A stretch of DNA of 64,000 nucleotides from Thermoanaerobaculia bacterium (GTDB taxonomy: Bacteria; Acidobacteriota; Thermoanaerobaculia; Multivoradales; J023). Below, in pieces: positions 1-64,000 of this stretch. Position 1 is the stretch's first letter; each line of letters starts with the position of its first letter. The stretch is taken from positions 1 to 64,000 of the forward strand of contig JAUIJL010000014.1 in NCBI GenBank assembly GCA_030431255.1. Reading direction: 5' to 3'. A program made the position numbers and the translations under genes. The notes beneath the pieces were generated by a model. That model did not search any database and was not told the DNA's origin. It was given only the letters and a program-made list of their open reading frames with translations.

Positions 1-1
1 C

Positions 2-385
2 AAGGGTGGCACGAGCGTCTCGGAATTCCGTCTCGACGGCAGCGGTAACCTGACAATTCTCGGTTCCTTGACCGCTTCCGGCTCCACCTACCCGGACTAT
101 GTGTTCCGCGACGGCTACGAGCTGATGCCCTTGGACGACGTAGAGTCTTTCATCGCGGCCAACGGTCATCTCCCGAACGTGAAGTCGGAGGAAGAAGCTG
201 AATTCGGCAAGAGCATCAACATGACCGAGCTGAGCATCACCCTGCTGGAGAAAGTGGAAGAGCTGACCTTGTACACCATCGATCAGCACAAGACCATCGG
301 TAGCCAGCAAGAGACCTTGGAACAGCAGAACGAGCTGATCCGTCAGCTGCAGGCTCGCCTGAGCGCCCTCGAGGCCGGTAAGTGA
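2..385 (+). CDS. C-terminal part of tail-fiber/S74-like surface protein (5' end outside window)
   Basis: Frame is open from base 2 (KGGTSVSEFRLDGSGNLTILGSLTASGSTYPDYVFRDGYELMPL...), followed by a coiled-coil C-terminus; the listed start at 68 is an internal TTG. Confidence 0.7.
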   Translation, partial: KGGTSVSEFRLDGSGNLTILGSLTASGSTYPDYVFRDGYELMPLDDVESFIAANGHLPNVKSEEEAEFGKSINMTELSITLLEKVEELTLYTIDQHKTIGSQQETLEQQNELIRQLQARLSALEAGK

Positions 386-433
386 TCTGATCTCCCGTCC
401 CGATCCTCAGCCTCATATTGAGACTGAAGTACG

Positions 434-463
434 AAACCCGCGGTCGATTCCGGCCGCGGGTTT
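434..463. terminator. Intrinsic terminator-like hairpin
   Basis: Perfect inverted repeat AAACCCGCGG (434-443) / CCGCGGGTTT (454-463) between convergent genes. Confidence 0.75.
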
Positions 464-510
464 CTGCGTTCATCCTCCCGAATTTCCAATGGGTTTTTTC
501 AAACGATTCC

Positions 511-3500
511 CTAAACCTCCGCCTTCAGAGCGGGCAGAAGCTCCGCTTTCAAGGCCCCGCGGGCGGCGATCCAACAGGCGATCCAGCCGACCAGGAAGAT
601 GGCTCCCAGGGTGGAGAGAATCGCTACCCACGGCACGGCCGACACCTGGTGCAGCACGTGGGAGCCGGCGGTCGCGAGGGCGGCGACGGTGCCGATGAGC
701 AGACCCACTGCTAGCAGGGTGAGGTTTTCGATCAGCACCAGCAATCGCAGGGTCGATTTGCGGAATCCGAAGGCACGCAGGGCGGCCAGCTCTCTCCGAC
801 GCTCCATGACGTTGCGGATCAAGACCACCGCCAAGCCCAAGGTGCCGAGCAACAGGCCGAGGCCGCCGAGGGAGCGGAAGGTGGAGAGGTAGGTATTCTG
901 CACGGCGTGGAAGGATTCGAGCTTCTCGCCGGTGGTGACGGCGTCGAAACCGTAGCTCGTCAAGCCCGACTCCAAGGCCTCGAGCACCTCTCGGCTTTTA
1001 CCTTCGGGGGTTTGGATCAAGAAGTAGGGGAAGCCTCCCTGGTTCGGAAAGTGTTTCAGGAAGTGTTGCTCGGAGATCAGCAGCTCGCTCTGGAAGACCG
1101 AGGTTTTGAGACTCGCCACCAGCCGCAGGCGAATGGGCTCGCCCCGCTCGTTCTCCAGATTCAGCTCCCCGCCCAAAGGCAGCTTGAGGATCCATTGGGT
1201 GGAGTTGAAATCGCCGATGGCCGGGATCACGCCGTCTTCCAGCTCTTGATCGAGCAGAGTCCAGGGGTTTTCGACCTCTTCGCTGACCTGCTGGAAGGTG
1301 AATCCCGCCCGCTCGACCTGTGCCTCGGGCACCCCGAGAATTCTCGGCTGCTCCGGTTGGTAGAGGTTCAAACAGCTGGTGTCGTCGCCGGGTAGTAGCC
1401 GGAAAGGCATGACCTGGGTATTTTCCAACAACGATTCCGCGTCGTCGGGCAGCCCGAGCTCGAAACGACCGTCGGCGTCGCCGAGGTCTTGTTGCAGGGG
1501 CACGTCCGCTTGGGCCACCAATTGATAGCCACCGGCACCCGAGTCCAGACCCAGCTCCATGTCGGAGAAATCCTCTTGATAGGCCGCCACGGTGACGATG
1601 AGGAACGCCGCGAAAGCCACCAGGGTGGTCGACAGCAAGCTGCGACCCCGGTGTCGTCGGCTATTGATGACCGCCATGCGCAAATAGGCACCCCAGCCCG
1701 GACGGGAGAGGGCCCCGGCTTGGGGACGGTCGATCCAAACGGCGAAGAAGGCGAGCAGGCCCACCAACAGGCAAGGGCCGGCAATGCCGAAGATCAACGG
1801 GCTGTCGAGCTCACCGGCGATGAAGGCGTAGGCCAGCGCGCTGAAAGCTAGGCCGAGAGCGATGATCGCCGTCCACCGGGCCGCTTTGCCGGAGCGCGAG
1901 GCCCGGTCCGCGACCGCGCCCCGCAAGAGCTGTGGGGTCGGCGTGCGGCCGGCTTTACGGACGGTCAAGAAGATGGTCACACCCACGACCACCAGGGAGG
2001 CCAGGAATCCACCGATCAAGGTGGTCGGGCTGACGTGCAGGGTCAGGCGCGAGGTGCCGACCGCCGGCAGCCACCAGGTGCGTAAGCCGAGCATCATCAG
2101 ATGGGCGTAAGCCACCGCCCCCACCAGACCGATCAAGGAGCCGACGGCGGCAAGAAAGCCCCCTTGGATCAGCAGCATATTCCTGACGTTTTTGGGCCGA
2201 TAACCGACCGCCAAACGCAGGCCGATCTCCCGCGCTCGTTGCTCCGTGGCCAAGCCGAACAACAAGGAAACCAGGAGCGCGGCGGAGACGATGACGAATT
2301 GGCTCAAGCCGATGAATAACCCACCGAAGTCGGTGGCGCCGCCCGATGCACCTAGGCCCAGGGCCTTGACGGGTTGGAAGCCGAGGGCGAAGGCGGCCAT
2401 GGGCAAACGTTTCACGGCGCCGGCGGCGAACGACTCGGTGAAGCTCTGTAGCTCCCCTGGCTCCGACGGACCGGCGATGCGCATGGCGGTCAGATCGCCC
2501 CAGCGATTACCCCACAGCTCACGGCCGGTTTGCAGGCCGACGAAAGCCTTTGGGGTTCCGCGATACTCGTCCCAATAGTCTTCGTCCTCGGAGCCGATCT
2601 TGCCCAAGTCGATGGGAAACGGCGGATCCCAATCGGACATGTTGGTGCTGCCGGCTATGCCCGGATATTCCTGGGTGAGGGTCGGATCCGCGGCCAAGCC
2701 CTCCATCGCCAAGATGCCGCGAACGGTGAACGTTCGGCTTTCCTCGAAGAGATCTTCCCGCGGGCCGACGACGAAATAGTCGAGGGTCAGCGGATCGCCG
2801 ACCTGGGCCTCCAGCCGCTCGGCGGTCCAAGCATTGAGCAGGATCTCATCGTCGTCGAGGGCCGGGGCGGGCTCGCCGTCCACTAGGCGTAGGGGGCCGA
2901 ATGCCTCCGAAATCGGAGTCGGCAATGCGCCGACGGTGGAATAAGGCACCTGCCGCTCGCCCACCCGCAGGGCGTTGGCCAGGTAGCTGAGCATCGACAT
3001 CGCCTCGGCGTTTCGCTCGTCCGCCTCCGCTTGCAGGGCGGCGGCCACCGCCGGCTTGAGGATGAATTCATCGGATTCGAGGCTGACGATTCCGTCGCGT
3101 GAGGTCACCAACAAACCCAGCTCTTCGGGGCTCAGATGTTTCTGGAGCAGGCCGTTGAGCTGCTCGGCCTCCGCGCGGGCGTCCTCGGGAGACGCGTCCG
3201 GTTGTTGGGAGGAGACCACCAACGCGTTGACCGATCCTTCCTGATCGAGGGCCTTCTGAAGGGCATCGAGGGGCACGAAGGCGTTGTAGGAAGAGCTTTG
3301 GTGCACAGCCAAGCCAAAGGCCCCGAGCCGACGATCGTCGATGATGTCGTGGATTTGCAGCCGAATGGTTTTGACCACGCTGGCGGTGTCGTCGCGGGAG
3401 AGCAGGGATCCGCTCGGCACCTGGGTGAAACGTTGCAGGGAGACCAGGACGGAGTCTCCGACCTCGGCGCTCAGGGCCTGGGCCAGCCCTTGGTTGACCA

Positions 3501-3927
3501 CCACCGGCGGGAAAACGCCGCCTTCTGCGCCGGCGAAGAGGTCGGGGGCCTCGCCGCCGATGGCGTCACCCCCGGAGAAGATCTCGATGAACCTCGAATC
3601 CACCCCTTGGAGACCCACTTGGGACGCACGGGTTTTCTTTTCCGCGTGCTCGGCGGAACCTTGGAGCAGAATCGCCGGAGCGACGGCGCGAAACGACGCG
3701 CTCAGCTCGGGATCGCTGGCCAGGCGGTCGGCCACCTCGTCGGGAAGGAAACGTTGGCCGGTGACCGCGTGGTCGATGCCGCCGAGGCGTTCGAGGGTGA
3801 GGTCTTTCAAGCTGCCGCGCACGGATTCGCCGACGATCAACGCGCCTGTGAGCACCGCCGAAGCCACCGCCGCGCCGGCGGTGACCGCTAGGCTCATCCG
3901 CCAGTAATAGCTCAGATCTCGACGCAT
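511..3927 (-). CDS. ABC transporter permease, FtsX/MacB-like, 1138 aa
   Basis: N-terminal TM + periplasmic domain and two FtsX-like TM blocks (EQRAREIGLRLAVGYRPKNVRNMLL; ERRRELAALRAFGFRKSTLRLLVLIENL); adjacent to its ATPase gene. Confidence 0.88.
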   Translation of the reverse strand: MRRDLSYYWRMSLAVTAGAAVASAVLTGALIVGESVRGSLKDLTLERLGGIDHAVTGQRFLPDEVADRLASDPELSASFRAVAPAILLQGSAEHAEKKTRASQVGLQGVDSRFIEIFSGGDAIGGEAPDLFAGAEGGVFPPVVVNQGLAQALSAEVGDSVLVSLQRFTQVPSGSLLSRDDTASVVKTIRLQIHDIIDDRRLGAFGLAVHQSSSYNAFVPLDALQKALDQEGSVNALVVSSQQPDASPEDARAEAEQLNGLLQKHLSPEELGLLVTSRDGIVSLESDEFILKPAVAAALQAEADERNAEAMSMLSYLANALRVGERQVPYSTVGALPTPISEAFGPLRLVDGEPAPALDDDEILLNAWTAERLEAQVGDPLTLDYFVVGPREDLFEESRTFTVRGILAMEGLAADPTLTQEYPGIAGSTNMSDWDPPFPIDLGKIGSEDEDYWDEYRGTPKAFVGLQTGRELWGNRWGDLTAMRIAGPSEPGELQSFTESFAAGAVKRLPMAAFALGFQPVKALGLGASGGATDFGGLFIGLSQFVIVSAALLVSLLFGLATEQRAREIGLRLAVGYRPKNVRNMLLIQGGFLAAVGSLIGLVGAVAYAHLMMLGLRTWWLPAVGTSRLTLHVSPTTLIGGFLASLVVVGVTIFLTVRKAGRTPTPQLLRGAVADRASRSGKAARWTAIIALGLAFSALAYAFIAGELDSPLIFGIAGPCLLVGLLAFFAVWIDRPQAGALSRPGWGAYLRMAVINSRRHRGRSLLSTTLVAFAAFLIVTVAAYQEDFSDMELGLDSGAGGYQLVAQADVPLQQDLGDADGRFELGLPDDAESLLENTQVMPFRLLPGDDTSCLNLYQPEQPRILGVPEAQVERAGFTFQQVSEEVENPWTLLDQELEDGVIPAIGDFNSTQWILKLPLGGELNLENERGEPIRLRLVASLKTSVFQSELLISEQHFLKHFPNQGGFPYFLIQTPEGKSREVLEALESGLTSYGFDAVTTGEKLESFHAVQNTYLSTFRSLGGLGLLLGTLGLAVVLIRNVMERRRELAALRAFGFRKSTLRLLVLIENLTLLAVGLLIGTVAALATAGSHVLHQVSAVPWVAILSTLGAIFLVGWIACWIAARGALKAELLPALKAEV

Positions 3928-4604
3928 ACGCCCTCCTGGAGGTCGAAACGGCGGTCGAAGCGCGCGGCCAGCTCCATGCTGTGGGTGACGACGATCAGAA
4001 TCGTCTCCTCCACGGCGTGCAAATCGAGCAGCAGATCGCTGATTTTGGTGGCGGTCTTGGGGTCCAACGAGCCGGTGGGCTCGTCGCAGAGCAAGAGGCT
4101 GGGTTGGTTGACCAGGGCGCGGGCGACCGCGACCCGTTGGCGCTCACCGCCGGAAAGCTCCGCCGGGCGATGGCCGAGGCGATGGCTCAGGCCCACTTTG
4201 TCCAACAGCTCCTTGGCCCGTTCCTCGGAACCGGTCGGCGGATCGGTGAATGCGAGGGTGGGGATCAGGACATTTTCCAGCACCGAATATTGGGGCAGCA
4301 GATGATGCTCTTGGAAAATGAATCCTACGTTGCGGTTGCGGAAGCGGGCGAGCTGATCGTCGTCGAGCTCGAAGGGACGAACCCCTTCGATGTCCACGGT
4401 CCCGGAGGTTGGGGTATCCAGGGTGCCGATGATCTGCAATAGGGTGGATTTGCCCGATCCCGACGGCCCGGTGATCACCAGGTTGCTGCCCTTGTCCATG
4501 CTGAAGCTAGCGCCGCGCAGCACCTCGACCTCGTCGGCCCCGGGGGCCGCGCGGTAGATTTTTCGCAAATCCGTGACGAGCAGGGTGGGAGCGTCTGGGG
4601 TCAT
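3912..4604 (-). CDS. ABC transporter ATP-binding protein (LolD/MacB type)
   Basis: Walker A GPSGSGKST, signature LSGGERQRVAVARAL, Walker B LLLCDEPTGSLD; overlaps the permease gene. Confidence 0.93.
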   Translation of the reverse strand: MTPDAPTLLVTDLRKIYRAAPGADEVEVLRGASFSMDKGSNLVITGPSGSGKSTLLQIIGTLDTPTSGTVDIEGVRPFELDDDQLARFRNRNVGFIFQEHHLLPQYSVLENVLIPTLAFTDPPTGSEERAKELLDKVGLSHRLGHRPAELSGGERQRVAVARALVNQPSLLLCDEPTGSLDPKTATKISDLLLDLHAVEETILIVVTHSMELAARFDRRFDLQEGVCVEI

Positions 4605-4873
4605 AGCGGGTTCTCCTCGACAATCGGCTGGGGGTTCACTGCTTATGGGTTCGAGCTTAACGGTTTGCCGTCCAGAAGCGAGCTCGCAGACGGTCGGCTG
4701 GGTGTCCTGCGGGCGTCGCTACGAACTCGCGCCGCCGCTGCTGTGCCGTCCTAAACTGCTAATGTGGTGGGGTTTAGTCCGATTCTTAATTTGTGCCGCT
4801 CAGACAAGCTTCGCTTCCGTCCTCGGTCCACCCAGCCTCAGGTTAGCTCGCAACCACCGCCTAGGAACACGAT

Positions 4874-5305
4874 CTAGTTGGATCGAGAAGGTGCTTCTTC
4901 TAATTGATCGGCCAGGAAGGCGGGGATTGGAACGGCTTCGAGCTTGGGGCCGCCGATTCGGCAGCAGATGCAGGTGATTTGACCCGTGGCCACGGCCCGT
5001 CCCTCGGTGGAGATGTCGAATCCCCAGGTGAGGGATTTGGTGCCCTTACGGCGCACGACCACGCGGATATCCAGGATGTCTCCGAGCTTGGCGGGGCTTC
5101 GATACTCGCAGCTGGTGGCCACTCGTGGCCAGCCGATTTCGTGGCCTTCGTGCTCGAAGTGGACCTGTTGACCTTCGCCCAGTAGGGAGCGCAGGAATTC
5201 GTGCTCCGCCGCCTCCATGAACGAAAAAAAGCGCGCGAAGTGAACGATGCGCGCCATGTCGGTATCGGCGAATTCTACCCGCCGCTGGGTGTGAAACTCA
5301 TGCAT
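4874..5305 (-). CDS. Acyl-CoA thioesterase, 4HBT hotdog family (YbgC/FadM-like)
   Basis: RRVEFADTDMARIVHFARFFSFMEAAEHEFL hotdog active-site motif. Confidence 0.85.
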   Translation of the reverse strand: MHEFHTQRRVEFADTDMARIVHFARFFSFMEAAEHEFLRSLLGEGQQVHFEHEGHEIGWPRVATSCEYRSPAKLGDILDIRVVVRRKGTKSLTWGFDISTEGRAVATGQITCICCRIGGPKLEAVPIPAFLADQLEEAPSRSN

Positions 5306-5367
5306 GGAATAACGGCTCCGCTCGGTCTTCCGGTGTGGGTGACGCGTGGAATATCAATGTCTGAGTG

Positions 5368-5469
5368 CGGGCGGGGGCAAGCCCCGCCCCTACGTCCTTT
5401 GGTGGGCGCGGGCAATCCCCGCCCCTACGTCCCGAATTTCGACGGAGGGCAATCCCCGCCCTATGTCCC
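5368..5469. repeat. Three tandem copies of a GGGC(G)GGGGCAAGCCCCGCCCCTACGTCC palindromic repeat
   Basis: cgggcgggggcaagccccgcccctacgtc / gggcgcgggcaatccccgcccctacgtc / ggagggcaatccccgccctatgtcc spaced about 38 bp. Confidence 0.8.
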
Positions 5470-6759
5470 TATCACTTGATGGTAGACGCTCACGGTCTCT
5501 TGCGCCATCTTTGCCGGGTGGAAGTGGTCGCGAATCGCCGCTTGTCCGGCTTCCGCCAGGGCATGTCGTCGCTTGGGTTGTTGCAACAGCTGGTCCAAGG
5601 CCTCGGCCAGCGCCGACGGTGACTCGGGCTCGAAGAGCAGCCCGCCGTCGGTGTGCTCGATCCACTCCGGAAAGGCGCCGTGGTGGGGCAGCACCACGGG
5701 CACGCCGCAGGCGAGGGCTTCGGGCACGAATCGACCCTTGGGCTCGTGGTAGACCGTGGGCACGGAGAAGACGTCGAGGCTGTTCAAGAAATCGATCTTG
5801 CCCTGACGGTCGACCTCGCCGACCCAATCCACTTGGGCGTCCAGCCCCCGGTCGCGGACCCGCTGTTTGAGCTTTTCCACGTAGGCCTCGTCCTTGGGGC
5901 CGAGGAAGCCGGCGATCCGGAGGGTGAGTCGATCCGCCGGGTATTTGGGCGCCAGCAGCTCGAAGGCTTCCACCAGGTGATGCAGGCCTTTTTCCGGGCA
6001 TTGGCGGGCCAAGTAGCCGATCACCAACGAGTCTTCGTGGGGTGGTTTGATCTTCGAGGACGCGATCAGCTCGTCGCTGTCGATGGACAGGCGGGTGATG
6101 TGCACGCGATCCCTCGGAATGCCGTAGCGCTCGGCCATGAAGTCGGCGTAGTAAACGCAAGGGGCGGTGAAGGCCTCGATTTCGGCGCAGCGTTCCCTGA
6201 CCTCTTTTTCTACCTGGGTTTTGAACGGCTCGACCAAATCCTCGAAAAACAGATCCTCGCCCTGGAGGGCGCAGACCACCGGTATCTTCAGCCGTTCCTG
6301 AATGCGACGGGCAAAGCCGGCGAAGAGGGTGAACGACAGATGCACCACGTCGGGTTGGACCACCTCTTCGAGGAAGTCCACCAATTTATCGAGCTCGCGG
6401 GCCTGGTGGCCTTTTTCCCCCTCGAGCATCGACAGGGTGAGGGCTCCGAGGTCGGCGGCATCGGTGGACGCCTTGCCGGCCATTTTGCCGACCCAGCGCA
6501 GCAGGGTGCGATTGTCGAGCAGGCCGTCGAGGAAGCGGCTGTGGCGGAAGAAACCCTTCTGTTGCAGATAGACGTTCAGCGCGCCGAAGAAGATGTGCTC
6601 GTCCGCGACGTTTTTCTCGTCGGTGCGGGTCGGTGTATAGGTCGGCAGCAAGCTGACCTCATGGCCGCTTTCGATCAACGCCGTGGCCAGGGAGTTGTCC
6701 TGCATGCAGGTCCCGCAATACATGCCCGCGGCACCGGCCGTGATGTAGGCAATGTTCAT
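5461..6759 (-). CDS. Glycosyltransferase family 4
   Basis: MNIAYITAGAAGMYCGTCMQDNSLATALIESGHEVSLLPTYTP... EALACGVPVVLPHHGAFPEWIEHTDGGLLFEPESPSALAEAL (GT-B, E-x7-E region). Confidence 0.88.
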   Translation of the reverse strand: MNIAYITAGAAGMYCGTCMQDNSLATALIESGHEVSLLPTYTPTRTDEKNVADEHIFFGALNVYLQQKGFFRHSRFLDGLLDNRTLLRWVGKMAGKASTDAADLGALTLSMLEGEKGHQARELDKLVDFLEEVVQPDVVHLSFTLFAGFARRIQERLKIPVVCALQGEDLFFEDLVEPFKTQVEKEVRERCAEIEAFTAPCVYYADFMAERYGIPRDRVHITRLSIDSDELIASSKIKPPHEDSLVIGYLARQCPEKGLHHLVEAFELLAPKYPADRLTLRIAGFLGPKDEAYVEKLKQRVRDRGLDAQVDWVGEVDRQGKIDFLNSLDVFSVPTVYHEPKGRFVPEALACGVPVVLPHHGAFPEWIEHTDGGLLFEPESPSALAEALDQLLQQPKRRHALAEAGQAAIRDHFHPAKMAQETVSVYHQVIGT

Positions 6760-6810
6760 GATGACCTCCTCGGTCTTCGGCGTCAGGTTCTCGGCTTCAA
6801 ATGCTCGGCC

Positions 6811-8148
6811 TTAGGCCGCGGAGCTCGCGGTTTGGGAGCTACCGCTATCCGTCGGGCCGGCTTGGGAGCCTTCGGAAGGTAGGTCGACCATGGAATCGAG
6901 ATCGCGGTAGAGGGCGGAGAAATCGCGGTCGAAAACATCACCCACCAAAATCTTGACCACCGGAATCCGGTGCTCCGGGAAAGCCTGGAGAAATCGCCCG
7001 AAGCTGAACTCGGGGTGGTAGAAGGCGTAGACCAGCTTGCGGAAGGCCGACATGCCCGCCATCAACCGCGGGGTGAAAGTCTCCAGCCGAGCACGGGAGA
7101 GGTCGTCGTCTTTGAGGGCCGCGTCCACCGTATCCGCGACCATTTCTCCGGACCGAAGGGCGAGCAGCACACCGGTGCTGTACATGGGGTCGAGGAAGCC
7201 GAAGGCGTCGCCGGCCATCACCCAGCCGTCGCCGGCCCCTTGGCGGGTCATGTAGGAAAATTCGTTCAGCACCTGGGCGGGCATCAATTGACGTGCCCCT
7301 TCCACCCGTGGGACCAGTCCGGGGCATTGGCTGAGCTCCTGGTCGAAGATCTCTTGGGGAGAGCCCTCGCGCCCACGGATCAAGTGATCGATGCCGCCGA
7401 CGACGCCCACGGAAGCGACGTTGTCCGGCAGCGGGATGAACCAGAACCAAGATTTCTTCGACGCGGTTTGTAGGATCAGGGTGGCCCCTTCGTCGATGCC
7501 TTCGTCGCGCACGGCACCTTGGAAGTGGGTGAATATCGAGGCTTGGCGCAGATTCGGATCCGTGGTGCGCAATTTGAGCTGGCGGGACATCAGCGCCCGT
7601 TGGCCGGTGGCGTCGACCACCACCCGAGACCGGATCTCCCGGCTTTCGCCCTCGAAATCCGCCCGCACGCCCACCGCGCGATCACCGTCGAAGAGCACTT
7701 CCTTGACCCCGACGCCTTGATGGGCGTGCACGCCCAAGTCGCGGGCGTTGTCGAACATCAGGGTGTCGAATTCGGAGCGCAGCACCTGCCAAGTCTGGCT
7801 TTGCTCGGGCGGCTCGGTTTCGCCGAAATAGAAGGGTGAGCTGGCCTTGCCGGAGCCGGAGAAGAATTGCACGCTGTATTTCTTGGGAAAGGTGCTGGCT
7901 TCCATCCGTTCCACTATGCCCAGACGGCGTAGGACGCCGACCGTGGCCGGGATCAAGGATTCACCGATTTTGAAGCGGGGGAAGCGGTCGCGCTCCAACA
8001 GCAGCACATCGTGGCCCTGTTGGGCGAGCAGGCCGGAGACCGTGGTGCCGGCGGGCCCTCCGCCGATCACCACCGCGTCGTATGCCGAGCGCAGGGTGGT
8101 GAAGTCGCCGGTCCGGGAGGATGAATTCGCGGGGTGTTCTTGTTCCAT
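6811..8148 (-). CDS. FAD-dependent oxidoreductase, tryptophan-halogenase-like
   Basis: DAVVIGGGPAGTTVSGLLAQQGHDVLLLERDRFPRFKIGESLIPATVGVLRRLG dinucleotide fold, SWFWFIPL, GDAFGFLDPMYSTGVLLAL. Confidence 0.82.
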   Translation of the reverse strand: MEQEHPANSSSRTGDFTTLRSAYDAVVIGGGPAGTTVSGLLAQQGHDVLLLERDRFPRFKIGESLIPATVGVLRRLGIVERMEASTFPKKYSVQFFSGSGKASSPFYFGETEPPEQSQTWQVLRSEFDTLMFDNARDLGVHAHQGVGVKEVLFDGDRAVGVRADFEGESREIRSRVVVDATGQRALMSRQLKLRTTDPNLRQASIFTHFQGAVRDEGIDEGATLILQTASKKSWFWFIPLPDNVASVGVVGGIDHLIRGREGSPQEIFDQELSQCPGLVPRVEGARQLMPAQVLNEFSYMTRQGAGDGWVMAGDAFGFLDPMYSTGVLLALRSGEMVADTVDAALKDDDLSRARLETFTPRLMAGMSAFRKLVYAFYHPEFSFGRFLQAFPEHRIPVVKILVGDVFDRDFSALYRDLDSMVDLPSEGSQAGPTDSGSSQTASSAA

Positions 8149-8271
8149 GGAGCTGTTCTCGAGCGGTTGTTGTTGAGAGCCGTGGCTTGAGTGTCGGTCA
8201 CTTGAGCGTCGGTCACTTGAGAGTCGGTGACCTCGAGGGCTGGTCAGCTTGCGAGCGCTCTCGTTTTCGGC

Positions 8272-9681
8272 CTATCGAAGCCCGGTCTTTTGTGAAACCG
8301 GAGCAACCGGAGGTTTCGGCGGAGACGGTGGCTCAGGCGGCCGCGGCGGTCCCAGGGGTCCGAGCTGGAAGGCCATCAATTTCTTCTGATTGCGAACCAG
8401 GAGCCGTCCCCGTTGCAGGGTCGGTGCCGTCCAATGCTTGCCCCGAGATATCTGCGCGCTGGCCTTTTCTCGATAGCGATCCGGGGCGGCTTCGACGATC
8501 GCCAGGCGACCGCCGTCGCTGAGCACCACCAAATGGCCGTCGGCGTAGATCAACGAGCCGTGGCCGAGGCCGGTCTTGCGCCAACGGGTGACGCCGTCGT
8601 CGGCGCCGATGCACTTAAAGTGTTCGTTGTCGAAGCCGTATAGATGACCGTCATGATAAATTGACGAGCTAAATTGATTCTTCATCTCCCGGGAGCGCCA
8701 CAGCTCTTCGATCTTGATGGCGCCTTCCTGGTTCTTGACCTGGAGCAGGGCGGCACCGGTGTCGTAACCGGATGAGATGAAAAGGCGATCGGGCGGCACC
8801 CAAACCGGTGCGGCGGCGTTGACGTCGTAGGCGGTCTTCCAGGACAGCTGCCATAAGCCGTTGCCCGTGTTGGGCTCGACGGCGATCAGCTCCGTGCCGG
8901 TGAAGAAAATACTTTGCTCCATGCCCCCGAGCTCCACGGTCAAGGGCAGGGAATAACCGGGGATGCCGGTGGCGGTTTGCCAACGGACCTCGCCGGTTTT
9001 TTTGTCGAAGGCCATCAGAGAATGGCCGGCTCGACCGCCGACATTGAAGAGCAGCAAATCCTGAAACACGATCGGCGAGGCGGACACGCCCCACGTGGGC
9101 ACCACCGCGCCGAATTCCTTGCGCAAATCGCGATCCCAAAGCACCTCGCCGGAATGCCGGTCCGCACACCACAGGTGGCCGAGGGCGGAGACGGCATAGA
9201 TGCGATGTTGATCCACGGTGGGGGTCGAGCGGGGGCCGTCACCGAAGCTGTCTCGACGTTTGGCGTCGGTGCGCAGCCGCCAGAGCTCGCTGCCGTCGCG
9301 GGCGTCGAAGGCCACCAGCAGCTCGTCGGAGCCGTCGGACATCAAGGTGTAGAGCTGCGTGTCCACCGCGGCGATGCCGGAATATCCGCCACCGAGGGGC
9401 ACGCTCCACAGCTCTGCGGGGCCATCGGCCGGCCACGGCAGGCTGAGGGTCGCGTGCTCGGCGCGACCGTCACCCTTGGGCCCCCGGAATTGCGGCCAAT
9501 CCCCGAGATGGGCCGGTTCTTGCGGCGCCGCCTCAGCCGCGGGCGAGCTCTCGGCGTGGACGACCGCGCTACCGCCGAGGACCATGGCGCTCGCGACGAT
9601 CAGCGCGAAGCCGGTGGCCACCACCGTGACGGAACGGGCGGCCCGTCGACCGGTGTTATGGAGCTCGGAACCTGGTTTCAC
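8272..9681 (-). CDS. Exported PQQ-binding-like beta-propeller repeat protein
   Basis: Repeated blade motifs (ARDGSELWRL, HSGEVLWDR, KTGEVRWQT, NTGNGLWQL). Listed ORF extends to 10095 but would overlap the radical SAM gene; GTG at 9681 precedes a signal-like segment. Confidence 0.75.
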   Translation of the reverse strand: MKPGSELHNTGRRAARSVTVVATGFALIVASAMVLGGSAVVHAESSPAAEAAPQEPAHLGDWPQFRGPKGDGRAEHATLSLPWPADGPAELWSVPLGGGYSGIAAVDTQLYTLMSDGSDELLVAFDARDGSELWRLRTDAKRRDSFGDGPRSTPTVDQHRIYAVSALGHLWCADRHSGEVLWDRDLRKEFGAVVPTWGVSASPIVFQDLLLFNVGGRAGHSLMAFDKKTGEVRWQTATGIPGYSLPLTVELGGMEQSIFFTGTELIAVEPNTGNGLWQLSWKTAYDVNAAAPVWVPPDRLFISSGYDTGAALLQVKNQEGAIKIEELWRSREMKNQFSSSIYHDGHLYGFDNEHFKCIGADDGVTRWRKTGLGHGSLIYADGHLVVLSDGGRLAIVEAAPDRYREKASAQISRGKHWTAPTLQRGRLLVRNQKKLMAFQLGPLGPPRPPEPPSPPKPPVAPVSQKTGLR

Positions 9682-9692
9682 GGCTGAGGATC

Positions 9693-11087
9693 TCAAGTGT
9701 AGCGGGCGTTCTGGTAGGTGTGGTCGTAGAAGCTCGGCAGCAGGGTATCGACCTGAAGCAATCCCTTCGAGGACAGCTCTACGCCTTCGCTCGACACCGA
9801 ATCCACCATCTCTCGGTCCTGTAGGTCCTGCCATACGTCTTTCCAATTCTCGAACGGGTCGACTCCGAATTTCTCGCGGAAATAACCGAAGCTCAGTCGG
9901 CCCAGCTTCATTTGCAGAATCAGCTCGCGGGTCAAACGCTCGCGGTCGGAAGTGGGGAACGCGCGACCGAGGGGTAGGCGTCCTTCGTCGAGGGAGGCCA
10001 GGTAGTCGTGCCAGCTGGTGACGTTCTGAATGTGCACGCCTTTCATGTGGCCGAAGGACGCGATGCCCGTGCCCAACATGTCGGAGCCGTGCCATAGGGC
10101 GTCACGGTAGACGAATCGCCCTTGGCCGTCTTTGCGGCCCGAGGATTTCACCAGGGTGTAGGCGCTGGAGATCTCGTAGCCGGCGGCGCACATTTCCTCG
10201 ATGGCGTATTGATTCCATTCCCGTTTGGTTTTCCAATCGGCCACCGGTGATTCTTGACCCTCTTCCAACATGCCCCGGGAATAGACGGTGTTGAAGGGCA
10301 GCTCCATCTGGTAGATCGTGACGCTGTCGGGATCCATGTCGATGGTTTTTTGAACCGTGTCTTTCCACGTATCCCAGGTCTCGCCGACCATGCCGGCGAT
10401 CAGATCCATGTTGAGCTGCTCGAAGCCGGCCTCGCGGATCCACGGCAAGCAGCGATGGATCTCCTTGACCTCGTGGGCACGGCCGTTTTCCCGCAGAATG
10501 GTTTCATTCCAATTTTCGACCCCGAGGGAGAGACGGGTGACGCCCATCTCGCGATAATGCTTGACCTTGGGCTCGGTGAGGGTGCCGGGCTCGCATTCGA
10601 AGGTCACCTCTTCCACCGAATCCCAGGGGATGGCCTTTTGCACCCGTTGCACCAGCTCCTTGAGATGTTTGACCGCCACGTAAGACGGCGTGCCACCGCC
10701 GAAGTAGACGAATTTCAGGGGCCTTTCCGCCACCGCCGGAAACTCGGAGTAGAGCTCGACCTCGCGCGCCAGATTGTCCAGATAGTGTTGGATCTGACCG
10801 GCATTTTTGTCGACGTAAACTCTGAAGTAGCAGAATTTGCAGCGCTTCCGGCAGAACGGAATATGCATGTAGAGGCCGAGGGGGCTGTCGGGCTCGGGTG
10901 AGGACTGCAGACGCTCCTTGAATTCGGGGAGATTGTCGTCACGCCAGAAGGAAAAGGGCGGGTAGTTGGAGACGAACACACTGCCCACCTCGGTGCCCGA
11001 AATGCTGGGGCCCTTGGGGCTTTGCGCTTCGCTGTCCACGGCGCAATTGCCTTCGGAAGCGGTGGATTCGGTGTTGATATCGGTCAT
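9693..11087 (-). CDS. Radical SAM protein of the coproporphyrinogen III oxidase (HemN/HemW-like) family
   Basis: LGLYMHIPFCRKRCKFCYFRVYVDKN (CX3CX2C), FGGGTPSY, ECEPGTLTEPK, LSLGVENW. Confidence 0.87.
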   Translation of the reverse strand: MTDINTESTASEGNCAVDSEAQSPKGPSISGTEVGSVFVSNYPPFSFWRDDNLPEFKERLQSSPEPDSPLGLYMHIPFCRKRCKFCYFRVYVDKNAGQIQHYLDNLAREVELYSEFPAVAERPLKFVYFGGGTPSYVAVKHLKELVQRVQKAIPWDSVEEVTFECEPGTLTEPKVKHYREMGVTRLSLGVENWNETILRENGRAHEVKEIHRCLPWIREAGFEQLNMDLIAGMVGETWDTWKDTVQKTIDMDPDSVTIYQMELPFNTVYSRGMLEEGQESPVADWKTKREWNQYAIEEMCAAGYEISSAYTLVKSSGRKDGQGRFVYRDALWHGSDMLGTGIASFGHMKGVHIQNVTSWHDYLASLDEGRLPLGRAFPTSDRERLTRELILQMKLGRLSFGYFREKFGVDPFENWKDVWQDLQDREMVDSVSSEGVELSSKGLLQVDTLLPSFYDHTYQNARYT

Positions 11088-11201
11088 GGATTCCTCCGGA
11101 ATCTTTTGGAGCTGGGGAGGTGAATCAAGGGTGAAAAGAGCTGTGTCATGAAAAGAGCTGAGTCATGGGACGGCTGCCGAGCCTGCGGGCTTCGAATCGG
11201 C

Positions 11202-12476
11202 CTATTTATCGGCGCCCGAGAAGCCGTATACGGTGCCGTCACCGGCGGCGATCACCAGGAAGCCGTCGGCGATGGCCGGGGAGCCGATGAACGCCTCGCT
11301 GCCCTGGAACTCCCAAACCACTTTGCCGTCGGCCAAGGAGAGAGCCATGACCACACCGGCCTGGTCGGCGATGTAAACGCGATCCCCGACCACGATCGGT
11401 GAGGCGTCGACCCGAGCCCGACGGCTGTGGGTCCAAAGGGATTTGCCGGTTTGGCGGTCGAGGGCATGGATCATTTTGTCCCGACCTCCCAGCACCACCA
11501 GCTTGTCGGTGACGGCGGGGGAGGAGTAAAACGGAAACTCTCTCTTCGGATGTTTGTAACGCCAGACCACCTCACCCTTGGCCAAGTCGACCTTCACCAC
11601 CTCGTTGTCGAAGGTGCCGACGAAGAGCTCGTCGCCGTCGATAGCCGGGCTGGCGGCCACGTAGCTGCCGATCGCCAGCTTGGCGATTTCTTGGCCGGTT
11701 TTACCGTCGATGGTGCGCAACATGCCGTCGCAACCTGACGACACGATTTGGCCGCCGTTGGTGATCGCCGGGGAGCCGTGCACATAACCTTCCGTTTCTA
11801 CGCGCCATCGGCTCTTACCGGTTTTGGGATCCAAACAGTAGAGGGAGTTGTCGTAGGAGCCGACCGCCAAGCAGCCGTCCTTGCCGGGCACCAAATTGGG
11901 TGGCGCGGTGATCGAGCTTTCCGCTTCGAACCTCCACGTTTCCGTGCCGTTCTCCACGTTGAGGGCCCGTAGGCGGCCCCATTCATCGCCGAAATAAACC
12001 GTGTCACCGCGCACCAAGGCCGAGGACTTGATCTCCTCTTCGGTCTCGATCTTCCACAGCTCTTTGCCGGTTTTGAGATCCAGGGCGGCGAAGGTGCCCG
12101 AAAGCCCACCGAGAAACACCCGGCCGTCGACGATGGCGGGGGTGGTTTCCGCCCCGTCCGCAAAGGAGTAGGTCCACTTCGGCTCGAGCTTCAGGGGTAG
12201 ACCTGAAGCCACGCCCAACTGCTGGGCGGTGCCGCGAAATTGAGGCCAATCGTCGGCAGACGCAGAGCCGGGCGAGAGGGTGACGGTGGTGAGCGCCGCG
12301 AGCGCGAGCACGGACATGAAACCTCGGCTCGACCGTCGGCGGGGTCGGTATCGGCTCAAAATCGATGGATGATCGGCGGTCACGTCATATCTCCTCATCG
12401 TCCTGCTCTTTGCGGCTCCCGGGCGTCGTCTCTTCAAGGCTTTCCGTTGACTTCGGGGCTCCTCGGCGTGGGGCAT
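11202..12476 (-). CDS. Exported PQQ-binding-like beta-propeller repeat protein (true start probably at a downstream ATG)
   Basis: SADDWPQFRGTAQQLGVASGLPLKLEPKWTYSF, repeats LKTGKELWKI, ENGTETWRF, KTGKSRWRV, KGEVVWRY, QTGKSLWTH, ADGKVVWEF. Confidence 0.83.
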   Translation of the reverse strand: MPHAEEPRSQRKALKRRRPGAAKSRTMRRYDVTADHPSILSRYRPRRRSSRGFMSVLALAALTTVTLSPGSASADDWPQFRGTAQQLGVASGLPLKLEPKWTYSFADGAETTPAIVDGRVFLGGLSGTFAALDLKTGKELWKIETEEEIKSSALVRGDTVYFGDEWGRLRALNVENGTETWRFEAESSITAPPNLVPGKDGCLAVGSYDNSLYCLDPKTGKSRWRVETEGYVHGSPAITNGGQIVSSGCDGMLRTIDGKTGQEIAKLAIGSYVAASPAIDGDELFVGTFDNEVVKVDLAKGEVVWRYKHPKREFPFYSSPAVTDKLVVLGGRDKMIHALDRQTGKSLWTHSRRARVDASPIVVGDRVYIADQAGVVMALSLADGKVVWEFQGSEAFIGSPAIADGFLVIAAGDGTVYGFSGADK

Positions 12477-12543
12477 GGGCGAGCTCGCGGGTTCGAGGCC
12501 GAAAGATTCGCAAGGATTCTTCCGAAGGTTTCTCCTAAGGTCT

Positions 12544-13731
12544 TCAGAAGGCCGCTTCGTAGAGGTCTTGGAATGCTTTCACGTCCATGGCTCGGGGATT
12601 GAACCCCGCGGTCCATTGCTCGGCGGCCTCGGTGGCCAGCTGGGAAAGCTTGTCGCGCTCCACGCCGCAGGCCTGCAGGCGGCTTTCGAGCCCAGAGGCG
12701 GCCAAGAGCTCCGCCAGACGGGCGCTCAGAGCCTCGACTCCTTCGATGCCGGCGTGCCTGCCGAGATCCCCGTAGAGCTGGGCCACGGACGAGCCGTTGA
12801 AGCGCACCACGTGGGGCAGCATCAAACCCACGGCTTGACCGTGGACCATGCCGTAGTGGGCGGTCAGCGGATTGGCGCAGGAGTGCGCGGCACCGAGCAT
12901 GGAGGCTTCGATGGCCGCTCCGGCCAGGTGGGCCCCCAACAACATATCGGCCCGGGGCGCCGAGCGCTCCGGGTCGGCCAAATAGGCTTCGAAGCTGCGC
13001 TCGATCAACCGAAACGCCTCGCCGGCGAAGAGCTGCGAAATGGGGTTACGCCGGGTGGTGACGAAGCTCTCCACGGCGTGGGAGAGGGCGTCGATGCCGG
13101 TGACCGCGGCCACGTCTCGGGGCACGGTTTGGATCAAGGTCGGGTCGAGGATCACCGTCCGGAAACGGGCCTTACGATCCCCACAGGCCATTTTGCGGTG
13201 GTCGTCCGTGCGGGAGATGAGGGCGAATCGCTGGGCTTCGCTGCCGGTGCCGGCGGTGGTCGGAACCCCGAGGGTCGGCAACATGGGTTTCGTCGCCTTT
13301 TCGACCCCCCAATAATCCTCCATCTCACCGCCTTGGGTGTGGAGGAAATTGATGCCCTTGGCGCAATCCATGGAGCTGCCGCCGCCGAGGCCGATCAGCA
13401 GATGCGGACGGTGCGCGGCCGCCATCTCGGCGCCACGGCGAACGTGCTCGGTGGTGGGGTTCTCGGCGGCCCCGTCGAAAACCGCTGCTTCGAATCCGGC
13501 GGCGCTCAAGCGATCGACCGCGCGGCCCACGTGGCCGGCGGCCACCAGACCGGGATCGGTGACGATCAGCACCCTGCCGGCGCTGCCGTTGGCGGCATCG
13601 GGCACGATTTCGGCGGCGCGGTCGCCGATGCCGTCGAGGGCGCCGTCGCCGAAGACGACGTGCACGCCGCCGAGATCTACGGCCCAATGGCCTTCTGGTA
13701 GAGGTGTATAGCTCACATCAAGTCCCGACAC
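12544..13731 (-). CDS. Iron-containing alcohol dehydrogenase
   Basis: RPHLLIGLGGGSSMDCAKGINFL; LPTLGVPTTAGTGSEAQRFALI; GIDALSHAVESFVT; AHSCANPLTAHYGMVHGQAVGLMLPHVVRFN. Confidence 0.92.
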   Translation of the reverse strand: MSGLDVSYTPLPEGHWAVDLGGVHVVFGDGALDGIGDRAAEIVPDAANGSAGRVLIVTDPGLVAAGHVGRAVDRLSAAGFEAAVFDGAAENPTTEHVRRGAEMAAAHRPHLLIGLGGGSSMDCAKGINFLHTQGGEMEDYWGVEKATKPMLPTLGVPTTAGTGSEAQRFALISRTDDHRKMACGDRKARFRTVILDPTLIQTVPRDVAAVTGIDALSHAVESFVTTRRNPISQLFAGEAFRLIERSFEAYLADPERSAPRADMLLGAHLAGAAIEASMLGAAHSCANPLTAHYGMVHGQAVGLMLPHVVRFNGSSVAQLYGDLGRHAGIEGVEALSARLAELLAASGLESRLQACGVERDKLSQLATEAAEQWTAGFNPRAMDVKAFQDLYEAAF

Positions 13732-13773
13732 ATCAAGTAAAACGTTGAAAAAGAAAGAATTCGCCGATTCGGC

Positions 13774-15225
13774 TCACGACGCGATCTGGAATGCCCGCTG
13801 GTGGTAGAGATGGTCGAAGAGGTTACCCTCGTGCGGTTGATCCCATGAGATCTTGTACGTGGGAATCGGGCCCAAGTTGAGGCGGTCGATGTCTTTGCAG
13901 TCCAGCGCCCGATTGAGGAAACCCTGGTCGTCGGAGATCACGGTGCCGATCAGCGTCGGACCGATGGCCTCGAACATCTCGTCCTGGGGGCAGTCCACCA
14001 CGCCGACGAAGGGGAACATCAGCTCCGCGTCGGCCACGGGATGCTCCGGATCCGTGACGTGGATGACCGTCGGTCGCAGGAAAGTGCAGCCACCGGCCTC
14101 GGCCACCCGTCCACCCGAGCGATATTTGGCGGTCAGATCCTCGGCGCCGGGGGTGGTGAGGTAGTCGTCGATCATGTCGGAGATCAAGCGGGCGACCTCC
14201 GGATCCGGGAATGCGGCCAAGCGCGCGTCCGGGTGATCCAGGGGCAAGGCGTCGATCTCGGCCAGCTTGCGGGCCATGGCGTCGGCGATCTCTCGGCCGT
14301 TTTTCGGCGTCCAAACCCCCGAGCAATTGATGCACGAGCGGCCGCCGTTCATGGCCACGGAAGAGGTCAGCATGTCCAGGTGGTCGCTCCAGCCGTCCGC
14401 CGAGGTTTCGTCGAAGATGACCTTCGACCAGCCCGGGCCGTGCAGCTGAACTTTGCCGGTGCCTTTCCAGGCTTCGACCGTGCTTTGGTCGCCGAAGAAC
14501 ATGCTGCGGCCGGTGCCCACCAAAAGCGCCGGCACGGCACCGTGGCCCGACGGATAGAGGCTGAAGGCCTCGGCGGGCGCGCCGGCTTCGATCATCGCCA
14601 TGGTCATGCGGTAGGGAGTCCACGGCTCGGAGCTGCCGGTGCGCAACACCAGCTTCACCTTCAGCGGTATGGCCGGCAGCCACAGGTTGTGAACGCCCGG
14701 GGAATTGTTCGGTAGAACGGCCCCGAGGGTGGAGGTCAAACGCTGGTAGCTCACGCGCCGTCCGCCGTCCTCGCCCCAGCCGCCGTCGAGCACGGAGAGG
14801 TCCAAGCCCCGGGTCAGGCCGTCGAGCACCCCTTCGATGCCCGCCATGACGCCGGTGATTTTCTCCAGGTTCATCTCTCCGAGGGCCATGGGCATGCCGG
14901 TGGTGGCGGAAAGATGCTGCAGATATTGCTCCGGGGTGAAGCCTTGATCCGCGCCCGGGTAGAGGGGCAGCTCGGCCTCTCCGAAGAGCTTCGCGGCTTT
15001 GTGGGTGATATCGATCAGCTCGGCGACGGTGAAGGCGTCCAAGCTGCGGCGGTTTTCCTCGGCTTGCTGCAAGTCGCGGGTGATCATGCCCGGGATGGCT
15101 TGGCTCACGGTGCCCAGGGGCTCGCCCGTGCGCACGTCGGTGAGCGACGCAGAGTCGAGGGTTCGATAGGGCTTACCCGCACGCAGAAGGGGAAGGTGCA
15201 GCTCGTTCATACCTAAATCCTTCAT
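13774..15225 (-). CDS. Aldehyde dehydrogenase superfamily enzyme (EhpG/LuxC-like acyl reductase candidate)
   Basis: ALDH-like fold motifs incl. catalytic-Cys region MNGGRSCINCSGVW and ELMFPFVGVVD. ATG at 15225 (MKDLGMNELHLP) overlaps the stop of the upstream gene (TGATG). Confidence 0.82.
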   Translation of the reverse strand: MKDLGMNELHLPLLRAGKPYRTLDSASLTDVRTGEPLGTVSQAIPGMITRDLQQAEENRRSLDAFTVAELIDITHKAAKLFGEAELPLYPGADQGFTPEQYLQHLSATTGMPMALGEMNLEKITGVMAGIEGVLDGLTRGLDLSVLDGGWGEDGGRRVSYQRLTSTLGAVLPNNSPGVHNLWLPAIPLKVKLVLRTGSSEPWTPYRMTMAMIEAGAPAEAFSLYPSGHGAVPALLVGTGRSMFFGDQSTVEAWKGTGKVQLHGPGWSKVIFDETSADGWSDHLDMLTSSVAMNGGRSCINCSGVWTPKNGREIADAMARKLAEIDALPLDHPDARLAAFPDPEVARLISDMIDDYLTTPGAEDLTAKYRSGGRVAEAGGCTFLRPTVIHVTDPEHPVADAELMFPFVGVVDCPQDEMFEAIGPTLIGTVISDDQGFLNRALDCKDIDRLNLGPIPTYKISWDQPHEGNLFDHLYHQRAFQIAS

Positions 15226-16334
15226 CAATACACCCCCACCGCGACTTTTTTGGCGAAGCGGGAGAAGAGGCGCAGGTTCGAGACCCCGTCCCAAGGGCTG
15301 CCCGGCACCGGCTCGGCGCGCTCGCCTTCATCGCGCTCGGCGAAGCGGGGCATGAAGAATTCTTTGGTCAGGGTGGTCAAGAGCACCCGACCGGTTTCGT
15401 GGTAGGGCACGATTTCGTCCAAGTCGTCCGGGTTGACGATCTCGAAGACCGCCCGGGGATGGGGCGGGTAGTAGGTGATGGTGTAATCACCCGTTGCCGG
15501 ATCGAACGGTTTGGCCCGGGCCAGACCCATCAAAGTATTGCCGTAGACCGGCACGAAGTCGGCGCCGGGCACCAGCTCCTCGCGGGCGAAGCGATGGAAG
15601 TCGGCGTTCATTTCCGTGCCGCCGCAGAAGATGCCGGTGATGCCGTATTTCACCAAGTCGATTTTGTCGGCCAAGTGCTCCAGGAGCTTGGGGGTGGTGA
15701 AGATGCAGCGGATCTCGTGGGCGCGCAGGATTTTCAACGCCTGACCGGAAACGTGCTCCTTATAGGCCTCGAGCTCGTCCCAGCGTTTGTTCTTCACCAG
15801 ACGGGTGACCCACCGGGGATCCAAGTCCACGTGGAAGGAGATGCCGCCCCGGTGGTGGGCCAGGTGCTCGATGGCCAAGCGCAGGCGACGGGGGCCGGTG
15901 GGCCCGAGCATCAGCCAGTCGGATCCCGGCGGGAAGGTGTCGTCGGACAGGCCGTCGCCGAAATTCGAGTAGTCGATTTCGAAATCGTGCATGTTGATCC
16001 GGCTTTTGGGCACGCCGGTGGTGCCGCCGGTTTCGAAGACGTAAATCGGCTCGCCGACGAGGCCTTTGGGCACCCAACGACGCACCGGACCGCCGCGCAG
16101 CCATTCGTCCTGGAAATGACCGAAGAGCTTGAGGTCGTCGTAGGTTTGAACGTCTTTCAGAGGGTCGAAATCAAAGGTCTTCGCCTTTTCGAGCCAAAAC
16201 GGGCACCCGGTTTCCGGGTTGAAATGCCATTGCACGATCTCGCGCACATGGGCGTCCAGCCGTGCTCTCGATTCAGCCGCGGCTTGTTGAAGATTCTGGT
16301 CCTGCGGGTTCAGGGCATGGGCTGTGGCACTCAC
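15225..16334 (-). CDS. AMP-forming adenylating enzyme, phenylacetate-CoA-ligase/EhpF-like (C-terminally short)
   Basis: YVFETGGTTGVPKSRINMHDFE (P-loop-like A3 motif), FVPVYGNTLMGLARA, TGRVLLTTLTKEFFMPRF; 369 aa. Confidence 0.8.
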   Translation of the reverse strand: MSATAHALNPQDQNLQQAAAESRARLDAHVREIVQWHFNPETGCPFWLEKAKTFDFDPLKDVQTYDDLKLFGHFQDEWLRGGPVRRWVPKGLVGEPIYVFETGGTTGVPKSRINMHDFEIDYSNFGDGLSDDTFPPGSDWLMLGPTGPRRLRLAIEHLAHHRGGISFHVDLDPRWVTRLVKNKRWDELEAYKEHVSGQALKILRAHEIRCIFTTPKLLEHLADKIDLVKYGITGIFCGGTEMNADFHRFAREELVPGADFVPVYGNTLMGLARAKPFDPATGDYTITYYPPHPRAVFEIVNPDDLDEIVPYHETGRVLLTTLTKEFFMPRFAERDEGERAEPVPGSPWDGVSNLRLFSRFAKKVAVGVY

Positions 16335-16487
16335 GGGTGGCTCCTCGACGGGCTATGGTCGGATCGGACGAAGACCGCCCGGCTCCTGGAAACGACGGCG
16401 ATTGCCGTCGGATAGTGCTAATAGAGAGTTCGTCGACTAGGCGTCGTCGGATTCTGACTGGGACGGGTGCGGAACCGATCCGCGGAG

Positions 16488-16521
16488 CGAAACGCCGACC
16501 CGGGAGCGGGTCGGCGTTTCG
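16488..16521 (-). terminator. Strong hairpin/possible intrinsic terminator within the gene cluster
   Basis: Perfect 14-bp inverted repeat CGAAACGCCGACCC (16488-16501) / GGGTCGGCGTTTCG (16508-16521), 6-nt loop, just after the stop of the 16534-18030 gene. Confidence 0.65.
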
Positions 16522-16533
16522 AAGGGCCGCGGC

Positions 16534-18030
16534 TTATTTGCCCTTCTTCTTCTCGGCCTTTTTCGCCGCCGGTTTCTTGGCGGCGGGTTTGTCCTCGAAG
16601 GCCCACAGCTTGTTGCGGGCGAGCACGAAGAGGGTGCCGTTGTGGGCCACGGGGGTGGTGTACACGGCGGCGCCGACGTTGTTTTCCGCCAAGACCTCTT
16701 CCTTGGTGCCGGTCTTCAACACGGCGATGTCGCCGTCCTCATCACCCAGATAGACCTTGCCGTCGGCGACGTAGGGGGAGCCCCACACCGCGGCGAAGGC
16801 ATCGTAGGTGAAGTGGTGCTTGCCGGTCTCGGCGTCGAGCACGTAGAGGAAACCGGAGAGATCGGTGATGTAGACGATGCCGTCGTGGATGGCCGCGGTG
16901 GAGATGGTGCGGTTGAAGTCCTCACCGCCCCGATGCCAAACCAAGCCCGACTTGGTGATGTCGCCCCGTTTGGTGGCGTCGATCACCCAGAAGTTGCCGG
17001 GGGCCTCACCGTGCTCGGGGTCTTGACCCACGCCGATGTAGACCTTGTCGTCGTGGATGACGCCCATGCTGATGATGTTGTTCTTGGTGCCGGAGCCACC
17101 CAGACGCCACACCGAGCCTTCGGGATTGGCGTTGAATTTCCACAGCAGCTCGCCGTCTTCCGGTTTGAACGCATAGACCCAGCCGTCACCGCCGGGGAAG
17201 ATCACTTGGCCTTGGCCTTTGATCTCGGCGTAGGACGGATTCGACCACGTGCCGTGCAGGATGTGCTCCCCGGGCATGCTGTTTTCCCACTCCACCTCAC
17301 CGGTTTTTTTGTTGACGGCGACGAAGCTGGGCGCCAACGGTGAAGGCACATTGATGTGGCCTTCGTCGACCCCGTTGCCGGTGGTGATGAAGATCAAATC
17401 ACCGACGATGATCGGCGAGGAAACCGCCAGGTTGTGGGGGAAGACGTCGAGCTCGTCCATGGTGTCGAGCATCCACAGGATGTCGCCGGAGTGCTCGTCG
17501 GTGAGCTTCTCGTCCTTGTAGGGACCGTCGTTTTCGCCGTCGCGGAAGCCGTTCATATCCGCGGCCACCAGCTCGGCGCGGTTCGACACGTAGTAGAAGA
17601 CGTCGCCTTCAATGGTCGGCGTCGAGCAAATGCCTTGCAGCGGCCAGTCGTGGAGCTTGGTCTCCGGCAGCTTGTCGTGAATGATCTCCCACAGGAACTC
17701 ACCGGTTTCCTCGTCAAAGGCCATGATGTTGCCTTTGTCGCCCTTGACGTCCGGATGGCGCAATCCTTCGTTGTTGGTGCCGATGAGCACGACTCCATTG
17801 GCGATCACCGGTCCGGCGTAGCTTTGGGAGCCCACGGGTTGGGACCATTTGACGTTTTTGTCGGGACCGAATTCCACCGGCAAGCCGGTTTCGTCGGAGA
17901 TCATGTTGCGAGTGCGGTCATAGCCGAATTGGACCAAGTCCTCGGCGGAGGCCGTGGCGGCGAGCGGTCCGGCCACCAAGAGGGCGCCGAGCAACCAAGC
18001 CGTCGGGCGGGATGACTTCTTGAATTCCAT
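16534..18030 (-). CDS. Exported PQQ-binding-like beta-propeller protein with Lys-rich C-terminal tail
   Basis: MEFKKSSRPTAWLLGALLVAGPLAATASA signal; repeats EETGEFLWEI, KTGEVEWEN, EDGELLWKF, ETGKHHFTY; tail KPAAKKPAAKKAEKKKGK. Listed ORF extends to 18204. Confidence 0.85.
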   Translation of the reverse strand: MEFKKSSRPTAWLLGALLVAGPLAATASAEDLVQFGYDRTRNMISDETGLPVEFGPDKNVKWSQPVGSQSYAGPVIANGVVLIGTNNEGLRHPDVKGDKGNIMAFDEETGEFLWEIIHDKLPETKLHDWPLQGICSTPTIEGDVFYYVSNRAELVAADMNGFRDGENDGPYKDEKLTDEHSGDILWMLDTMDELDVFPHNLAVSSPIIVGDLIFITTGNGVDEGHINVPSPLAPSFVAVNKKTGEVEWENSMPGEHILHGTWSNPSYAEIKGQGQVIFPGGDGWVYAFKPEDGELLWKFNANPEGSVWRLGGSGTKNNIISMGVIHDDKVYIGVGQDPEHGEAPGNFWVIDATKRGDITKSGLVWHRGGEDFNRTISTAAIHDGIVYITDLSGFLYVLDAETGKHHFTYDAFAAVWGSPYVADGKVYLGDEDGDIAVLKTGTKEEVLAENNVGAAVYTTPVAHNGTLFVLARNKLWAFEDKPAAKKPAAKKAEKKKGK

Positions 18031-18089
18031 AGAAGATGTACCTTTTCCTTGCGTTTTTGAAGCTTTGAGGGCGGGGTCGGACTGCCGCC

Positions 18090-20357
18090 TTAGTCGTTCG
18101 CGGTCACTTTCACGTTGTCGAAATAAGCTTCGACCGGCGCGAAGGTGTAGAGGCCCGGGGATCCGCTGTCGATCGGCATCGGATCTTCCACCGTCACGGT
18201 CCAATCGGCGGGCTCGTCCTCACCGCGCTTCCAAACCTTACCGCGGATCAACGCGTTGCCGTCTTGCACATCGACCCGCAGCTTTAGGGTATACCAGGGG
18301 CCGATTTCCCACTCGAAGGGGAATTGCTTCATCATCCGACGCTCGGACGTCCAGCTCTCGACCTGAATTCGCTGGTGGGCGCCCTGTAGATCCATGGTGT
18401 AGCCGCCGTTGACCACGCCCAAGTCGGTGATCCGTCGGCCGCTCTTATTGGAATTACCTTTGACGTCCGCTTGGACCGTATAACCGGTCATATCCGAAGG
18501 ACCGAAGAACATGGTCGCGCGCGGCGCGCCCCGCGGTGCTTTGGGTTGGACGAGAATCTTGCTGTCGTCGGTCGAGCGGGCTTGGGCACCTTTGCCGACA
18601 CCCATCCAGCCCTTCGGCGGTTTGCCGTCCGGAACCGCTTCGAAGTCGAAGCCCCAGGGCAGGGGACCGGCAACTCGCACATTGGCGACACCGGAGGCTT
18701 CCCCGACCTTAGCCATGACTTTGAAGTTCTGGGTGCCTTTGATCTTCGAGCCGTCGAAGGTCACCTTGCCGTCGGCTATGGTGGCGCCTTCGCCTTCGAC
18801 CGACCACGTCACCGAGTCGGCGGCGCCCAAGGGACGACCCTGGGCGTCGAAAGTGTGCACCGAGTAGGTCACGCTTTCGTCGCTGTGGATCACGGCCACG
18901 TTGGGTATCACCTGCACGGTGGCCACCGGGCCTTCGCCCTTGGCAGGGGCAGCCATCTCGGCTTTGGCCGGTTTCGCATAGGGTTTGGATTTATCGCCCA
19001 GGCAGTAGATGCCTTCTTCGGAGGTGACGTAAAGACGGCCACCGGAGATCGCGAACGAGCCGTAGGTTTCGGCGTAGCGCTCCCCGCTGGGCATGTCGAT
19101 GTGCACCTCGCTGATCACTTTGCCCGAGGTCTCACCGGGCTCGATGATGCGGATATTGCCGTTGACCTCGGTGATGTAGATCTTGCCGTCGGCGACCACC
19201 GGCGAGCCTTTGCCGACGGTGCCGTAGTTGACGTGCCAGATGGTCTTGCCGGTCTTGGCGTCGATGGCGTGGAGGTTGGCGGAGTTGTCGGCAATGTAGA
19301 CACGGCCGCCGTGCACGGCCGGAGACACGTAACCCGCTTGCAGCTCCTCGATGCGCCACAGCTCTTTGCTTTGGGTGATGTCGCCGGAAGCTCCTTTGAT
19401 GTCGAACGCGACGACCCTGCCCATCACTCGGGTGTCGACGTTCTCTTCGCTGTGGGCGGCATAGACGACGCCGTCGGACACCACCGGCGAGCTGTTGAGA
19501 CCCCGTTGGCTGAGGTGGAATTTCCACAGGCTCTCACCGGTGCGGGCGTCGAGGCCGTAAATGAAACCGTCGGCACCACCGCCGATCAACTGACGTCGAC
19601 CGTCGAGCTCGGTGATCACCGGCGAGGAGTAAGTGTTCAGATCTTTGAGGGTTGAGCCCTTTTCGGAGACCCACAGGACGTCGCCGGTTTTTTTGTCGAA
19701 GGCCACCCAGCGGTCACCACCGCCGACGTTGGTGCCCCAAGAGGCGGAAATCACATGGGCGATCACCCGGTTCTCGTCCACCACGGGAGTGTTGGTCCGA
19801 CCGCCGTAACCCGAGAAACGTCCGAAGTCCTCTCCGAGACGCCACTCCCACACCGTGTTTCCCTCGGCGTCGAAGGCGACGAAACGTCCGTTGACGAATT
19901 GGGCATAGACGTAACCGGTTTCCGAATCCGCGGCGACGTCACCCCAGCCCACGCGATTCCACGGCACGGCGGTGTGGTAGACGTTGAAACCGCGCTTCCA
20001 AAGCTGCTCGCCGGTGTTAGCGTCCCAACAGGCCACGGCTTCTTGGCGGTGGATGCCTTCGCCCATACGGCCGTTGGCGCACACACGGCCATCGACCACC
20101 ACCGGCGTGGATCGGCCGACGAAGTCGCTGCGCCAGATCAAATTCAGGCCGTCTCTCGACCAATCGTCGATCAGCCCGGTCTCGGCGGAAACACCGGTGT
20201 GCTCGGGACCGCGCCAGTGGGTCCACTCCCCGGCCATAGCCGAGGTCGCGCACAGGAGCGCCATCATCACCAGGGTCCCAATGGTGGCGGTCCCTATGGT
20301 GGCGACGTCGGCAACTCGAAGAGCTCTTCTTCCTCTCATAAATCTCGGTTCCTTCAT
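18090..20357 (-). CDS. Exported PQQ-binding-like beta-propeller protein with Ig-like and C-terminal LamG/DUF1080-like domain
   Basis: TSAMAGEWTHWRGPEHTGVSAETGLIDDW, blades NTGEQLWKR, KTGDVLWVS, RTGESLWKF, KTGKTIWHV; C-term FDFEAVPDGKPPKGW...MTGYTVQADVK...GSPGLYTFAPVEAYFDNVKV. Confidence 0.85.
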   Translation of the reverse strand: MKEPRFMRGRRALRVADVATIGTATIGTLVMMALLCATSAMAGEWTHWRGPEHTGVSAETGLIDDWSRDGLNLIWRSDFVGRSTPVVVDGRVCANGRMGEGIHRQEAVACWDANTGEQLWKRGFNVYHTAVPWNRVGWGDVAADSETGYVYAQFVNGRFVAFDAEGNTVWEWRLGEDFGRFSGYGGRTNTPVVDENRVIAHVISASWGTNVGGGDRWVAFDKKTGDVLWVSEKGSTLKDLNTYSSPVITELDGRRQLIGGGADGFIYGLDARTGESLWKFHLSQRGLNSSPVVSDGVVYAAHSEENVDTRVMGRVVAFDIKGASGDITQSKELWRIEELQAGYVSPAVHGGRVYIADNSANLHAIDAKTGKTIWHVNYGTVGKGSPVVADGKIYITEVNGNIRIIEPGETSGKVISEVHIDMPSGERYAETYGSFAISGGRLYVTSEEGIYCLGDKSKPYAKPAKAEMAAPAKGEGPVATVQVIPNVAVIHSDESVTYSVHTFDAQGRPLGAADSVTWSVEGEGATIADGKVTFDGSKIKGTQNFKVMAKVGEASGVANVRVAGPLPWGFDFEAVPDGKPPKGWMGVGKGAQARSTDDSKILVQPKAPRGAPRATMFFGPSDMTGYTVQADVKGNSNKSGRRITDLGVVNGGYTMDLQGAHQRIQVESWTSERRMMKQFPFEWEIGPWYTLKLRVDVQDGNALIRGKVWKRGEDEPADWTVTVEDPMPIDSGSPGLYTFAPVEAYFDNVKVTAND

Positions 20358-20624
20358 GGGTGGTTGATACTGGATTCTCTATTCAGCAATGTCTTAAAGC
20401 GATCAGCGTCTCAAAGCGGTCAGGTCTTATTTGGCAATTGGGTCTATTTCGGCAGTGTGACTCACTCGGCAATCGCATGTCGGGATCACGGATCTCTTCG
20501 ATACCCATGATTACGGATACTTCGTTCCGAGGTCTGAATAGTGCTGTAAAAACAGTGTAAATCGGGGTTTTTAGGCCTCCAAATGAAGATTCGAGCAGCT
20601 CACGATTCAAGGCCGAAAGCTTCA

Positions 20625-22562
20625 TCAGTAGCCGCCGAAAACTAGGATGAGACGATGGTGGCCAGTGTGGGGGCCCCGCTCGAGGTCGAGCCACCAACAG
20701 TCCAATCGGCAGGCCGATCCGTCGCGCGTGCGCCCAGGCAAGCGGCCCATCCAATTGCGTCCCTCCTGGGTGGCGACCTTGGCCGCGGTGAGCTCCGGGC
20801 TGTGGTCGAAGATCGACCCGAAAGCGCCGCCGGACTCGCTTCGACCGGGATCGGCCAGATTGTGATCGGCCGCCGGATTGGCGAAAACAATGCGTCCCGC
20901 GTTGTCCACCACCAAGGCGGGGGTTTCGCATCGGCTCAGCAGCTCCCGTTGTTTCCGGCGGTCGAGCCGGAGGTCTTCCCGGCGTGAAAGATCCGTGCAC
21001 AAGGCGACATAGCAGTCCTCGTCGTCCACCCGCAGGCTCTCGGCGGAGAAGAGCACGGTATGCCGTTGCTTGCGTCGATCGATCAGCTCGAGCTCGAAAT
21101 CCCGAACGCTCCCCTGTCGGCGCATGTGGCGATCCAAGGCCCGCCAGCGATCGTTGGTTTCGTCGAGAAGATCCGGGAATCGCAGGTGGCCCAGCTCACG
21201 GGCTTCGATTCCCAACATATTCAGATATTGCTCGTTGGCCTCCAGGTGTCGCCCGTCTCGCCGGGTCATGACCGCCAAGGCGTAGGGACACGTGCGGAAG
21301 GCTTTGGCGTATTTTTCCCGGGAGTAGTAGATGGCTTCGTCGGCTTGTTTACGCTCGTTGACCATCTTCAACCGCCGATCCCCGGCGGCGAGAGTCCTCT
21401 GAATGCGTTTCTGCTCGGTCAGGATCGAGATCAATCGGCCGGTGGTGATTTGCTGCTGGGCGTAGGCCAAACCACCCAAGGTGAGGGTCCAGAAGAGCAT
21501 CCAGATTTCCCGGGTTTCCTCATACGCGGGCGAAAAGAGGCCGGAATAAGAGCCGAAGCTGCCGTAGCCGACAAAGTGCAGCACCGGCACCCCGAGGGCG
21601 AGCAACAAGGTTCTGAACTCGAGGCCGAGGCGGCTGGCTTCCACCGGGTCGGACACCGGCTCGGAGCCGGGTTGCGCGGGCCTCCAATCCGAGGGGAAGG
21701 GGTGGTCGCGCAGCTGCACGGCGGCGATCAGAAACGCCGTGGCGGTCACCGTCAGCAGGGAGAGCAAGGTGACCAGGGGCTCGGCCGGATCGACGCTGTG
21801 GAATCCGTGGAAGAGTATTTGACAGCTCGCTGCGAGGGCGATCGCCCGATAAATGGACCGCCATTTGAGGTCGTCCGTGGCGAAGCTCAGAGAGAAGAAG
21901 CGAATGCTCAGCAGGCCGGCCAAAATGGTGAAGAGGTAAGCCGTGGGCCGCACGACACTTTCCTGCAAGGCACTGTCCTGCAAGGCACTTTCCGGAACCG
22001 CCCCTTCCAACCGACCGTCGATGACCACCGGAGTGACGGCGAAATACCCGAATAAGCCGATTCCCAAGAGGCTGACGGTGAGCAAGCTCAGCCGTCGCTC
22101 GATGTGTTCCGAGCGCCAAAAGCCCTCCCGATGGGGCTGTGTTTCCGACGCCAACAAGAGCATGACGTAGGCCACGAAGAGCAGGCCTCGGTTGATCAAG
22201 GGAAACCACGGCGAGCCGATTCCGGCCAACGAGGGAAGCACGATCAGCAGCGAGCCCAAGAAGAAGTAGGAGGTGATTTCCAGGTCGAGCCAGAATCGGT
22301 GCTCGAATCGATCTCCGACCCGACTAGCCCGTGCTCGCAAGGCCACGGTCCAGGTGATCACCAAAAGGGTCGGGAGGGCGTAGCCGAGCACCGCGCGAGC
22401 CGTGGCTTGGGGCAATCCCAAAAAGGGCGTCATCATGGCGCCGAGCCAAGCCAATGCCGCGATTTGAAGGTAGGCGTCGGTGGGCAGCCGGTCGAGAATC
22501 GCGTCGGTCAGCGGGAACCTCGGCGGTCGGGGATGTCCTCCATGGGATCGAGAGGAGGTCAT
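20625..22562 (-). CDS. Multi-TM protein with C-terminal PAS domains, no kinase/GGDEF output seen
   Basis: N-terminal hydrophobic helices; PAS-like SREKYAKAFRTCPYALAVMTRRDGRHLEANEQYLNMLGI and LLSRCETPALVVDNAGRIVFANPAAD. Start ATG at 22562 overlaps upstream stop (ATGA). Confidence 0.75.
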   Translation of the reverse strand: MTSSRSHGGHPRPPRFPLTDAILDRLPTDAYLQIAALAWLGAMMTPFLGLPQATARAVLGYALPTLLVITWTVALRARASRVGDRFEHRFWLDLEITSYFFLGSLLIVLPSLAGIGSPWFPLINRGLLFVAYVMLLLASETQPHREGFWRSEHIERRLSLLTVSLLGIGLFGYFAVTPVVIDGRLEGAVPESALQDSALQESVVRPTAYLFTILAGLLSIRFFSLSFATDDLKWRSIYRAIALAASCQILFHGFHSVDPAEPLVTLLSLLTVTATAFLIAAVQLRDHPFPSDWRPAQPGSEPVSDPVEASRLGLEFRTLLLALGVPVLHFVGYGSFGSYSGLFSPAYEETREIWMLFWTLTLGGLAYAQQQITTGRLISILTEQKRIQRTLAAGDRRLKMVNERKQADEAIYYSREKYAKAFRTCPYALAVMTRRDGRHLEANEQYLNMLGIEARELGHLRFPDLLDETNDRWRALDRHMRRQGSVRDFELELIDRRKQRHTVLFSAESLRVDDEDCYVALCTDLSRREDLRLDRRKQRELLSRCETPALVVDNAGRIVFANPAADHNLADPGRSESGGAFGSIFDHSPELTAAKVATQEGRNWMGRLPGRTRDGSACRLDCWWLDLERGPHTGHHRLILVFGGY

Positions 22563-24523
22563 GGAAGCCCGAGGCTCCGGTTGAAGGCTCTCGGTTCCTT
22601 GCGCGACGGGCTGGCGAAGGTGATCCGTCCCGACGCGCTCGCCTCCGGATGCTGGTCGTCGGGCTGCGCCTCCCAATCGGAGGTGAAGCAAGTCAGACGC
22701 AAGGGCCGACCGTCGCCGCTGGTCGCCCGTCCGCGGTAAATCCGGTGGTCACCCCCCGAGGTCCTCCGACCATGGGACGCCACAGGCAGTCCCACCGCTT
22801 CGGCCGGCTCTCCCAAAACCGTATGCTCCTCGCGGCCGAAAAGCGCGGTCGCCGATCGGCTCCAGAACAGGACTTGGTCATGGTGGTCGGTGGCGAAGAC
22901 CGCCGTGCCGGAAGGGCTCAGAAGATCGATCTCCGAGATCGGGCTGTAGGTGGAGGCATCGCGAACGATGGACAGAATCAAGCGCTCGTTACCGGTGTGG
23001 ATCAGCTCGAAGGAGGCATAGAGGCGTTGCGGCTCTTCGTGCTCGGGGCCCCCGGATCGTTGCAGGGACGGTGGAGCCCAGGCCATATCCCGCAGACCTC
23101 CGCGGGTCAGGACGGATCTTAAAATAGAGTCCCTTTGTGACTCGTCGGCCCAATAGCCCAGCTCCAGGGTGCTGCGGCCGATCACTGACTCGGGCTCGCT
23201 GCCGACCAAACGACAAAAGCTCTCGTTGACGTCGAGAACGACCCCGCCCTGAACAGTGCTGATCATCATGCCGTCCGGGCTCAAGCGAAAAGCGATGGCG
23301 AACTTCCGCTCCGACTGCTCGAGCTCGCGAAAACCCCGCTGACGCTCCACCAAGACCCGCAAGTCCTGCTCGCTCGATTGCAGCTGCTCGCCCATGGCCC
23401 GGTGTTTCTGCCACAGGTTGATGGTTTCGTGCTCGACCCAATATCGCTGGGCGGCGGCATAGATGCCGAGCACGACGACCGCCACCAGCACCAATAGCTC
23501 CCGTGCCTCCCGGTGGGCCTCGGGAAGCACCCCCAGACGATGCAGCAAGATATGCAGGAAGGGGAGGGTCAACGCCCAAAGAAGCGTCGTATTGCGATGG
23601 GCGCTGCTCAGATCGAGGCTCACCATCGAGCCGACTTTGCGGCTGCCGCTGCCGGCGAAGGTCAGTCGGTTGAGGCCGGCGGCGATCATCAAGAACCAAG
23701 AAGCACTCCCAAAGGCGAGCCGGCTGATCCAATCCGTGCCGTCGATCTCGAGGAAAGGCAGCCAATCCGCCGCCAGAATCGCGACGAAAGCCGCGGCCAG
23801 AGCGCGATATTGGAATCGCCAGCGCAGGGAGCCGGTCTCGAGGCTGAAGAGGGTGAAACGTCCGGCGAGGAAAGCGGCGAGGGTGGAATAGAGCAACAGA
23901 CTTTGTTGCTCAGAGCCCGCGGCTTGCGGATTCAGCCGGCTCAGCCCTTGCCAAGGTCCGCTTTGCCAGTGGGATATGCCCGGGAAATAGAGCAGCAGGC
24001 TGACGACGAAAAGCGCCGCAGCGGGCTGAACCCAAATCGAATCGAGGCGGGTGGTGTCCGCGGAGCGCCGTCGATCGGGTCTCAGCTCGGCGGCACAAAT
24101 GGTCAAGGCAAAGAATATTCCCAGGCTGAGATCCGAAACCCACGAGGTCCAGCCCAGGGCTCCGTCCTGCGTCGAAGAGGGCAAGAGGAATATGGTGATC
24201 TGGGAGACCACGAACGCCGCCTGCGCGGGCAACATGAACAGCCAGAATCGTCGCTCACGGAGGTAGGTGCAGCGCCCCAAGCAGGTGGTGGCCGCGGGCA
24301 AAACCCACAACGCCATGAACACCACCGCCAGTCGGGCGATCCAGAAAAAAACCGACTCGGAGGGAGTGGGCGGAGGAGCCCAAAGGAGAGCTGCGCCGAG
24401 AATTAGACCGATCCCGAGGCCCGTGGCGACCCACGGATCCGTCCGCAGGATCCGGAATAGGGCCTCCTGCCATGCCTCGATCCTGTGCTCGTTGGGCAAG
24501 CTCATCGGAAGGGAAAAACGCAA
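22559..24523 (-). CDS. Multi-TM protein with PAS domains, paralog of the preceding gene
   Basis: Same architecture: TM block, SERKFAIAFRLSPDGMMISTVQGGVVLDVNESFCRLVGSEPESVIGRS, LLSPSGTAVFATDHHDQVLFWSRSATALFG. Confidence 0.75.
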   Translation of the reverse strand: MRFSLPMSLPNEHRIEAWQEALFRILRTDPWVATGLGIGLILGAALLWAPPPTPSESVFFWIARLAVVFMALWVLPAATTCLGRCTYLRERRFWLFMLPAQAAFVVSQITIFLLPSSTQDGALGWTSWVSDLSLGIFFALTICAAELRPDRRRSADTTRLDSIWVQPAAALFVVSLLLYFPGISHWQSGPWQGLSRLNPQAAGSEQQSLLLYSTLAAFLAGRFTLFSLETGSLRWRFQYRALAAAFVAILAADWLPFLEIDGTDWISRLAFGSASWFLMIAAGLNRLTFAGSGSRKVGSMVSLDLSSAHRNTTLLWALTLPFLHILLHRLGVLPEAHREARELLVLVAVVVLGIYAAAQRYWVEHETINLWQKHRAMGEQLQSSEQDLRVLVERQRGFRELEQSERKFAIAFRLSPDGMMISTVQGGVVLDVNESFCRLVGSEPESVIGRSTLELGYWADESQRDSILRSVLTRGGLRDMAWAPPSLQRSGGPEHEEPQRLYASFELIHTGNERLILSIVRDASTYSPISEIDLLSPSGTAVFATDHHDQVLFWSRSATALFGREEHTVLGEPAEAVGLPVASHGRRTSGGDHRIYRGRATSGDGRPLRLTCFTSDWEAQPDDQHPEASASGRITFASPSRKEPRAFNRSLGLP

Positions 24524-24719
24524 TGTCCTCGCTTAAAATTGAGTAGGTGAATTGTTCCAAGTTCCGGCGGCAGAAGCAAGACTCGCCGGGGGCCTCGGCG
24601 GGTGATCACGGGCTCGCGGATCGGCTCCCCGCCGGATATGCTTCCGATCGAGGAAAACCCGACCAAGAGCCATATGGGCTTGGTCTCAGCATGCGATGGT
24701 CCAAGGGGATGGCGACACG

Positions 24720-26324
24720 ATGAGATTTGGTGAAGCGCTGGTCGAAGCGGGCGCGTTGAATCGCGACCAGCTGGCAAAAGCGCTGGAGATGCAAAAGATC
24801 TTGGGGGGACGGCTGGGCAGCAATCTCTTGGAGCTCGGCATGGTGGACGAAAACACTTTGCTCGATCATTTGGGGCGTTTTCGTGCGACCCAAACCGTCC
24901 GGGCGGAAGAGCTCAAACGTATTCCCGCGCCGGTGTTGCGCTCCATTCCACGCAAACTGGCCTTGAGATATCGGCTGATTCCCTACCAGGTGCGGGGAAA
25001 AACGCTTTATGTGGCCTCCAAGGACCCGGGCGACGCCTTGCAAGAGGACGAGATTTCCTTCCTCACCTCGTTCATGGTGAGGACCCATCTAGCCCTCGAG
25101 TTTCATTTGGATGTGGCGTTGCACCGCTATTTCAAATCACCCCTCGATCAACGCTTCGTGGCATTGACCCGGCGTTTGGCCGCCGGCTCCACCGTAGCGA
25201 GCAGCTCAGCGCCGAGCAGCCCACCGCCGAGCAGCCCACCGCCCAGCAACTCGTCTCCCGGCGCCTTCGGACCCAGCCCCGGATCTACGGGTAGAGCGCC
25301 AACCTCGATTCCATCGATCCAAGGCCCGCCGAGCACGGCACCTCCGTCCGTGGGCGGCGGGGCCGGCGCGCCGACTTCACCGGTGTCGTCGGTGTCTTCG
25401 TCCGCTTCGACCCCCGGGTCGCAGCCCACCTCGTCGCAGGCTGTGCCCTCCGCTCCGCCGGCACCCCGCCCTGCTCCGTCGACCCTCGGGCAGGCCGCGG
25501 AGCCCGGGACCGGCTCCGGGTCAACCGGACCGCAGGCTCCGTTTCGAAATTTGAGCACCCCCGAGCCCAGCATGGAATTTATCGAGCTCGACGCCGATGA
25601 CCTCGCCTTGCTCCGCGGATCGGAGAGCGGTGCCCCGGCGGAGATTCCGCAGGCGGCACCCACGGCTCCGGCCTTCGGTCCCGGAATCGGTGAGCTGTTG
25701 CCCGATGAGCCGTCAGCGGAGGTCCTCGGCGGTCCGGAAGCTCACGAAAGCGAGCAGGTGCCTTCCGAGCAGGACTTCGAATCGGACGAGCCGTTCGGCA
25801 TGCCCGAGGGCGCCGATTTGGAGGACCAGCTGATCTGGGCGTCTCGAGAGCTGCAGGCGGCGGATATCCGCGACGAGATCGGCGATGTGCTGTTGGAATT
25901 CGCCTCCGCCCACTACCGGCGACGGGCCTTGGTGATCCGTCGCAAAGATGAGCTGGTGGGCTGGATGGCCTCCGGCGAGGGATTGGGCGGGCAAGCCGAT
26001 ACCGGCTCGATCCGCGAGCTGAGCTTGGCGGGCAGCGCGCCGTCGGTCTTCTTTGGTCTCCAAGAGGCGGGTAGCTTCTGGTTGGGGCCGCTGCCCCTCT
26101 TGCCGGCCAATCGCCTGCTGATCGAAGCACTGGGAGATCCCGCGCCGAAGGATTGTCTGGTGCTGCCGATCAGCCTGCGGTCGAAAATCGTCGGTTATCT
26201 CTATGCCGACAACCTCGACGACGGCGTCGCGGGCACCCCGGTGGCGGAGATGAAAAGATTGGTGGCCAAGGCCGGCTTGGCCTTTGAGGTCTACATTCTG
26301 AAAAACAAGATCCGGATGATGTGA
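24720..26324 (+). CDS. GspE/PilB N-terminal (MshEN-like) domain protein with Pro/Ser linker
   Basis: MRFGEALVEAGALNRDQLAKALEMQKILGGRLGSNLLELGMVDENTLLDHL; long P/S/G-rich linker; C-terminal GAF-like region. Confidence 0.72.
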   Translation: MRFGEALVEAGALNRDQLAKALEMQKILGGRLGSNLLELGMVDENTLLDHLGRFRATQTVRAEELKRIPAPVLRSIPRKLALRYRLIPYQVRGKTLYVASKDPGDALQEDEISFLTSFMVRTHLALEFHLDVALHRYFKSPLDQRFVALTRRLAAGSTVASSSAPSSPPPSSPPPSNSSPGAFGPSPGSTGRAPTSIPSIQGPPSTAPPSVGGGAGAPTSPVSSVSSSASTPGSQPTSSQAVPSAPPAPRPAPSTLGQAAEPGTGSGSTGPQAPFRNLSTPEPSMEFIELDADDLALLRGSESGAPAEIPQAAPTAPAFGPGIGELLPDEPSAEVLGGPEAHESEQVPSEQDFESDEPFGMPEGADLEDQLIWASRELQAADIRDEIGDVLLEFASAHYRRRALVIRRKDELVGWMASGEGLGGQADTGSIRELSLAGSAPSVFFGLQEAGSFWLGPLPLLPANRLLIEALGDPAPKDCLVLPISLRSKIVGYLYADNLDDGVAGTPVAEMKRLVAKAGLAFEVYILKNKIRMM

Positions 26325-27169
26325 TGACCCGAGAAGAATCCAGCAAGTCCGCCCGAGCCCACGATCCATCCCCTTGGCTCGCCCTGCGCTGGCCGGCGGT
26401 CTTCGTGGTGCTCGCCCTCCTGGTTTTCCTGGCCTATCGGGAAACGTTGGACCGCGCCGGACAGAGCGTCGCGGCCGTGGGCAACGCAGCCGGAGCAGCC
26501 GCGGATCGCGTGCAGAAAATCGCCGAAGGCTTTTTTACCGGCGATGTGACGGAAAGCTTCACCTCAGCCGTCTCCAGTGTCGAAGGGGCCGGCACCGGGC
26601 GGTTGGAGGTGGCGACCGCCGAGGTGGTGGAGAAGCTGAGCCGATCCGAAGAACGGCGCATGGCCTGGGATGTGCTTTCCCTCGGCACCACCACGGTGGA
26701 AGTGGAGGTGCCGGTAACCTACCGCTACCATCTTCGCCTCGACGATCCTTGGAAGATCGAGGTCCACGGTCCCGTCTGCTTGGTGATGGCTCCGGCCATC
26801 CGTCCGAGCCTTCCCCCGGCCTTGCACACCGACCGCTTGCGCGCCCGCACGGACGAAAGCTGGTTGAGCTTCGACGGCGCGGAGAAAATGGCCGCCCTCC
26901 AGCGAAATCTGACCCCACGCCTGACCGAGCGGGCCAAAAGCCCGGGACATCTGGCCATGGTGCGAGAGCCTGCACGCAAAACCGTCGCCAAATTCGTGCG
27001 TGGCTGGCTCCTCCAACAGAATTATTGGACCGACAACAAATTCGCCACCGTGCGAGTGGTTTTTCCCGATGAGGTGGACGGCGAGCTGAACGGTGTAGAC
27101 GTCACGCCCGTGCCCGAAATCCGAATCGATCCGTCCGCGAGAAAAGCGGCACCGGATCCCGAGCCGTGA
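26321..27169 (+). CDS. Membrane-anchored hypothetical protein (possibly DUF4230-like)
   Basis: N-terminal TM WPAVFVVLALLVFLAYRETL; start overlaps upstream stop (ATGATGA). Confidence 0.6.
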   Translation: MMTREESSKSARAHDPSPWLALRWPAVFVVLALLVFLAYRETLDRAGQSVAAVGNAAGAAADRVQKIAEGFFTGDVTESFTSAVSSVEGAGTGRLEVATAEVVEKLSRSEERRMAWDVLSLGTTTVEVEVPVTYRYHLRLDDPWKIEVHGPVCLVMAPAIRPSLPPALHTDRLRARTDESWLSFDGAEKMAALQRNLTPRLTERAKSPGHLAMVREPARKTVAKFVRGWLLQQNYWTDNKFATVRVVFPDEVDGELNGVDVTPVPEIRIDPSARKAAPDPEP

Positions 27170-27239
27170 GCCACCCTCGTCGCTAGCAGACTTCTCCCAC
27201 AATTTGCTTCGGCTCGCGCAAGACTGGAAGCCAGATGTC

Positions 27240-27269
27240 AAAAAGGCGACTCGTTCGAGTCGCCTTTTT
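27240..27269. terminator. Bidirectional intrinsic terminator
   Basis: AAAAAGGCGACTCG TT CGAGTCGCCTTTTT between convergent genes. Confidence 0.9.
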
Positions 27270-27284
27270 GTTCGATAAACGCGC

Positions 27285-27307
27285 GATCTAAAGCTTTACT
27301 TTAGATC
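27285..27307. terminator. Second hairpin in the same convergent intergenic region
   Basis: GATCTAAAG CTTTA CTTTAGATC inverted repeat. Confidence 0.5.
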
Positions 27308-27329
27308 ACTTCGAATGGCCCAGGGAGCC

Positions 27330-30300
27330 TCAGAAGGCCGCCGTTCCCGGGGACGGGCTGCCCTGGATTTGCCAGGCGCCGGCTGCTGAGGTGCGTTCGA
27401 TGGAGTCACCGGCGGGAGCGTCGCCCACGTCGGGCACACCGGCCGAGCCGGATTCGTCCATCAGGTTGCTGGTGTTGTTGGACCCGTAGATCACCGCGTC
27501 TTTGGGCACCGTGGAGCTGGTGACGCTGGAGCACGGCACGTCGAAGAGGGCCATGCCGTCGGCGGTGCTGCCGCTGTTTTGGATGTCCGGTGAGAAATCC
27601 TGCGACTGATCGAAGGTCGGGTTGTGGTTGGTGCTGTTGGAGGTCGTGCCGCCGACCACGAAAGTGGCGCCGGCCGCGACGGTTCCCGACAGCTGCAGGG
27701 TGGTGGTCGTGTAGTCGGATCCACCGGTGCCGAGGCAATATCCGGAGAGATCCACGGAGCCCGTGCCGTCGTTCTTCAGCTCCACCCACTCCAGGCCGTT
27801 GTCACTGCCCGAGGCGTCGTAGAAGACCTCGGAGAGCAGAAGGTCGCCGGTTCCGCCCCCTCCGCCCCCTCCGCCCCCTCCGCCGCCACCGCCGGAGAGG
27901 GAGGTGGAGTTGGGGGTCGGGCTGCTTTGGGCCTGCCAGGAGCCGGCGATGTCGGTGCGCTCGATGGAGCTGCCGCCGGAGACGTCGGCCACCTCGGGGC
28001 TGTTGGCGGAGCCGGTTTCATCGATCAGGCCGTTGGAGTTGCCACCGCCGTAGACCACTGCGTCCATGGGCACGGTGGTGCCCGTCACTTGGGCGCAGCG
28101 GACTCCGAAGAGGGCGACGCCGTCAGCGGTGGTGCCGCTGTTTTGCAAGCCGGGTGAGATCTCGTGCACTAGGTCGAAGCCGGGATTGGCGTTGTCGGCC
28201 GTCGAGTCCGGGCCGCCGACCACGAAGGTGCCACCGGCGGAGATCACACAGCCGCCGGAGCAGCCGTCGAGGGGAATCACACTGTTGGTGTAGTCCCCAC
28301 CGCCGGAGCCGATGCACAGATCGTCGAGCAGGATGTCGCCGGAGGTGGCGTTGTAGAGCTCGATCCATTCCAAACCACTGTCCGTGCCCGACGGGTCGTA
28401 CATGACCTCGCTCAGCAGCACGTCACCCGGACGCACCGTGAAAGCCCGACCGTCGATGCGGGTGCCGGGGGAGAAGAAGGCGTTATTCGATCCCGTGGCC
28501 GATTGATGCTGAACGAACGGGGCGTTGGAGTAGTCCGGGTCGCGCACGATCGACTCGTCGGAGCTCGCCTCAGAGCCGTAGGTCACGGCCTGGACCGTCG
28601 CGCTCGTGGCATCGGCGAGGGTCACCGTGTCGCCGGAGTTGTTGAGGCTCAGGCTGCCGGCGGTGAACACCAATCCGTTGTCGGCGGCGTTGCCGAAGTC
28701 GCCCGTGGGGGTGCCGCCGCCGAAGACCACCGCGGCCTCGCGGGCGGGCAAGGTGGTGCTCGCCGGGAAGGTGAATTTCACGCCTCCGGCATCGGAGATC
28801 GTCCAACCGGAGATGTCGACGTCCGTAAAGCCGGTGTTCAAGATCTCCACAAACTCGTCCTCAGTGGCGCTGCGGGTGCCGTCGCCGTTGGCATCACCGC
28901 TCGGACCGCTGGCCGGGTCGGCGAGGATCTCGCTGATCAGGACCTGCGGGAAATTGACCTCGTCCGAGAGGATATCCGCCCGTTCCCGGGGCAAGATTTG
29001 ATAGCCGTCGTCGAGGGTGACCCAGGAGTCGAATTGGCTTGAAATACCGACGATGTCGAACGCCTGGGTCGGCGAGTTGGCACCAGGGATGTCCGTGTCG
29101 CCGTCGATGCGCAGGGTCAGGGTGGAAGTGCCGCCGTCGTCGGTAATGGTGACGTTGCCGTTGCCGGTTTCAGGGATCGTGCCGCTGACGATCGATACAT
29201 CGTTGATGCGGATCAGCTCGCCTTCGGTGGCTTCACCGACTTGGGAGATGGTCACCACCTGGGCGGACGGCACGGTGCCGGAGCCGATGCGGGTGGAGCC
29301 GAAGTTGCCGTAGTCCTCGGCCACGCTGAGCTCGGCTTGACCTCCGAATTGCTCGATCTCGCCGATCCAGACCACGGTGTCACCACGTCCGATGGCGCTG
29401 TCGATGACCCTGTCGAAGATCTGCACACCGCCGGTGGCATCTTGCACGTAGGCCAGCGTGACGAAGTCGTGGAAGAGCCCCGGCTCCGCGGTCATGGTGC
29501 CCTCGACGCGCACGACACAGGTCTTGGTGGTCAGCACCTCGGCGCTGTTTTGGGTCCGGAAGTCGGCGATGTCGGTGGTGCCGGCGAAATAACAGCCCTG
29601 TTGGGAAAGCTCCGTTTGCGACGAGCTATCCGTGGCCGCGACTCGGAATTCCACCTTCTTGCCGTCGGTTTGGGCCGGGATCGTGCCCGTCCAGGTAATG
29701 CCCGACGACAAGCTCATGGCCACTGCAGTCTGGGAGACGCCGTCGACGTCGTAGCGGATCTCGGCGGAGCTGGTGTCTTCGAGCTTGGCGGTCACGGTGA
29801 CGCTTTGGGCGGCCGTGGGCACCCGCGGCGAGTGATCGACGCTGCGAATCGCGGGCGGATAGTCGCCGATCGTGCCCGTGCCTTCATCGGCCGAGAAGGA
29901 CGTCGCGGCGATGCCGCAGGCGTGGATGCGATAGCTGGTGCCGTCGGAGAGCAGGGTGATGGTGCCGGGCAGGCCGATCACCTCGCCGGCGGCGCTGTCG
30001 TCACAGTCGGCGATGGCGTCCGCCAGGGAGTCGTCGGCGCGGGTGTCGTTGGGGTCGGCGGGATTCTGTTGGTAGAAGAGGGGCGCATTGCCGTTGGTAT
30101 CGTCGGTGGCCAGGATCCGGCTGACGATGTTGGCCCGCGGGTGGCCGAAGGTATTTTCAATCGAGCTCTGATTGATCGCCACCTCGGCGGCCAAGTCGGT
30201 GAGGAAGTCTTGGGTGGAGCTGGTGTCGCTGCCGTGGTGATTGACGGTGTAGACATCGACGTCCATCACCTCCACGCCCGTGGGGGTTTCGATATCGGCC

Positions 30301-30947
30301 ACGCCCACGGCGGTATTGCCGGTCAGGTCACCGCCGATCCAGATGTCGACATCCCCGTATTCCACCACCATCGACACGGAGACGTTGTTCTCCCACTGGG
30401 CCGCGCCGGTGGTGTCGACGGTCGGGCCGCCGCACACCTCGCCGTTGACGGTGGTGAATTTCACCGTCACACCGCCGCCCAGGTCGAGGTCATAGGAAGA
30501 CGTGCTGCACGCCACGGTGGTGCGGTTATAGGCCGAAGCGCCGAAGGAATAGTCGGAGTAGGCGAAGGTCGAAGGCGTGCTCATGAAAGTGCCGCGGTCA
30601 TAGGCCACGGCGCCGCTGTTGAAGGGCACGTATTGGTAGACATTCTCCATCCGGCCGATGTGGTCCTCGTCGTAGTGGGTGGCGACGGTGTAATCGATAC
30701 CGGTGATGATGCCGGCGTCGATCAAGTCGTTGATGAAGTGCTCGATGCCTTCGTCCACGGACTTCAAGCCGGAACCGGCATCCACCAACATGGCTTTGCC
30801 GGTGGGTGAGACCACCAGGGTGGCGCTGCCCTGCTCGATGTCGGGGTAGTAGACCCGCAACGGCTGAGCGAGGGCCGGTAACGCGATCAAGAAGACAGCG
30901 ACCGCCAGCAGGGTCGCGCGAAGCTGAGAGAGGTGTTTGCCGGACAT
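27330..30947 (-). CDS. Secreted ComEC-like metallo-beta-lactamase-fold hydrolase with multiple lamin-tail domains
   Basis: Signal MSGKHLSQLRATLLAVAVFLIALPALAQ; MLVDAGSG...DYTVATHYDEDHIGRM; HHGSD; repeated LTD-like VLLSEVMYDPSGTDSGLEWIELYN / LLLSEVFYDASGSDNGLEWVELKN; poly-Gly linker. Listed ORF start (31277) is too far upstream. Confidence 0.82.
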   Translation of the reverse strand: MSGKHLSQLRATLLAVAVFLIALPALAQPLRVYYPDIEQGSATLVVSPTGKAMLVDAGSGLKSVDEGIEHFINDLIDAGIITGIDYTVATHYDEDHIGRMENVYQYVPFNSGAVAYDRGTFMSTPSTFAYSDYSFGASAYNRTTVACSTSSYDLDLGGGVTVKFTTVNGEVCGGPTVDTTGAAQWENNVSVSMVVEYGDVDIWIGGDLTGNTAVGVADIETPTGVEVMDVDVYTVNHHGSDTSSTQDFLTDLAAEVAINQSSIENTFGHPRANIVSRILATDDTNGNAPLFYQQNPADPNDTRADDSLADAIADCDDSAAGEVIGLPGTITLLSDGTSYRIHACGIAATSFSADEGTGTIGDYPPAIRSVDHSPRVPTAAQSVTVTAKLEDTSSAEIRYDVDGVSQTAVAMSLSSGITWTGTIPAQTDGKKVEFRVAATDSSSQTELSQQGCYFAGTTDIADFRTQNSAEVLTTKTCVVRVEGTMTAEPGLFHDFVTLAYVQDATGGVQIFDRVIDSAIGRGDTVVWIGEIEQFGGQAELSVAEDYGNFGSTRIGSGTVPSAQVVTISQVGEATEGELIRINDVSIVSGTIPETGNGNVTITDDGGTSTLTLRIDGDTDIPGANSPTQAFDIVGISSQFDSWVTLDDGYQILPRERADILSDEVNFPQVLISEILADPASGPSGDANGDGTRSATEDEFVEILNTGFTDVDISGWTISDAGGVKFTFPASTTLPAREAAVVFGGGTPTGDFGNAADNGLVFTAGSLSLNNSGDTVTLADATSATVQAVTYGSEASSDESIVRDPDYSNAPFVQHQSATGSNNAFFSPGTRIDGRAFTVRPGDVLLSEVMYDPSGTDSGLEWIELYNATSGDILLDDLCIGSGGGDYTNSVIPLDGCSGGCVISAGGTFVVGGPDSTADNANPGFDLVHEISPGLQNSGTTADGVALFGVRCAQVTGTTVPMDAVVYGGGNSNGLIDETGSANSPEVADVSGGSSIERTDIAGSWQAQSSPTPNSTSLSGGGGGGGGGGGGGGTGDLLLSEVFYDASGSDNGLEWVELKNDGTGSVDLSGYCLGTGGSDYTTTTLQLSGTVAAGATFVVGGTTSNSTNHNPTFDQSQDFSPDIQNSGSTADGMALFDVPCSSVTSSTVPKDAVIYGSNNTSNLMDESGSAGVPDVGDAPAGDSIERTSAAGAWQIQGSPSPGTAAF

Positions 30948-31206
30948 GGAATCTCCTTCTGGGGGAAAGGCTGATGAAAGACGAACGGCGGATGGCGATC
31001 CGCGGGCGGCGATCCGCGGGCGGCGGTCCGCGCACAGTCCGCAGGCGGCGGGCCTCGTCGATGGATCAATCGTCCAAGGCGACGGGAAGAGGCAAGAGGA
31101 TTCGCCGCTTCTGAGTGAGGCGGCAACGAAGAGGATCTGCGAGGTGATAGATCTTAGCCCAACGGCGTGCAGATCGCTAAAAGATTCCGTCAAGGTGGAG
31201 TAAGGG

Positions 31207-31303
31207 GGAGGTGTCCGAGCGTAGGGACGGGGCTTGTCCCCGTCCGCTCTCCCGGCAATCGGAACGGACGGGGGCAAGCCCGGGGCAAGCCCCGCCTCTA
31301 CGT
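31207..31303. repeat. Inverted pair of the GGGGCTTGCCCC palindromic repeat (BIME-like)
   Basis: cgtagggacggggcttgtccccgtccg ... cggacgggggcaagcccggggcaagccccgcctctacg. Confidence 0.75.
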
Positions 31304-31311
31304 CGGATCGA

Positions 31312-31463
31312 CTAAATCGGCCAGCTCGCCTCAGGCCGTGAGCGCCAAATCCAAGCGATGTAATCGCTCAGCGGCGGTGTCTGCCCGAGCCGGCGGAGCT
31401 GGGATGCCGCCTGGGCTCGATGGTGGGTGGTGTGGGCGCAAAAAAGGTTTTTAGGTCCATGTG
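31312..31463 (-). pseudogene. C-terminal remnant of a DinB-family protein
   Basis: Minus-strand frame reads GPKNLFCAHTTHHRAQAASQLRRLGQTPPLSDYIAWIWRSRPEASWPI*, matching the HxxHRgQ..LR.lG..PP..D DinB-family C-terminus; no N-terminal part upstream. Confidence 0.6.
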
Positions 31464-31509
31464 CATTCCTCGGACTTACACGGTTCTTTGAGAATACGGA
31501 TCTCAGGGT

Positions 31510-32835
31510 CTAAGGCACCTGACTCGACCAAGATGTGGTGTCGCCGGATTCGAAACCATCGGTGAAAAGCTCAGACGGGCCACTGAGCCGATAGACGGTG
31601 GAGCCGTTGGCGAGGTAGAGCTCGCCGTTTTGATCTTCGCCGAAAGTGACGATGTTGGTCAGGGAAATGTCCAGCTCCTCGGTGGTCCAGGGGCCGTCGA
31701 AGCTGTCGGCGGCCCAGAGCCGGCCGCTGCACCAATCGCCGTAAAGATAACGTCCGGTGAGCATCGGAATGCTCGGCCCGCGGTAGACGTAACCGCCGGT
31801 GATAGAGCAATTACCATCGACACCGGTGGCATATTCCAGAATCGGCAGGGTGTAGCTCGGATCGTCGCAGGACGCGGTGGTCGCGGGGCAGGCGGGGTCG
31901 ATGGGGTCCGGATCATGGCAGGTGGTGCCTTCCATGATCCGCCAGCCATAATTCTCGCCGCCGGAGCTGGAAGCGGGTTGGAAATCGACTTCCTCGCGGG
32001 TGTTTTGGCCGACGTCGGCGATGTAAAGATCGCCGGTGACGCGATCGAAGGAGAATCGCCAGGGCTGGCGCAGGCCCAGGGCCCACACCTCGGCAGGGGG
32101 CTCGCCCTTGCCGCCGAATGGGTTGTCCACGGGAATGCCGTAGTGGGGCGGTGTAGAAACATTTTGATCCACGTCGATGCGCAGGAGCTTGCCTTGGAAT
32201 CGATCACCGGTTTGGGAGTTGCAGTTGGTGTCGGTCTGGGGTCCACCGTCGCCGTAGCCGATGTAAAGATAACCGTCGGGTCCGAATTGAATTTGACCCC
32301 CGCGATGGAGGGTGGTGGATTGAGCGACGGTGATTAGGATCACACTGCTGCCGGGATTGGCGACGTCGGGGTCCTTCGACACCGAGTATCGAGCCACCAC
32401 CGAGGCATCGGAAGTGTCGGAGTAGTGGACGAAGAAGAAACCGTTGGTGTCGTAATCCGGGTGAAAGGCAATGCTTTTGATGCCACCCTCGAATCCGCTG
32501 CCCATCAGACTGCTGATATCCAAGAAGGTCGACAGCGGCAGCGTGCCGTCGTAGATCAAGATCTCACCGTCCTGGGTGGCGATAAAAAGACGGCTGTCTC
32601 CGGCATTGACGATGCTCACCGGGCTGCTGACGGACGCGATCGATGTCAGCTCGAGGCCGGAGGCGCCGAACGGCTCGGCCGAGCTGTGGGCCGGAGACCC
32701 GGTGCCCAGAGTCGCAGCGGGCATGGAGCCGCTGCAGACGGAGGCACAGAAGAAGGCACAGAGGAAGGCACAGAGGAAGGCACAGACAAGCAGAGCCAAG
32801 GATCCAGAAACGCGGCAAGAAGAGCTCGAAGACAT
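31510..32835 (-). CDS. Secreted PQQ-dependent sugar dehydrogenase-like (glucose/sorbosone dehydrogenase) protein
   Basis: GGIKSIAFHPDYDTNGFFFVHYSD, HRGGQIQFGPDGYLYIGYGDGG, WALGLRQPWRFSFDRVTGDLYIADVGQNTREEVDF; C-terminal DGFESGDTTSWSS. Confidence 0.88.
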   Translation of the reverse strand: MSSSSSCRVSGSLALLVCAFLCAFLCAFFCASVCSGSMPAATLGTGSPAHSSAEPFGASGLELTSIASVSSPVSIVNAGDSRLFIATQDGEILIYDGTLPLSTFLDISSLMGSGFEGGIKSIAFHPDYDTNGFFFVHYSDTSDASVVARYSVSKDPDVANPGSSVILITVAQSTTLHRGGQIQFGPDGYLYIGYGDGGPQTDTNCNSQTGDRFQGKLLRIDVDQNVSTPPHYGIPVDNPFGGKGEPPAEVWALGLRQPWRFSFDRVTGDLYIADVGQNTREEVDFQPASSSGGENYGWRIMEGTTCHDPDPIDPACPATTASCDDPSYTLPILEYATGVDGNCSITGGYVYRGPSIPMLTGRYLYGDWCSGRLWAADSFDGPWTTEELDISLTNIVTFGEDQNGELYLANGSTVYRLSGPSELFTDGFESGDTTSWSSQVP

Positions 32836-32943
32836 CGCTTCCTCCGGAAGTGGGTTGGAGACGAAAGCGAGAGTGATTGAATCGACAGGAGATGTCTCAG
32901 AGCATAGAGCTTGCCCGCGGTGGCTTCAAGGGGCCACCAAGTT

Positions 32944-35900
32944 TCAAGGAGCCCCTGGAGCTGAAGCCGACGGTTCTGTAGTGATTGGGGACGGCGGTTT
33001 TTCTCCGGGCATGGTTGGAATTGTCTCGACAGAGGGTGCGACTTGCAGAGTCGAAGCGCCCGCTGACTCTCCTCGAGCTTTCCGCAGCTTGATATACCTC
33101 AGGTGGCGCTCCAAAGCCTTCTGATTGGTACCCCCTTCAATTTCTGCCAAGATCTCGCCGTTAGACCCAATAAAGAACGAATAGGGAACGCCATTCAGTC
33201 CCCAGGACTCCCCCATACCACCTTGCCCGGGCAGCACCGTGGGGTAGATGGATCCGAGTTGGTTTGCCTCATACGCGATTTCTTCGTGGGACATGCCCTC
33301 GTCCAGGGAGACACCCAACACTTCCACCTCCGGATGATTCTCGGCGAACGCCGAGAGCTCCGGGATCTCGTCCCGGCAAGGCGGGCACCACGTTGCCCAG
33401 AAGTTGACCAGCACGTAGTCTTTGGGCGAGTCGCTGAGGTCGCGGCGGCTTCCGTCGCGGAAGCGGACGGTTTGTTTAAGGTCGAAGACGGTTTTGGGGG
33501 CTTTGGAGGTCACCAACGGCCTGCGCGGGATGAGCTCGAATAGAAGTTTCTTCCGTTCCGCATGCTCGCGCCATATTTCGATGACGTTTTTGTTGGTTTG
33601 AGAGGCTGCTTGTTGCAGGGCGTCGCCAAAAGTATGACGATCGACGCAGGTGTCCTCCCAGACGTCCTCTTCCAAGAGAGCAGTCCGAGCGGTAAGACCG
33701 CCTCGGGCGCCAAATTCAAGCAGAGCATCGCAGGCGGCGGTAGCCAGAGGTGGCTCTAGATCCGGTCTCTTCAGCCATGTCAGGAGTGTCTCCAAGGTGG
33801 GACCGTCACCGTCGTAGTCCCCATCCAACACGGTAACCCCGCGCAACAGTCGCTCCCGAAGCTCCAAATCGGTGTTTGGGTCGTCGGCCAAGGTCAAGAG
33901 CAGATTAGCCGTGCCCCTCGGGTCGAGGTCTTCGAGATAGGCGGCGGCGTATTGTGTCAGTGATTCATGGGTTTGTGGATCCGAGAAAACCTTCACAAGG
34001 CCCTCTTTTTCGGGCCACATACCGATTTGATAGAGAGACTCGATCATGATGGTTCGGATACCCCAAGGCACTTCGGGATTGACCAAGAGATCGCGTAGGA
34101 ATTGTCGGGATTTGTCGTCCGCTGGGGCCCCGTTCTCGAAGACCAGCCGGATCCCTGTAGCGCAGGTGCCCAGAATCGTATTGAGCTCCACATCGGACGG
34201 ATCGGAAGTCACGCCCGGAACCAACTCGCTGATAATGTCCTGCAAGGGAGTGACGGCAAAGAGACCGCCCATATTTCCGAGGCCGGTGCAAGCAGCACCC
34301 CGATGGTCCCAGGTGTGATCAGCGTTTCGGACTACACCAGCGAGGAATTCTCCGAGTTTTCCTAGGATCTCTTGGCCGCCGGGGAAATTGTTTTCCGAGA
34401 CCAAGGGCGAGATGTCGTCCGCCAGCTGTCCCGCTGCGGTGATGATGCTTGGGACCGCAGCGACTTGCTCGATGACTTGCTCTGCGGCTCTATCTTCGAG
34501 CTTCTCAAGCGACAGAAAGACCTGCTCAGCTGCCAGCAATCCTCCGATATTTGTTAAGCCTGTGGCGGCGGCGGCCCGGATGTCGTTGGGTTTGTCTTCA
34601 TCACTCAGCACGTTGCCTAGAATTTTGGCCGCTTCGTAGACTAGCTGCGGCCGCCCGATCCGATGGAGATGACCGACTTGGCCGAGGTAGGAGACGACTC
34701 GACCGAGCTGTAGGATCGAGAGGTCCTTGTTGTTGTTGACCAACTCGACGGCCTGTGCAAGTGCGTCAGCGCTGTTATTGGAAAATACGTTTTTTAGTTT
34801 TTGCGTGCTCTTTCCACCACCTCCACTGGACGGCCCCAGGTCAGAGCCGGTGATGCTTCCCGGCGCGCGCTCTCGGGGGGCGACCACCACCTCTGCGACA
34901 CATTTTTGGGGCACGGTTTGCAGCGACCATCGTCCAGGAGCGAGCACGGTACCTTCGACCCTGGATTCTAAAATGGTCAGATCTGTGGTTTTGCCACGAG
35001 GGTAGTCGAGGAGGTGACCAATGCGGGCCCCGGCGACCGCGACTTGAATTTCTGTCCACCTGCGAGCGAAAAACTCTGCCGCCTGAGGGGCCAGCTGATA
35101 GGTGGCGGGTTGGGGCAAGGCGTTTCGAATTTGCAGCAACACATCTGGGCATGGATTGGCCTCTAGATGGTCCAGAAGCTCACGGATCTTCAATAGATAG
35201 GCCTGACTCTGGTCCAGCTCGCCCCGTCGACGGGCTGACACCAAGTCCCGCTCGCGCATGGCCACCTCTGTGGACAGGTCAAGGGCGTGCTCCACCTGCG
35301 CGGAAGAGCAAGTGCTGGGGCTGTCTGGAGACACACCGAAGAGCTGCTGTAGCTGCTGCTGAAGGTCTTGGGGACTCAGGCCGTTGGAATCGGCTGAGGG
35401 CGGCTTGTCGACGATAGACGATGAGGGATTTTCCTTATCTTTGTCCGCTCCCTCGTCCCTCTTCGGCACCTCAAGGCAGTCCTCGCTCTTCTTAAGGTGA
35501 ACTATCACGTGCTCACGGCCGACGATGGAGGTGGCGAGCACACCGTGAGCCACGGGAACCAGGACTGCGGTGACTGCTAGGCAGGTGATCATCAGCGGCT
35601 CGAGGATCTTTTGAATCACGGCTCCGTAGGGGAGGCGCCAATCGAGTTGCGCCTCCGGCTCGTCGATGGCGGCTTCGCGGTCTTCGGAATCTTCGACTGG
35701 CCCCTGACTTTCGGCCAGATCGATTTGCGCGTCGGCCGCCGCTTGGGTCGAAGCGGAATTGGAGGTTTCGTCGGGGTCGGCCTCTCGGGAACTTGCTACT
35801 TGGAGCTCATGCGGCGCGGGATCGTGATACGCCGCCTCAGAGGCGACGTCATCTATGTGTGGTTCGGTAGTCTGGTCGGCGGTTTCCGGTGTTTCGGGCA

Positions 35901-36798
35901 CTTTGGCTTCTGACTCGAATTCCGGCGTTTCCAACTCAGCCTTCGCCTTTTGATGCTCCAACCAGCCTCTCCACGCTCTGACCGCAACCGCCAGCTCGCA
36001 GAGGATAACTAGCCAGATGACAACCCAGCCGAAGAGCTCACGGGCTTCGTGGCGCACCGCACCTCGGCGGATGGAATAGCCAGACGAGGTGGAATTGGCC
36101 GTTCGGCTGGAACCGTTGAGCAGACCCGTGAATTGAAGGGTTGAAAGTAGCCGGCTTTCGGTTGGCACGGTGGCCCGCTCAGTGGTGCGGATTTCTTTTT
36201 GGGTCGACCAGAAAATCGACTCTCGATCTTCTTCAATCGTCTCAACCAAATCAGCCCGCACCGCCGGGCGATTATTTGGATCCGCCAGCCGGGCGACCCC
36301 AACCAAACCGATGAGTAAGTCGACCGCTACGGCCAAGCAAATGACGGAGAATACCAAAGCCAAATTGCGCCTGGAGAGCCATCGAACCACCGTCGGATGA
36401 TCCTTCAACATGACCGCAGCCATGGCGGCAAGCAGCCCGAGAATTAGGACGCCTACCCGTAGCCAGCTGCCGAAGACCACACTCAAGGCGTCTACCGTTG
36501 CGGCCGCTCCCACTTCCACTAGGGCGGTTGGATCCATGGAAATCATCGGTAAGCCGGCGACTCCATAGGAACCGGTGCGAGACAGAAATCCCACCACGAG
36601 CAGCGCGGTACCGACGCCTGCAGCGCCGCCCAGGAGCTTGACGAATCCAGAGAGTCGACGGACCGGAGCTGTAAAATCGATGGGCTTGTCGGACGGCTCC
36701 GGAGCAGGCTTGGCAAGATCTTGGTTTGGGCCTGTGGTCTCTACGGTGGCCGGTTTGAGGATTTTTTCTTCCGTGGATTGAGTGGGTATTTCGGACAC
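32944..36798 (-). CDS. Large membrane protein with HEAT-like repeats and C-terminal TlpA-like thioredoxin domain
   Basis: N-terminal TM segments; central alpha-helical repeats; C-term DYVLVNFWATWCPPCRDEIPELSAFAENHPEVEVLGVSLDEG. Confidence 0.82.
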   Translation of the reverse strand: MSEIPTQSTEEKILKPATVETTGPNQDLAKPAPEPSDKPIDFTAPVRRLSGFVKLLGGAAGVGTALLVVGFLSRTGSYGVAGLPMISMDPTALVEVGAAATVDALSVVFGSWLRVGVLILGLLAAMAAVMLKDHPTVVRWLSRRNLALVFSVICLAVAVDLLIGLVGVARLADPNNRPAVRADLVETIEEDRESIFWSTQKEIRTTERATVPTESRLLSTLQFTGLLNGSSRTANSTSSGYSIRRGAVRHEARELFGWVVIWLVILCELAVAVRAWRGWLEHQKAKAELETPEFESEAKVPETPETADQTTEPHIDDVASEAAYHDPAPHELQVASSREADPDETSNSASTQAAADAQIDLAESQGPVEDSEDREAAIDEPEAQLDWRLPYGAVIQKILEPLMITCLAVTAVLVPVAHGVLATSIVGREHVIVHLKKSEDCLEVPKRDEGADKDKENPSSSIVDKPPSADSNGLSPQDLQQQLQQLFGVSPDSPSTCSSAQVEHALDLSTEVAMRERDLVSARRRGELDQSQAYLLKIRELLDHLEANPCPDVLLQIRNALPQPATYQLAPQAAEFFARRWTEIQVAVAGARIGHLLDYPRGKTTDLTILESRVEGTVLAPGRWSLQTVPQKCVAEVVVAPRERAPGSITGSDLGPSSGGGGKSTQKLKNVFSNNSADALAQAVELVNNNKDLSILQLGRVVSYLGQVGHLHRIGRPQLVYEAAKILGNVLSDEDKPNDIRAAAATGLTNIGGLLAAEQVFLSLEKLEDRAAEQVIEQVAAVPSIITAAGQLADDISPLVSENNFPGGQEILGKLGEFLAGVVRNADHTWDHRGAACTGLGNMGGLFAVTPLQDIISELVPGVTSDPSDVELNTILGTCATGIRLVFENGAPADDKSRQFLRDLLVNPEVPWGIRTIMIESLYQIGMWPEKEGLVKVFSDPQTHESLTQYAAAYLEDLDPRGTANLLLTLADDPNTDLELRERLLRGVTVLDGDYDGDGPTLETLLTWLKRPDLEPPLATAACDALLEFGARGGLTARTALLEEDVWEDTCVDRHTFGDALQQAASQTNKNVIEIWREHAERKKLLFELIPRRPLVTSKAPKTVFDLKQTVRFRDGSRRDLSDSPKDYVLVNFWATWCPPCRDEIPELSAFAENHPEVEVLGVSLDEGMSHEEIAYEANQLGSIYPTVLPGQGGMGESWGLNGVPYSFFIGSNGEILAEIEGGTNQKALERHLRYIKLRKARGESAGASTLQVAPSVETIPTMPGEKPPSPITTEPSASAPGAP

Positions 36799-37053
36799 GA
36801 TAGGGCTCCAGGTTTCATCCCAACGAGTAGGTTCGGTTTACAGCGACTCGGAGCAGGGCTCCGCGCAATCTTTTTTTACAGCGCAAAGAAGCGTGTGGAG
36901 CCACCAAATAGATCGATGACCACGTTCGGGAAAAGCCGAAAAAGTCCTATGTCTTTGGGTTTGCTGATCTTCGCCGTTGAAACCAGCCACCGTCTTTTCA
37001 CGTAAAAAAGCGCAAACCCAGATGTCCATGCCATTGATCGAAAGGAAGCTTCT

Positions 37054-38187
37054 ATGCGCAAAACTCTCGTTCTACTGCTCGTGCTCTTAACGGTGCCGGC
37101 TCTTAGCGTCTTCGCGGAGGGCGAGGAGAGCTCAGGACCCGAGCTTTCCTCCATCAGCGCCTTGGCCTTTGGACCCGATGGCGTGCTCTTCGTCGGCGAT
37201 GCCAAGGCGGGCTCACTTTTTGCCCTCGAAACCGGTGACACGACCCCGGGAAAGGTGACCGAGCGGATGGGCATTCAGGATGTCGAAACCCGGTTGGCGG
37301 CGATGCTCGGTACCCGATCCTCTGAGGTGCTGATCCACGACCTGGCGGTCAATCCCATCTCGCAAAAGATCTACCTGGCGGTCTCCCGGAGCCGGGCCAA
37401 GTGGGAGAGCCGCTGGCAGCTGCCCAACGACCTCGGAGACGCGGCCCTTTTGGTGCGCATCGATGCCGACGGCGAGATGGAAGCCGTGGAGACCGAGTCC
37501 ATGAATTGGACCAAAGCGGACTTGCCGGATCCCGTGGGTGAGAAAGAGCACCGCTGGAAGAAGGGAACCTCCCTGCGGGTCGACGCGATCACCGACATGG
37601 TCTTCGACCACGGAACCGTTTGGGTGGCGGGGCTTTCCAACGAGGAATTCGCTTCCGCGGTCTGGCGTCTGGCCTACCCCTTCAGCGATAAGGCGACCAA
37701 GACCACCGTGGAGGTCTACCACGGGGCCCACGGCGAATGGGAAACCCACGCGCCGATCCGGACCTTCGTGCCCTACCGTTTAGGCGACACGGATCATCTC
37801 TTGGCCGCCTATTTGTGCACGCCGCTGGTGACCTTCAAAACCGCTGATTTGAGCGACGGCGCCCACGTCAAAGGCCGCACCGTGGCGGAAATGGGCTCTG
37901 GCAACTACCCCCTCGACATGGTGGTCTACCAAAAGAACGGTGAGGATCGCCTGTTGATCGCCAACAGCAACCTGCCGCTGATGATCGTCAATCCCAAAGA
38001 CGTCGCGAGCTTCGAGGGCGAGATCAACACCGAGGTGGAAGGTTATATCGCCGGGGTCCCTTACGAGATCCGCTCGGGCAACGGCATTCAGCAGATGGAT
38101 CGCATGGGCGACGATTGGATCGTGGTGCTCCAGCGTCTGCCCGGCGGCACCCTCGATCTCTACAACATGTCGGTGAAGCGCTTCTAA
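37054..38187 (+). CDS. Secreted hypothetical beta-propeller-like protein
   Basis: Signal MRKTLVLLLVLLTVPALSVFA then SSISALAFGPDGVLFVGDAKAGSLFALETG. Confidence 0.72.
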   Translation: MRKTLVLLLVLLTVPALSVFAEGEESSGPELSSISALAFGPDGVLFVGDAKAGSLFALETGDTTPGKVTERMGIQDVETRLAAMLGTRSSEVLIHDLAVNPISQKIYLAVSRSRAKWESRWQLPNDLGDAALLVRIDADGEMEAVETESMNWTKADLPDPVGEKEHRWKKGTSLRVDAITDMVFDHGTVWVAGLSNEEFASAVWRLAYPFSDKATKTTVEVYHGAHGEWETHAPIRTFVPYRLGDTDHLLAAYLCTPLVTFKTADLSDGAHVKGRTVAEMGSGNYPLDMVVYQKNGEDRLLIANSNLPLMIVNPKDVASFEGEINTEVEGYIAGVPYEIRSGNGIQQMDRMGDDWIVVLQRLPGGTLDLYNMSVKRF

Positions 38188-38190
38188 ACG

Positions 38191-39477
38191 GTGGGACGGA
38201 CGGCTGTCGGCAGCAGAACGGCTGAAGCGATCGGACGCCTTGAAACCGCGCTCCTGACGCTCGGCCTGCTCCTGCTGACCGGATTCAACGAACCCACGTC
38301 GGCCACGGTGCCGGAGCGCGCAGGGTCGGAGCCGGGCGGGATCGAGATCCGTTTCGAGACCCCCGAAGGACGCCCGGATCTGGTGACCGTCGTGGTTATC
38401 GGGTTGGAGCCGGCCGATTCAACAGTGGACCTGAGGCCGCCGTCGGAAGGAGATCGCCTGGATCCAAGGATCTGGCGCGACATCCTGCGGGTGGTGGCGG
38501 TGGAACCCGATTTCGGTGCGGTGCCGTCCGACTTTCCGTCGTTGTTGGGTAGTTATTCCTGGGCTAGGGACGAGACTGGAGCGCAGCTTCGGTTTCGTCC
38601 CAAATTTCCGCCGACTCCCGGTATCGAGCTGAGGGTCACGCTGGACCAAACGGCTTGGAGGGGTCTCAGCCCTGACGAATCCGGCGCGGACTTCACCGCC
38701 CGCTGGACCGTGCCCGATTTGACCCGGGCTCCGACCACCCGCGTCGAGGGAGTCTTTCCCTCCGGCACCCAAGGGGAAACGGTGGTGGTGCCGTCGAATC
38801 TGCTGCGCCTCTACGTCCACTTCAGTGCGCCGATGAGCGCCCACGCCGTGTTGCCGCACATCGAGCTGTTGGACGACTCGGGCACGGCGGTGCCGGTGGC
38901 TTTTGTCGGCATTCCCGGCGGGCTGTGGGATCCCGAGCGCGTTCGGCTGACACTCCTGGTGCACCCCGGGCGGGTGAAACGCGGAGTCGGACCGAATCAA
39001 GCCATGGGTCCGGTTTTGGAAGAGGGGCGCCGATACCGGCTGCGGATCGCGTCGCAAGCCCTCGACGCCGACGGTCTGCCGTTGGTGGAGGCCTTCGAGC
39101 ACGAGATGCTGGTCGGTCCGCCGGATCTTCAGCCGCCGGATCCCCAGCAATGGCAGCTCGACTTGCCGAAAGATCCCCAAGATGCCCTGCGCATTCGGTT
39201 GCTGGAACCCGCGGATCGAGCTCTGCTCGAGCGTCTGCCGTGGATCGAAGGGCCCGATAGTCGACCGGTTTCGGTCGACTCCTCAGCTTCCGTCGACGGT
39301 CTCAGCCTGACCCTGAAGCCCCACCAGGACTGGGCTCCGGGTCGACACGTTCTGGTGATCCCGCCGGAGCTCGAGGACCCGTCCGGCAACCGTCCGGGGC
39401 GGCGGTTCGAAGAAGCTGGGCAAGACGCTCGCGGGCCGGGAGAGGAAATCCGAGTGGTTTTCGAAATTCGTTTCTAG
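38191..39477 (+). CDS. Secreted hypothetical protein with Ig-like (Big_5/SbsA-like) domains
   Basis: N-terminal hydrophobic segment; LYVHFSAPMSAHAVLPHIELLDDSGTAVPVAF and terminal PGEEIRVVFEI. Confidence 0.6.
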   Translation: MGRTAVGSRTAEAIGRLETALLTLGLLLLTGFNEPTSATVPERAGSEPGGIEIRFETPEGRPDLVTVVVIGLEPADSTVDLRPPSEGDRLDPRIWRDILRVVAVEPDFGAVPSDFPSLLGSYSWARDETGAQLRFRPKFPPTPGIELRVTLDQTAWRGLSPDESGADFTARWTVPDLTRAPTTRVEGVFPSGTQGETVVVPSNLLRLYVHFSAPMSAHAVLPHIELLDDSGTAVPVAFVGIPGGLWDPERVRLTLLVHPGRVKRGVGPNQAMGPVLEEGRRYRLRIASQALDADGLPLVEAFEHEMLVGPPDLQPPDPQQWQLDLPKDPQDALRIRLLEPADRALLERLPWIEGPDSRPVSVDSSASVDGLSLTLKPHQDWAPGRHVLVIPPELEDPSGNRPGRRFEEAGQDARGPGEEIRVVFEIRF

Positions 39478-39556
39478 CCCGCCGGACTCGTGCGGAAGCG
39501 CTATTATTTGAGCCCCTATCTTCTATTTAGGGCTTAGCGCTCATATAATATCTCTA

Positions 39557-39871
39557 ATGAAACAGTTCTCTCTTCGCACACCCGAACAAGTCGGACTCGA
39601 CCTGGCAGGCAGAGTCCGAGAGCTACGGCTGACAAAAAAATGGAAACAGAGCACCCTCGCGAAGCGATCCGGAGTGAGCCTCGCTTCTTTGCGACGCTTT
39701 GAAACCTCGGGGCAAATCTCCCTGCAGAACCTGCTGAAACTAGCCTTCGCCCTCCACCGTCTCGACGACTTCGATGAGATCTTGAACCCTCCACCCGCCG
39801 CCACCCTGGCCGAGCTCGTCGAGCTCGAAGACCAAACCCGCCAACCTAAACGCAAGCGTGGGAGCCTATGA
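39557..39871 (+). CDS. HTH XRE-family regulator, HipB-like antitoxin
   Basis: LDLAGRVRELRLTKKWKQSTLAKRSGVSLASLRRFETSGQISLQNLLKLAFAL helix-turn-helix; followed by hipA remnant. Confidence 0.82.
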   Translation: MKQFSLRTPEQVGLDLAGRVRELRLTKKWKQSTLAKRSGVSLASLRRFETSGQISLQNLLKLAFALHRLDDFDEILNPPPAATLAELVELEDQTRQPKRKRGSL

Positions 39872-40048
39872 GCCGAAGCAGGAATCGACATGCCTGCTTC
39901 GAAGTTGTTCGAGACCTCGCAAGGAGATCGATTCTTCGGTGTCGAGCGCTTCGATCGAGACGGCAATCGTCGCCGGCACGTCCACACGTTCGGCACCTTG
40001 ATCCACAGCAACTTTCGAATACCGAGCTGCGACTACCGACAGCTTCTT
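39868..40048 (+). pseudogene. Decayed hipA toxin gene (start plus short internal fragment)
   Basis: ATG at 39868 overlaps hipB stop (ATGA) and reads MSRSRNR; a different frame from 39890 reads GDRFFGVERFDRDGNRRRHVHTFGTLIHSNFRIPSCDYRQLL, a HipA-family internal segment. Confidence 0.72.
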
Positions 40049-40053
40049 GGTGT

Positions 40054-43000
40054 TCAGTCCAAGGATCCCGAAGGGGAAGGTAGGGTGAAGAAGAAGGTGG
40101 AGCCTTGCTCGCGACCTTCGGACTCGACCCAAATACGGCCACCATGGGCCTTGACGATCCGGCTGACCAACGCCAAACCGATGCCACTGCCGGACGCGTG
40201 CTCATGGACCCGGTGGAAAAGCCTGAAAATCTTTTTTTGGTCCTCTTCGTCGATGCCGATGCCGTTGTCGCGGATCCAACACAAGACCTCGTCGCCCTGA
40301 GCCACTGCTCCGACCTCGATGGTGGGTGTGGTTTGGTTCGCCATGAATTTGATCGCGTTGTCGAAAAGGTTCTGAAATAGCCTGAGAAGGTGGCTGTGAT
40401 CACCGACCACCGCCGGTAGCCCGGGTGGGATGTCAATGGTCACCCCGCGCTCGTGGGCTTGACCGGCCACCAGATCGGCGGCCTCTCGGGCCAACAAGCT
40501 CAGGTTGAGTGGATCGGACCGAAGGGTGACTCTGCCGGTCTGAGAGAACACGAGAAGCTCGTCGAGCAGGCCGCTGATTTGATCCGTGGCACCGCGGATT
40601 CTGCGTAGGTCTCGGGCCACGGCCTCGTGATCGTCGTCCGCTAAGTCCTCTTCCAGCAAGTTGGTGAATCCTTGAATGGTCAGCACCGGACTCTTGAGAT
40701 CGTGGCAGACGTTGTAGGTGAGCTGCTCGATTTCCTGGTTCTTCGCCTCGATGATTCGCAATCGATCCTTCTGCAATAGGTTTCGGAGCCGCAGACGATA
40801 GAAAACCAAACCCAGGCCGAACGCCACCAGCGCGGACACGAGGTAGAAGGTCCAGGTTTGATAAATCGTCGGCGCCAAGTGGAATTCGATGGAATCGCCG
40901 GATTCGGTCCAAATGCCTCCCGGATTAGCGGCCGCGACCCGGAATCGATAATGCCCGGGTGGCAGGTAGGTGTACTTGGCCGACCGCGCCCGGCCAGGGT
41001 CGATCCAATTCGGATCGAATCCTTCTAGGCGGTAGCGGTAACCCGTGCGCTCGGCGTCGAGGAAGCTCACGGCCCGATAGTGGATCTCGATCTCCCGGGT
41101 GCCCGGCTCAAGCTTCACGGCTTGGTGCTCGCCGGCGGGAAGGTGCTCGAGCGGTCGGCGATCGACCACGACCCGATCGATGAACGCCGGGATCGGCGAC
41201 CAGCGCTCGGAGAGCTGGGCGGGGTCGAAAATCGACACCCCGCGAATGGTTGGGAACCAAATCCGACCGTCGGCGGTGGTGGTGCCGGCGGGATGACCCA
41301 TGCCGTTGCATTCCCGGCTACCCATGCCGTCGGTTTCTGTAAAGGGGATCGGGCGAATGCGCGGAATCCGGCCGGCGGCGAAGTCTTCGAGCTCTTTTTT
41401 GAGCAGTCGAAAGACCCCGCGGTTGCTCGACAACCAGAGCCAGCCCTGGGGGGCCTCCAGAATCTGATGGACCAAGGAATCTGCCAGCCCATGCTCGACG
41501 GTATAGCGCGTGGGCGGCTCGTTCGGATTCGCCGGCCGACGAACCAGACCGCCGTCAGCGGTGCCGATCCACAAGGTGCCGATCGCATCTTGGTGCATGG
41601 CCTTTACCTCGTCTTGGGCTAAGAGGGGCTCGACGACTTGGATCCGGTCGTCTTGCCACAGTGCCAAGCCGGCGTCGGTACCGATCCAAATCTGCCCATG
41701 GTCACCCTCATAGAGAGTGAGGATTTGTGGCTGGTGCAGCCCTTGCTGGGTGGTGACAACGCGTCGCTCCTCACCCTCCTGAAGCAAGAGCCCTTTGGTG
41801 GTACCGATCCACAGCCGACCTCGACGGTCCTCGAGCAAAGAGGTAATCGCGGGGGCGCCGAGATCATGATCGAGCTCAATCCGCAACCGATTGCGGTCGA
41901 TGTGGGCCAATCCGCCGGAATCGGTGCCCAACCAGAGCCGACCGGCGCTGCCCAGGGCGAGAGCCCGCACGTCTTCCCCGGGAAGACCGTCTTCCGTGGT
42001 CCAATGGCGGATCTCGCCTTCGGAGTCGATTCGAGTCAGCCCGCGATTGCTGCCGATCCACACCGATCCGCTGGGGTCTTGGAGCACCGACCAAGCGAGG
42101 TTATCGATCAATCCCTGGGATGCATCGAATACCTTGACGCTCTGCCGCCGTAGGCTCGCCAACCCGAGGATGCCGGTGCCGATCCAGAGATTGCCTTCGT
42201 GATCCTGCCAAAAGGACCGGGCCCCACTTTCTAAGAGATTCGCCTCGAACTCGGGATAGTCGATCAGCGTGTCGCCGTCGATGCGAAAGAGGCCCAAATC
42301 GGAGCCGACCCAAAGACGCCCTTCGCGGTCCTCGAAAAAAGCGTCGATCTGCATCTTCCCGTGGGTCTGGTCGAAAGGGACGAGCTTCGCGTCGGAGGAG
42401 CCGGGGGCAAAAGGGGCTGTGCCCGGATGGAATTGCCCCCATCCTCCGAGGGTGGCGACCCAGAGGCGATCGGATCGGTCTTGAAAGATCGCTTGGACTT
42501 GCGGGTGGGGCAAGCCGTGGCTTACCTCGAAGACCTCGACCTTACCGCTCAACGGATCGAGGAGCGGATCGACGAGCCGCAGCAGACCGAATTCCGTGCC
42601 GATCCAAAGACTGCCTTGCTGATCGCGGTGGATCGAGCTGATCGAGGGCTCGGTGGAAGTGAGCCCAAGGGGTACGGGGCTGAAGGCCCCATCCTGGTAT
42701 CGGAGCAGACCCTGGGAGGTGGCGATCCACAGTGTGCCTCCGGTGTCTTGGTAGAGGTCTCGGATTTCTCCCCGCAGGGGGTTCGGCATAAAGCTCGGTT
42801 CATCTGAGACCGGAGCGGCGGTATGAAATCTACCGTCGGCATATCGGGTCAACCCACGCCGGGTGCCGATCCAAAGATCGCCGTGGCGGTCGAGCAAAAG
42901 GTTGCGAATGGAGTTGGAGCCCAGCTCCGGGGTGTTGGCGCGATCGTAAACCTCGAAATGCAGACCGTCGAATCGGGCCAAACCCTCTTCGGTGCCGACC

Positions 43001-43158
43001 CAGAGAAAGCCTTGGGCGTCCTGGGCGAGGGCGTTGACGGTGATTTGGGGGAGGCCTTCGTCCAGTCGCCAGAATTCGAAGCGATACGGCTCGTGAGCAG
43101 GCAAGAGCTGAGCATCCGCGGCCGGAAGAAATAGGCTCGGCCAAGCGGTCAGTGCCAT
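40054..43158 (-). CDS. Sensor histidine kinase with two-component-regulator propeller and Y_Y_Y domain
   Basis: Repeated DxxGxLWIGTxxGL blades; YRYRLEGFDPNWIDPGRARSAKYTYLPPGHYRFRVAAANPGG; HisKA NVCHDLKSPVLTIQGFTNLLE; HATPase IRDNGIGIDEEDQKKIFRLFHRVH. Confidence 0.92.
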   Translation of the reverse strand: MALTAWPSLFLPAADAQLLPAHEPYRFEFWRLDEGLPQITVNALAQDAQGFLWVGTEEGLARFDGLHFEVYDRANTPELGSNSIRNLLLDRHGDLWIGTRRGLTRYADGRFHTAAPVSDEPSFMPNPLRGEIRDLYQDTGGTLWIATSQGLLRYQDGAFSPVPLGLTSTEPSISSIHRDQQGSLWIGTEFGLLRLVDPLLDPLSGKVEVFEVSHGLPHPQVQAIFQDRSDRLWVATLGGWGQFHPGTAPFAPGSSDAKLVPFDQTHGKMQIDAFFEDREGRLWVGSDLGLFRIDGDTLIDYPEFEANLLESGARSFWQDHEGNLWIGTGILGLASLRRQSVKVFDASQGLIDNLAWSVLQDPSGSVWIGSNRGLTRIDSEGEIRHWTTEDGLPGEDVRALALGSAGRLWLGTDSGGLAHIDRNRLRIELDHDLGAPAITSLLEDRRGRLWIGTTKGLLLQEGEERRVVTTQQGLHQPQILTLYEGDHGQIWIGTDAGLALWQDDRIQVVEPLLAQDEVKAMHQDAIGTLWIGTADGGLVRRPANPNEPPTRYTVEHGLADSLVHQILEAPQGWLWLSSNRGVFRLLKKELEDFAAGRIPRIRPIPFTETDGMGSRECNGMGHPAGTTTADGRIWFPTIRGVSIFDPAQLSERWSPIPAFIDRVVVDRRPLEHLPAGEHQAVKLEPGTREIEIHYRAVSFLDAERTGYRYRLEGFDPNWIDPGRARSAKYTYLPPGHYRFRVAAANPGGIWTESGDSIEFHLAPTIYQTWTFYLVSALVAFGLGLVFYRLRLRNLLQKDRLRIIEAKNQEIEQLTYNVCHDLKSPVLTIQGFTNLLEEDLADDDHEAVARDLRRIRGATDQISGLLDELLVFSQTGRVTLRSDPLNLSLLAREAADLVAGQAHERGVTIDIPPGLPAVVGDHSHLLRLFQNLFDNAIKFMANQTTPTIEVGAVAQGDEVLCWIRDNGIGIDEEDQKKIFRLFHRVHEHASGSGIGLALVSRIVKAHGGRIWVESEGREQGSTFFFTLPSPSGSLD

Positions 43159-43288
43159 CCAAAAGTAAATGTTCAGCGACTGTCGCAGCGCTCACTCCAT
43201 CTGAGCTGAATTCAGGAGCATTCTACACGATCAATTTGTCCGTTAGAGGCCCGTGGACCGGATTCGGTGAGGCAGGGGAGGCCGGGGA

Positions 43289-44902
43289 CTAGGGGTGGGC
43301 GGCGAGGGATTCCCGATTTTGGATCAGCTTTCGGAAGCGGGGCTCTTCGTATAGGGGAGCGAGCCCCGGCAGGCGATCCAACCACAGAATCTCCCAGTCG
43401 CGGCGTTCGTAGGCCCGCTCCAAGTATCCGAGCGCTCGCTCGATCTCGCCGGCCTGGGCGTGCACGGCGGCGCGAGACACGAGCTCGTGATCGTCCGGTG
43501 CCCGTTCGAGCAAGACGCCGAGGGAGGTCCAAAAATCGGCTTGGGAGGACTCCCGCCCCCGGCGCATGACGTCCCGGTGGGTGCTCCGGAGCCGCGGATG
43601 GAGGCGCGCGGTGGCCGATCGCTCGTCACCGCGCACCAGCTGGGCGGCGATCATCGCCGCGTTGGCCGAGCCGTGGAGGGGTTGCAGGTCGAGGGCGTTT
43701 TGGGCGTAGAGCACCGCCTCTTCTCCGCGACCGGCAAAGCTGAGCATGAAAGAAAGATCCGCGAAGCGATTTGGGGCTTGCGGCTCGAGGGCAAGGGCTT
43801 TGCGCGAGGCGTCGACCGCCTCGTCGTGCCGGCTTCGGCACGAAAGCCACCAGCTGTAAACCTGGAAAGCGTCCGGATTCCGGGGCTCGATGTCCAACGC
43901 TTTGAGCACCTGGCTCTCTGCTCGCGGAAAATCCCAATCGAAGAGCAGATGGATCGTGGCCAGGGCCAAATGAGCATCGGCGGACTCCGGGTCCAGCTCG
44001 AGGGCGCGCTCGGCGGATTGACGGGCCTGGTGGTAGAGCTGGAATCGATCCCCCAGCCGCAGGTCGGCCCGTAGGGTCGCGACCCGGGCCAAGCCCGCGT
44101 ACCCACGGGCATCGTGGGGTCGTACCTCGACCACCCGCGCGAATCGCTGCTCGGCCCGGTCGAGGCTCTCCGGTGTCCGCCGGCGCAAGGCCGTCCGCGC
44201 TTCGGCCAACCACGAGCCCATGGCCTTTTCGACGGTCCTATCGACGGTACGGTCCACGGCGCGCTCGCTGGAATCCGTTTCTAGCTTGGGGTCGCCATGG
44301 GTCGAGGAAGCCGTGAGGAGGGTCTTGTTGTCGGTCGGTGCTTCGGAAGGTGCGCCGGGAGTCCCGATTCCGGTCGTCATTCCGGCAACCATCAACGTGG
44401 CGGCGATGCTCGCTGCGATCCAGTTGGAGCGCCCGAGCTGCGGGTCCGACGGAATTCCCTGGGGCGCTGCGTCGATACGGTCCTCGTCGGAAGGCTCAGG
44501 GTGAGATGAGCCGAGGACGAGAGGCCGGGTCGTCATGATCCGCACGGTGGGTATGAATCGATAGCCCCTGCGGAAGACGGTTTCAATGAAGGTCGGCGAG
44601 CGAGCTTTGTCTCCCAGGGCCTTGCGCAGCTCGTAGATGCACACCACCAAGACGTCGTCGGTGACCGAGCGCTGTTGCCAAACCCGATCCATCAGCTCGT
44701 CTTTGCCGACCACCCGCCCTTGGGACTCGAGCAGCACCACCAAGACGTCCATGGCCCGGGCGGTGACGGTTACGATCTTATTGTGGTGGGTTTCGTCTTC
44801 GTGGTCGGTGTCGATGCGGCTCAAGCAGTTGCGGGAAGGGTCCGCGACCCACGCACCGAAACCGTAGCGGATCGTGCCGTTCTCTGCGCCTTGAGCATCC
44901 AT
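43289..44902 (-). CDS. CadC/ToxR-type winged-helix regulator with TPR domain
   Basis: VTARAMDVLVVLLESQGRVVGKDELMDRVWQQRSVTDDVLVVCIYELRKALGDKARSPTFIETVFRRGYRF; TM; TPR C-terminus. Confidence 0.87.
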   Translation of the reverse strand: MDAQGAENGTIRYGFGAWVADPSRNCLSRIDTDHEDETHHNKIVTVTARAMDVLVVLLESQGRVVGKDELMDRVWQQRSVTDDVLVVCIYELRKALGDKARSPTFIETVFRRGYRFIPTVRIMTTRPLVLGSSHPEPSDEDRIDAAPQGIPSDPQLGRSNWIAASIAATLMVAGMTTGIGTPGAPSEAPTDNKTLLTASSTHGDPKLETDSSERAVDRTVDRTVEKAMGSWLAEARTALRRRTPESLDRAEQRFARVVEVRPHDARGYAGLARVATLRADLRLGDRFQLYHQARQSAERALELDPESADAHLALATIHLLFDWDFPRAESQVLKALDIEPRNPDAFQVYSWWLSCRSRHDEAVDASRKALALEPQAPNRFADLSFMLSFAGRGEEAVLYAQNALDLQPLHGSANAAMIAAQLVRGDERSATARLHPRLRSTHRDVMRRGRESSQADFWTSLGVLLERAPDDHELVSRAAVHAQAGEIERALGYLERAYERRDWEILWLDRLPGLAPLYEEPRFRKLIQNRESLAAHP

Positions 44903-45057
44903 CTCGCCACCTATACGAGCCCGAGGGCGAAGTGTTTCCAGGGGCTCGAATCATCGCCTTCTCATCTCAATCTCAGGACTTCATTTCGCCGCTGGGACAT
45001 GGTCGTGGCGCCGAAACCAAGACCAAGACCCAGAAACCTAGACGCAGTGGAGACATC

Positions 45058-45714
45058 ATGCTTTCGAAAATTTCACGACCAAGCTTCTTCATACCTCTCG
45101 GGCTTCTCATGGCCTTACCTTTGGCGATGTCGGCCATGGCTGAGCCGTCCGGCTCGATAGCCCCAACGGATTTCGGCAGCCCCCACAAGGATGCTCCCGA
45201 AGAGCTGAGCCAATTCGCTTTCCTCATCGGCCATTGGCAGTGCGAGATCGATTATTTGCAGCCGGATTGGAAGACCCGCACCCAAGGCAAAGCCACTTGG
45301 ACGGCCTACTACACCCAAGACGGTTTTGCGATCATGGACGATTTCCGAGGCGGCTTTTACGACGGATATCTGGCGACCACTTTTCGCGCTTACAACCGGC
45401 GTGAAAAGCGATGGCAGGGCTATTGGTTGGATGCCCGCAGCGGAACCTGGTCACAACCTTTGGTGCAGGAAGAGGTGGAAGAAGGTCTCGGATTGCGCAC
45501 CCGGACCCAAGGCCGCGATCCCGAGGGCAATGTGGTAGAGATCGAGATGATCTACAACTTCTACGACATCCACCCCGACCGTTTCCGCTGGCGCCAGCTC
45601 GCGTCCCTCGACGGCGGTGAGACCTGGCGCAAGGACACTCTGAAGATCGATTGCAAGAGAGCGTCCGGCGCGGATCCCGCCGCAGGCTCGGCGGGATCCA
45701 CGAAGTCGAAATAG
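45058..45714 (+). CDS. Secreted hypothetical protein (DUF1579-like)
   Basis: Signal MLSKISRPSFFIPLGLLMALPLAMSAMA; FLIGHWQCEIDYL...FAIMDDFRGGFYDGYLATTFRAYN. Confidence 0.72.
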   Translation: MLSKISRPSFFIPLGLLMALPLAMSAMAEPSGSIAPTDFGSPHKDAPEELSQFAFLIGHWQCEIDYLQPDWKTRTQGKATWTAYYTQDGFAIMDDFRGGFYDGYLATTFRAYNRREKRWQGYWLDARSGTWSQPLVQEEVEEGLGLRTRTQGRDPEGNVVEIEMIYNFYDIHPDRFRWRQLASLDGGETWRKDTLKIDCKRASGADPAAGSAGSTKSK

Positions 45715-45766
45715 CCAGCGTAGGGTCGGGGCTTGTCCCCGACCGGGCCTGAGGCGGTACCGCCTC
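45671..45766. repeat. Palindrome cluster incl. one GGGGCTTGTCCCC repeat at a gene 3' end
   Basis: GGATCCCGCCG CAGGCT CGGCGGGATCC (45671-45698), GTCGGGGCTTGTCCCCGAC (45725-45743), GAGGCGGTACCGCCTC (45751-45766). Confidence 0.65.
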
Positions 45767-45802
45767 GCCTCTCGGGTAGGGGAGGCCCCAACCTTAGATT
45801 CG

Positions 45803-48166
45803 TCAAGGAGAGGCTAGGACCTCGAATTCGGAGGTGTCCGAGTGGAGAGCTCCGCCGGTCGAGGACGACCACGCGCTCAGATCCCCGCTCTCAAAGCCGT
45901 CGTTGAACAGGGTTTGGCTTGCCTTCCAGTGTTGGAGCAGCGTTCTCAGGGCTTCCGGGGGATTGGTGGGTTTGGGATCTCCCGCTTGGTCTGCGTCGTT
46001 GAGCCCATGGCAAGAAGCGCAGACCCGCACCTCTCCGGGTTGGAAGGTCACCCAATAGCGTTCGCGCACCACCGGCTCGTTGGACGGATCCGTGAGCTGC
46101 CACGACATGGCCCGGTGGGCCGGCACCATGGCGGCCATGGAGCCGTCGAGCCCCAGGTTGACGCTGCCGCCGGCGCCGGTGGTCGGCGGATTGTCGTCCA
46201 CCCCGTGCATCTCGCGGGCAAGCACCCGTCGACCCGCCCGCGCCTGGGCTCCCGACAATCGGGTGCCACGTACTTGGTCGCCCTGGAAGAATTGCAAGTA
46301 GCGGACGTCGTAGACCACGCCACCTTCGGGCACGGTTTGGGTGCCACCGGGCACCCGAAGATTGAAACCCTGCTGACGATCGAGCCGCTCCCGGGTGGTG
46401 ACGTCTCGGCTCACCACCAGAGCCAGGTCGTTGGCGCGCAGGTAGGCCTGAAACTCCGCCAGATCCACACCCTCCTCGGAGAAAATTTGAGTTTCTATGG
46501 CCGGAACGGGTGTCTGGGTGATCGGCGGCACCGTGCGCGCACGGACCTCCACCGGCGACATCTCCCACATGGGCCCGGAATATCGCTCGGTGAAGTCGGG
46601 GGTGAAATATTCGACCGTTCGGCTGATGGGCGATGCTCCGGTGATTGCGCCGCCGGCCACGAAGTGATCGCCGTTGGCGACCAGCTTACGGATCCTGAAA
46701 TCGTAGCGAGATACGGTCGTGGCGGGCACGTGATCCTGCGCGGCGCAGTCTCCCACCGGATCCGTTCCCTCCTCCTTGTCGCCACGCATTTCCGAGCTGT
46801 GCACGGCCAACACCGTGCCGTTGGTGAGGGGCATGGGATCCCGAAAATGACCGGTTTGATCAGGCCCCGGCGTGCCGCCTTCACCGATCGGATTGCGGGT
46901 CTCGTCGTGGCTGACGCGGGTCACCACCATCTCGTGGGCGCCGAGGCTGGGGGGCGCATCCATCCGCACCACCTGACCGGCCGCGTGGGTGTCGAGCTCG
47001 GGGGCATCGACACCGTAATAACGGCCCGCTTGGGTCGGATCCTCGGCCATGTGGAAAAAGCTCTCGATGGATTTGTCGTTCAATCGACCGGAGACCGCGG
47101 CGATGAAGTCCGTGAGGTTGGGGTCGTCCAAGCGCGAACGGGAAAAGAAATTGTGCAGCTCGTGACGACCCACGTGGTTCAAGGTCTCCAGCTCCGAGCC
47201 GTCGGAATGCATCATCCAGGGAAAGAAATGATTGAAGCGGTGGTCGTTGACGTTGGGATCCTGGCTGAACCGGAGCTCCGGGAAGACGTCCACCGCCGGA
47301 GACGTAGCGGCATCGGGCTCTTCGCTGGCCCAATCGAAGTTGTCGTAGGCGGGATTGGCGGCCTGCTGGTCGGTTTGGAGGTGATCCCAACGGGTAAAGA
47401 GGATGCGCCCGAAGCTGTCGACCAGGGGGTCGAAATTGCCCGACGGTGCGTGATCCAAGATTTCGAGCACGCCGGTGACCGGGTCGAGGGCCCACAGGCC
47501 GCTATTGCTCGGGCTCGACTCGTATTCATCCTGCTGCGGATAGAGATGTCGGCGGCCGTCACGGGGGCGATCGGACACGAAAACGACGCGACCATCGGCG
47601 CTGTAGATCGGGTAGAAGTTGTTGAAATTTTCGTCCTGGTGCGGCACCTTGGTGATGGTCATCGGCTCGCCCCGACCCAAGCCGTCAATTTCGTAGAGCT
47701 GCCAGTAGGTCTCGGTTTGTTGGAAGCAGCTGTCGGCGGCGCCGATCACCATACTGAACAAGGCTTTGGTGCCATCGAAGGACACGCTCGGGTCGCGGAC
47801 GGCGATCGAGCTCGAGCCCTGGTGGACTCCGGCCTCGCCGAAACCGGCCTCGCGGGTGAGATTGCACAGCTCACCGTCGGGATAGAGGATGTACACATCA
47901 CCGCCACGCCCGGCCCGGGTGACCCCGGGCAAGTGATTGGCAAAGGTGGAGCCCACGGTGGCGAAGTCGCCGGCCACGGGCATTTGGGTGACGAAAAGAA
48001 TGGGGTTGGGCAAGCCGGTGGGGTCGACCTGGGTCGATTCGGTGCACAGAGCACCGTGGGCGGCTAGGCCCGACATCCAGAACCCCGACATCCAAAAGAT
48101 GGTGATCACCAACGTGCTCCATCCGGCTGAGCCACGGGAGCGGGGGAACGAGAAGCGATTCAGCAT
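45803..48166 (-). CDS. Secreted HzsA-like (hydrazine synthase alpha-related) propeller protein with C-terminal CXXCH motif
   Basis: IYSADGRVVFVSDRPRDG, DSFGRILFTRWDHLQTDQQ; GEVRVCASCHGLNDADQAG; C-term LFNDGFESGDLSAWSS. Listed start 48538 overlaps purA; ATG at 48166 precedes a hydrophobic leader. Confidence 0.72.
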   Translation of the reverse strand: MLNRFSFPRSRGSAGWSTLVITIFWMSGFWMSGLAAHGALCTESTQVDPTGLPNPILFVTQMPVAGDFATVGSTFANHLPGVTRAGRGGDVYILYPDGELCNLTREAGFGEAGVHQGSSSIAVRDPSVSFDGTKALFSMVIGAADSCFQQTETYWQLYEIDGLGRGEPMTITKVPHQDENFNNFYPIYSADGRVVFVSDRPRDGRRHLYPQQDEYESSPSNSGLWALDPVTGVLEILDHAPSGNFDPLVDSFGRILFTRWDHLQTDQQAANPAYDNFDWASEEPDAATSPAVDVFPELRFSQDPNVNDHRFNHFFPWMMHSDGSELETLNHVGRHELHNFFSRSRLDDPNLTDFIAAVSGRLNDKSIESFFHMAEDPTQAGRYYGVDAPELDTHAAGQVVRMDAPPSLGAHEMVVTRVSHDETRNPIGEGGTPGPDQTGHFRDPMPLTNGTVLAVHSSEMRGDKEEGTDPVGDCAAQDHVPATTVSRYDFRIRKLVANGDHFVAGGAITGASPISRTVEYFTPDFTERYSGPMWEMSPVEVRARTVPPITQTPVPAIETQIFSEEGVDLAEFQAYLRANDLALVVSRDVTTRERLDRQQGFNLRVPGGTQTVPEGGVVYDVRYLQFFQGDQVRGTRLSGAQARAGRRVLAREMHGVDDNPPTTGAGGSVNLGLDGSMAAMVPAHRAMSWQLTDPSNEPVVRERYWVTFQPGEVRVCASCHGLNDADQAGDPKPTNPPEALRTLLQHWKASQTLFNDGFESGDLSAWSSSTGGALHSDTSEFEVLASP

Positions 48167-48485
48167 CGGCAGCTCTCCTGGCAGGCTTCGGCGCCTGCGT
48201 GATTGGGAGGAAGGGCGGGCCCTGAAGGCCCACAAAGACGGACATTCCCATGCCGGTACGGAATTCGCGGCCCATTCCCGCCGGCCGATCGAAAACTCTC
48301 TCGGATCCGTCCTGCGAAGCCGTCTGGCGAGTCGTCTTCGGGAGCCGTCTTGCGCAGCCGTCCAGCGAGCCGAGGGTTGCTTGTCGGGGGAGATCGGTTC
48401 TGCTAGGGTCCCGGCTTGCGCGCGGGTGCCGCGCGCCATCCAACTCGAAAATTCGCCCGTTCCGTAGACAAATAGAGGCACTCCC

Positions 48486-49826
<1,341 letters not shown>

Positions 49827-49886
49827 AGAAAGTCACAGAAGACCTTTGACCTCCGCAAATCTTCGTCTATAATTCGCCGCCTCGGT

Positions 49887-49962
49887 GGGTCGTTAGCTCA
49901 GTTGGTAGAGCAGCGGACTTTTAATCCGCGGGTCGTAGGTTCGAGACCTACACGACCCACCA
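49887..49962 (+). tRNA. tRNA-Lys (anticodon TTT), CCA encoded
   Basis: GGGTCGTTAGCTCAGTTGGTAGAGCAGCGGACTTTTAATCCGCGGGTCGTAGGTTCGAGACCTACACGACCCACCA folds as a canonical cloverleaf. Confidence 0.97.
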
Positions 49963-49996
49963 ATTAAATCGCAGAAAATAAGCCACTTACGGCACT

Positions 49997-50020
49997 AGGG
50001 CGATCCTTCGGGGTCGCCCT
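49997..50020 (+). terminator. Terminator-like hairpin after tRNA-Lys
   Basis: AGGGCGATCC TTCG GGGTCGCCCT followed by TTCT. Confidence 0.75.
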
Positions 50021-50342
50021 TTCTGCGTTACAGTAAGCACATAGTAAGCAGATGGGAGCGATTCAAGGCGTAGGTAGTGGGGCGTTGTTCATCATCGCTT
50101 CCGACGTTTCAGCTCCTCACCCGCCCGCCTTAGGCTCCGACCGAAGCTCTTCTCAGAACGGAGGGCGTTCCGAGCCGCCGCAGCGATTCCATCTCCCGAA
50201 CACCTTTGCTCCAATACCGGCGCTCAACAGCGTCTCTAGCTCGAGAAAGCGACTGATCGGTCTGTAGAATCAGGGGTCGGTGCATCCTTCTTGATAGCCT
50301 GAGCGGCGAGGCAATTCCGCCTCCAAGTTCAGGAGATCAGAA

Positions 50343-50402
50343 ATGAATCTGCAGACGAATCTGAGATCTGGTGCGCAAGGCTTCATCGTGCCGACGGGTT
50401 AG
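50343..50402 (+). CDS. Candidate 19-aa micro-ORF A: MNLQTNLRSGAQGFIVPTG
   Basis: ATG preceded by AGGAG with short spacing; C-terminal GAQGxIVxTG shared with micro-ORF B. Confidence 0.5.
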   Translation: MNLQTNLRSGAQGFIVPTG

Positions 50403-50412
50403 CCCTTGGAGA

Positions 50413-50440
50413 GGCGGCAGGTGTCGGCATACCTGCCGCC
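50413..50440. promoter_or_regulatory. Hairpin immediately after micro-ORF A
   Basis: GGCGGCAGGT / ACCTGCCGCC perfect 10-bp stem, 8-nt loop, no T-run. Confidence 0.6.
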
Positions 50441-50522
50441 TGACGGTAGACCGCCTTTACATCATAGGGCTATGTCCGGATAGCAGGTGACCCCTTGCTG
50501 CCAACTGCGAAAGGAGACTCAG

Positions 50523-50582
50523 ATGAGGGTAGGGACAACCATGAAAACCGGGGCTCAGGGGGTTATCGTCGCGACCGGTTGA
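50523..50582 (+). CDS. Candidate 19-aa micro-ORF B: MRVGTTMKTGAQGVIVATG
   Basis: ATG preceded by AAGGAGA; same length and C-terminal pattern as micro-ORF A. Confidence 0.5.
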   Translation: MRVGTTMKTGAQGVIVATG

Positions 50583-51720
50583 TCGGTCCACTTGCCGGAC
50601 ATCGCATGGGAGGCGCCTCCTTCCAGCGCATCATGCTGATCTGCTTCCGAGCGGTCCGGATTTCCTCGGGAGTCTGGGGAAATCGAGAACGCCAAGTCCC
50701 GAGAATCTCCCAGAGCTCTTGGTTTGGCGAGATTCTTTCGAGGTAGCACTTGGTTTCTTCGACAAGAAGAGCATAGGCGGCACGGTCTTCAAAGAGCAGG
50801 TACATACCAGCGAGATCGAGGCTTGCCAGGGTGTATTCCTGGAATTCTTCGAGATCCCGCAGCCCATTGCGAGCCTTCCTGACCAGCCGTTCCCCTTGCT
50901 TGGTAAGTCCCAGATTGAAGGCAATCTTGCCCATATGCCAATTGACCTGCATCTTGGCGATAGATTTGGGTTGTCGACCCATCAGGCTTTTGGCTCGTTC
51001 CAAGTGCCGGTAGGCACGTTCTTGGGCAATCATCGAGGCTGAAGACTCAGAAAGGATCTTCCCGAGACCGTGCAAGGCAGCGATAAGAACTCGACGCCCG
51101 CGTCGGGATTTACGTTTGTCTACAACCAGCCGGACCGCTTCAGCAAGATCGACGAAGCCGTCGCCTGTTTCCAGCATCGTGTGCTTGGCGGCTCCGCGAA
51201 GAACAAGCGCCTCGGCACGAAGCAGCATCTCGATCTGAGTCGATCCTCCACACCGATCAAGCGCAGCCTGAGCCTTCTTGACTGCATCCGGATCGTTCCG
51301 AATAAAGAGCAGCCAGCCGTAGCGACAGTGGAGCTCCGTCAGCGTGGGCGAATCGATCCCGATTTCGGCAAGAGAATACGCGGTGGCGTATAGCTGGCTC
51401 GCCCGCTCGAATTCGCCGACTCTTCGAGCCACGGAAGCAGTAACAAAGCGAGCTCTCACCTGAAACGAACGTTTTTCTTCCTGGCTGCTGTAGCTTCCGT
51501 CTCTTCCGCGAACACCGATTCTTTGATCTGCCAGTGTGATCATGGGCTGTGCCATTTCCAGAGCCGGGCCAGGTCGATGCACGGCTTCGTCATCGATGCG
51601 ATCGAGAAAACGTTGAAGGAATGGGACGTTCCAATAGCTGTCATCGGCCAGGATCCGGTGCGGCCTCTTGACCGCTCTACCGACCAGCAGAGTTGTCCTT
51701 CGATAGGGGGTCGTTGCCAT
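50563..51720 (-). CDS. TPR-like alpha-helical repeat protein
   Basis: Helical-repeat pattern (ARRVGEFERASQLYATAYSLAEIGIDSPTLTELHCRYGWL; AYRHLERAKSLMG...KMQVNWHMGKIAFNLGL). Likely start MATTPYRRT at 51720. Confidence 0.65.
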   Translation of the reverse strand: MATTPYRRTTLLVGRAVKRPHRILADDSYWNVPFLQRFLDRIDDEAVHRPGPALEMAQPMITLADQRIGVRGRDGSYSSQEEKRSFQVRARFVTASVARRVGEFERASQLYATAYSLAEIGIDSPTLTELHCRYGWLLFIRNDPDAVKKAQAALDRCGGSTQIEMLLRAEALVLRGAAKHTMLETGDGFVDLAEAVRLVVDKRKSRRGRRVLIAALHGLGKILSESSASMIAQERAYRHLERAKSLMGRQPKSIAKMQVNWHMGKIAFNLGLTKQGERLVRKARNGLRDLEEFQEYTLASLDLAGMYLLFEDRAAYALLVEETKCYLERISPNQELWEILGTWRSRFPQTPEEIRTARKQISMMRWKEAPPMRCPASGPINRSRR

Positions 51721-51976
51721 TAGGTCACCAAAATGCTGCTCTGGATGCTGAAGAAGCCGGAAATCAAGTCGAGAATGATAATACAAAATGACAAGGAGAT
51801 CCCGATACGGTGAACTGACCCCTGATTTTGCGATCCGAGGGATCTTCAAGGTCGGCAGAAGGTACGGGAAATAGTGGTCCGGTTGTTGCCGAGTCCTAGA
51901 CTCCGCTCACCATCAACACATTGGGAGTCTGTGTTGAGCCACTTCCGCAGGCTCCCTATTTTTGACCCCTGGTGAG

Positions 51977-52582
51977 ATGAGCCACGAATTCCACCTTGCC
52001 GACTTCGCCACTGCCCCGACTGAGCTTGAGCTCGAACCAAGGCATCTGGAGCATTTGATCTCTGCCTTGCTGCGCGCCGAGAACCCGCGCTCCCTGCGCG
52101 TGCTCTTCTGGCTGCTGCTGCAAACGGTCGCAGCCAAGCCTGAGCTCCTGGCGAAACTGAACGAGGACTGGCTGCCTACAGAACCAGATCTCGCCCAGCT
52201 CCTGGAAGATGCAGGCAAGGACGGAACCTGGGCGGTTCTTTCGCTGGAAGGCTTGGAAGGACGGCTGGAACGGCTCTGGCAGCTCAGTGACGATGCGGGC
52301 CTGGCGAACCTCACCAGATCATCGGATCCCTGGGAAATGGTCTCCGTCGCGCCCATGGCCGCCCTCTACGCCGAGCGCCAACTCGATGAGCTCATTGCGG
52401 CAGTGGCCCAGGGGCGACAGTGGAAAGATCCTGCGGAGATCTTGAACCCGGACGGCGAGCAGGAATTCGATCTCGAAGCCATGATCGGCTTGGCAGAAGC
52501 ACGGATGGTGCGGACCGAGGGCGGGGAAGCGTTGAACCTGGTGGTTTTATGCCTGATGAATTATGCGGATCGGGTGAATTAG
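51977..52582 (+). CDS. Hypothetical helical protein
   Basis: ORF MSHEFHLADFATAPTELELEPRHLEHLISALLRAENPRSLRVLFWLLLQ... with plausible amino-acid composition; no family recognised. Confidence 0.5.
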   Translation: MSHEFHLADFATAPTELELEPRHLEHLISALLRAENPRSLRVLFWLLLQTVAAKPELLAKLNEDWLPTEPDLAQLLEDAGKDGTWAVLSLEGLEGRLERLWQLSDDAGLANLTRSSDPWEMVSVAPMAALYAERQLDELIAAVAQGRQWKDPAEILNPDGEQEFDLEAMIGLAEARMVRTEGGEALNLVVLCLMNYADRVN

Positions 52583-52835
52583 GTCTTTCTGGGATCAGCA
52601 GGAATCAGACGGAGCTATCAACCCGATTGGGTGTGTTAGCGCACATGGGTGGGCGGGGCGTCACGACAACTGGCGCCTCGCCCAATTTTTTCGCAGCGAA
52701 AATCTCCTGGCTGCCGCAGGGCTTCGCAGTCGCAGATGAAACTCGTAGGGTGGCGATACTCTTTCTCCGCCTCATCTGCCGCCTCCCGCCCTTTCCCTCT
52801 TCATCGCTCGCCTCTTTGGCGCCCCCTGGCGCTGG

Positions 52836-54224
52836 TTGGTTGGACTCTTCCAATCCCGAGTCCATGGCGATGCTCGCTGGATGTCCAGTCGGGAACGTCG
52901 TCGCTTCCTGACACCCCACCATCAGGGATCGGTTCTCGGCAAAGACCAACGGCTCAGCCTTGAAGACTCCTTCCGCAATCTCGTCTTGGTCGCGCCGACG
53001 GGATCGGGAAAGACCACGCGGTATGTGATCCCAAACGTCTTGCTCGCCCAAGGCTCGGTAGTGGTGACCGATCCATCGGGGGAGATTTTTGAGAAAACGT
53101 CCGGCCACCTGCACGATCGCGGATTCCGTATCGAGGTGTTGCAACCAGCCAAGCTGGAAGAGAGCCTCCAATTCAATCCCTTGCACTATTGGCAGACACC
53201 ACAACAACTGCGGCAGCTTTCCACAATCCTCGCCAAGGGTATCGCTGGGGCAAATAGTGATCCCTTCTGGACGACGTCGGCGATCAACGTGCTCTTCTTT
53301 GGTCTGGCGGCTATCACGAAAGTTGACGACAAGCGGCTCGTCCATCTCGCCAATCTTCGCCTGTTGCTGAATCATCTCGATGCCGAGAGCAAACGGGTGG
53401 AGCGCTTCATGGCGCGGTATCTCGGGACCAATAGCCACTCGACACTGTTCTCGGAATACCGGGCCTTTCAGCTCATGGACGGCCGTGTGAAGGCTTCAAT
53501 TCTCGCGACGGCAAGGGCAGCACTGGATCTCTGGTCGGATGAATCGGTGGCGAAACTGACGGCAGCGAACACGGTCGACTTGCATTCGTTGCGGAAGGAA
53601 CAGACAGCGCTGTACCTGATCGTCCCCGAGCATCAAGTCGGCTATTTCGGGCCACTCGCGAATCTCTTCTACGCCACCTGCTTCCAGATCTGTCTCGAAT
53701 CCGGTGACGATCCTCAAGACCTCCCGGTGTTCTTTCTCCTTGATGAATTCGGGAATCTCGGCTACGTCCATGACTTCGCGGCCATGATCACTACCCTGCG
53801 CAAGCGGCGTTGCTCGGTGAGTCTGATCATCCAAGAGTTGTCTCAGCTGCGAGCGGTCTACGGTGAAGACGGAGCACGAACGATCTTTTCTGGTGGCGCC
53901 GCGAACAAGCTCTTCTTCTCCGGTCTCGATCTGGAGACGGCTCAGTACGTGGAGCAGTCACTGGGCAAAAATACGGAATATGACACGACCTTCGGTGGCA
54001 TCGACGAAGCTTCGCGTACCCTGAGCGTGCCGCTGATGTATGCGGATCAGATCCGGCGGATGAGTCGAAACAAGGCGATCCTGATCTCGGGGCGGCAGAA
54101 GCCGGTGAGGTTTGAGGTGGGGGCGTATTTCCAGGCGGGGAAGTTGAGGGAGATGGCGGAGAAGGCGAGCTTTGTGATGGCGAGAGGGCAGAGTGGGGAA
54201 CCGGAGTTTCTGGATTTGGGCTGA
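52836..54224 (+). CDS. VirD4/TraG-type type IV secretion coupling protein (start uncertain)
   Basis: HGDARWMSSRERRRFLTPHHQGSVLGKD; LVLVAPTGSGKTTRYVIPNVL; VVTDPSGEIFEKTSGHL; VFFLLDEFGNLGYVHDFAAMITTLRKRRCSVSLIIQELSQL. Confidence 0.92.
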   Translation: MVGLFQSRVHGDARWMSSRERRRFLTPHHQGSVLGKDQRLSLEDSFRNLVLVAPTGSGKTTRYVIPNVLLAQGSVVVTDPSGEIFEKTSGHLHDRGFRIEVLQPAKLEESLQFNPLHYWQTPQQLRQLSTILAKGIAGANSDPFWTTSAINVLFFGLAAITKVDDKRLVHLANLRLLLNHLDAESKRVERFMARYLGTNSHSTLFSEYRAFQLMDGRVKASILATARAALDLWSDESVAKLTAANTVDLHSLRKEQTALYLIVPEHQVGYFGPLANLFYATCFQICLESGDDPQDLPVFFLLDEFGNLGYVHDFAAMITTLRKRRCSVSLIIQELSQLRAVYGEDGARTIFSGGAANKLFFSGLDLETAQYVEQSLGKNTEYDTTFGGIDEASRTLSVPLMYADQIRRMSRNKAILISGRQKPVRFEVGAYFQAGKLREMAEKASFVMARGQSGEPEFLDLG

Positions 54225-54396
54225 ACTCTTGGCTTGGGCCGTTTGGTGTTGAGAATCAATGGCTAAATAGGTAAAATAGCTGCGCAGCGTTTCTTCCTTT
54301 TTCTTCGTTCTGCCGTCAGCGACTCTTTTTCGGTCTCAGCCGATTGTCGGGTGAGGTACGTCTACCGAAATGATGGTGATTCAATGAAACATTTGT

Positions 54397-55392
54397 ATGG
54401 AAGGATCTGGAACGGTGGGATGGAAACAGCTTTCTTATCGAAACTATTTGAAACCTCTGACTTACAGTTTATTGGCGTTGTCCTCAGTACTCGTAGCGAG
54501 TGTGCTCATTGCTGAACAGGACCCCACACCTGAAGAGGGAATTGGTGAGCCAGAATCCGTATTCGAAGACGGCTTCGAATCTGGCAGCTTTGACCAATGG
54601 AGTAACAGCGAAGGCGGTCCGAGTGTCGTTTGGGATCCTGATCACATCGATGTCACTGTGGCTGTCGCTGATCAAGTTCCTGTTCGTTTGACCCTGCTTA
54701 TTCGTACTGATCTCCCGGCGACTAACCTGGAGCTTACACCCAGTCTCCAAGGAATTGTCACGGTCAATCCGACGAGCCTCCCCGCCGTAGGTGCCGGTAC
54801 TGAGGTGACGGTAGACCTCACCTTGACCGCGACAGCACTAGAGGAATTTGGTGGAACCTTGAAGGTCCGGCAAGCTGAAGGTCCGCCTAGAACTTTTGCC
54901 AGGCCTTTGCCCATCACAATTGTGGGATCTGAAGGTTCTTCCTTGCCGCCAGATCCGGATCCAGATATCAACAGTGCCACTCTGGAGGGCATTGACAGCA
55001 ATGGTGATGGGGTGCGGGATGATGTGGAAATCTTTATCGCAACCAATTGGGAGAGTCGCAACGATCAAGAGGCGCTGATGCAGTACGCCCGAGCCTTGGC
55101 GCAAACCTACTCACCGGAGAGCTATGCGTCAGCTCATACGTCGATTAGCAGGGCCCGTTCGTGTTTCCTTGGCCTTCGAAACCTGCTTGATCTTGATGAT
55201 GCCGATATCTTTATCGCAACTTCAATGAATGCTTGGGGCGATATCAAGACGATACGGCAGGAAATGCTGAGCACACTGGAGCGAACTGAGGCTTACCTTG
55301 CATACAACAGCTCGCTGAGCGGAAAGCGAATAGCCTCTCGGGCGGATAGCGTCGAAGACTGTGAATTTGTAGTGGAAGGGGATGGGCAATGA
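54397..55392 (+). CDS. Secreted protein with N-terminal FESG motif and Ca-binding-like DSNGDGVRDD loop
   Basis: TM/signal LTYSLLALSSVLVASVLIAEQ; VFEDGFESGSFDQWS; GIDSNGDGVRDDVEIFI. Confidence 0.65.
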   Translation: MEGSGTVGWKQLSYRNYLKPLTYSLLALSSVLVASVLIAEQDPTPEEGIGEPESVFEDGFESGSFDQWSNSEGGPSVVWDPDHIDVTVAVADQVPVRLTLLIRTDLPATNLELTPSLQGIVTVNPTSLPAVGAGTEVTVDLTLTATALEEFGGTLKVRQAEGPPRTFARPLPITIVGSEGSSLPPDPDPDINSATLEGIDSNGDGVRDDVEIFIATNWESRNDQEALMQYARALAQTYSPESYASAHTSISRARSCFLGLRNLLDLDDADIFIATSMNAWGDIKTIRQEMLSTLERTEAYLAYNSSLSGKRIASRADSVEDCEFVVEGDGQ

Positions 55393-56738
55393 AAAAAGCA
55401 ATAGCATTTTTCCTACTCCTTTCTTGGACCACCCCTCTTCTGGCACAGCCCCAGCGAGTCATCGGTTATGTCAATGGCGTGTTTAATACTGAAGAAGATG
55501 CTCAGATAACCCTCAATGTCCTGTATGGGCTCTATCGAATTGATTTTCAGGGCGAAATGTCTCGGGAAGAATTCGAAATTCAGTATAGAAAGGAACTATT
55601 TTACAACGAAACAGCTTGCCCCGATGATCCGGATGCTGGAATCTTCACAAAAGTGACCTGCCTGGGCGATCTATTTGAGGCCGGTGTCCAGAATGGCTCG
55701 ATTCAGACGGCCCGAGAATTCTGGGAACTGGAAGATGTTCTAGTTCGAGCGGATCCTGCTACAGAACTTGCTGAGGAGGTCGCTCAGGCAGCTCTGGATG
55801 TCGTAATTGACCTGTCAGAGCAAATCATTGTTGAAGATACTGAGGTGATTCGAAACCAAATCCAAGAATTGACGGATGCTGGTCATGAAGTTGTGATGGT
55901 GATGCACTCGCAGGGGAACTTTTTCGGAAACGACGCTTGGGACGAGTTGAATGGATACGGGCAACTGCTCACTACACCCGTCAGTATAGCGACGCCGGAC
56001 AGCAGAGTTGCCAACAGCGGTGAGTACACTACCGTTCACTGCGATCCAATTGATTCTGTCCCCTTCGCTCTTCCATCGAATCTGTCGTCAATTGACTGCC
56101 CGTGGTTCCCGGGAACTGGGGTTGCTGGATGTAAGTTGATGTGCCATGCGGTCATGACCTATCTCTCCGGAGGAGTCAGCGATAGTCTCTCTCGAAGTTT
56201 GATCTTTGGCTACATACACCAGGGTTTCGAGGGCGCAATTCCCAGCGAATCCCTTATTGAGAACGGGAGCTTTACATTCGGGACCGATGGATGGACTTTG
56301 GCTGGAGACTTCTGGGCCGGGACGACTTTGAGTAATTATCTTTCGCCGTATGGATATTCGGCTGGAGGCGTAGACTCAAATGGGTTTCATAAAAACAATG
56401 CCTCCGGCACAATGGAGCAAACGGTCTTTATTCCAGCGAATCAAGGGGATGTTGCGACTCTTCGCTTCCATTTGAATATCACTACTGATGAGCCAACCAG
56501 CGAGGTTTTTGACCAATTCGGTGTTCTGCTCTTCAATGGAGACACTGGAGAATATATTTCGACGCCGATTTTCGGCCACAATGGAAACGCCTCGTCATCT
56601 CCCACTGACTACGATCTATTCGTGATCGATATGAGCGGTTTTCTTGGTCGGTCAATAAAAATACAGTTTAAAGCTACCTCAGATAATTCCTATCCGACAG
56701 TTTTTCGGATCGACGACGTGTCGCTAATCGTCCGCTAA
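55389..56738 (+). CDS. Secreted putative alpha/beta-hydrolase-like protein with C-terminal jelly-roll-like domain
   Basis: Signal MKKAIAFFLLLSWTTPLLAQ; HEVVMVMHSQGNFFGNDAW (GxSxG-like HSQGN); LIENGSFTFGTDGWTLAGDFWAG...; ATGA overlap with upstream gene. Confidence 0.62.
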   Translation: MKKAIAFFLLLSWTTPLLAQPQRVIGYVNGVFNTEEDAQITLNVLYGLYRIDFQGEMSREEFEIQYRKELFYNETACPDDPDAGIFTKVTCLGDLFEAGVQNGSIQTAREFWELEDVLVRADPATELAEEVAQAALDVVIDLSEQIIVEDTEVIRNQIQELTDAGHEVVMVMHSQGNFFGNDAWDELNGYGQLLTTPVSIATPDSRVANSGEYTTVHCDPIDSVPFALPSNLSSIDCPWFPGTGVAGCKLMCHAVMTYLSGGVSDSLSRSLIFGYIHQGFEGAIPSESLIENGSFTFGTDGWTLAGDFWAGTTLSNYLSPYGYSAGGVDSNGFHKNNASGTMEQTVFIPANQGDVATLRFHLNITTDEPTSEVFDQFGVLLFNGDTGEYISTPIFGHNGNASSSPTDYDLFVIDMSGFLGRSIKIQFKATSDNSYPTVFRIDDVSLIVR

Positions 56739-56780
56739 GTTTCTGCGGGCCGTCCTACGATTTTGTAGAAACGGCCCGCT

Positions 56781-57248
56781 TTAGCATTCCCCACGCTGCT
56801 TCAACGACACCCATTGTCGTCCTTGCCCCAGAATCAGATGATCCATCAACCGAATCCCCAACAGTTCTGAAGCCTCCTTCATCCGTATCGTAAACTCCAG
56901 ATCCTCCGGCGAAGGATCGGGATCACCCATCGGATGAGTGTGACAGAGCACAATCCCAGCCGCATTCACCAGTAACGCCGCTTGGAGAATCACCCGCGGA
57001 TCCGCCGTACAACGCGTCAACGTCCCCCGAAACGCCTCCTGCCAAGCGATCACCACATTGCGCATATCCACAAACGCCGCCGCCATCACCTCCTGGGCTC
57101 GATCCCCCAGCTCCAACCAGAAATATCGCGCCGCCATTTCCGGCCGATCGATCTTCGTCTCCGGCACCCGCACTTGACCGTCAGCCACCACCTGCAAGCG
57201 ATAGCGCGTCACCACCCGCAACTGCTCGATCTGTTGCTCGACATTCAC
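56781..57248 (-). CDS. RadC-family JAB/MPN protein
   Basis: NAAGIVLCHTHPMGDPDPSPEDLEFTIRMKEASELLGIRLMDHLILG JAMM motif (HxHPxGxxxPSxxD). Confidence 0.9.
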   Translation of the reverse strand: MNVEQQIEQLRVVTRYRLQVVADGQVRVPETKIDRPEMAARYFWLELGDRAQEVMAAAFVDMRNVVIAWQEAFRGTLTRCTADPRVILQAALLVNAAGIVLCHTHPMGDPDPSPEDLEFTIRMKEASELLGIRLMDHLILGQGRQWVSLKQRGEC

Positions 57249-57442
57249 GAGATCCGCAAAGCCGAAGGGAACTCACCCGAGCTCGGTTCCGAGACGGTCT
57301 CCGATGGTGAAGTTTGAGAAACGGAAAACGGCAGATCGAGATTCATGCCGGACTGGATACGCGAAGGTTTCATGGGAAAGAAAAAAGAAAAAGAAAGGAA
57401 AAGAGGAGCGCAAACAAAGAGTCGAGAGTCGCAAGGGTACAG

Positions 57443-58333
57443 CTAACGACCGAAATCCACTCCGCAACCACGTACTTGTCGTCGGCCTTTCCGAAGCCCA
57501 GTGGACCCAAGGGCCTCTCTAGCGCGTTGCCACTGCCACTGCGCTGATTCAAACACCTCCGCCAACCCCAACGTTTTCAACCGATACCGCCGACCGTTCT
57601 CCACGTCCTCCACCCCGGCACTCTTCCCGCGCTTGTACAGGCGCAACCCTTTCTTCAACAACCGCCGGAAACACTCCGCTCCAGTCGTCGCCACCGCTAG
57701 CTCAGCACGAACCAAACCGGCTACCATCTCTTTCCGCGTCGACCGCCGATCTCCCCGTCGCTTCCTTTCTCTCTCACCGCGACTCAGGTGCAGCCTCGAT
57801 GATGCCGGTAGCGATCTCGATTTCACTTTCACCCCACCCTGCGCCACCGAATGCCCAAGGAACGGATACCGCTCCCGCTGATATCGCTCCACCTCTCTCT
57901 GAATCGACCGAAAATCACACCTCGATAACCTCAAGCGCCGCGAGCTGCCGACATTATTCGCCGAAATCACCACATGGACATGGGGGCACTCCGTATTGAA
58001 ATGCCCCCGCGCATACGCCAACGCATACGGCGCCCGCAGATCCAAATATCGGCGCACCAAATCCTCCATCATCGGTACCGTCACCGATTCCCGATCCTCC
58101 TGCCCGAAACTCAAGATCTCGTGGTAGAGCACATTTCCATTCTTTCGCCGCTTCAAGCACCCGGCATTGGCGAAAAACTCCCGACGGATCCCGTCGAGAT
58201 CATTTTCCTGAGCCTTCACATTGTGGAGCCAAGCGGGGCCGACAGATTCCGGGGCATTCACATACCGCAGCAGCTGCCCGAAGGTCTTACTCTTCCTCGA
58301 CATCGATTTGATGATCATGGGGCAAAGATTCAA
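57443..58333 (-). CDS. Relaxase/mobilization nuclease (MobA/VirD2-like)
   Basis: YALAYARGHFNTECPHVHVVISANNV relaxase HxH motif; adjacent MobC-like gene. Confidence 0.83.
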   Translation of the reverse strand: MNLCPMIIKSMSRKSKTFGQLLRYVNAPESVGPAWLHNVKAQENDLDGIRREFFANAGCLKRRKNGNVLYHEILSFGQEDRESVTVPMMEDLVRRYLDLRAPYALAYARGHFNTECPHVHVVISANNVGSSRRLRLSRCDFRSIQREVERYQRERYPFLGHSVAQGGVKVKSRSLPASSRLHLSRGERERKRRGDRRSTRKEMVAGLVRAELAVATTGAECFRRLLKKGLRLYKRGKSAGVEDVENGRRYRLKTLGLAEVFESAQWQWQRAREALGSTGLRKGRRQVRGCGVDFGR

Positions 58334-58664
58334 GAGCCTGACGCAACACCAACACCAAACGCTCCATCATGATCACCAACTGCGCCGCCTTCCGGAGATC
58401 GTCATGAGTTAACCGCTGATACGTTTTCGCCCGCTTGGCGATCTGATTCAGATTCGTCCCCACTCTTCTGACCTCCTGGACAATCTTGGTCAAATGCTTC
58501 TCCAAGGAGGACGGCAACAACGACCGTCGATCGAGATAGGCCAACGCCGCATCGCGGACAAAAGGAGCGAGCCGAGAATTGAATTGTTGAGCGACCTGCT
58601 GGAGCCGAAAGAACTGCTCAGGATGAAGATTGCAGGTGACGCGGTGGGTGTAGGTTCCGTGCAT
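58287..58664 (-). CDS. MobC-like mobilization accessory protein
   Basis: HRVTCNLHPEQFFRLQQVAQQFNSRLAPFVRDAALAYLDRR; VRRVGTNLNQIAKRAK. Start inferred at MHGTYTHRV (58664). Confidence 0.77.
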   Translation of the reverse strand: MHGTYTHRVTCNLHPEQFFRLQQVAQQFNSRLAPFVRDAALAYLDRRSLLPSSLEKHLTKIVQEVRRVGTNLNQIAKRAKTYQRLTHDDLRKAAQLVIMMERLVLVLRQALESLPHDHQIDVEEE

Positions 58665-59057
58665 GGGGTGAGAATAAAAAGGGAAAAGTCTCCGAGTAGG
58701 TAAACGAAGCCAACGGCTCAGAGTCCCCAATATCGAAGAGACGCGACCCACCCTAACGACCCCTGAATCTCCCGCAAACCCTCTCGGCATCTGGGCTGCC
58801 GAAAACTCCTGCCAACCGGAAAAAAGTCGGGAAATTTAAGGCTGGTTTAGGAGAGCTTAAGTATTCACTAAGCGTTCGGGTGGAACCATCGGTTAGTCCA
58901 TGCCTTCCAAAGCAAGAAGCGTTTTCGTTTTGTTGATATGCCTGGTCCATGAGCCTGGTTGCAAGATAAAACCGCGTTTACGAATAGGGAGAAAGTGAAG
59001 ATGCCCTGGCACTTCTTGCTTTCTTCAAATTGTCCTGAGCCCCAAAATGTTTAGAGA

Positions 59058-59840
59058 ATGAAGAGGGATGTGAAGGTGAAACCCAGCGACAAGGCCACTA
59101 GACGATGGACGCAGCTCAAGTTCGTGCTGAGATTCAGCGAGACCACCCTACGGAACTGGCTGAGTAAGAAGGTCCTATTTACTGTGTTACCGGTGGTTAT
59201 TGTCGCGATGGTCGCCTGGGCACTCTGTGAAGACAATCGCGAAATTAAGATCCTTTTAGCTCCGGAATGGTCGTTTGCCGCAATTGTTCTCTATGATGCG
59301 GCGATTGGGAAGCTCATGTTTCTGGCAACGAACCGGCATTTCCCCAATAGCTTCAGTAGTTACGCTCGGATGCTTCTGATTCCACTCATTCTATCGGCGG
59401 TGATTTTTCTCTTTGCGATTCTCAATCGCGAGGGTACCGGATTCAAATTCGACGAGCAGTTTCTCATCTGGGCCCAGATAATTCTGTTTAGCCTAGCTGC
59501 TGTGATGTCCTATGGCGCAGAAATACTGGACACCGCCATTATTGAAGAACGGAATCGGATTCCAGAATGGATGGCTCGCTCGCGTTACTATACCTACTTA
59601 GAGTCAGATCTCTCTAGAATCGAGAAATCCCTTCAAAGGGTAGAATCAATGGTGGTATCTTTCGATAAAATGCAGTTTCCAAACTACGGCGACAGCACAG
59701 CGAGAGAAAACTGGAATCAGGATCAAAGAAGAGTCATTGTCCGTTGGCTGGAGCAGATCGACGAGAAGACGACCAAGGTGCATACCCAAGTTGCGGATTG
59801 GGAATCCCGACTACGAGCGAAAGCTATCGATGAAGAATAG
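59058..59840 (+). CDS. Hypothetical membrane protein with C-terminal coiled coil
   Basis: Hydrophobic helices VLFTVLPVVIVAMVAWAL, MLLIPLILSAVIFLFAIL, WAQIILFSLAAVMSYG; no family recognised. Confidence 0.65.
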   Translation: MKRDVKVKPSDKATRRWTQLKFVLRFSETTLRNWLSKKVLFTVLPVVIVAMVAWALCEDNREIKILLAPEWSFAAIVLYDAAIGKLMFLATNRHFPNSFSSYARMLLIPLILSAVIFLFAILNREGTGFKFDEQFLIWAQIILFSLAAVMSYGAEILDTAIIEERNRIPEWMARSRYYTYLESDLSRIEKSLQRVESMVVSFDKMQFPNYGDSTARENWNQDQRRVIVRWLEQIDEKTTKVHTQVADWESRLRAKAIDEE

Positions 59841-59878
59841 TTTTGTCTCATAGAGGTGTCGTTGCCAGTGGGGTCGAG

Positions 59879-60125
59879 GGGCAAAGCCCCCGCAAGAGCG
59901 ATTGGGCTCCGAGCTTTGCTCGGATGCCCAATTGCAATCTTGCCCCCGCCCCAAGCTGTGCTTCCTGGGTGGGGCCACAGCTCATCGTTCCGGCAGCTTT
60001 GCTGCCCGCCGCCGAACAACCGTGGGGTGTTTGCTAGCCGGGGGTTGCTCGGCAACCATCGTCAAAGATGGACACCTTCGTCGTCGATTTTGGCGACGTC
60101 ACTGCGGCAGCTTTGCTGCTGGCGA
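59879..60125. repeat. Cluster of palindromic hairpins with AGCTTTGCT / GCAAAGC cores
   Basis: 59879-59891, 59893-59944 (52-nt near-palindrome), 59993-60007, 60044-60058, 60104-60125. Confidence 0.7.
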
Positions 60126-60532
60126 TGTAAAACAGACTGAGCACTCTCTGGCCGCAGTGCTGCCGAGGCGAAGTGCCAAATAGTTGACGTTGGTCAGAGT
60201 GCTCTCCATGCTGAGGGCGATGTCTGAACTTTCTCGACCTGAACCCACCGCGTTCCTTCAGCCTGACGTCCGGATTCACGTCCGCACGGCGGGTAGGGTG
60301 CCGGGGAGTTGGGGTTGAGTCGCGGTTTCCATGGAACAAGAATGGGAGGAGCTGCACATTTGTCAAACTTTGAGTGTGCCGATTGACTCAATTTGCTCAG
60401 ATCTTGTGTCTAGTAGTCTTGAATCGTCCAGGGGATTGTTGACGTCCAGTTAGAGGCAAAATACAATTCCATCATTCCCGGACTGAACAAGAAGACTCAC
60501 AAGAAGACTCTAAGCCAATTAGGAGACACCCC

Positions 60533-60748
60533 GTGAAAAATAGATCTTTCGTGAAGCTGCTTGGCAAGGCTGCACTATGTGTTGTGGTGGGAATGCTTTT
60601 GGCAGCACCAACGATGGGAGCTGGTCCTTTCATCGAATACCAAGAAGTGCCCCACTACGTGAGCGGCGAGGGGTGGTGTCTTAAGAGGGTTTGGTACTAC
60701 GACACCCCGGAGGGTCAAGAGGTTTTCAATTCACAAATCATATGCTGA
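60533..60748 (+). CDS. Small secreted protein, 71 aa
   Basis: GTG start after AGGAGA; signal KLLGKAALCVVVGMLLAAPTMGA; mature part FIEYQEVPHYVSGEGWCLKRVWYYDTPEGQEVFNSQIIC. Confidence 0.6.
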   Translation: MKNRSFVKLLGKAALCVVVGMLLAAPTMGAGPFIEYQEVPHYVSGEGWCLKRVWYYDTPEGQEVFNSQIIC

Positions 60749-61380
60749 CAATATTTGCGGTTGTCGTTGGGCTCGCTGGCTTGAGCCCCCCTGAAGTGAT
60801 CCGTATGGATTTCGCAGAGGTTCGAAACCATATAGATAGTGGCTCCTGGAGAAAGGCAAGGAACCAGCTTAACGACAGTATGCTTAGCGTCATCAAGGAG
60901 GGCGGTAGCCTGGATGGTGGAGATCTCGTCCAAGCTATTCGGTTGCGAGCGGTCATCGAAGCCGGCGCCGGACAGGAAAAGGACGCGGCTTTTTGGTGGC
61001 ATATCGGTCTGAACCTACACGCCGACAAAGCAGAGTCCGTTCTGACACTTCTTTCGGAGGAGAAAGCGGCCACACTTCGAGCCATTCGAGTCAGACCTCA
61101 TCTACCTCCCGTGCCCCGGGGGCACCCGAAAGGTAGGGGGCCGGGGCGTCGTGGCTCGTCGCTCTACACGACTGCGGGCAGTCGATTTCACGGGGAAGTG
61201 AAATTCGAAGGGTTGATCGATGGAGCCCGGGTTAAAGAACCACTTCTGGTGGAAGCTACGGTTCCCACGGCTGGCGTCTATGCAGCTCTTGAGGAGCTCG
61301 TCGCAGTACGAATGTCCGCCAGATCTCGCTCTGGACCCGGGCCCTCGCGACACTTCATTTTTAAGTTCAGTGGCCGTTGA
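60742..61380 (+). CDS. Hypothetical secreted/periplasmic protein
   Basis: ATG at 60742 overlaps the upstream stop; MLTIFAVVVGLAGLSPPEVIRMDFAEVRNHIDSGSWRKARNQL. Confidence 0.55.
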   Translation: MLTIFAVVVGLAGLSPPEVIRMDFAEVRNHIDSGSWRKARNQLNDSMLSVIKEGGSLDGGDLVQAIRLRAVIEAGAGQEKDAAFWWHIGLNLHADKAESVLTLLSEEKAATLRAIRVRPHLPPVPRGHPKGRGPGRRGSSLYTTAGSRFHGEVKFEGLIDGARVKEPLLVEATVPTAGVYAALEELVAVRMSARSRSGPGPSRHFIFKFSGR

Positions 61381-61586
61381 CAGCGGCTATTTCCCTGGTT
61401 CTGACTCCTTTGATTTCAGCGACTAGCAAGCATTGGGTGAGCTGCTAGGTAGTTCGAGTGCCAGGGAGTCCGTAACCTCGCCGACGATTCTTTGACTCAG
61501 CTCAAGCCGTTTGCTAGCTTGCCTAGGAGTAGTGCAAGTCAGCGTTCTGCGCAGTAGTTTTGGTCAGGTTAAGACGGAGGTGAGGC

Positions 61587-62126
61587 GTGTCCAACTTTCT
61601 GAGATCACTCGCAATGACTGGTCTGGTTTTGTTTGGCGGAACAGCCGTGTCCGCCCAAGACTTAGGAGAGATCGAAACCTTTAAGAGCAAGAAAGGTTCT
61701 GTGATCTGGTTGAAGGGAGAAGCCGGTCCAGCAGGCGCGCTGACCCTATCGATCATTCCCGGCGCGTTGGCCACCCAGGCGCTCAGAATCTATTCGGAGC
61801 CGAGTCACACATTGCTTGCTTTGGTGCTCGATGGGGACTTCGTGAAGCTCGGAGATGGTGAAAAGTGGCGGGTGCAAAAAGTCGACGAGGAGCCCAGGGC
61901 AACGGCCATTACGAAGCTACCGGAAGCCGTTGCGCGTTTGACCGTTGAAGCGGCGCCCAAAGACGACACCAGGATAGCCGTCCATGTGCGGGCAGACTGG
62001 CCGAATGGCAAGGTAGAGGATCGCATCGTTGCAGACGCCCTGGTAGGCGATCTAAGCAAATTCGAGTTTTCTGTTTCACTCGGCGAAGAAAGAGCCAGAG
62101 CCTCAGCTTTACCTGCCGCTCCGTGA
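61587..62126 (+). CDS. Hypothetical secreted protein
   Basis: MSNFLRSLAMTGLVLFGGTAVSAQDLGEIETFKSKKGSVIWLKGEAG; alternative start inside. Confidence 0.55.
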   Translation: MSNFLRSLAMTGLVLFGGTAVSAQDLGEIETFKSKKGSVIWLKGEAGPAGALTLSIIPGALATQALRIYSEPSHTLLALVLDGDFVKLGDGEKWRVQKVDEEPRATAITKLPEAVARLTVEAAPKDDTRIAVHVRADWPNGKVEDRIVADALVGDLSKFEFSVSLGEERARASALPAAP

Positions 62127-62383
62127 CGACTCAGCGGCTATTTTCTAAGCCTAACCCCTTTGTTTCCAGCGAATAGGTCCCGCTCGCGCAAAATTTTCCG
62201 ATTTTTGCATTTACGAACGAAAATGGGATTGCCCTTTCGGCCCTTTTGCCAATGCCGCCGACCCAGCGGCATTGGCGTTTGACGCCGATCCCGCCCAGAC
62301 CCCCATGGACGGCGGGTTTCCACCGCCTCCCGCCTTTCCACCCGTTCGACGCTTGACCCAACCCGTGGTGTTCTGTCGCCGTC

Positions 62384-63154
62384 ATGGCGACGAAGCGCAC
62401 ACCAAAACCCACCGACGGCCCGCCGTTCCCCTGCGAGCACTGCGGCCGCGAGTTCGACACGCGGACCTCCCGCGGTGCGCACTACCGGTGGTGTGAAAAG
62501 CGGCCGGGCTATCAACCGCCCGCCAAGCAAAAGCGGTCCTACACCCAAAGCCCCGCCACCCGACGCCAACGACGCACCGCCGCCCTCAAACACGGCGACC
62601 GCTCCGACCGCCCGTTCGCCGCCACCGCCTGCACCGACGGCGCCTGCAAACATCCGGACGGTCGCCCCTGTGAATTCCGCCAGAGTGTGGTCGAGCAAGG
62701 GGCCGACAACGCCGTGTGTTGGCCGGATGCCCTCGGCCTCAGCGCCGACCGTCCGACCCGTTTGGACGAGCTGCAAGCCACCTACGAAAAGGGGTTGGAT
62801 GATCCCATCGTGCTCGACGGCCTCAAGGCTCGATTCTTCGCCCTGCAAGCCGAAGCCTTTCTCGACGCCTCCGAGACCGCCCTAAGCGACGGCTTGGTCC
62901 AACGCTCCCAAGTCCTGCTTTTCGAAACCCCCGACGGCGAGCAAGTCATCGGCGAACGGCTCAGCCAACACCCCGGTGCGCGCCTCGCCTTCGGTCAGCT
63001 CGCCAAGAACCTCGGCGCCACCGCCGCCGACGAACGCACCACCCGCAAAGCCCACGGCGGAGCCCTCGGCAAACAAACCGAGGACGGCTTCGACCTCGCC
63101 GTCGACTCCCGCCGCAAGATCACTCAGCCCAAGAACACAGGGGGTTCCGAATGA
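62384..63154 (+). CDS. Putative phage terminase small-subunit-like protein with N-terminal zinc finger
   Basis: FPCEHCGREFDTRTSRGAHYRWC (CX2CX12HX3C); C-terminal ARLAFGQLAKNLGATAADERTTRK; ATGA-coupled to a terminase-like ATPase ORF. Confidence 0.55.
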   Translation: MATKRTPKPTDGPPFPCEHCGREFDTRTSRGAHYRWCEKRPGYQPPAKQKRSYTQSPATRRQRRTAALKHGDRSDRPFAATACTDGACKHPDGRPCEFRQSVVEQGADNAVCWPDALGLSADRPTRLDELQATYEKGLDDPIVLDGLKARFFALQAEAFLDASETALSDGLVQRSQVLLFETPDGEQVIGERLSQHPGARLAFGQLAKNLGATAADERTTRKAHGGALGKQTEDGFDLAVDSRRKITQPKNTGGSE

Positions 63155-64000
63155 ACCCCTGGGCCTTCGAAACCTGGTGGGGTGAGGTCGAGCGAATCAC
63201 TTGGAGCCTGTGGCCCTTCGGCATGGGCCGCGACGAGATCCGGCGACGGGAGCGCTGGTTCGCCTTCGTCGACGATCACGAGCTGGCGCGACGGTGGAAC
63301 GACCTGCCCCTGTGGATCTCCCAATCCGCCCACGTCCACGAACGCATGCCCCTGTGGATCCTCGACCACCTGGCGGCCGTCGATGTGCCTTTCGAGGATG
63401 CGGACCGCTACCTCGATTCCGAGCGCCTGCCCTTCGCTGATCCCATCGCCCTACAACTAGCCATCACCTTCGCCGACCCGGTCCGCTTCGCCGAGACCCA
63501 GTTTTTGATGCCCAACGAATACCGGCGCATGACCCGCTATTGGGCGTTTCAGAAGGCATGGATGCGCCTGCAACCGCAGCGGGTCGATCCCGACAGACCG
63601 GAGGACGTGAGCACCCTCAAAGTCATTCAATGCTCCGGTTTCGGCATCGGCAAAACCGTGCGCCTGTGCCATCGCGCCATCTACAAGCTCTTGGTCGAAC
63701 GGGTCGACGCCCTGCTCGGCGCACCCGAAGCCAGCCACGTCTTCACCATGTTCAACATCGTCAAACGCACGGTGGAGAAGAATCGATTCCTCGCCAAGCG
63801 CTGCCCGGAGATCCTCAAATCCGAGGCCGGCTTTCCCGTGGTCCGGACCTCCAAAGACCAAACCCTATATTTCCGCTGGGCCGACGCCGACGGCGACAGC
63901 TTCCGCTCGATCCACCTGGTGGGCGGATACGCCGCCGTCGACGAAGCGGCCAAGCTCAAGGGCGACCTCGACACCCAAACCGAGAACCTCGCCAACTTCG
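63151..64000 (+). CDS. Terminase large-subunit-like ATPase, truncated by window end (not in ORF track)
   Basis: Open frame from ATG 63151: MNPWAFETWWGEVERITWSLWPFGMGRDEIRRRERW...LKVIQCSGFGIGKTVRLCHRAIYKLL (Walker A-like)...SIHLVGGYAAVDEAAKLKG (Walker B-like DE). Confidence 0.6.
   Translation, partial: MNPWAFETWWGEVERITWSLWPFGMGRDEIRRRERWFAFVDDHELARRWNDLPLWISQSAHVHERMPLWILDHLAAVDVPFEDADRYLDSERLPFADPIALQLAITFADPVRFAETQFLMPNEYRRMTRYWAFQKAWMRLQPQRVDPDRPEDVSTLKVIQCSGFGIGKTVRLCHRAIYKLLVERVDALLGAPEASHVFTMFNIVKRTVEKNRFLAKRCPEILKSEAGFPVVRTSKDQTLYFRWADADGDSFRSIHLVGGYAAVDEAAKLKGDLDTQTENLANF

Follow-up and report, generated by a model that had tools for sequence, protein, structure and literature searches.

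Two 19-codon genes beside a TPR protein in an Acidobacteriota genome: candidate members of a family of short signalling peptides

Can two tandem open reading frames (ORFs) of only 19 codons be genes, and what might their products do? The question arose from an earlier note on the stretch of DNA analyzed here (the window, 64 kb of a 10.2-Mb genome), which reported two such ORFs, each behind a good Shine-Dalgarno sequence (SD), and considered their agreement in length, SD and C-terminus difficult to put down to chance. Both ORFs are indeed present, with AGGAG before each. That first reading had not included the TPR partner, the divergent protein of about 200 residues or the exported relatives that are described below. 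The module consists of the following features.

50257 to 50284, plus strand: 28-nt element, 59-86 nt before peptide 1, with AATCAGGGGTC as its core
50343 to 50402, plus strand: peptide gene 1, 19 codons, MNLQTNLRSGAQGFIVPTG and stop; SD AGGAG at 50331-50335
50412 to 50441, plus strand: perfect 11-bp hairpin, 9 nt past the peptide-1 stop
50523 to 50582, plus strand: peptide gene 2, 19 codons, MRVGTTMKTGAQGVIVATG and stop; SD AGGAG at 50512-50516; 20-nt overlap with the 3' end of the TPR gene
50563 to 51720, minus strand: 385-aa TPR protein without an HTH, putative peptide receptor; start at the ATG of 51720 or possibly at an upstream TTG, as far as 51849
51811 to 51838, minus strand: matching 28-nt element, 75% identical to the copy at 50257-50284, about 90-118 nt before the ATG of the TPR gene
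51977 to 52582, plus strand: 201-aa protein without a match in Pfam or NCBIfam, its gene diverging from that of the TPR protein

ORFs of exactly 19 codons that begin with ATG behind an SD of at least 5 nt occur three times in the 64-kb window, and two of these are peptides 1 and 2. Peptide 1 and the TPR gene are both preceded by the 28-nt element, in the same orientation relative to each gene; it may serve as an operator or represent a dispersed repeat. The 9-nt core of this AATCAGGGGTC-type element is present a third time in the window at 58758. An Rfam search returned nothing but a tRNA. The module is preceded by a tRNA gene (49887-49959) and followed by a gene for a conjugative coupling protein of the VirD4/TraG type (PF02534, E=4e-68; 52836-54224, plus strand), and this part of the window may belong to an integrated element.

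A tBLASTn-type search with one 19-mer against 60 relatives found no homologues, the query being too short. Altogether 33 distinct, gap-free 19-codon ORFs were collected from the genome of the window and three other genomes, with the consensus M-x-[VI]-x-[TS]-x-h-x-[AS]-G-x-x-[PGA]-x-h-x-P-x-G-stop. The N-terminal half is constant (xVxTxVxAG) and the C-terminal half ends in P-x-G, so that the family signature is [TS] at position 5, [AS]-G at 9-10 and P-x-G at 17-19; peptide 2, with A17, is the sole exception at that position among the 33. Conservation in this set is inflated at the positions that the search patterns required (T/S5, A/S/T9, G10, P17 and G19), but the same positions are conserved in ORFs located by TPR proximity and P-x-G alone. 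The shared C-terminus described for the window pair holds for both ORFs, while its GAQG is merely a local variant and not a family motif: the literal GAQG pattern is absent from every other short ORF of the 10.2-Mb genome. Agreement beyond chance is borne out by the same 19-codon architecture, found again at paralogous loci.

The proposal of a small peptide family is upheld by short ORFs of the same length with the same SD in relatives, which diverge with a synonymous bias (pS 0.41 and pN 0.05, and pS 0.44 and pN 0.15, in the two closest 19-mer pairs). Hairpins with a stem of at least 8 bp follow the stop in 15 of 26 19-codon ORFs, as compared to 3% of random sites (p=2e-11). A promoter-like element, CTAGACG-N16/17-CTATCTTCCA, has exactly four copies in 10.2 Mb, each upstream of a 19-codon ORF; it is absent upstream of both window ORFs. 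Judged by sequence, the window ORFs truly belong to a large family of tiny-peptide genes in Acidobacteriota that had not been described before.

The distribution of the family was assessed by pattern searches starting from the peptide. Three genomes from the taxonomic family of the window had 6, 6 and 7 matches to a 19-codon DNA pattern (19 matches at 18 sites, one site being counted twice), and the remaining 70 genomes of the order had no match; as a control, the reversed pattern gave two matches in total. A stricter, peptide-only pattern run over 85,488 named genomes returned 15 loci, 13 of them within three genomes, namely the Acidobacteriota MAGs OFTM223 and OFTM268 and 'bacterium Bpl_12'. 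Nearly all of these loci adjoin a TPR-type protein, recognized either by profile or from the sequence of the neighbouring ORF, with the neighbours of L143 and L146 judged by eye and L118 having merely a 182-aa TPR-like remnant. The other two matches, in Wallbacteria and Sporomusaceae, have no TPR neighbour and were set aside as chance or unexplained. The pattern GPx[ILM]DP[ND]G-stop, searched in 396 genomes of the phylum, matched seven times, always inside this order, and five of the seven matches adjoin TPR genes. L161 and L163 were likewise set aside as chance or unexplained; L161 (G000:C15:349268-349294) reads GPSIDPDG-stop, with no recognized SD-ORF or TPR gene within 1.5 kb. The 19-codon pattern had no match in viral contigs, nor did the window TPR protein in phage records.

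Nearly all of the 33 ORFs adjoin a TPR gene, which in the window is convergent with both 19-codon ORFs. Its 385-aa product is barely detected by Pfam (TPR_12, E=0.003), and has three clear paralogues in its genome; the one on contig C29 is adjoined by a convergent 19-codon ORF, MNVQTTVIAGLPGLIIPNG. A profile built from these four TPR proteins recovered a paralogous TPR family throughout the order, a single genome having as many as 19 matches. Among loci retrieved solely by TPR homology, SD-bearing small ORFs ending in h-(x)-P-x-G are numerous, with 27 in the 50 kb within 500 nt of a TPR gene versus 2 in 119 kb elsewhere (p=1e-12), and one of these two is itself a relative of that kind, exported and with several cores. 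Several TPR paralogues, including those of L028 and L068, have no recognizable peptide nearby. The leaderless ORFs near TPR genes encode exactly 19 residues, except for one of 14 residues (L083) and others of 28-90 residues (L080/L081, L077 and L084) that contain one or several cores each.

Peptide and TPR sequences also co-vary. Among 25 peptide-TPR pairs, distances over residues 11-19 were correlated with distances between the TPR proteins (Mantel r=0.53, p=0.0002). The coefficient was 0.51 without near-duplicates and 0.43 when partial receptors were also left out (p=0.0002), and permutation within genomes gave p values of 0.0002-0.0014. Residues 2-10, on the other hand, showed no or hardly any correlation (r=0.12, 0.07 and -0.04). 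This correlational pattern matches the one expected if the C-terminal half contacts the receptor whereas the N-terminal half does a shared job. Shared ancestry could account for part of the correlated divergence, although the N-terminal half has the same ancestry and shows no correlation.

A second recurrent neighbour is the divergently encoded 201-aa protein, which has six copies in the genome, each adjoining a 19-codon ORF. Five copies were already among the collected loci, and the sixth came from a homology search of the genome (contig C39 at 90.5 kb), where, as predicted, a 19-codon ORF (MTVKSQVQSGQMGGLTPIG) and a TPR gene lie beside it. In 14 loci of other genomes a second small helical family was found (stop-to-stop frames of 111-247 codons), and we suspect that it is related to the 201-aa protein. 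The idea that the peptides imitate a loop found in the 201-aa partner, 'PAE[IV]LxPDG', gained no support, as the presumed partner family elsewhere has 'SPN' or similar in place of P-x-G. Near the 19-codon ORFs of L120, L121, L122 and L123 there recurs a family of about 195 aa with 'TLEDVALLADxxDSLP', in which a W-x-HPAEVLDP[DE]G stretch resembles some peptide C-termini.

Sister families of the 19-mers consist of propeptides with signal-peptide-like N-termini and GPx[LIM]DP[ND]G-like cores, again encoded beside TPR proteins. Other families within the order have exported propeptides that contain a DP-x-G core, their signal peptides being called by a simple pattern. The propeptide genes are concentrated immediately 5' of the TPR gene (10 in 9.4 kb as against 2 in 63 kb, p=7e-8). 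The core lies at or near the C-terminal end and is sometimes present in several copies; the L077 and L084 peptides include tandem cores such as GLGIGPLIEPNG repeats. Multi-copy cores within one propeptide were noted in L077, L084, L079, L096 and L088, with five GPLIEPNG-like units in L084. Relatives with signal-peptide-like N-termini occur in the same order and some in the same genome as 19-mers, which themselves have no secretion signal. Searches of NCBIfam and Pfam gave no match for the propeptides tested, nor for the 201-aa partner. The genome of the window contains 13 SBP_bac_5 and six C39-peptidase matches; proteins of both kinds are common, and are also found in the four relatives of the taxonomic family that lack any 19-codon pattern match. 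Double-glycine-like cleavage at the [AS]G of residues 9-10 by a C39 exporter is suggestive only.

The TPR protein of the window was modelled with AF2 as an all-helical, TPR-like superhelix (pLDDT 88, pTM 0.85) made of helices without an HTH. Its best three fold matches in the PDB (Foldseek) are Rap of phage Phi3T with its pheromone, at a modest TM score of about 0.5; LGN, which scores alike, and other TPR proteins come next. The sequence profile matches TPR proteins generally, with Rap105 well down the list (E=1e-7). Most relatives of the window protein have TPR matches in Pfam, and the L027 protein has none. Some receptors carry additional modules. AraC-type HTH_18 (PF12833) lies above the Pfam cut-off in the 19-mer-linked TPR proteins of L120, L123, L124 and L125, and zf-HC2 is just over the cut-off in that of L082. 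An XRE-like N-terminus was seen by eye in the L077 and L084 proteins (HTH_3 E=0.05, sub-threshold); for most receptors the zf-HC2 and XRE assignments are readings of the sequence. In L080/L081, L143 and L146 separate XRE-HTH genes adjoin peptide-linked TPR genes, like split versions of the L077/L084 fusions.

Taken together, the analysis indicates that the window ORFs probably encode short signalling peptides acting on the adjacent TPR protein, in a manner similar to Rap-Phr/RRNPP systems and to leaderless peptide signals. The ligand would be the last 8-9 residues, binding the concave TPR surface and thereby switching the contact of the TPR protein with its output. For TPR proteins with a fused module this output would be DNA or a sigma factor, and for the window protein it may be the product of the divergent 201-aa gene. 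The peptide would perhaps be exported, with the N-terminal half serving export or processing, and its C-terminal ligand would return through an oligopeptide importer, for which the 13 SBP_bac_5 matches provide candidates, resulting in cell-cell or self-sensing.

The main alternative is that the 19-mer, a short linear motif, stays inside the cell as a micro-protein and either inhibits the TPR protein or serves as its cofactor, making the locus a regulatory switch and not a means of communication. We regard it as improbable though still deserving weight: the 19-mers have no secretion signal, their whole length is fixed at 19 residues with the N-terminal half conserved as well, and the peptide gene adjoins that of its presumed target. 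However, relatives of the same order, and some of the same genome, have a signal-peptide-like N-terminus and sometimes several cores, as fits an exported and processed signal, and leaderless peptides can act outside the cell as signals, as SIP/LCP does (PMC10518010).

The earlier note had offered a signal, a modified peptide or a leader peptide. The signal fits best because of the TPR neighbour, the co-variation of the C-terminal half with it and the exported multi-copy relatives, and the other two options are disfavoured. Precursors of modified peptides (RiPPs), with the TPR protein as regulator or scaffold, would share the shortness, a conserved N-terminal half resembling a recognition leader, the [AS]G junction at positions 9-10 and the tandem cores of L084. 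Yet no maturation enzyme recurs across the loci, where the recurrent neighbours are TPR proteins, small helical partner families and XRE-HTH proteins, and the cores have no recurrent Cys, Ser or Thr, which makes this origin very unlikely. Slightly fainter still is the prospect of a leader peptide with an attenuator hairpin controlling the TPR gene in cis. An SD-ORF followed by a strong hairpin, in several loci immediately preceding a co-oriented TPR gene, would suit this role, but ORF and TPR gene converge in the window, L027, L094, L120, L121, L123, L124 and L125, the constraint is on C-terminal amino-acid identity with no regulatory codon run, and the exported and multi-core relatives do not fit. 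Hardly any weight falls on a small toxin-antitoxin or bacteriocin-immunity pair: although small genes beside a larger partner, with many paralogues per genome and missing from some relatives, recall such systems, the peptides show no strong hydrophobicity or cationic charge and have a fixed P-x-G end, and their partners are TPR proteins, several with fused DNA-binding domains.

Beyond the signalling role proposed for the window, we consider evenly balanced the wider reading of an RRNPP-like superfamily of intracellular peptide signalling in a Gram-negative phylum. One TPR sensor would have been shuffled onto different outputs (none, AraC-HTH, XRE-HTH or zinc-finger anti-sigma), and peptides would have moved between exported multi-core propeptides and leaderless 19-mers, with several private channels per genome. 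If true, intracellular peptide communication would be extended to Gram-negatives, cognate pairs would be available for testing the evolution of peptide-receptor specificity, and gene callers and annotation libraries would be overlooking such a peptide layer. Acidobacteriota are abundant, little-understood bacteria of soils and sediments, and the family described here has several peptide/TPR pairs per genome.

Among known systems, Rap-Phr (RRNPPA, Bacillota) is similar in its HTH-less TPR protein of about 370-385 aa adjoining a tiny peptide gene and in having several paralogous pairs per genome. Rap with its pheromone gives the best PDB fold matches, at the modest TM score stated above and with LGN scoring alike. 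A core at the C-terminus, cores in several copies and short extensions at the C-terminal end are features of the exported propeptides of the Acidobacteriota relatives and are likewise described for Phr3T/Phr105 (PMC11343458). The differences are the phylum, the conserved P-x-G C-terminus, the leaderless 19-mers of fixed length, the divergent partner of about 200 aa and a window TPR protein without specific sequence homology to Rap beyond TPR. PlcR, NprR, Rgg and AimR (RRNPPA) resemble those related loci in which a TPR protein with an N-terminal DNA-binding domain adjoins the peptide gene; here, in contrast, the domain is an AraC-type HTH (PF12833) in L120, L123, L124 and L125 and zf-HC2 in L082, and is XRE-like in L077/L084 only. 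With respect to RRNPPA systems in general, the window protein is predicted by the AF2 model to form a TPR superhelix and the family loci have an adjacent small peptide or propeptide gene; a propeptide with a Sec signal is not seen in the window 19-mers, whereas relatives have signal-peptide-like N-termini. SIP/LCP-RopB of Firmicutes is also based on an ultra-short ORF without a secretion signal that adjoins the gene of a TPR-type receptor (PMC10518010). SIP, however, is a hydrophobic peptide of 8 aa, as opposed to the 19 aa found here, of which the N-terminal half is constant and the C-terminal half varies, and the putative receptor of the window has no HTH and lies outside the RopB/Rgg (XRE-TPR) clan. 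The literature found, mostly non-subscription, contained no RRNPPA systems beyond Bacillota and their mobile elements. The nearly constant TPR neighbour suggests that Gram-negative Acidobacteriota carry many private pairs of peptide signal and receptor like those known to date from Gram-positive bacteria.
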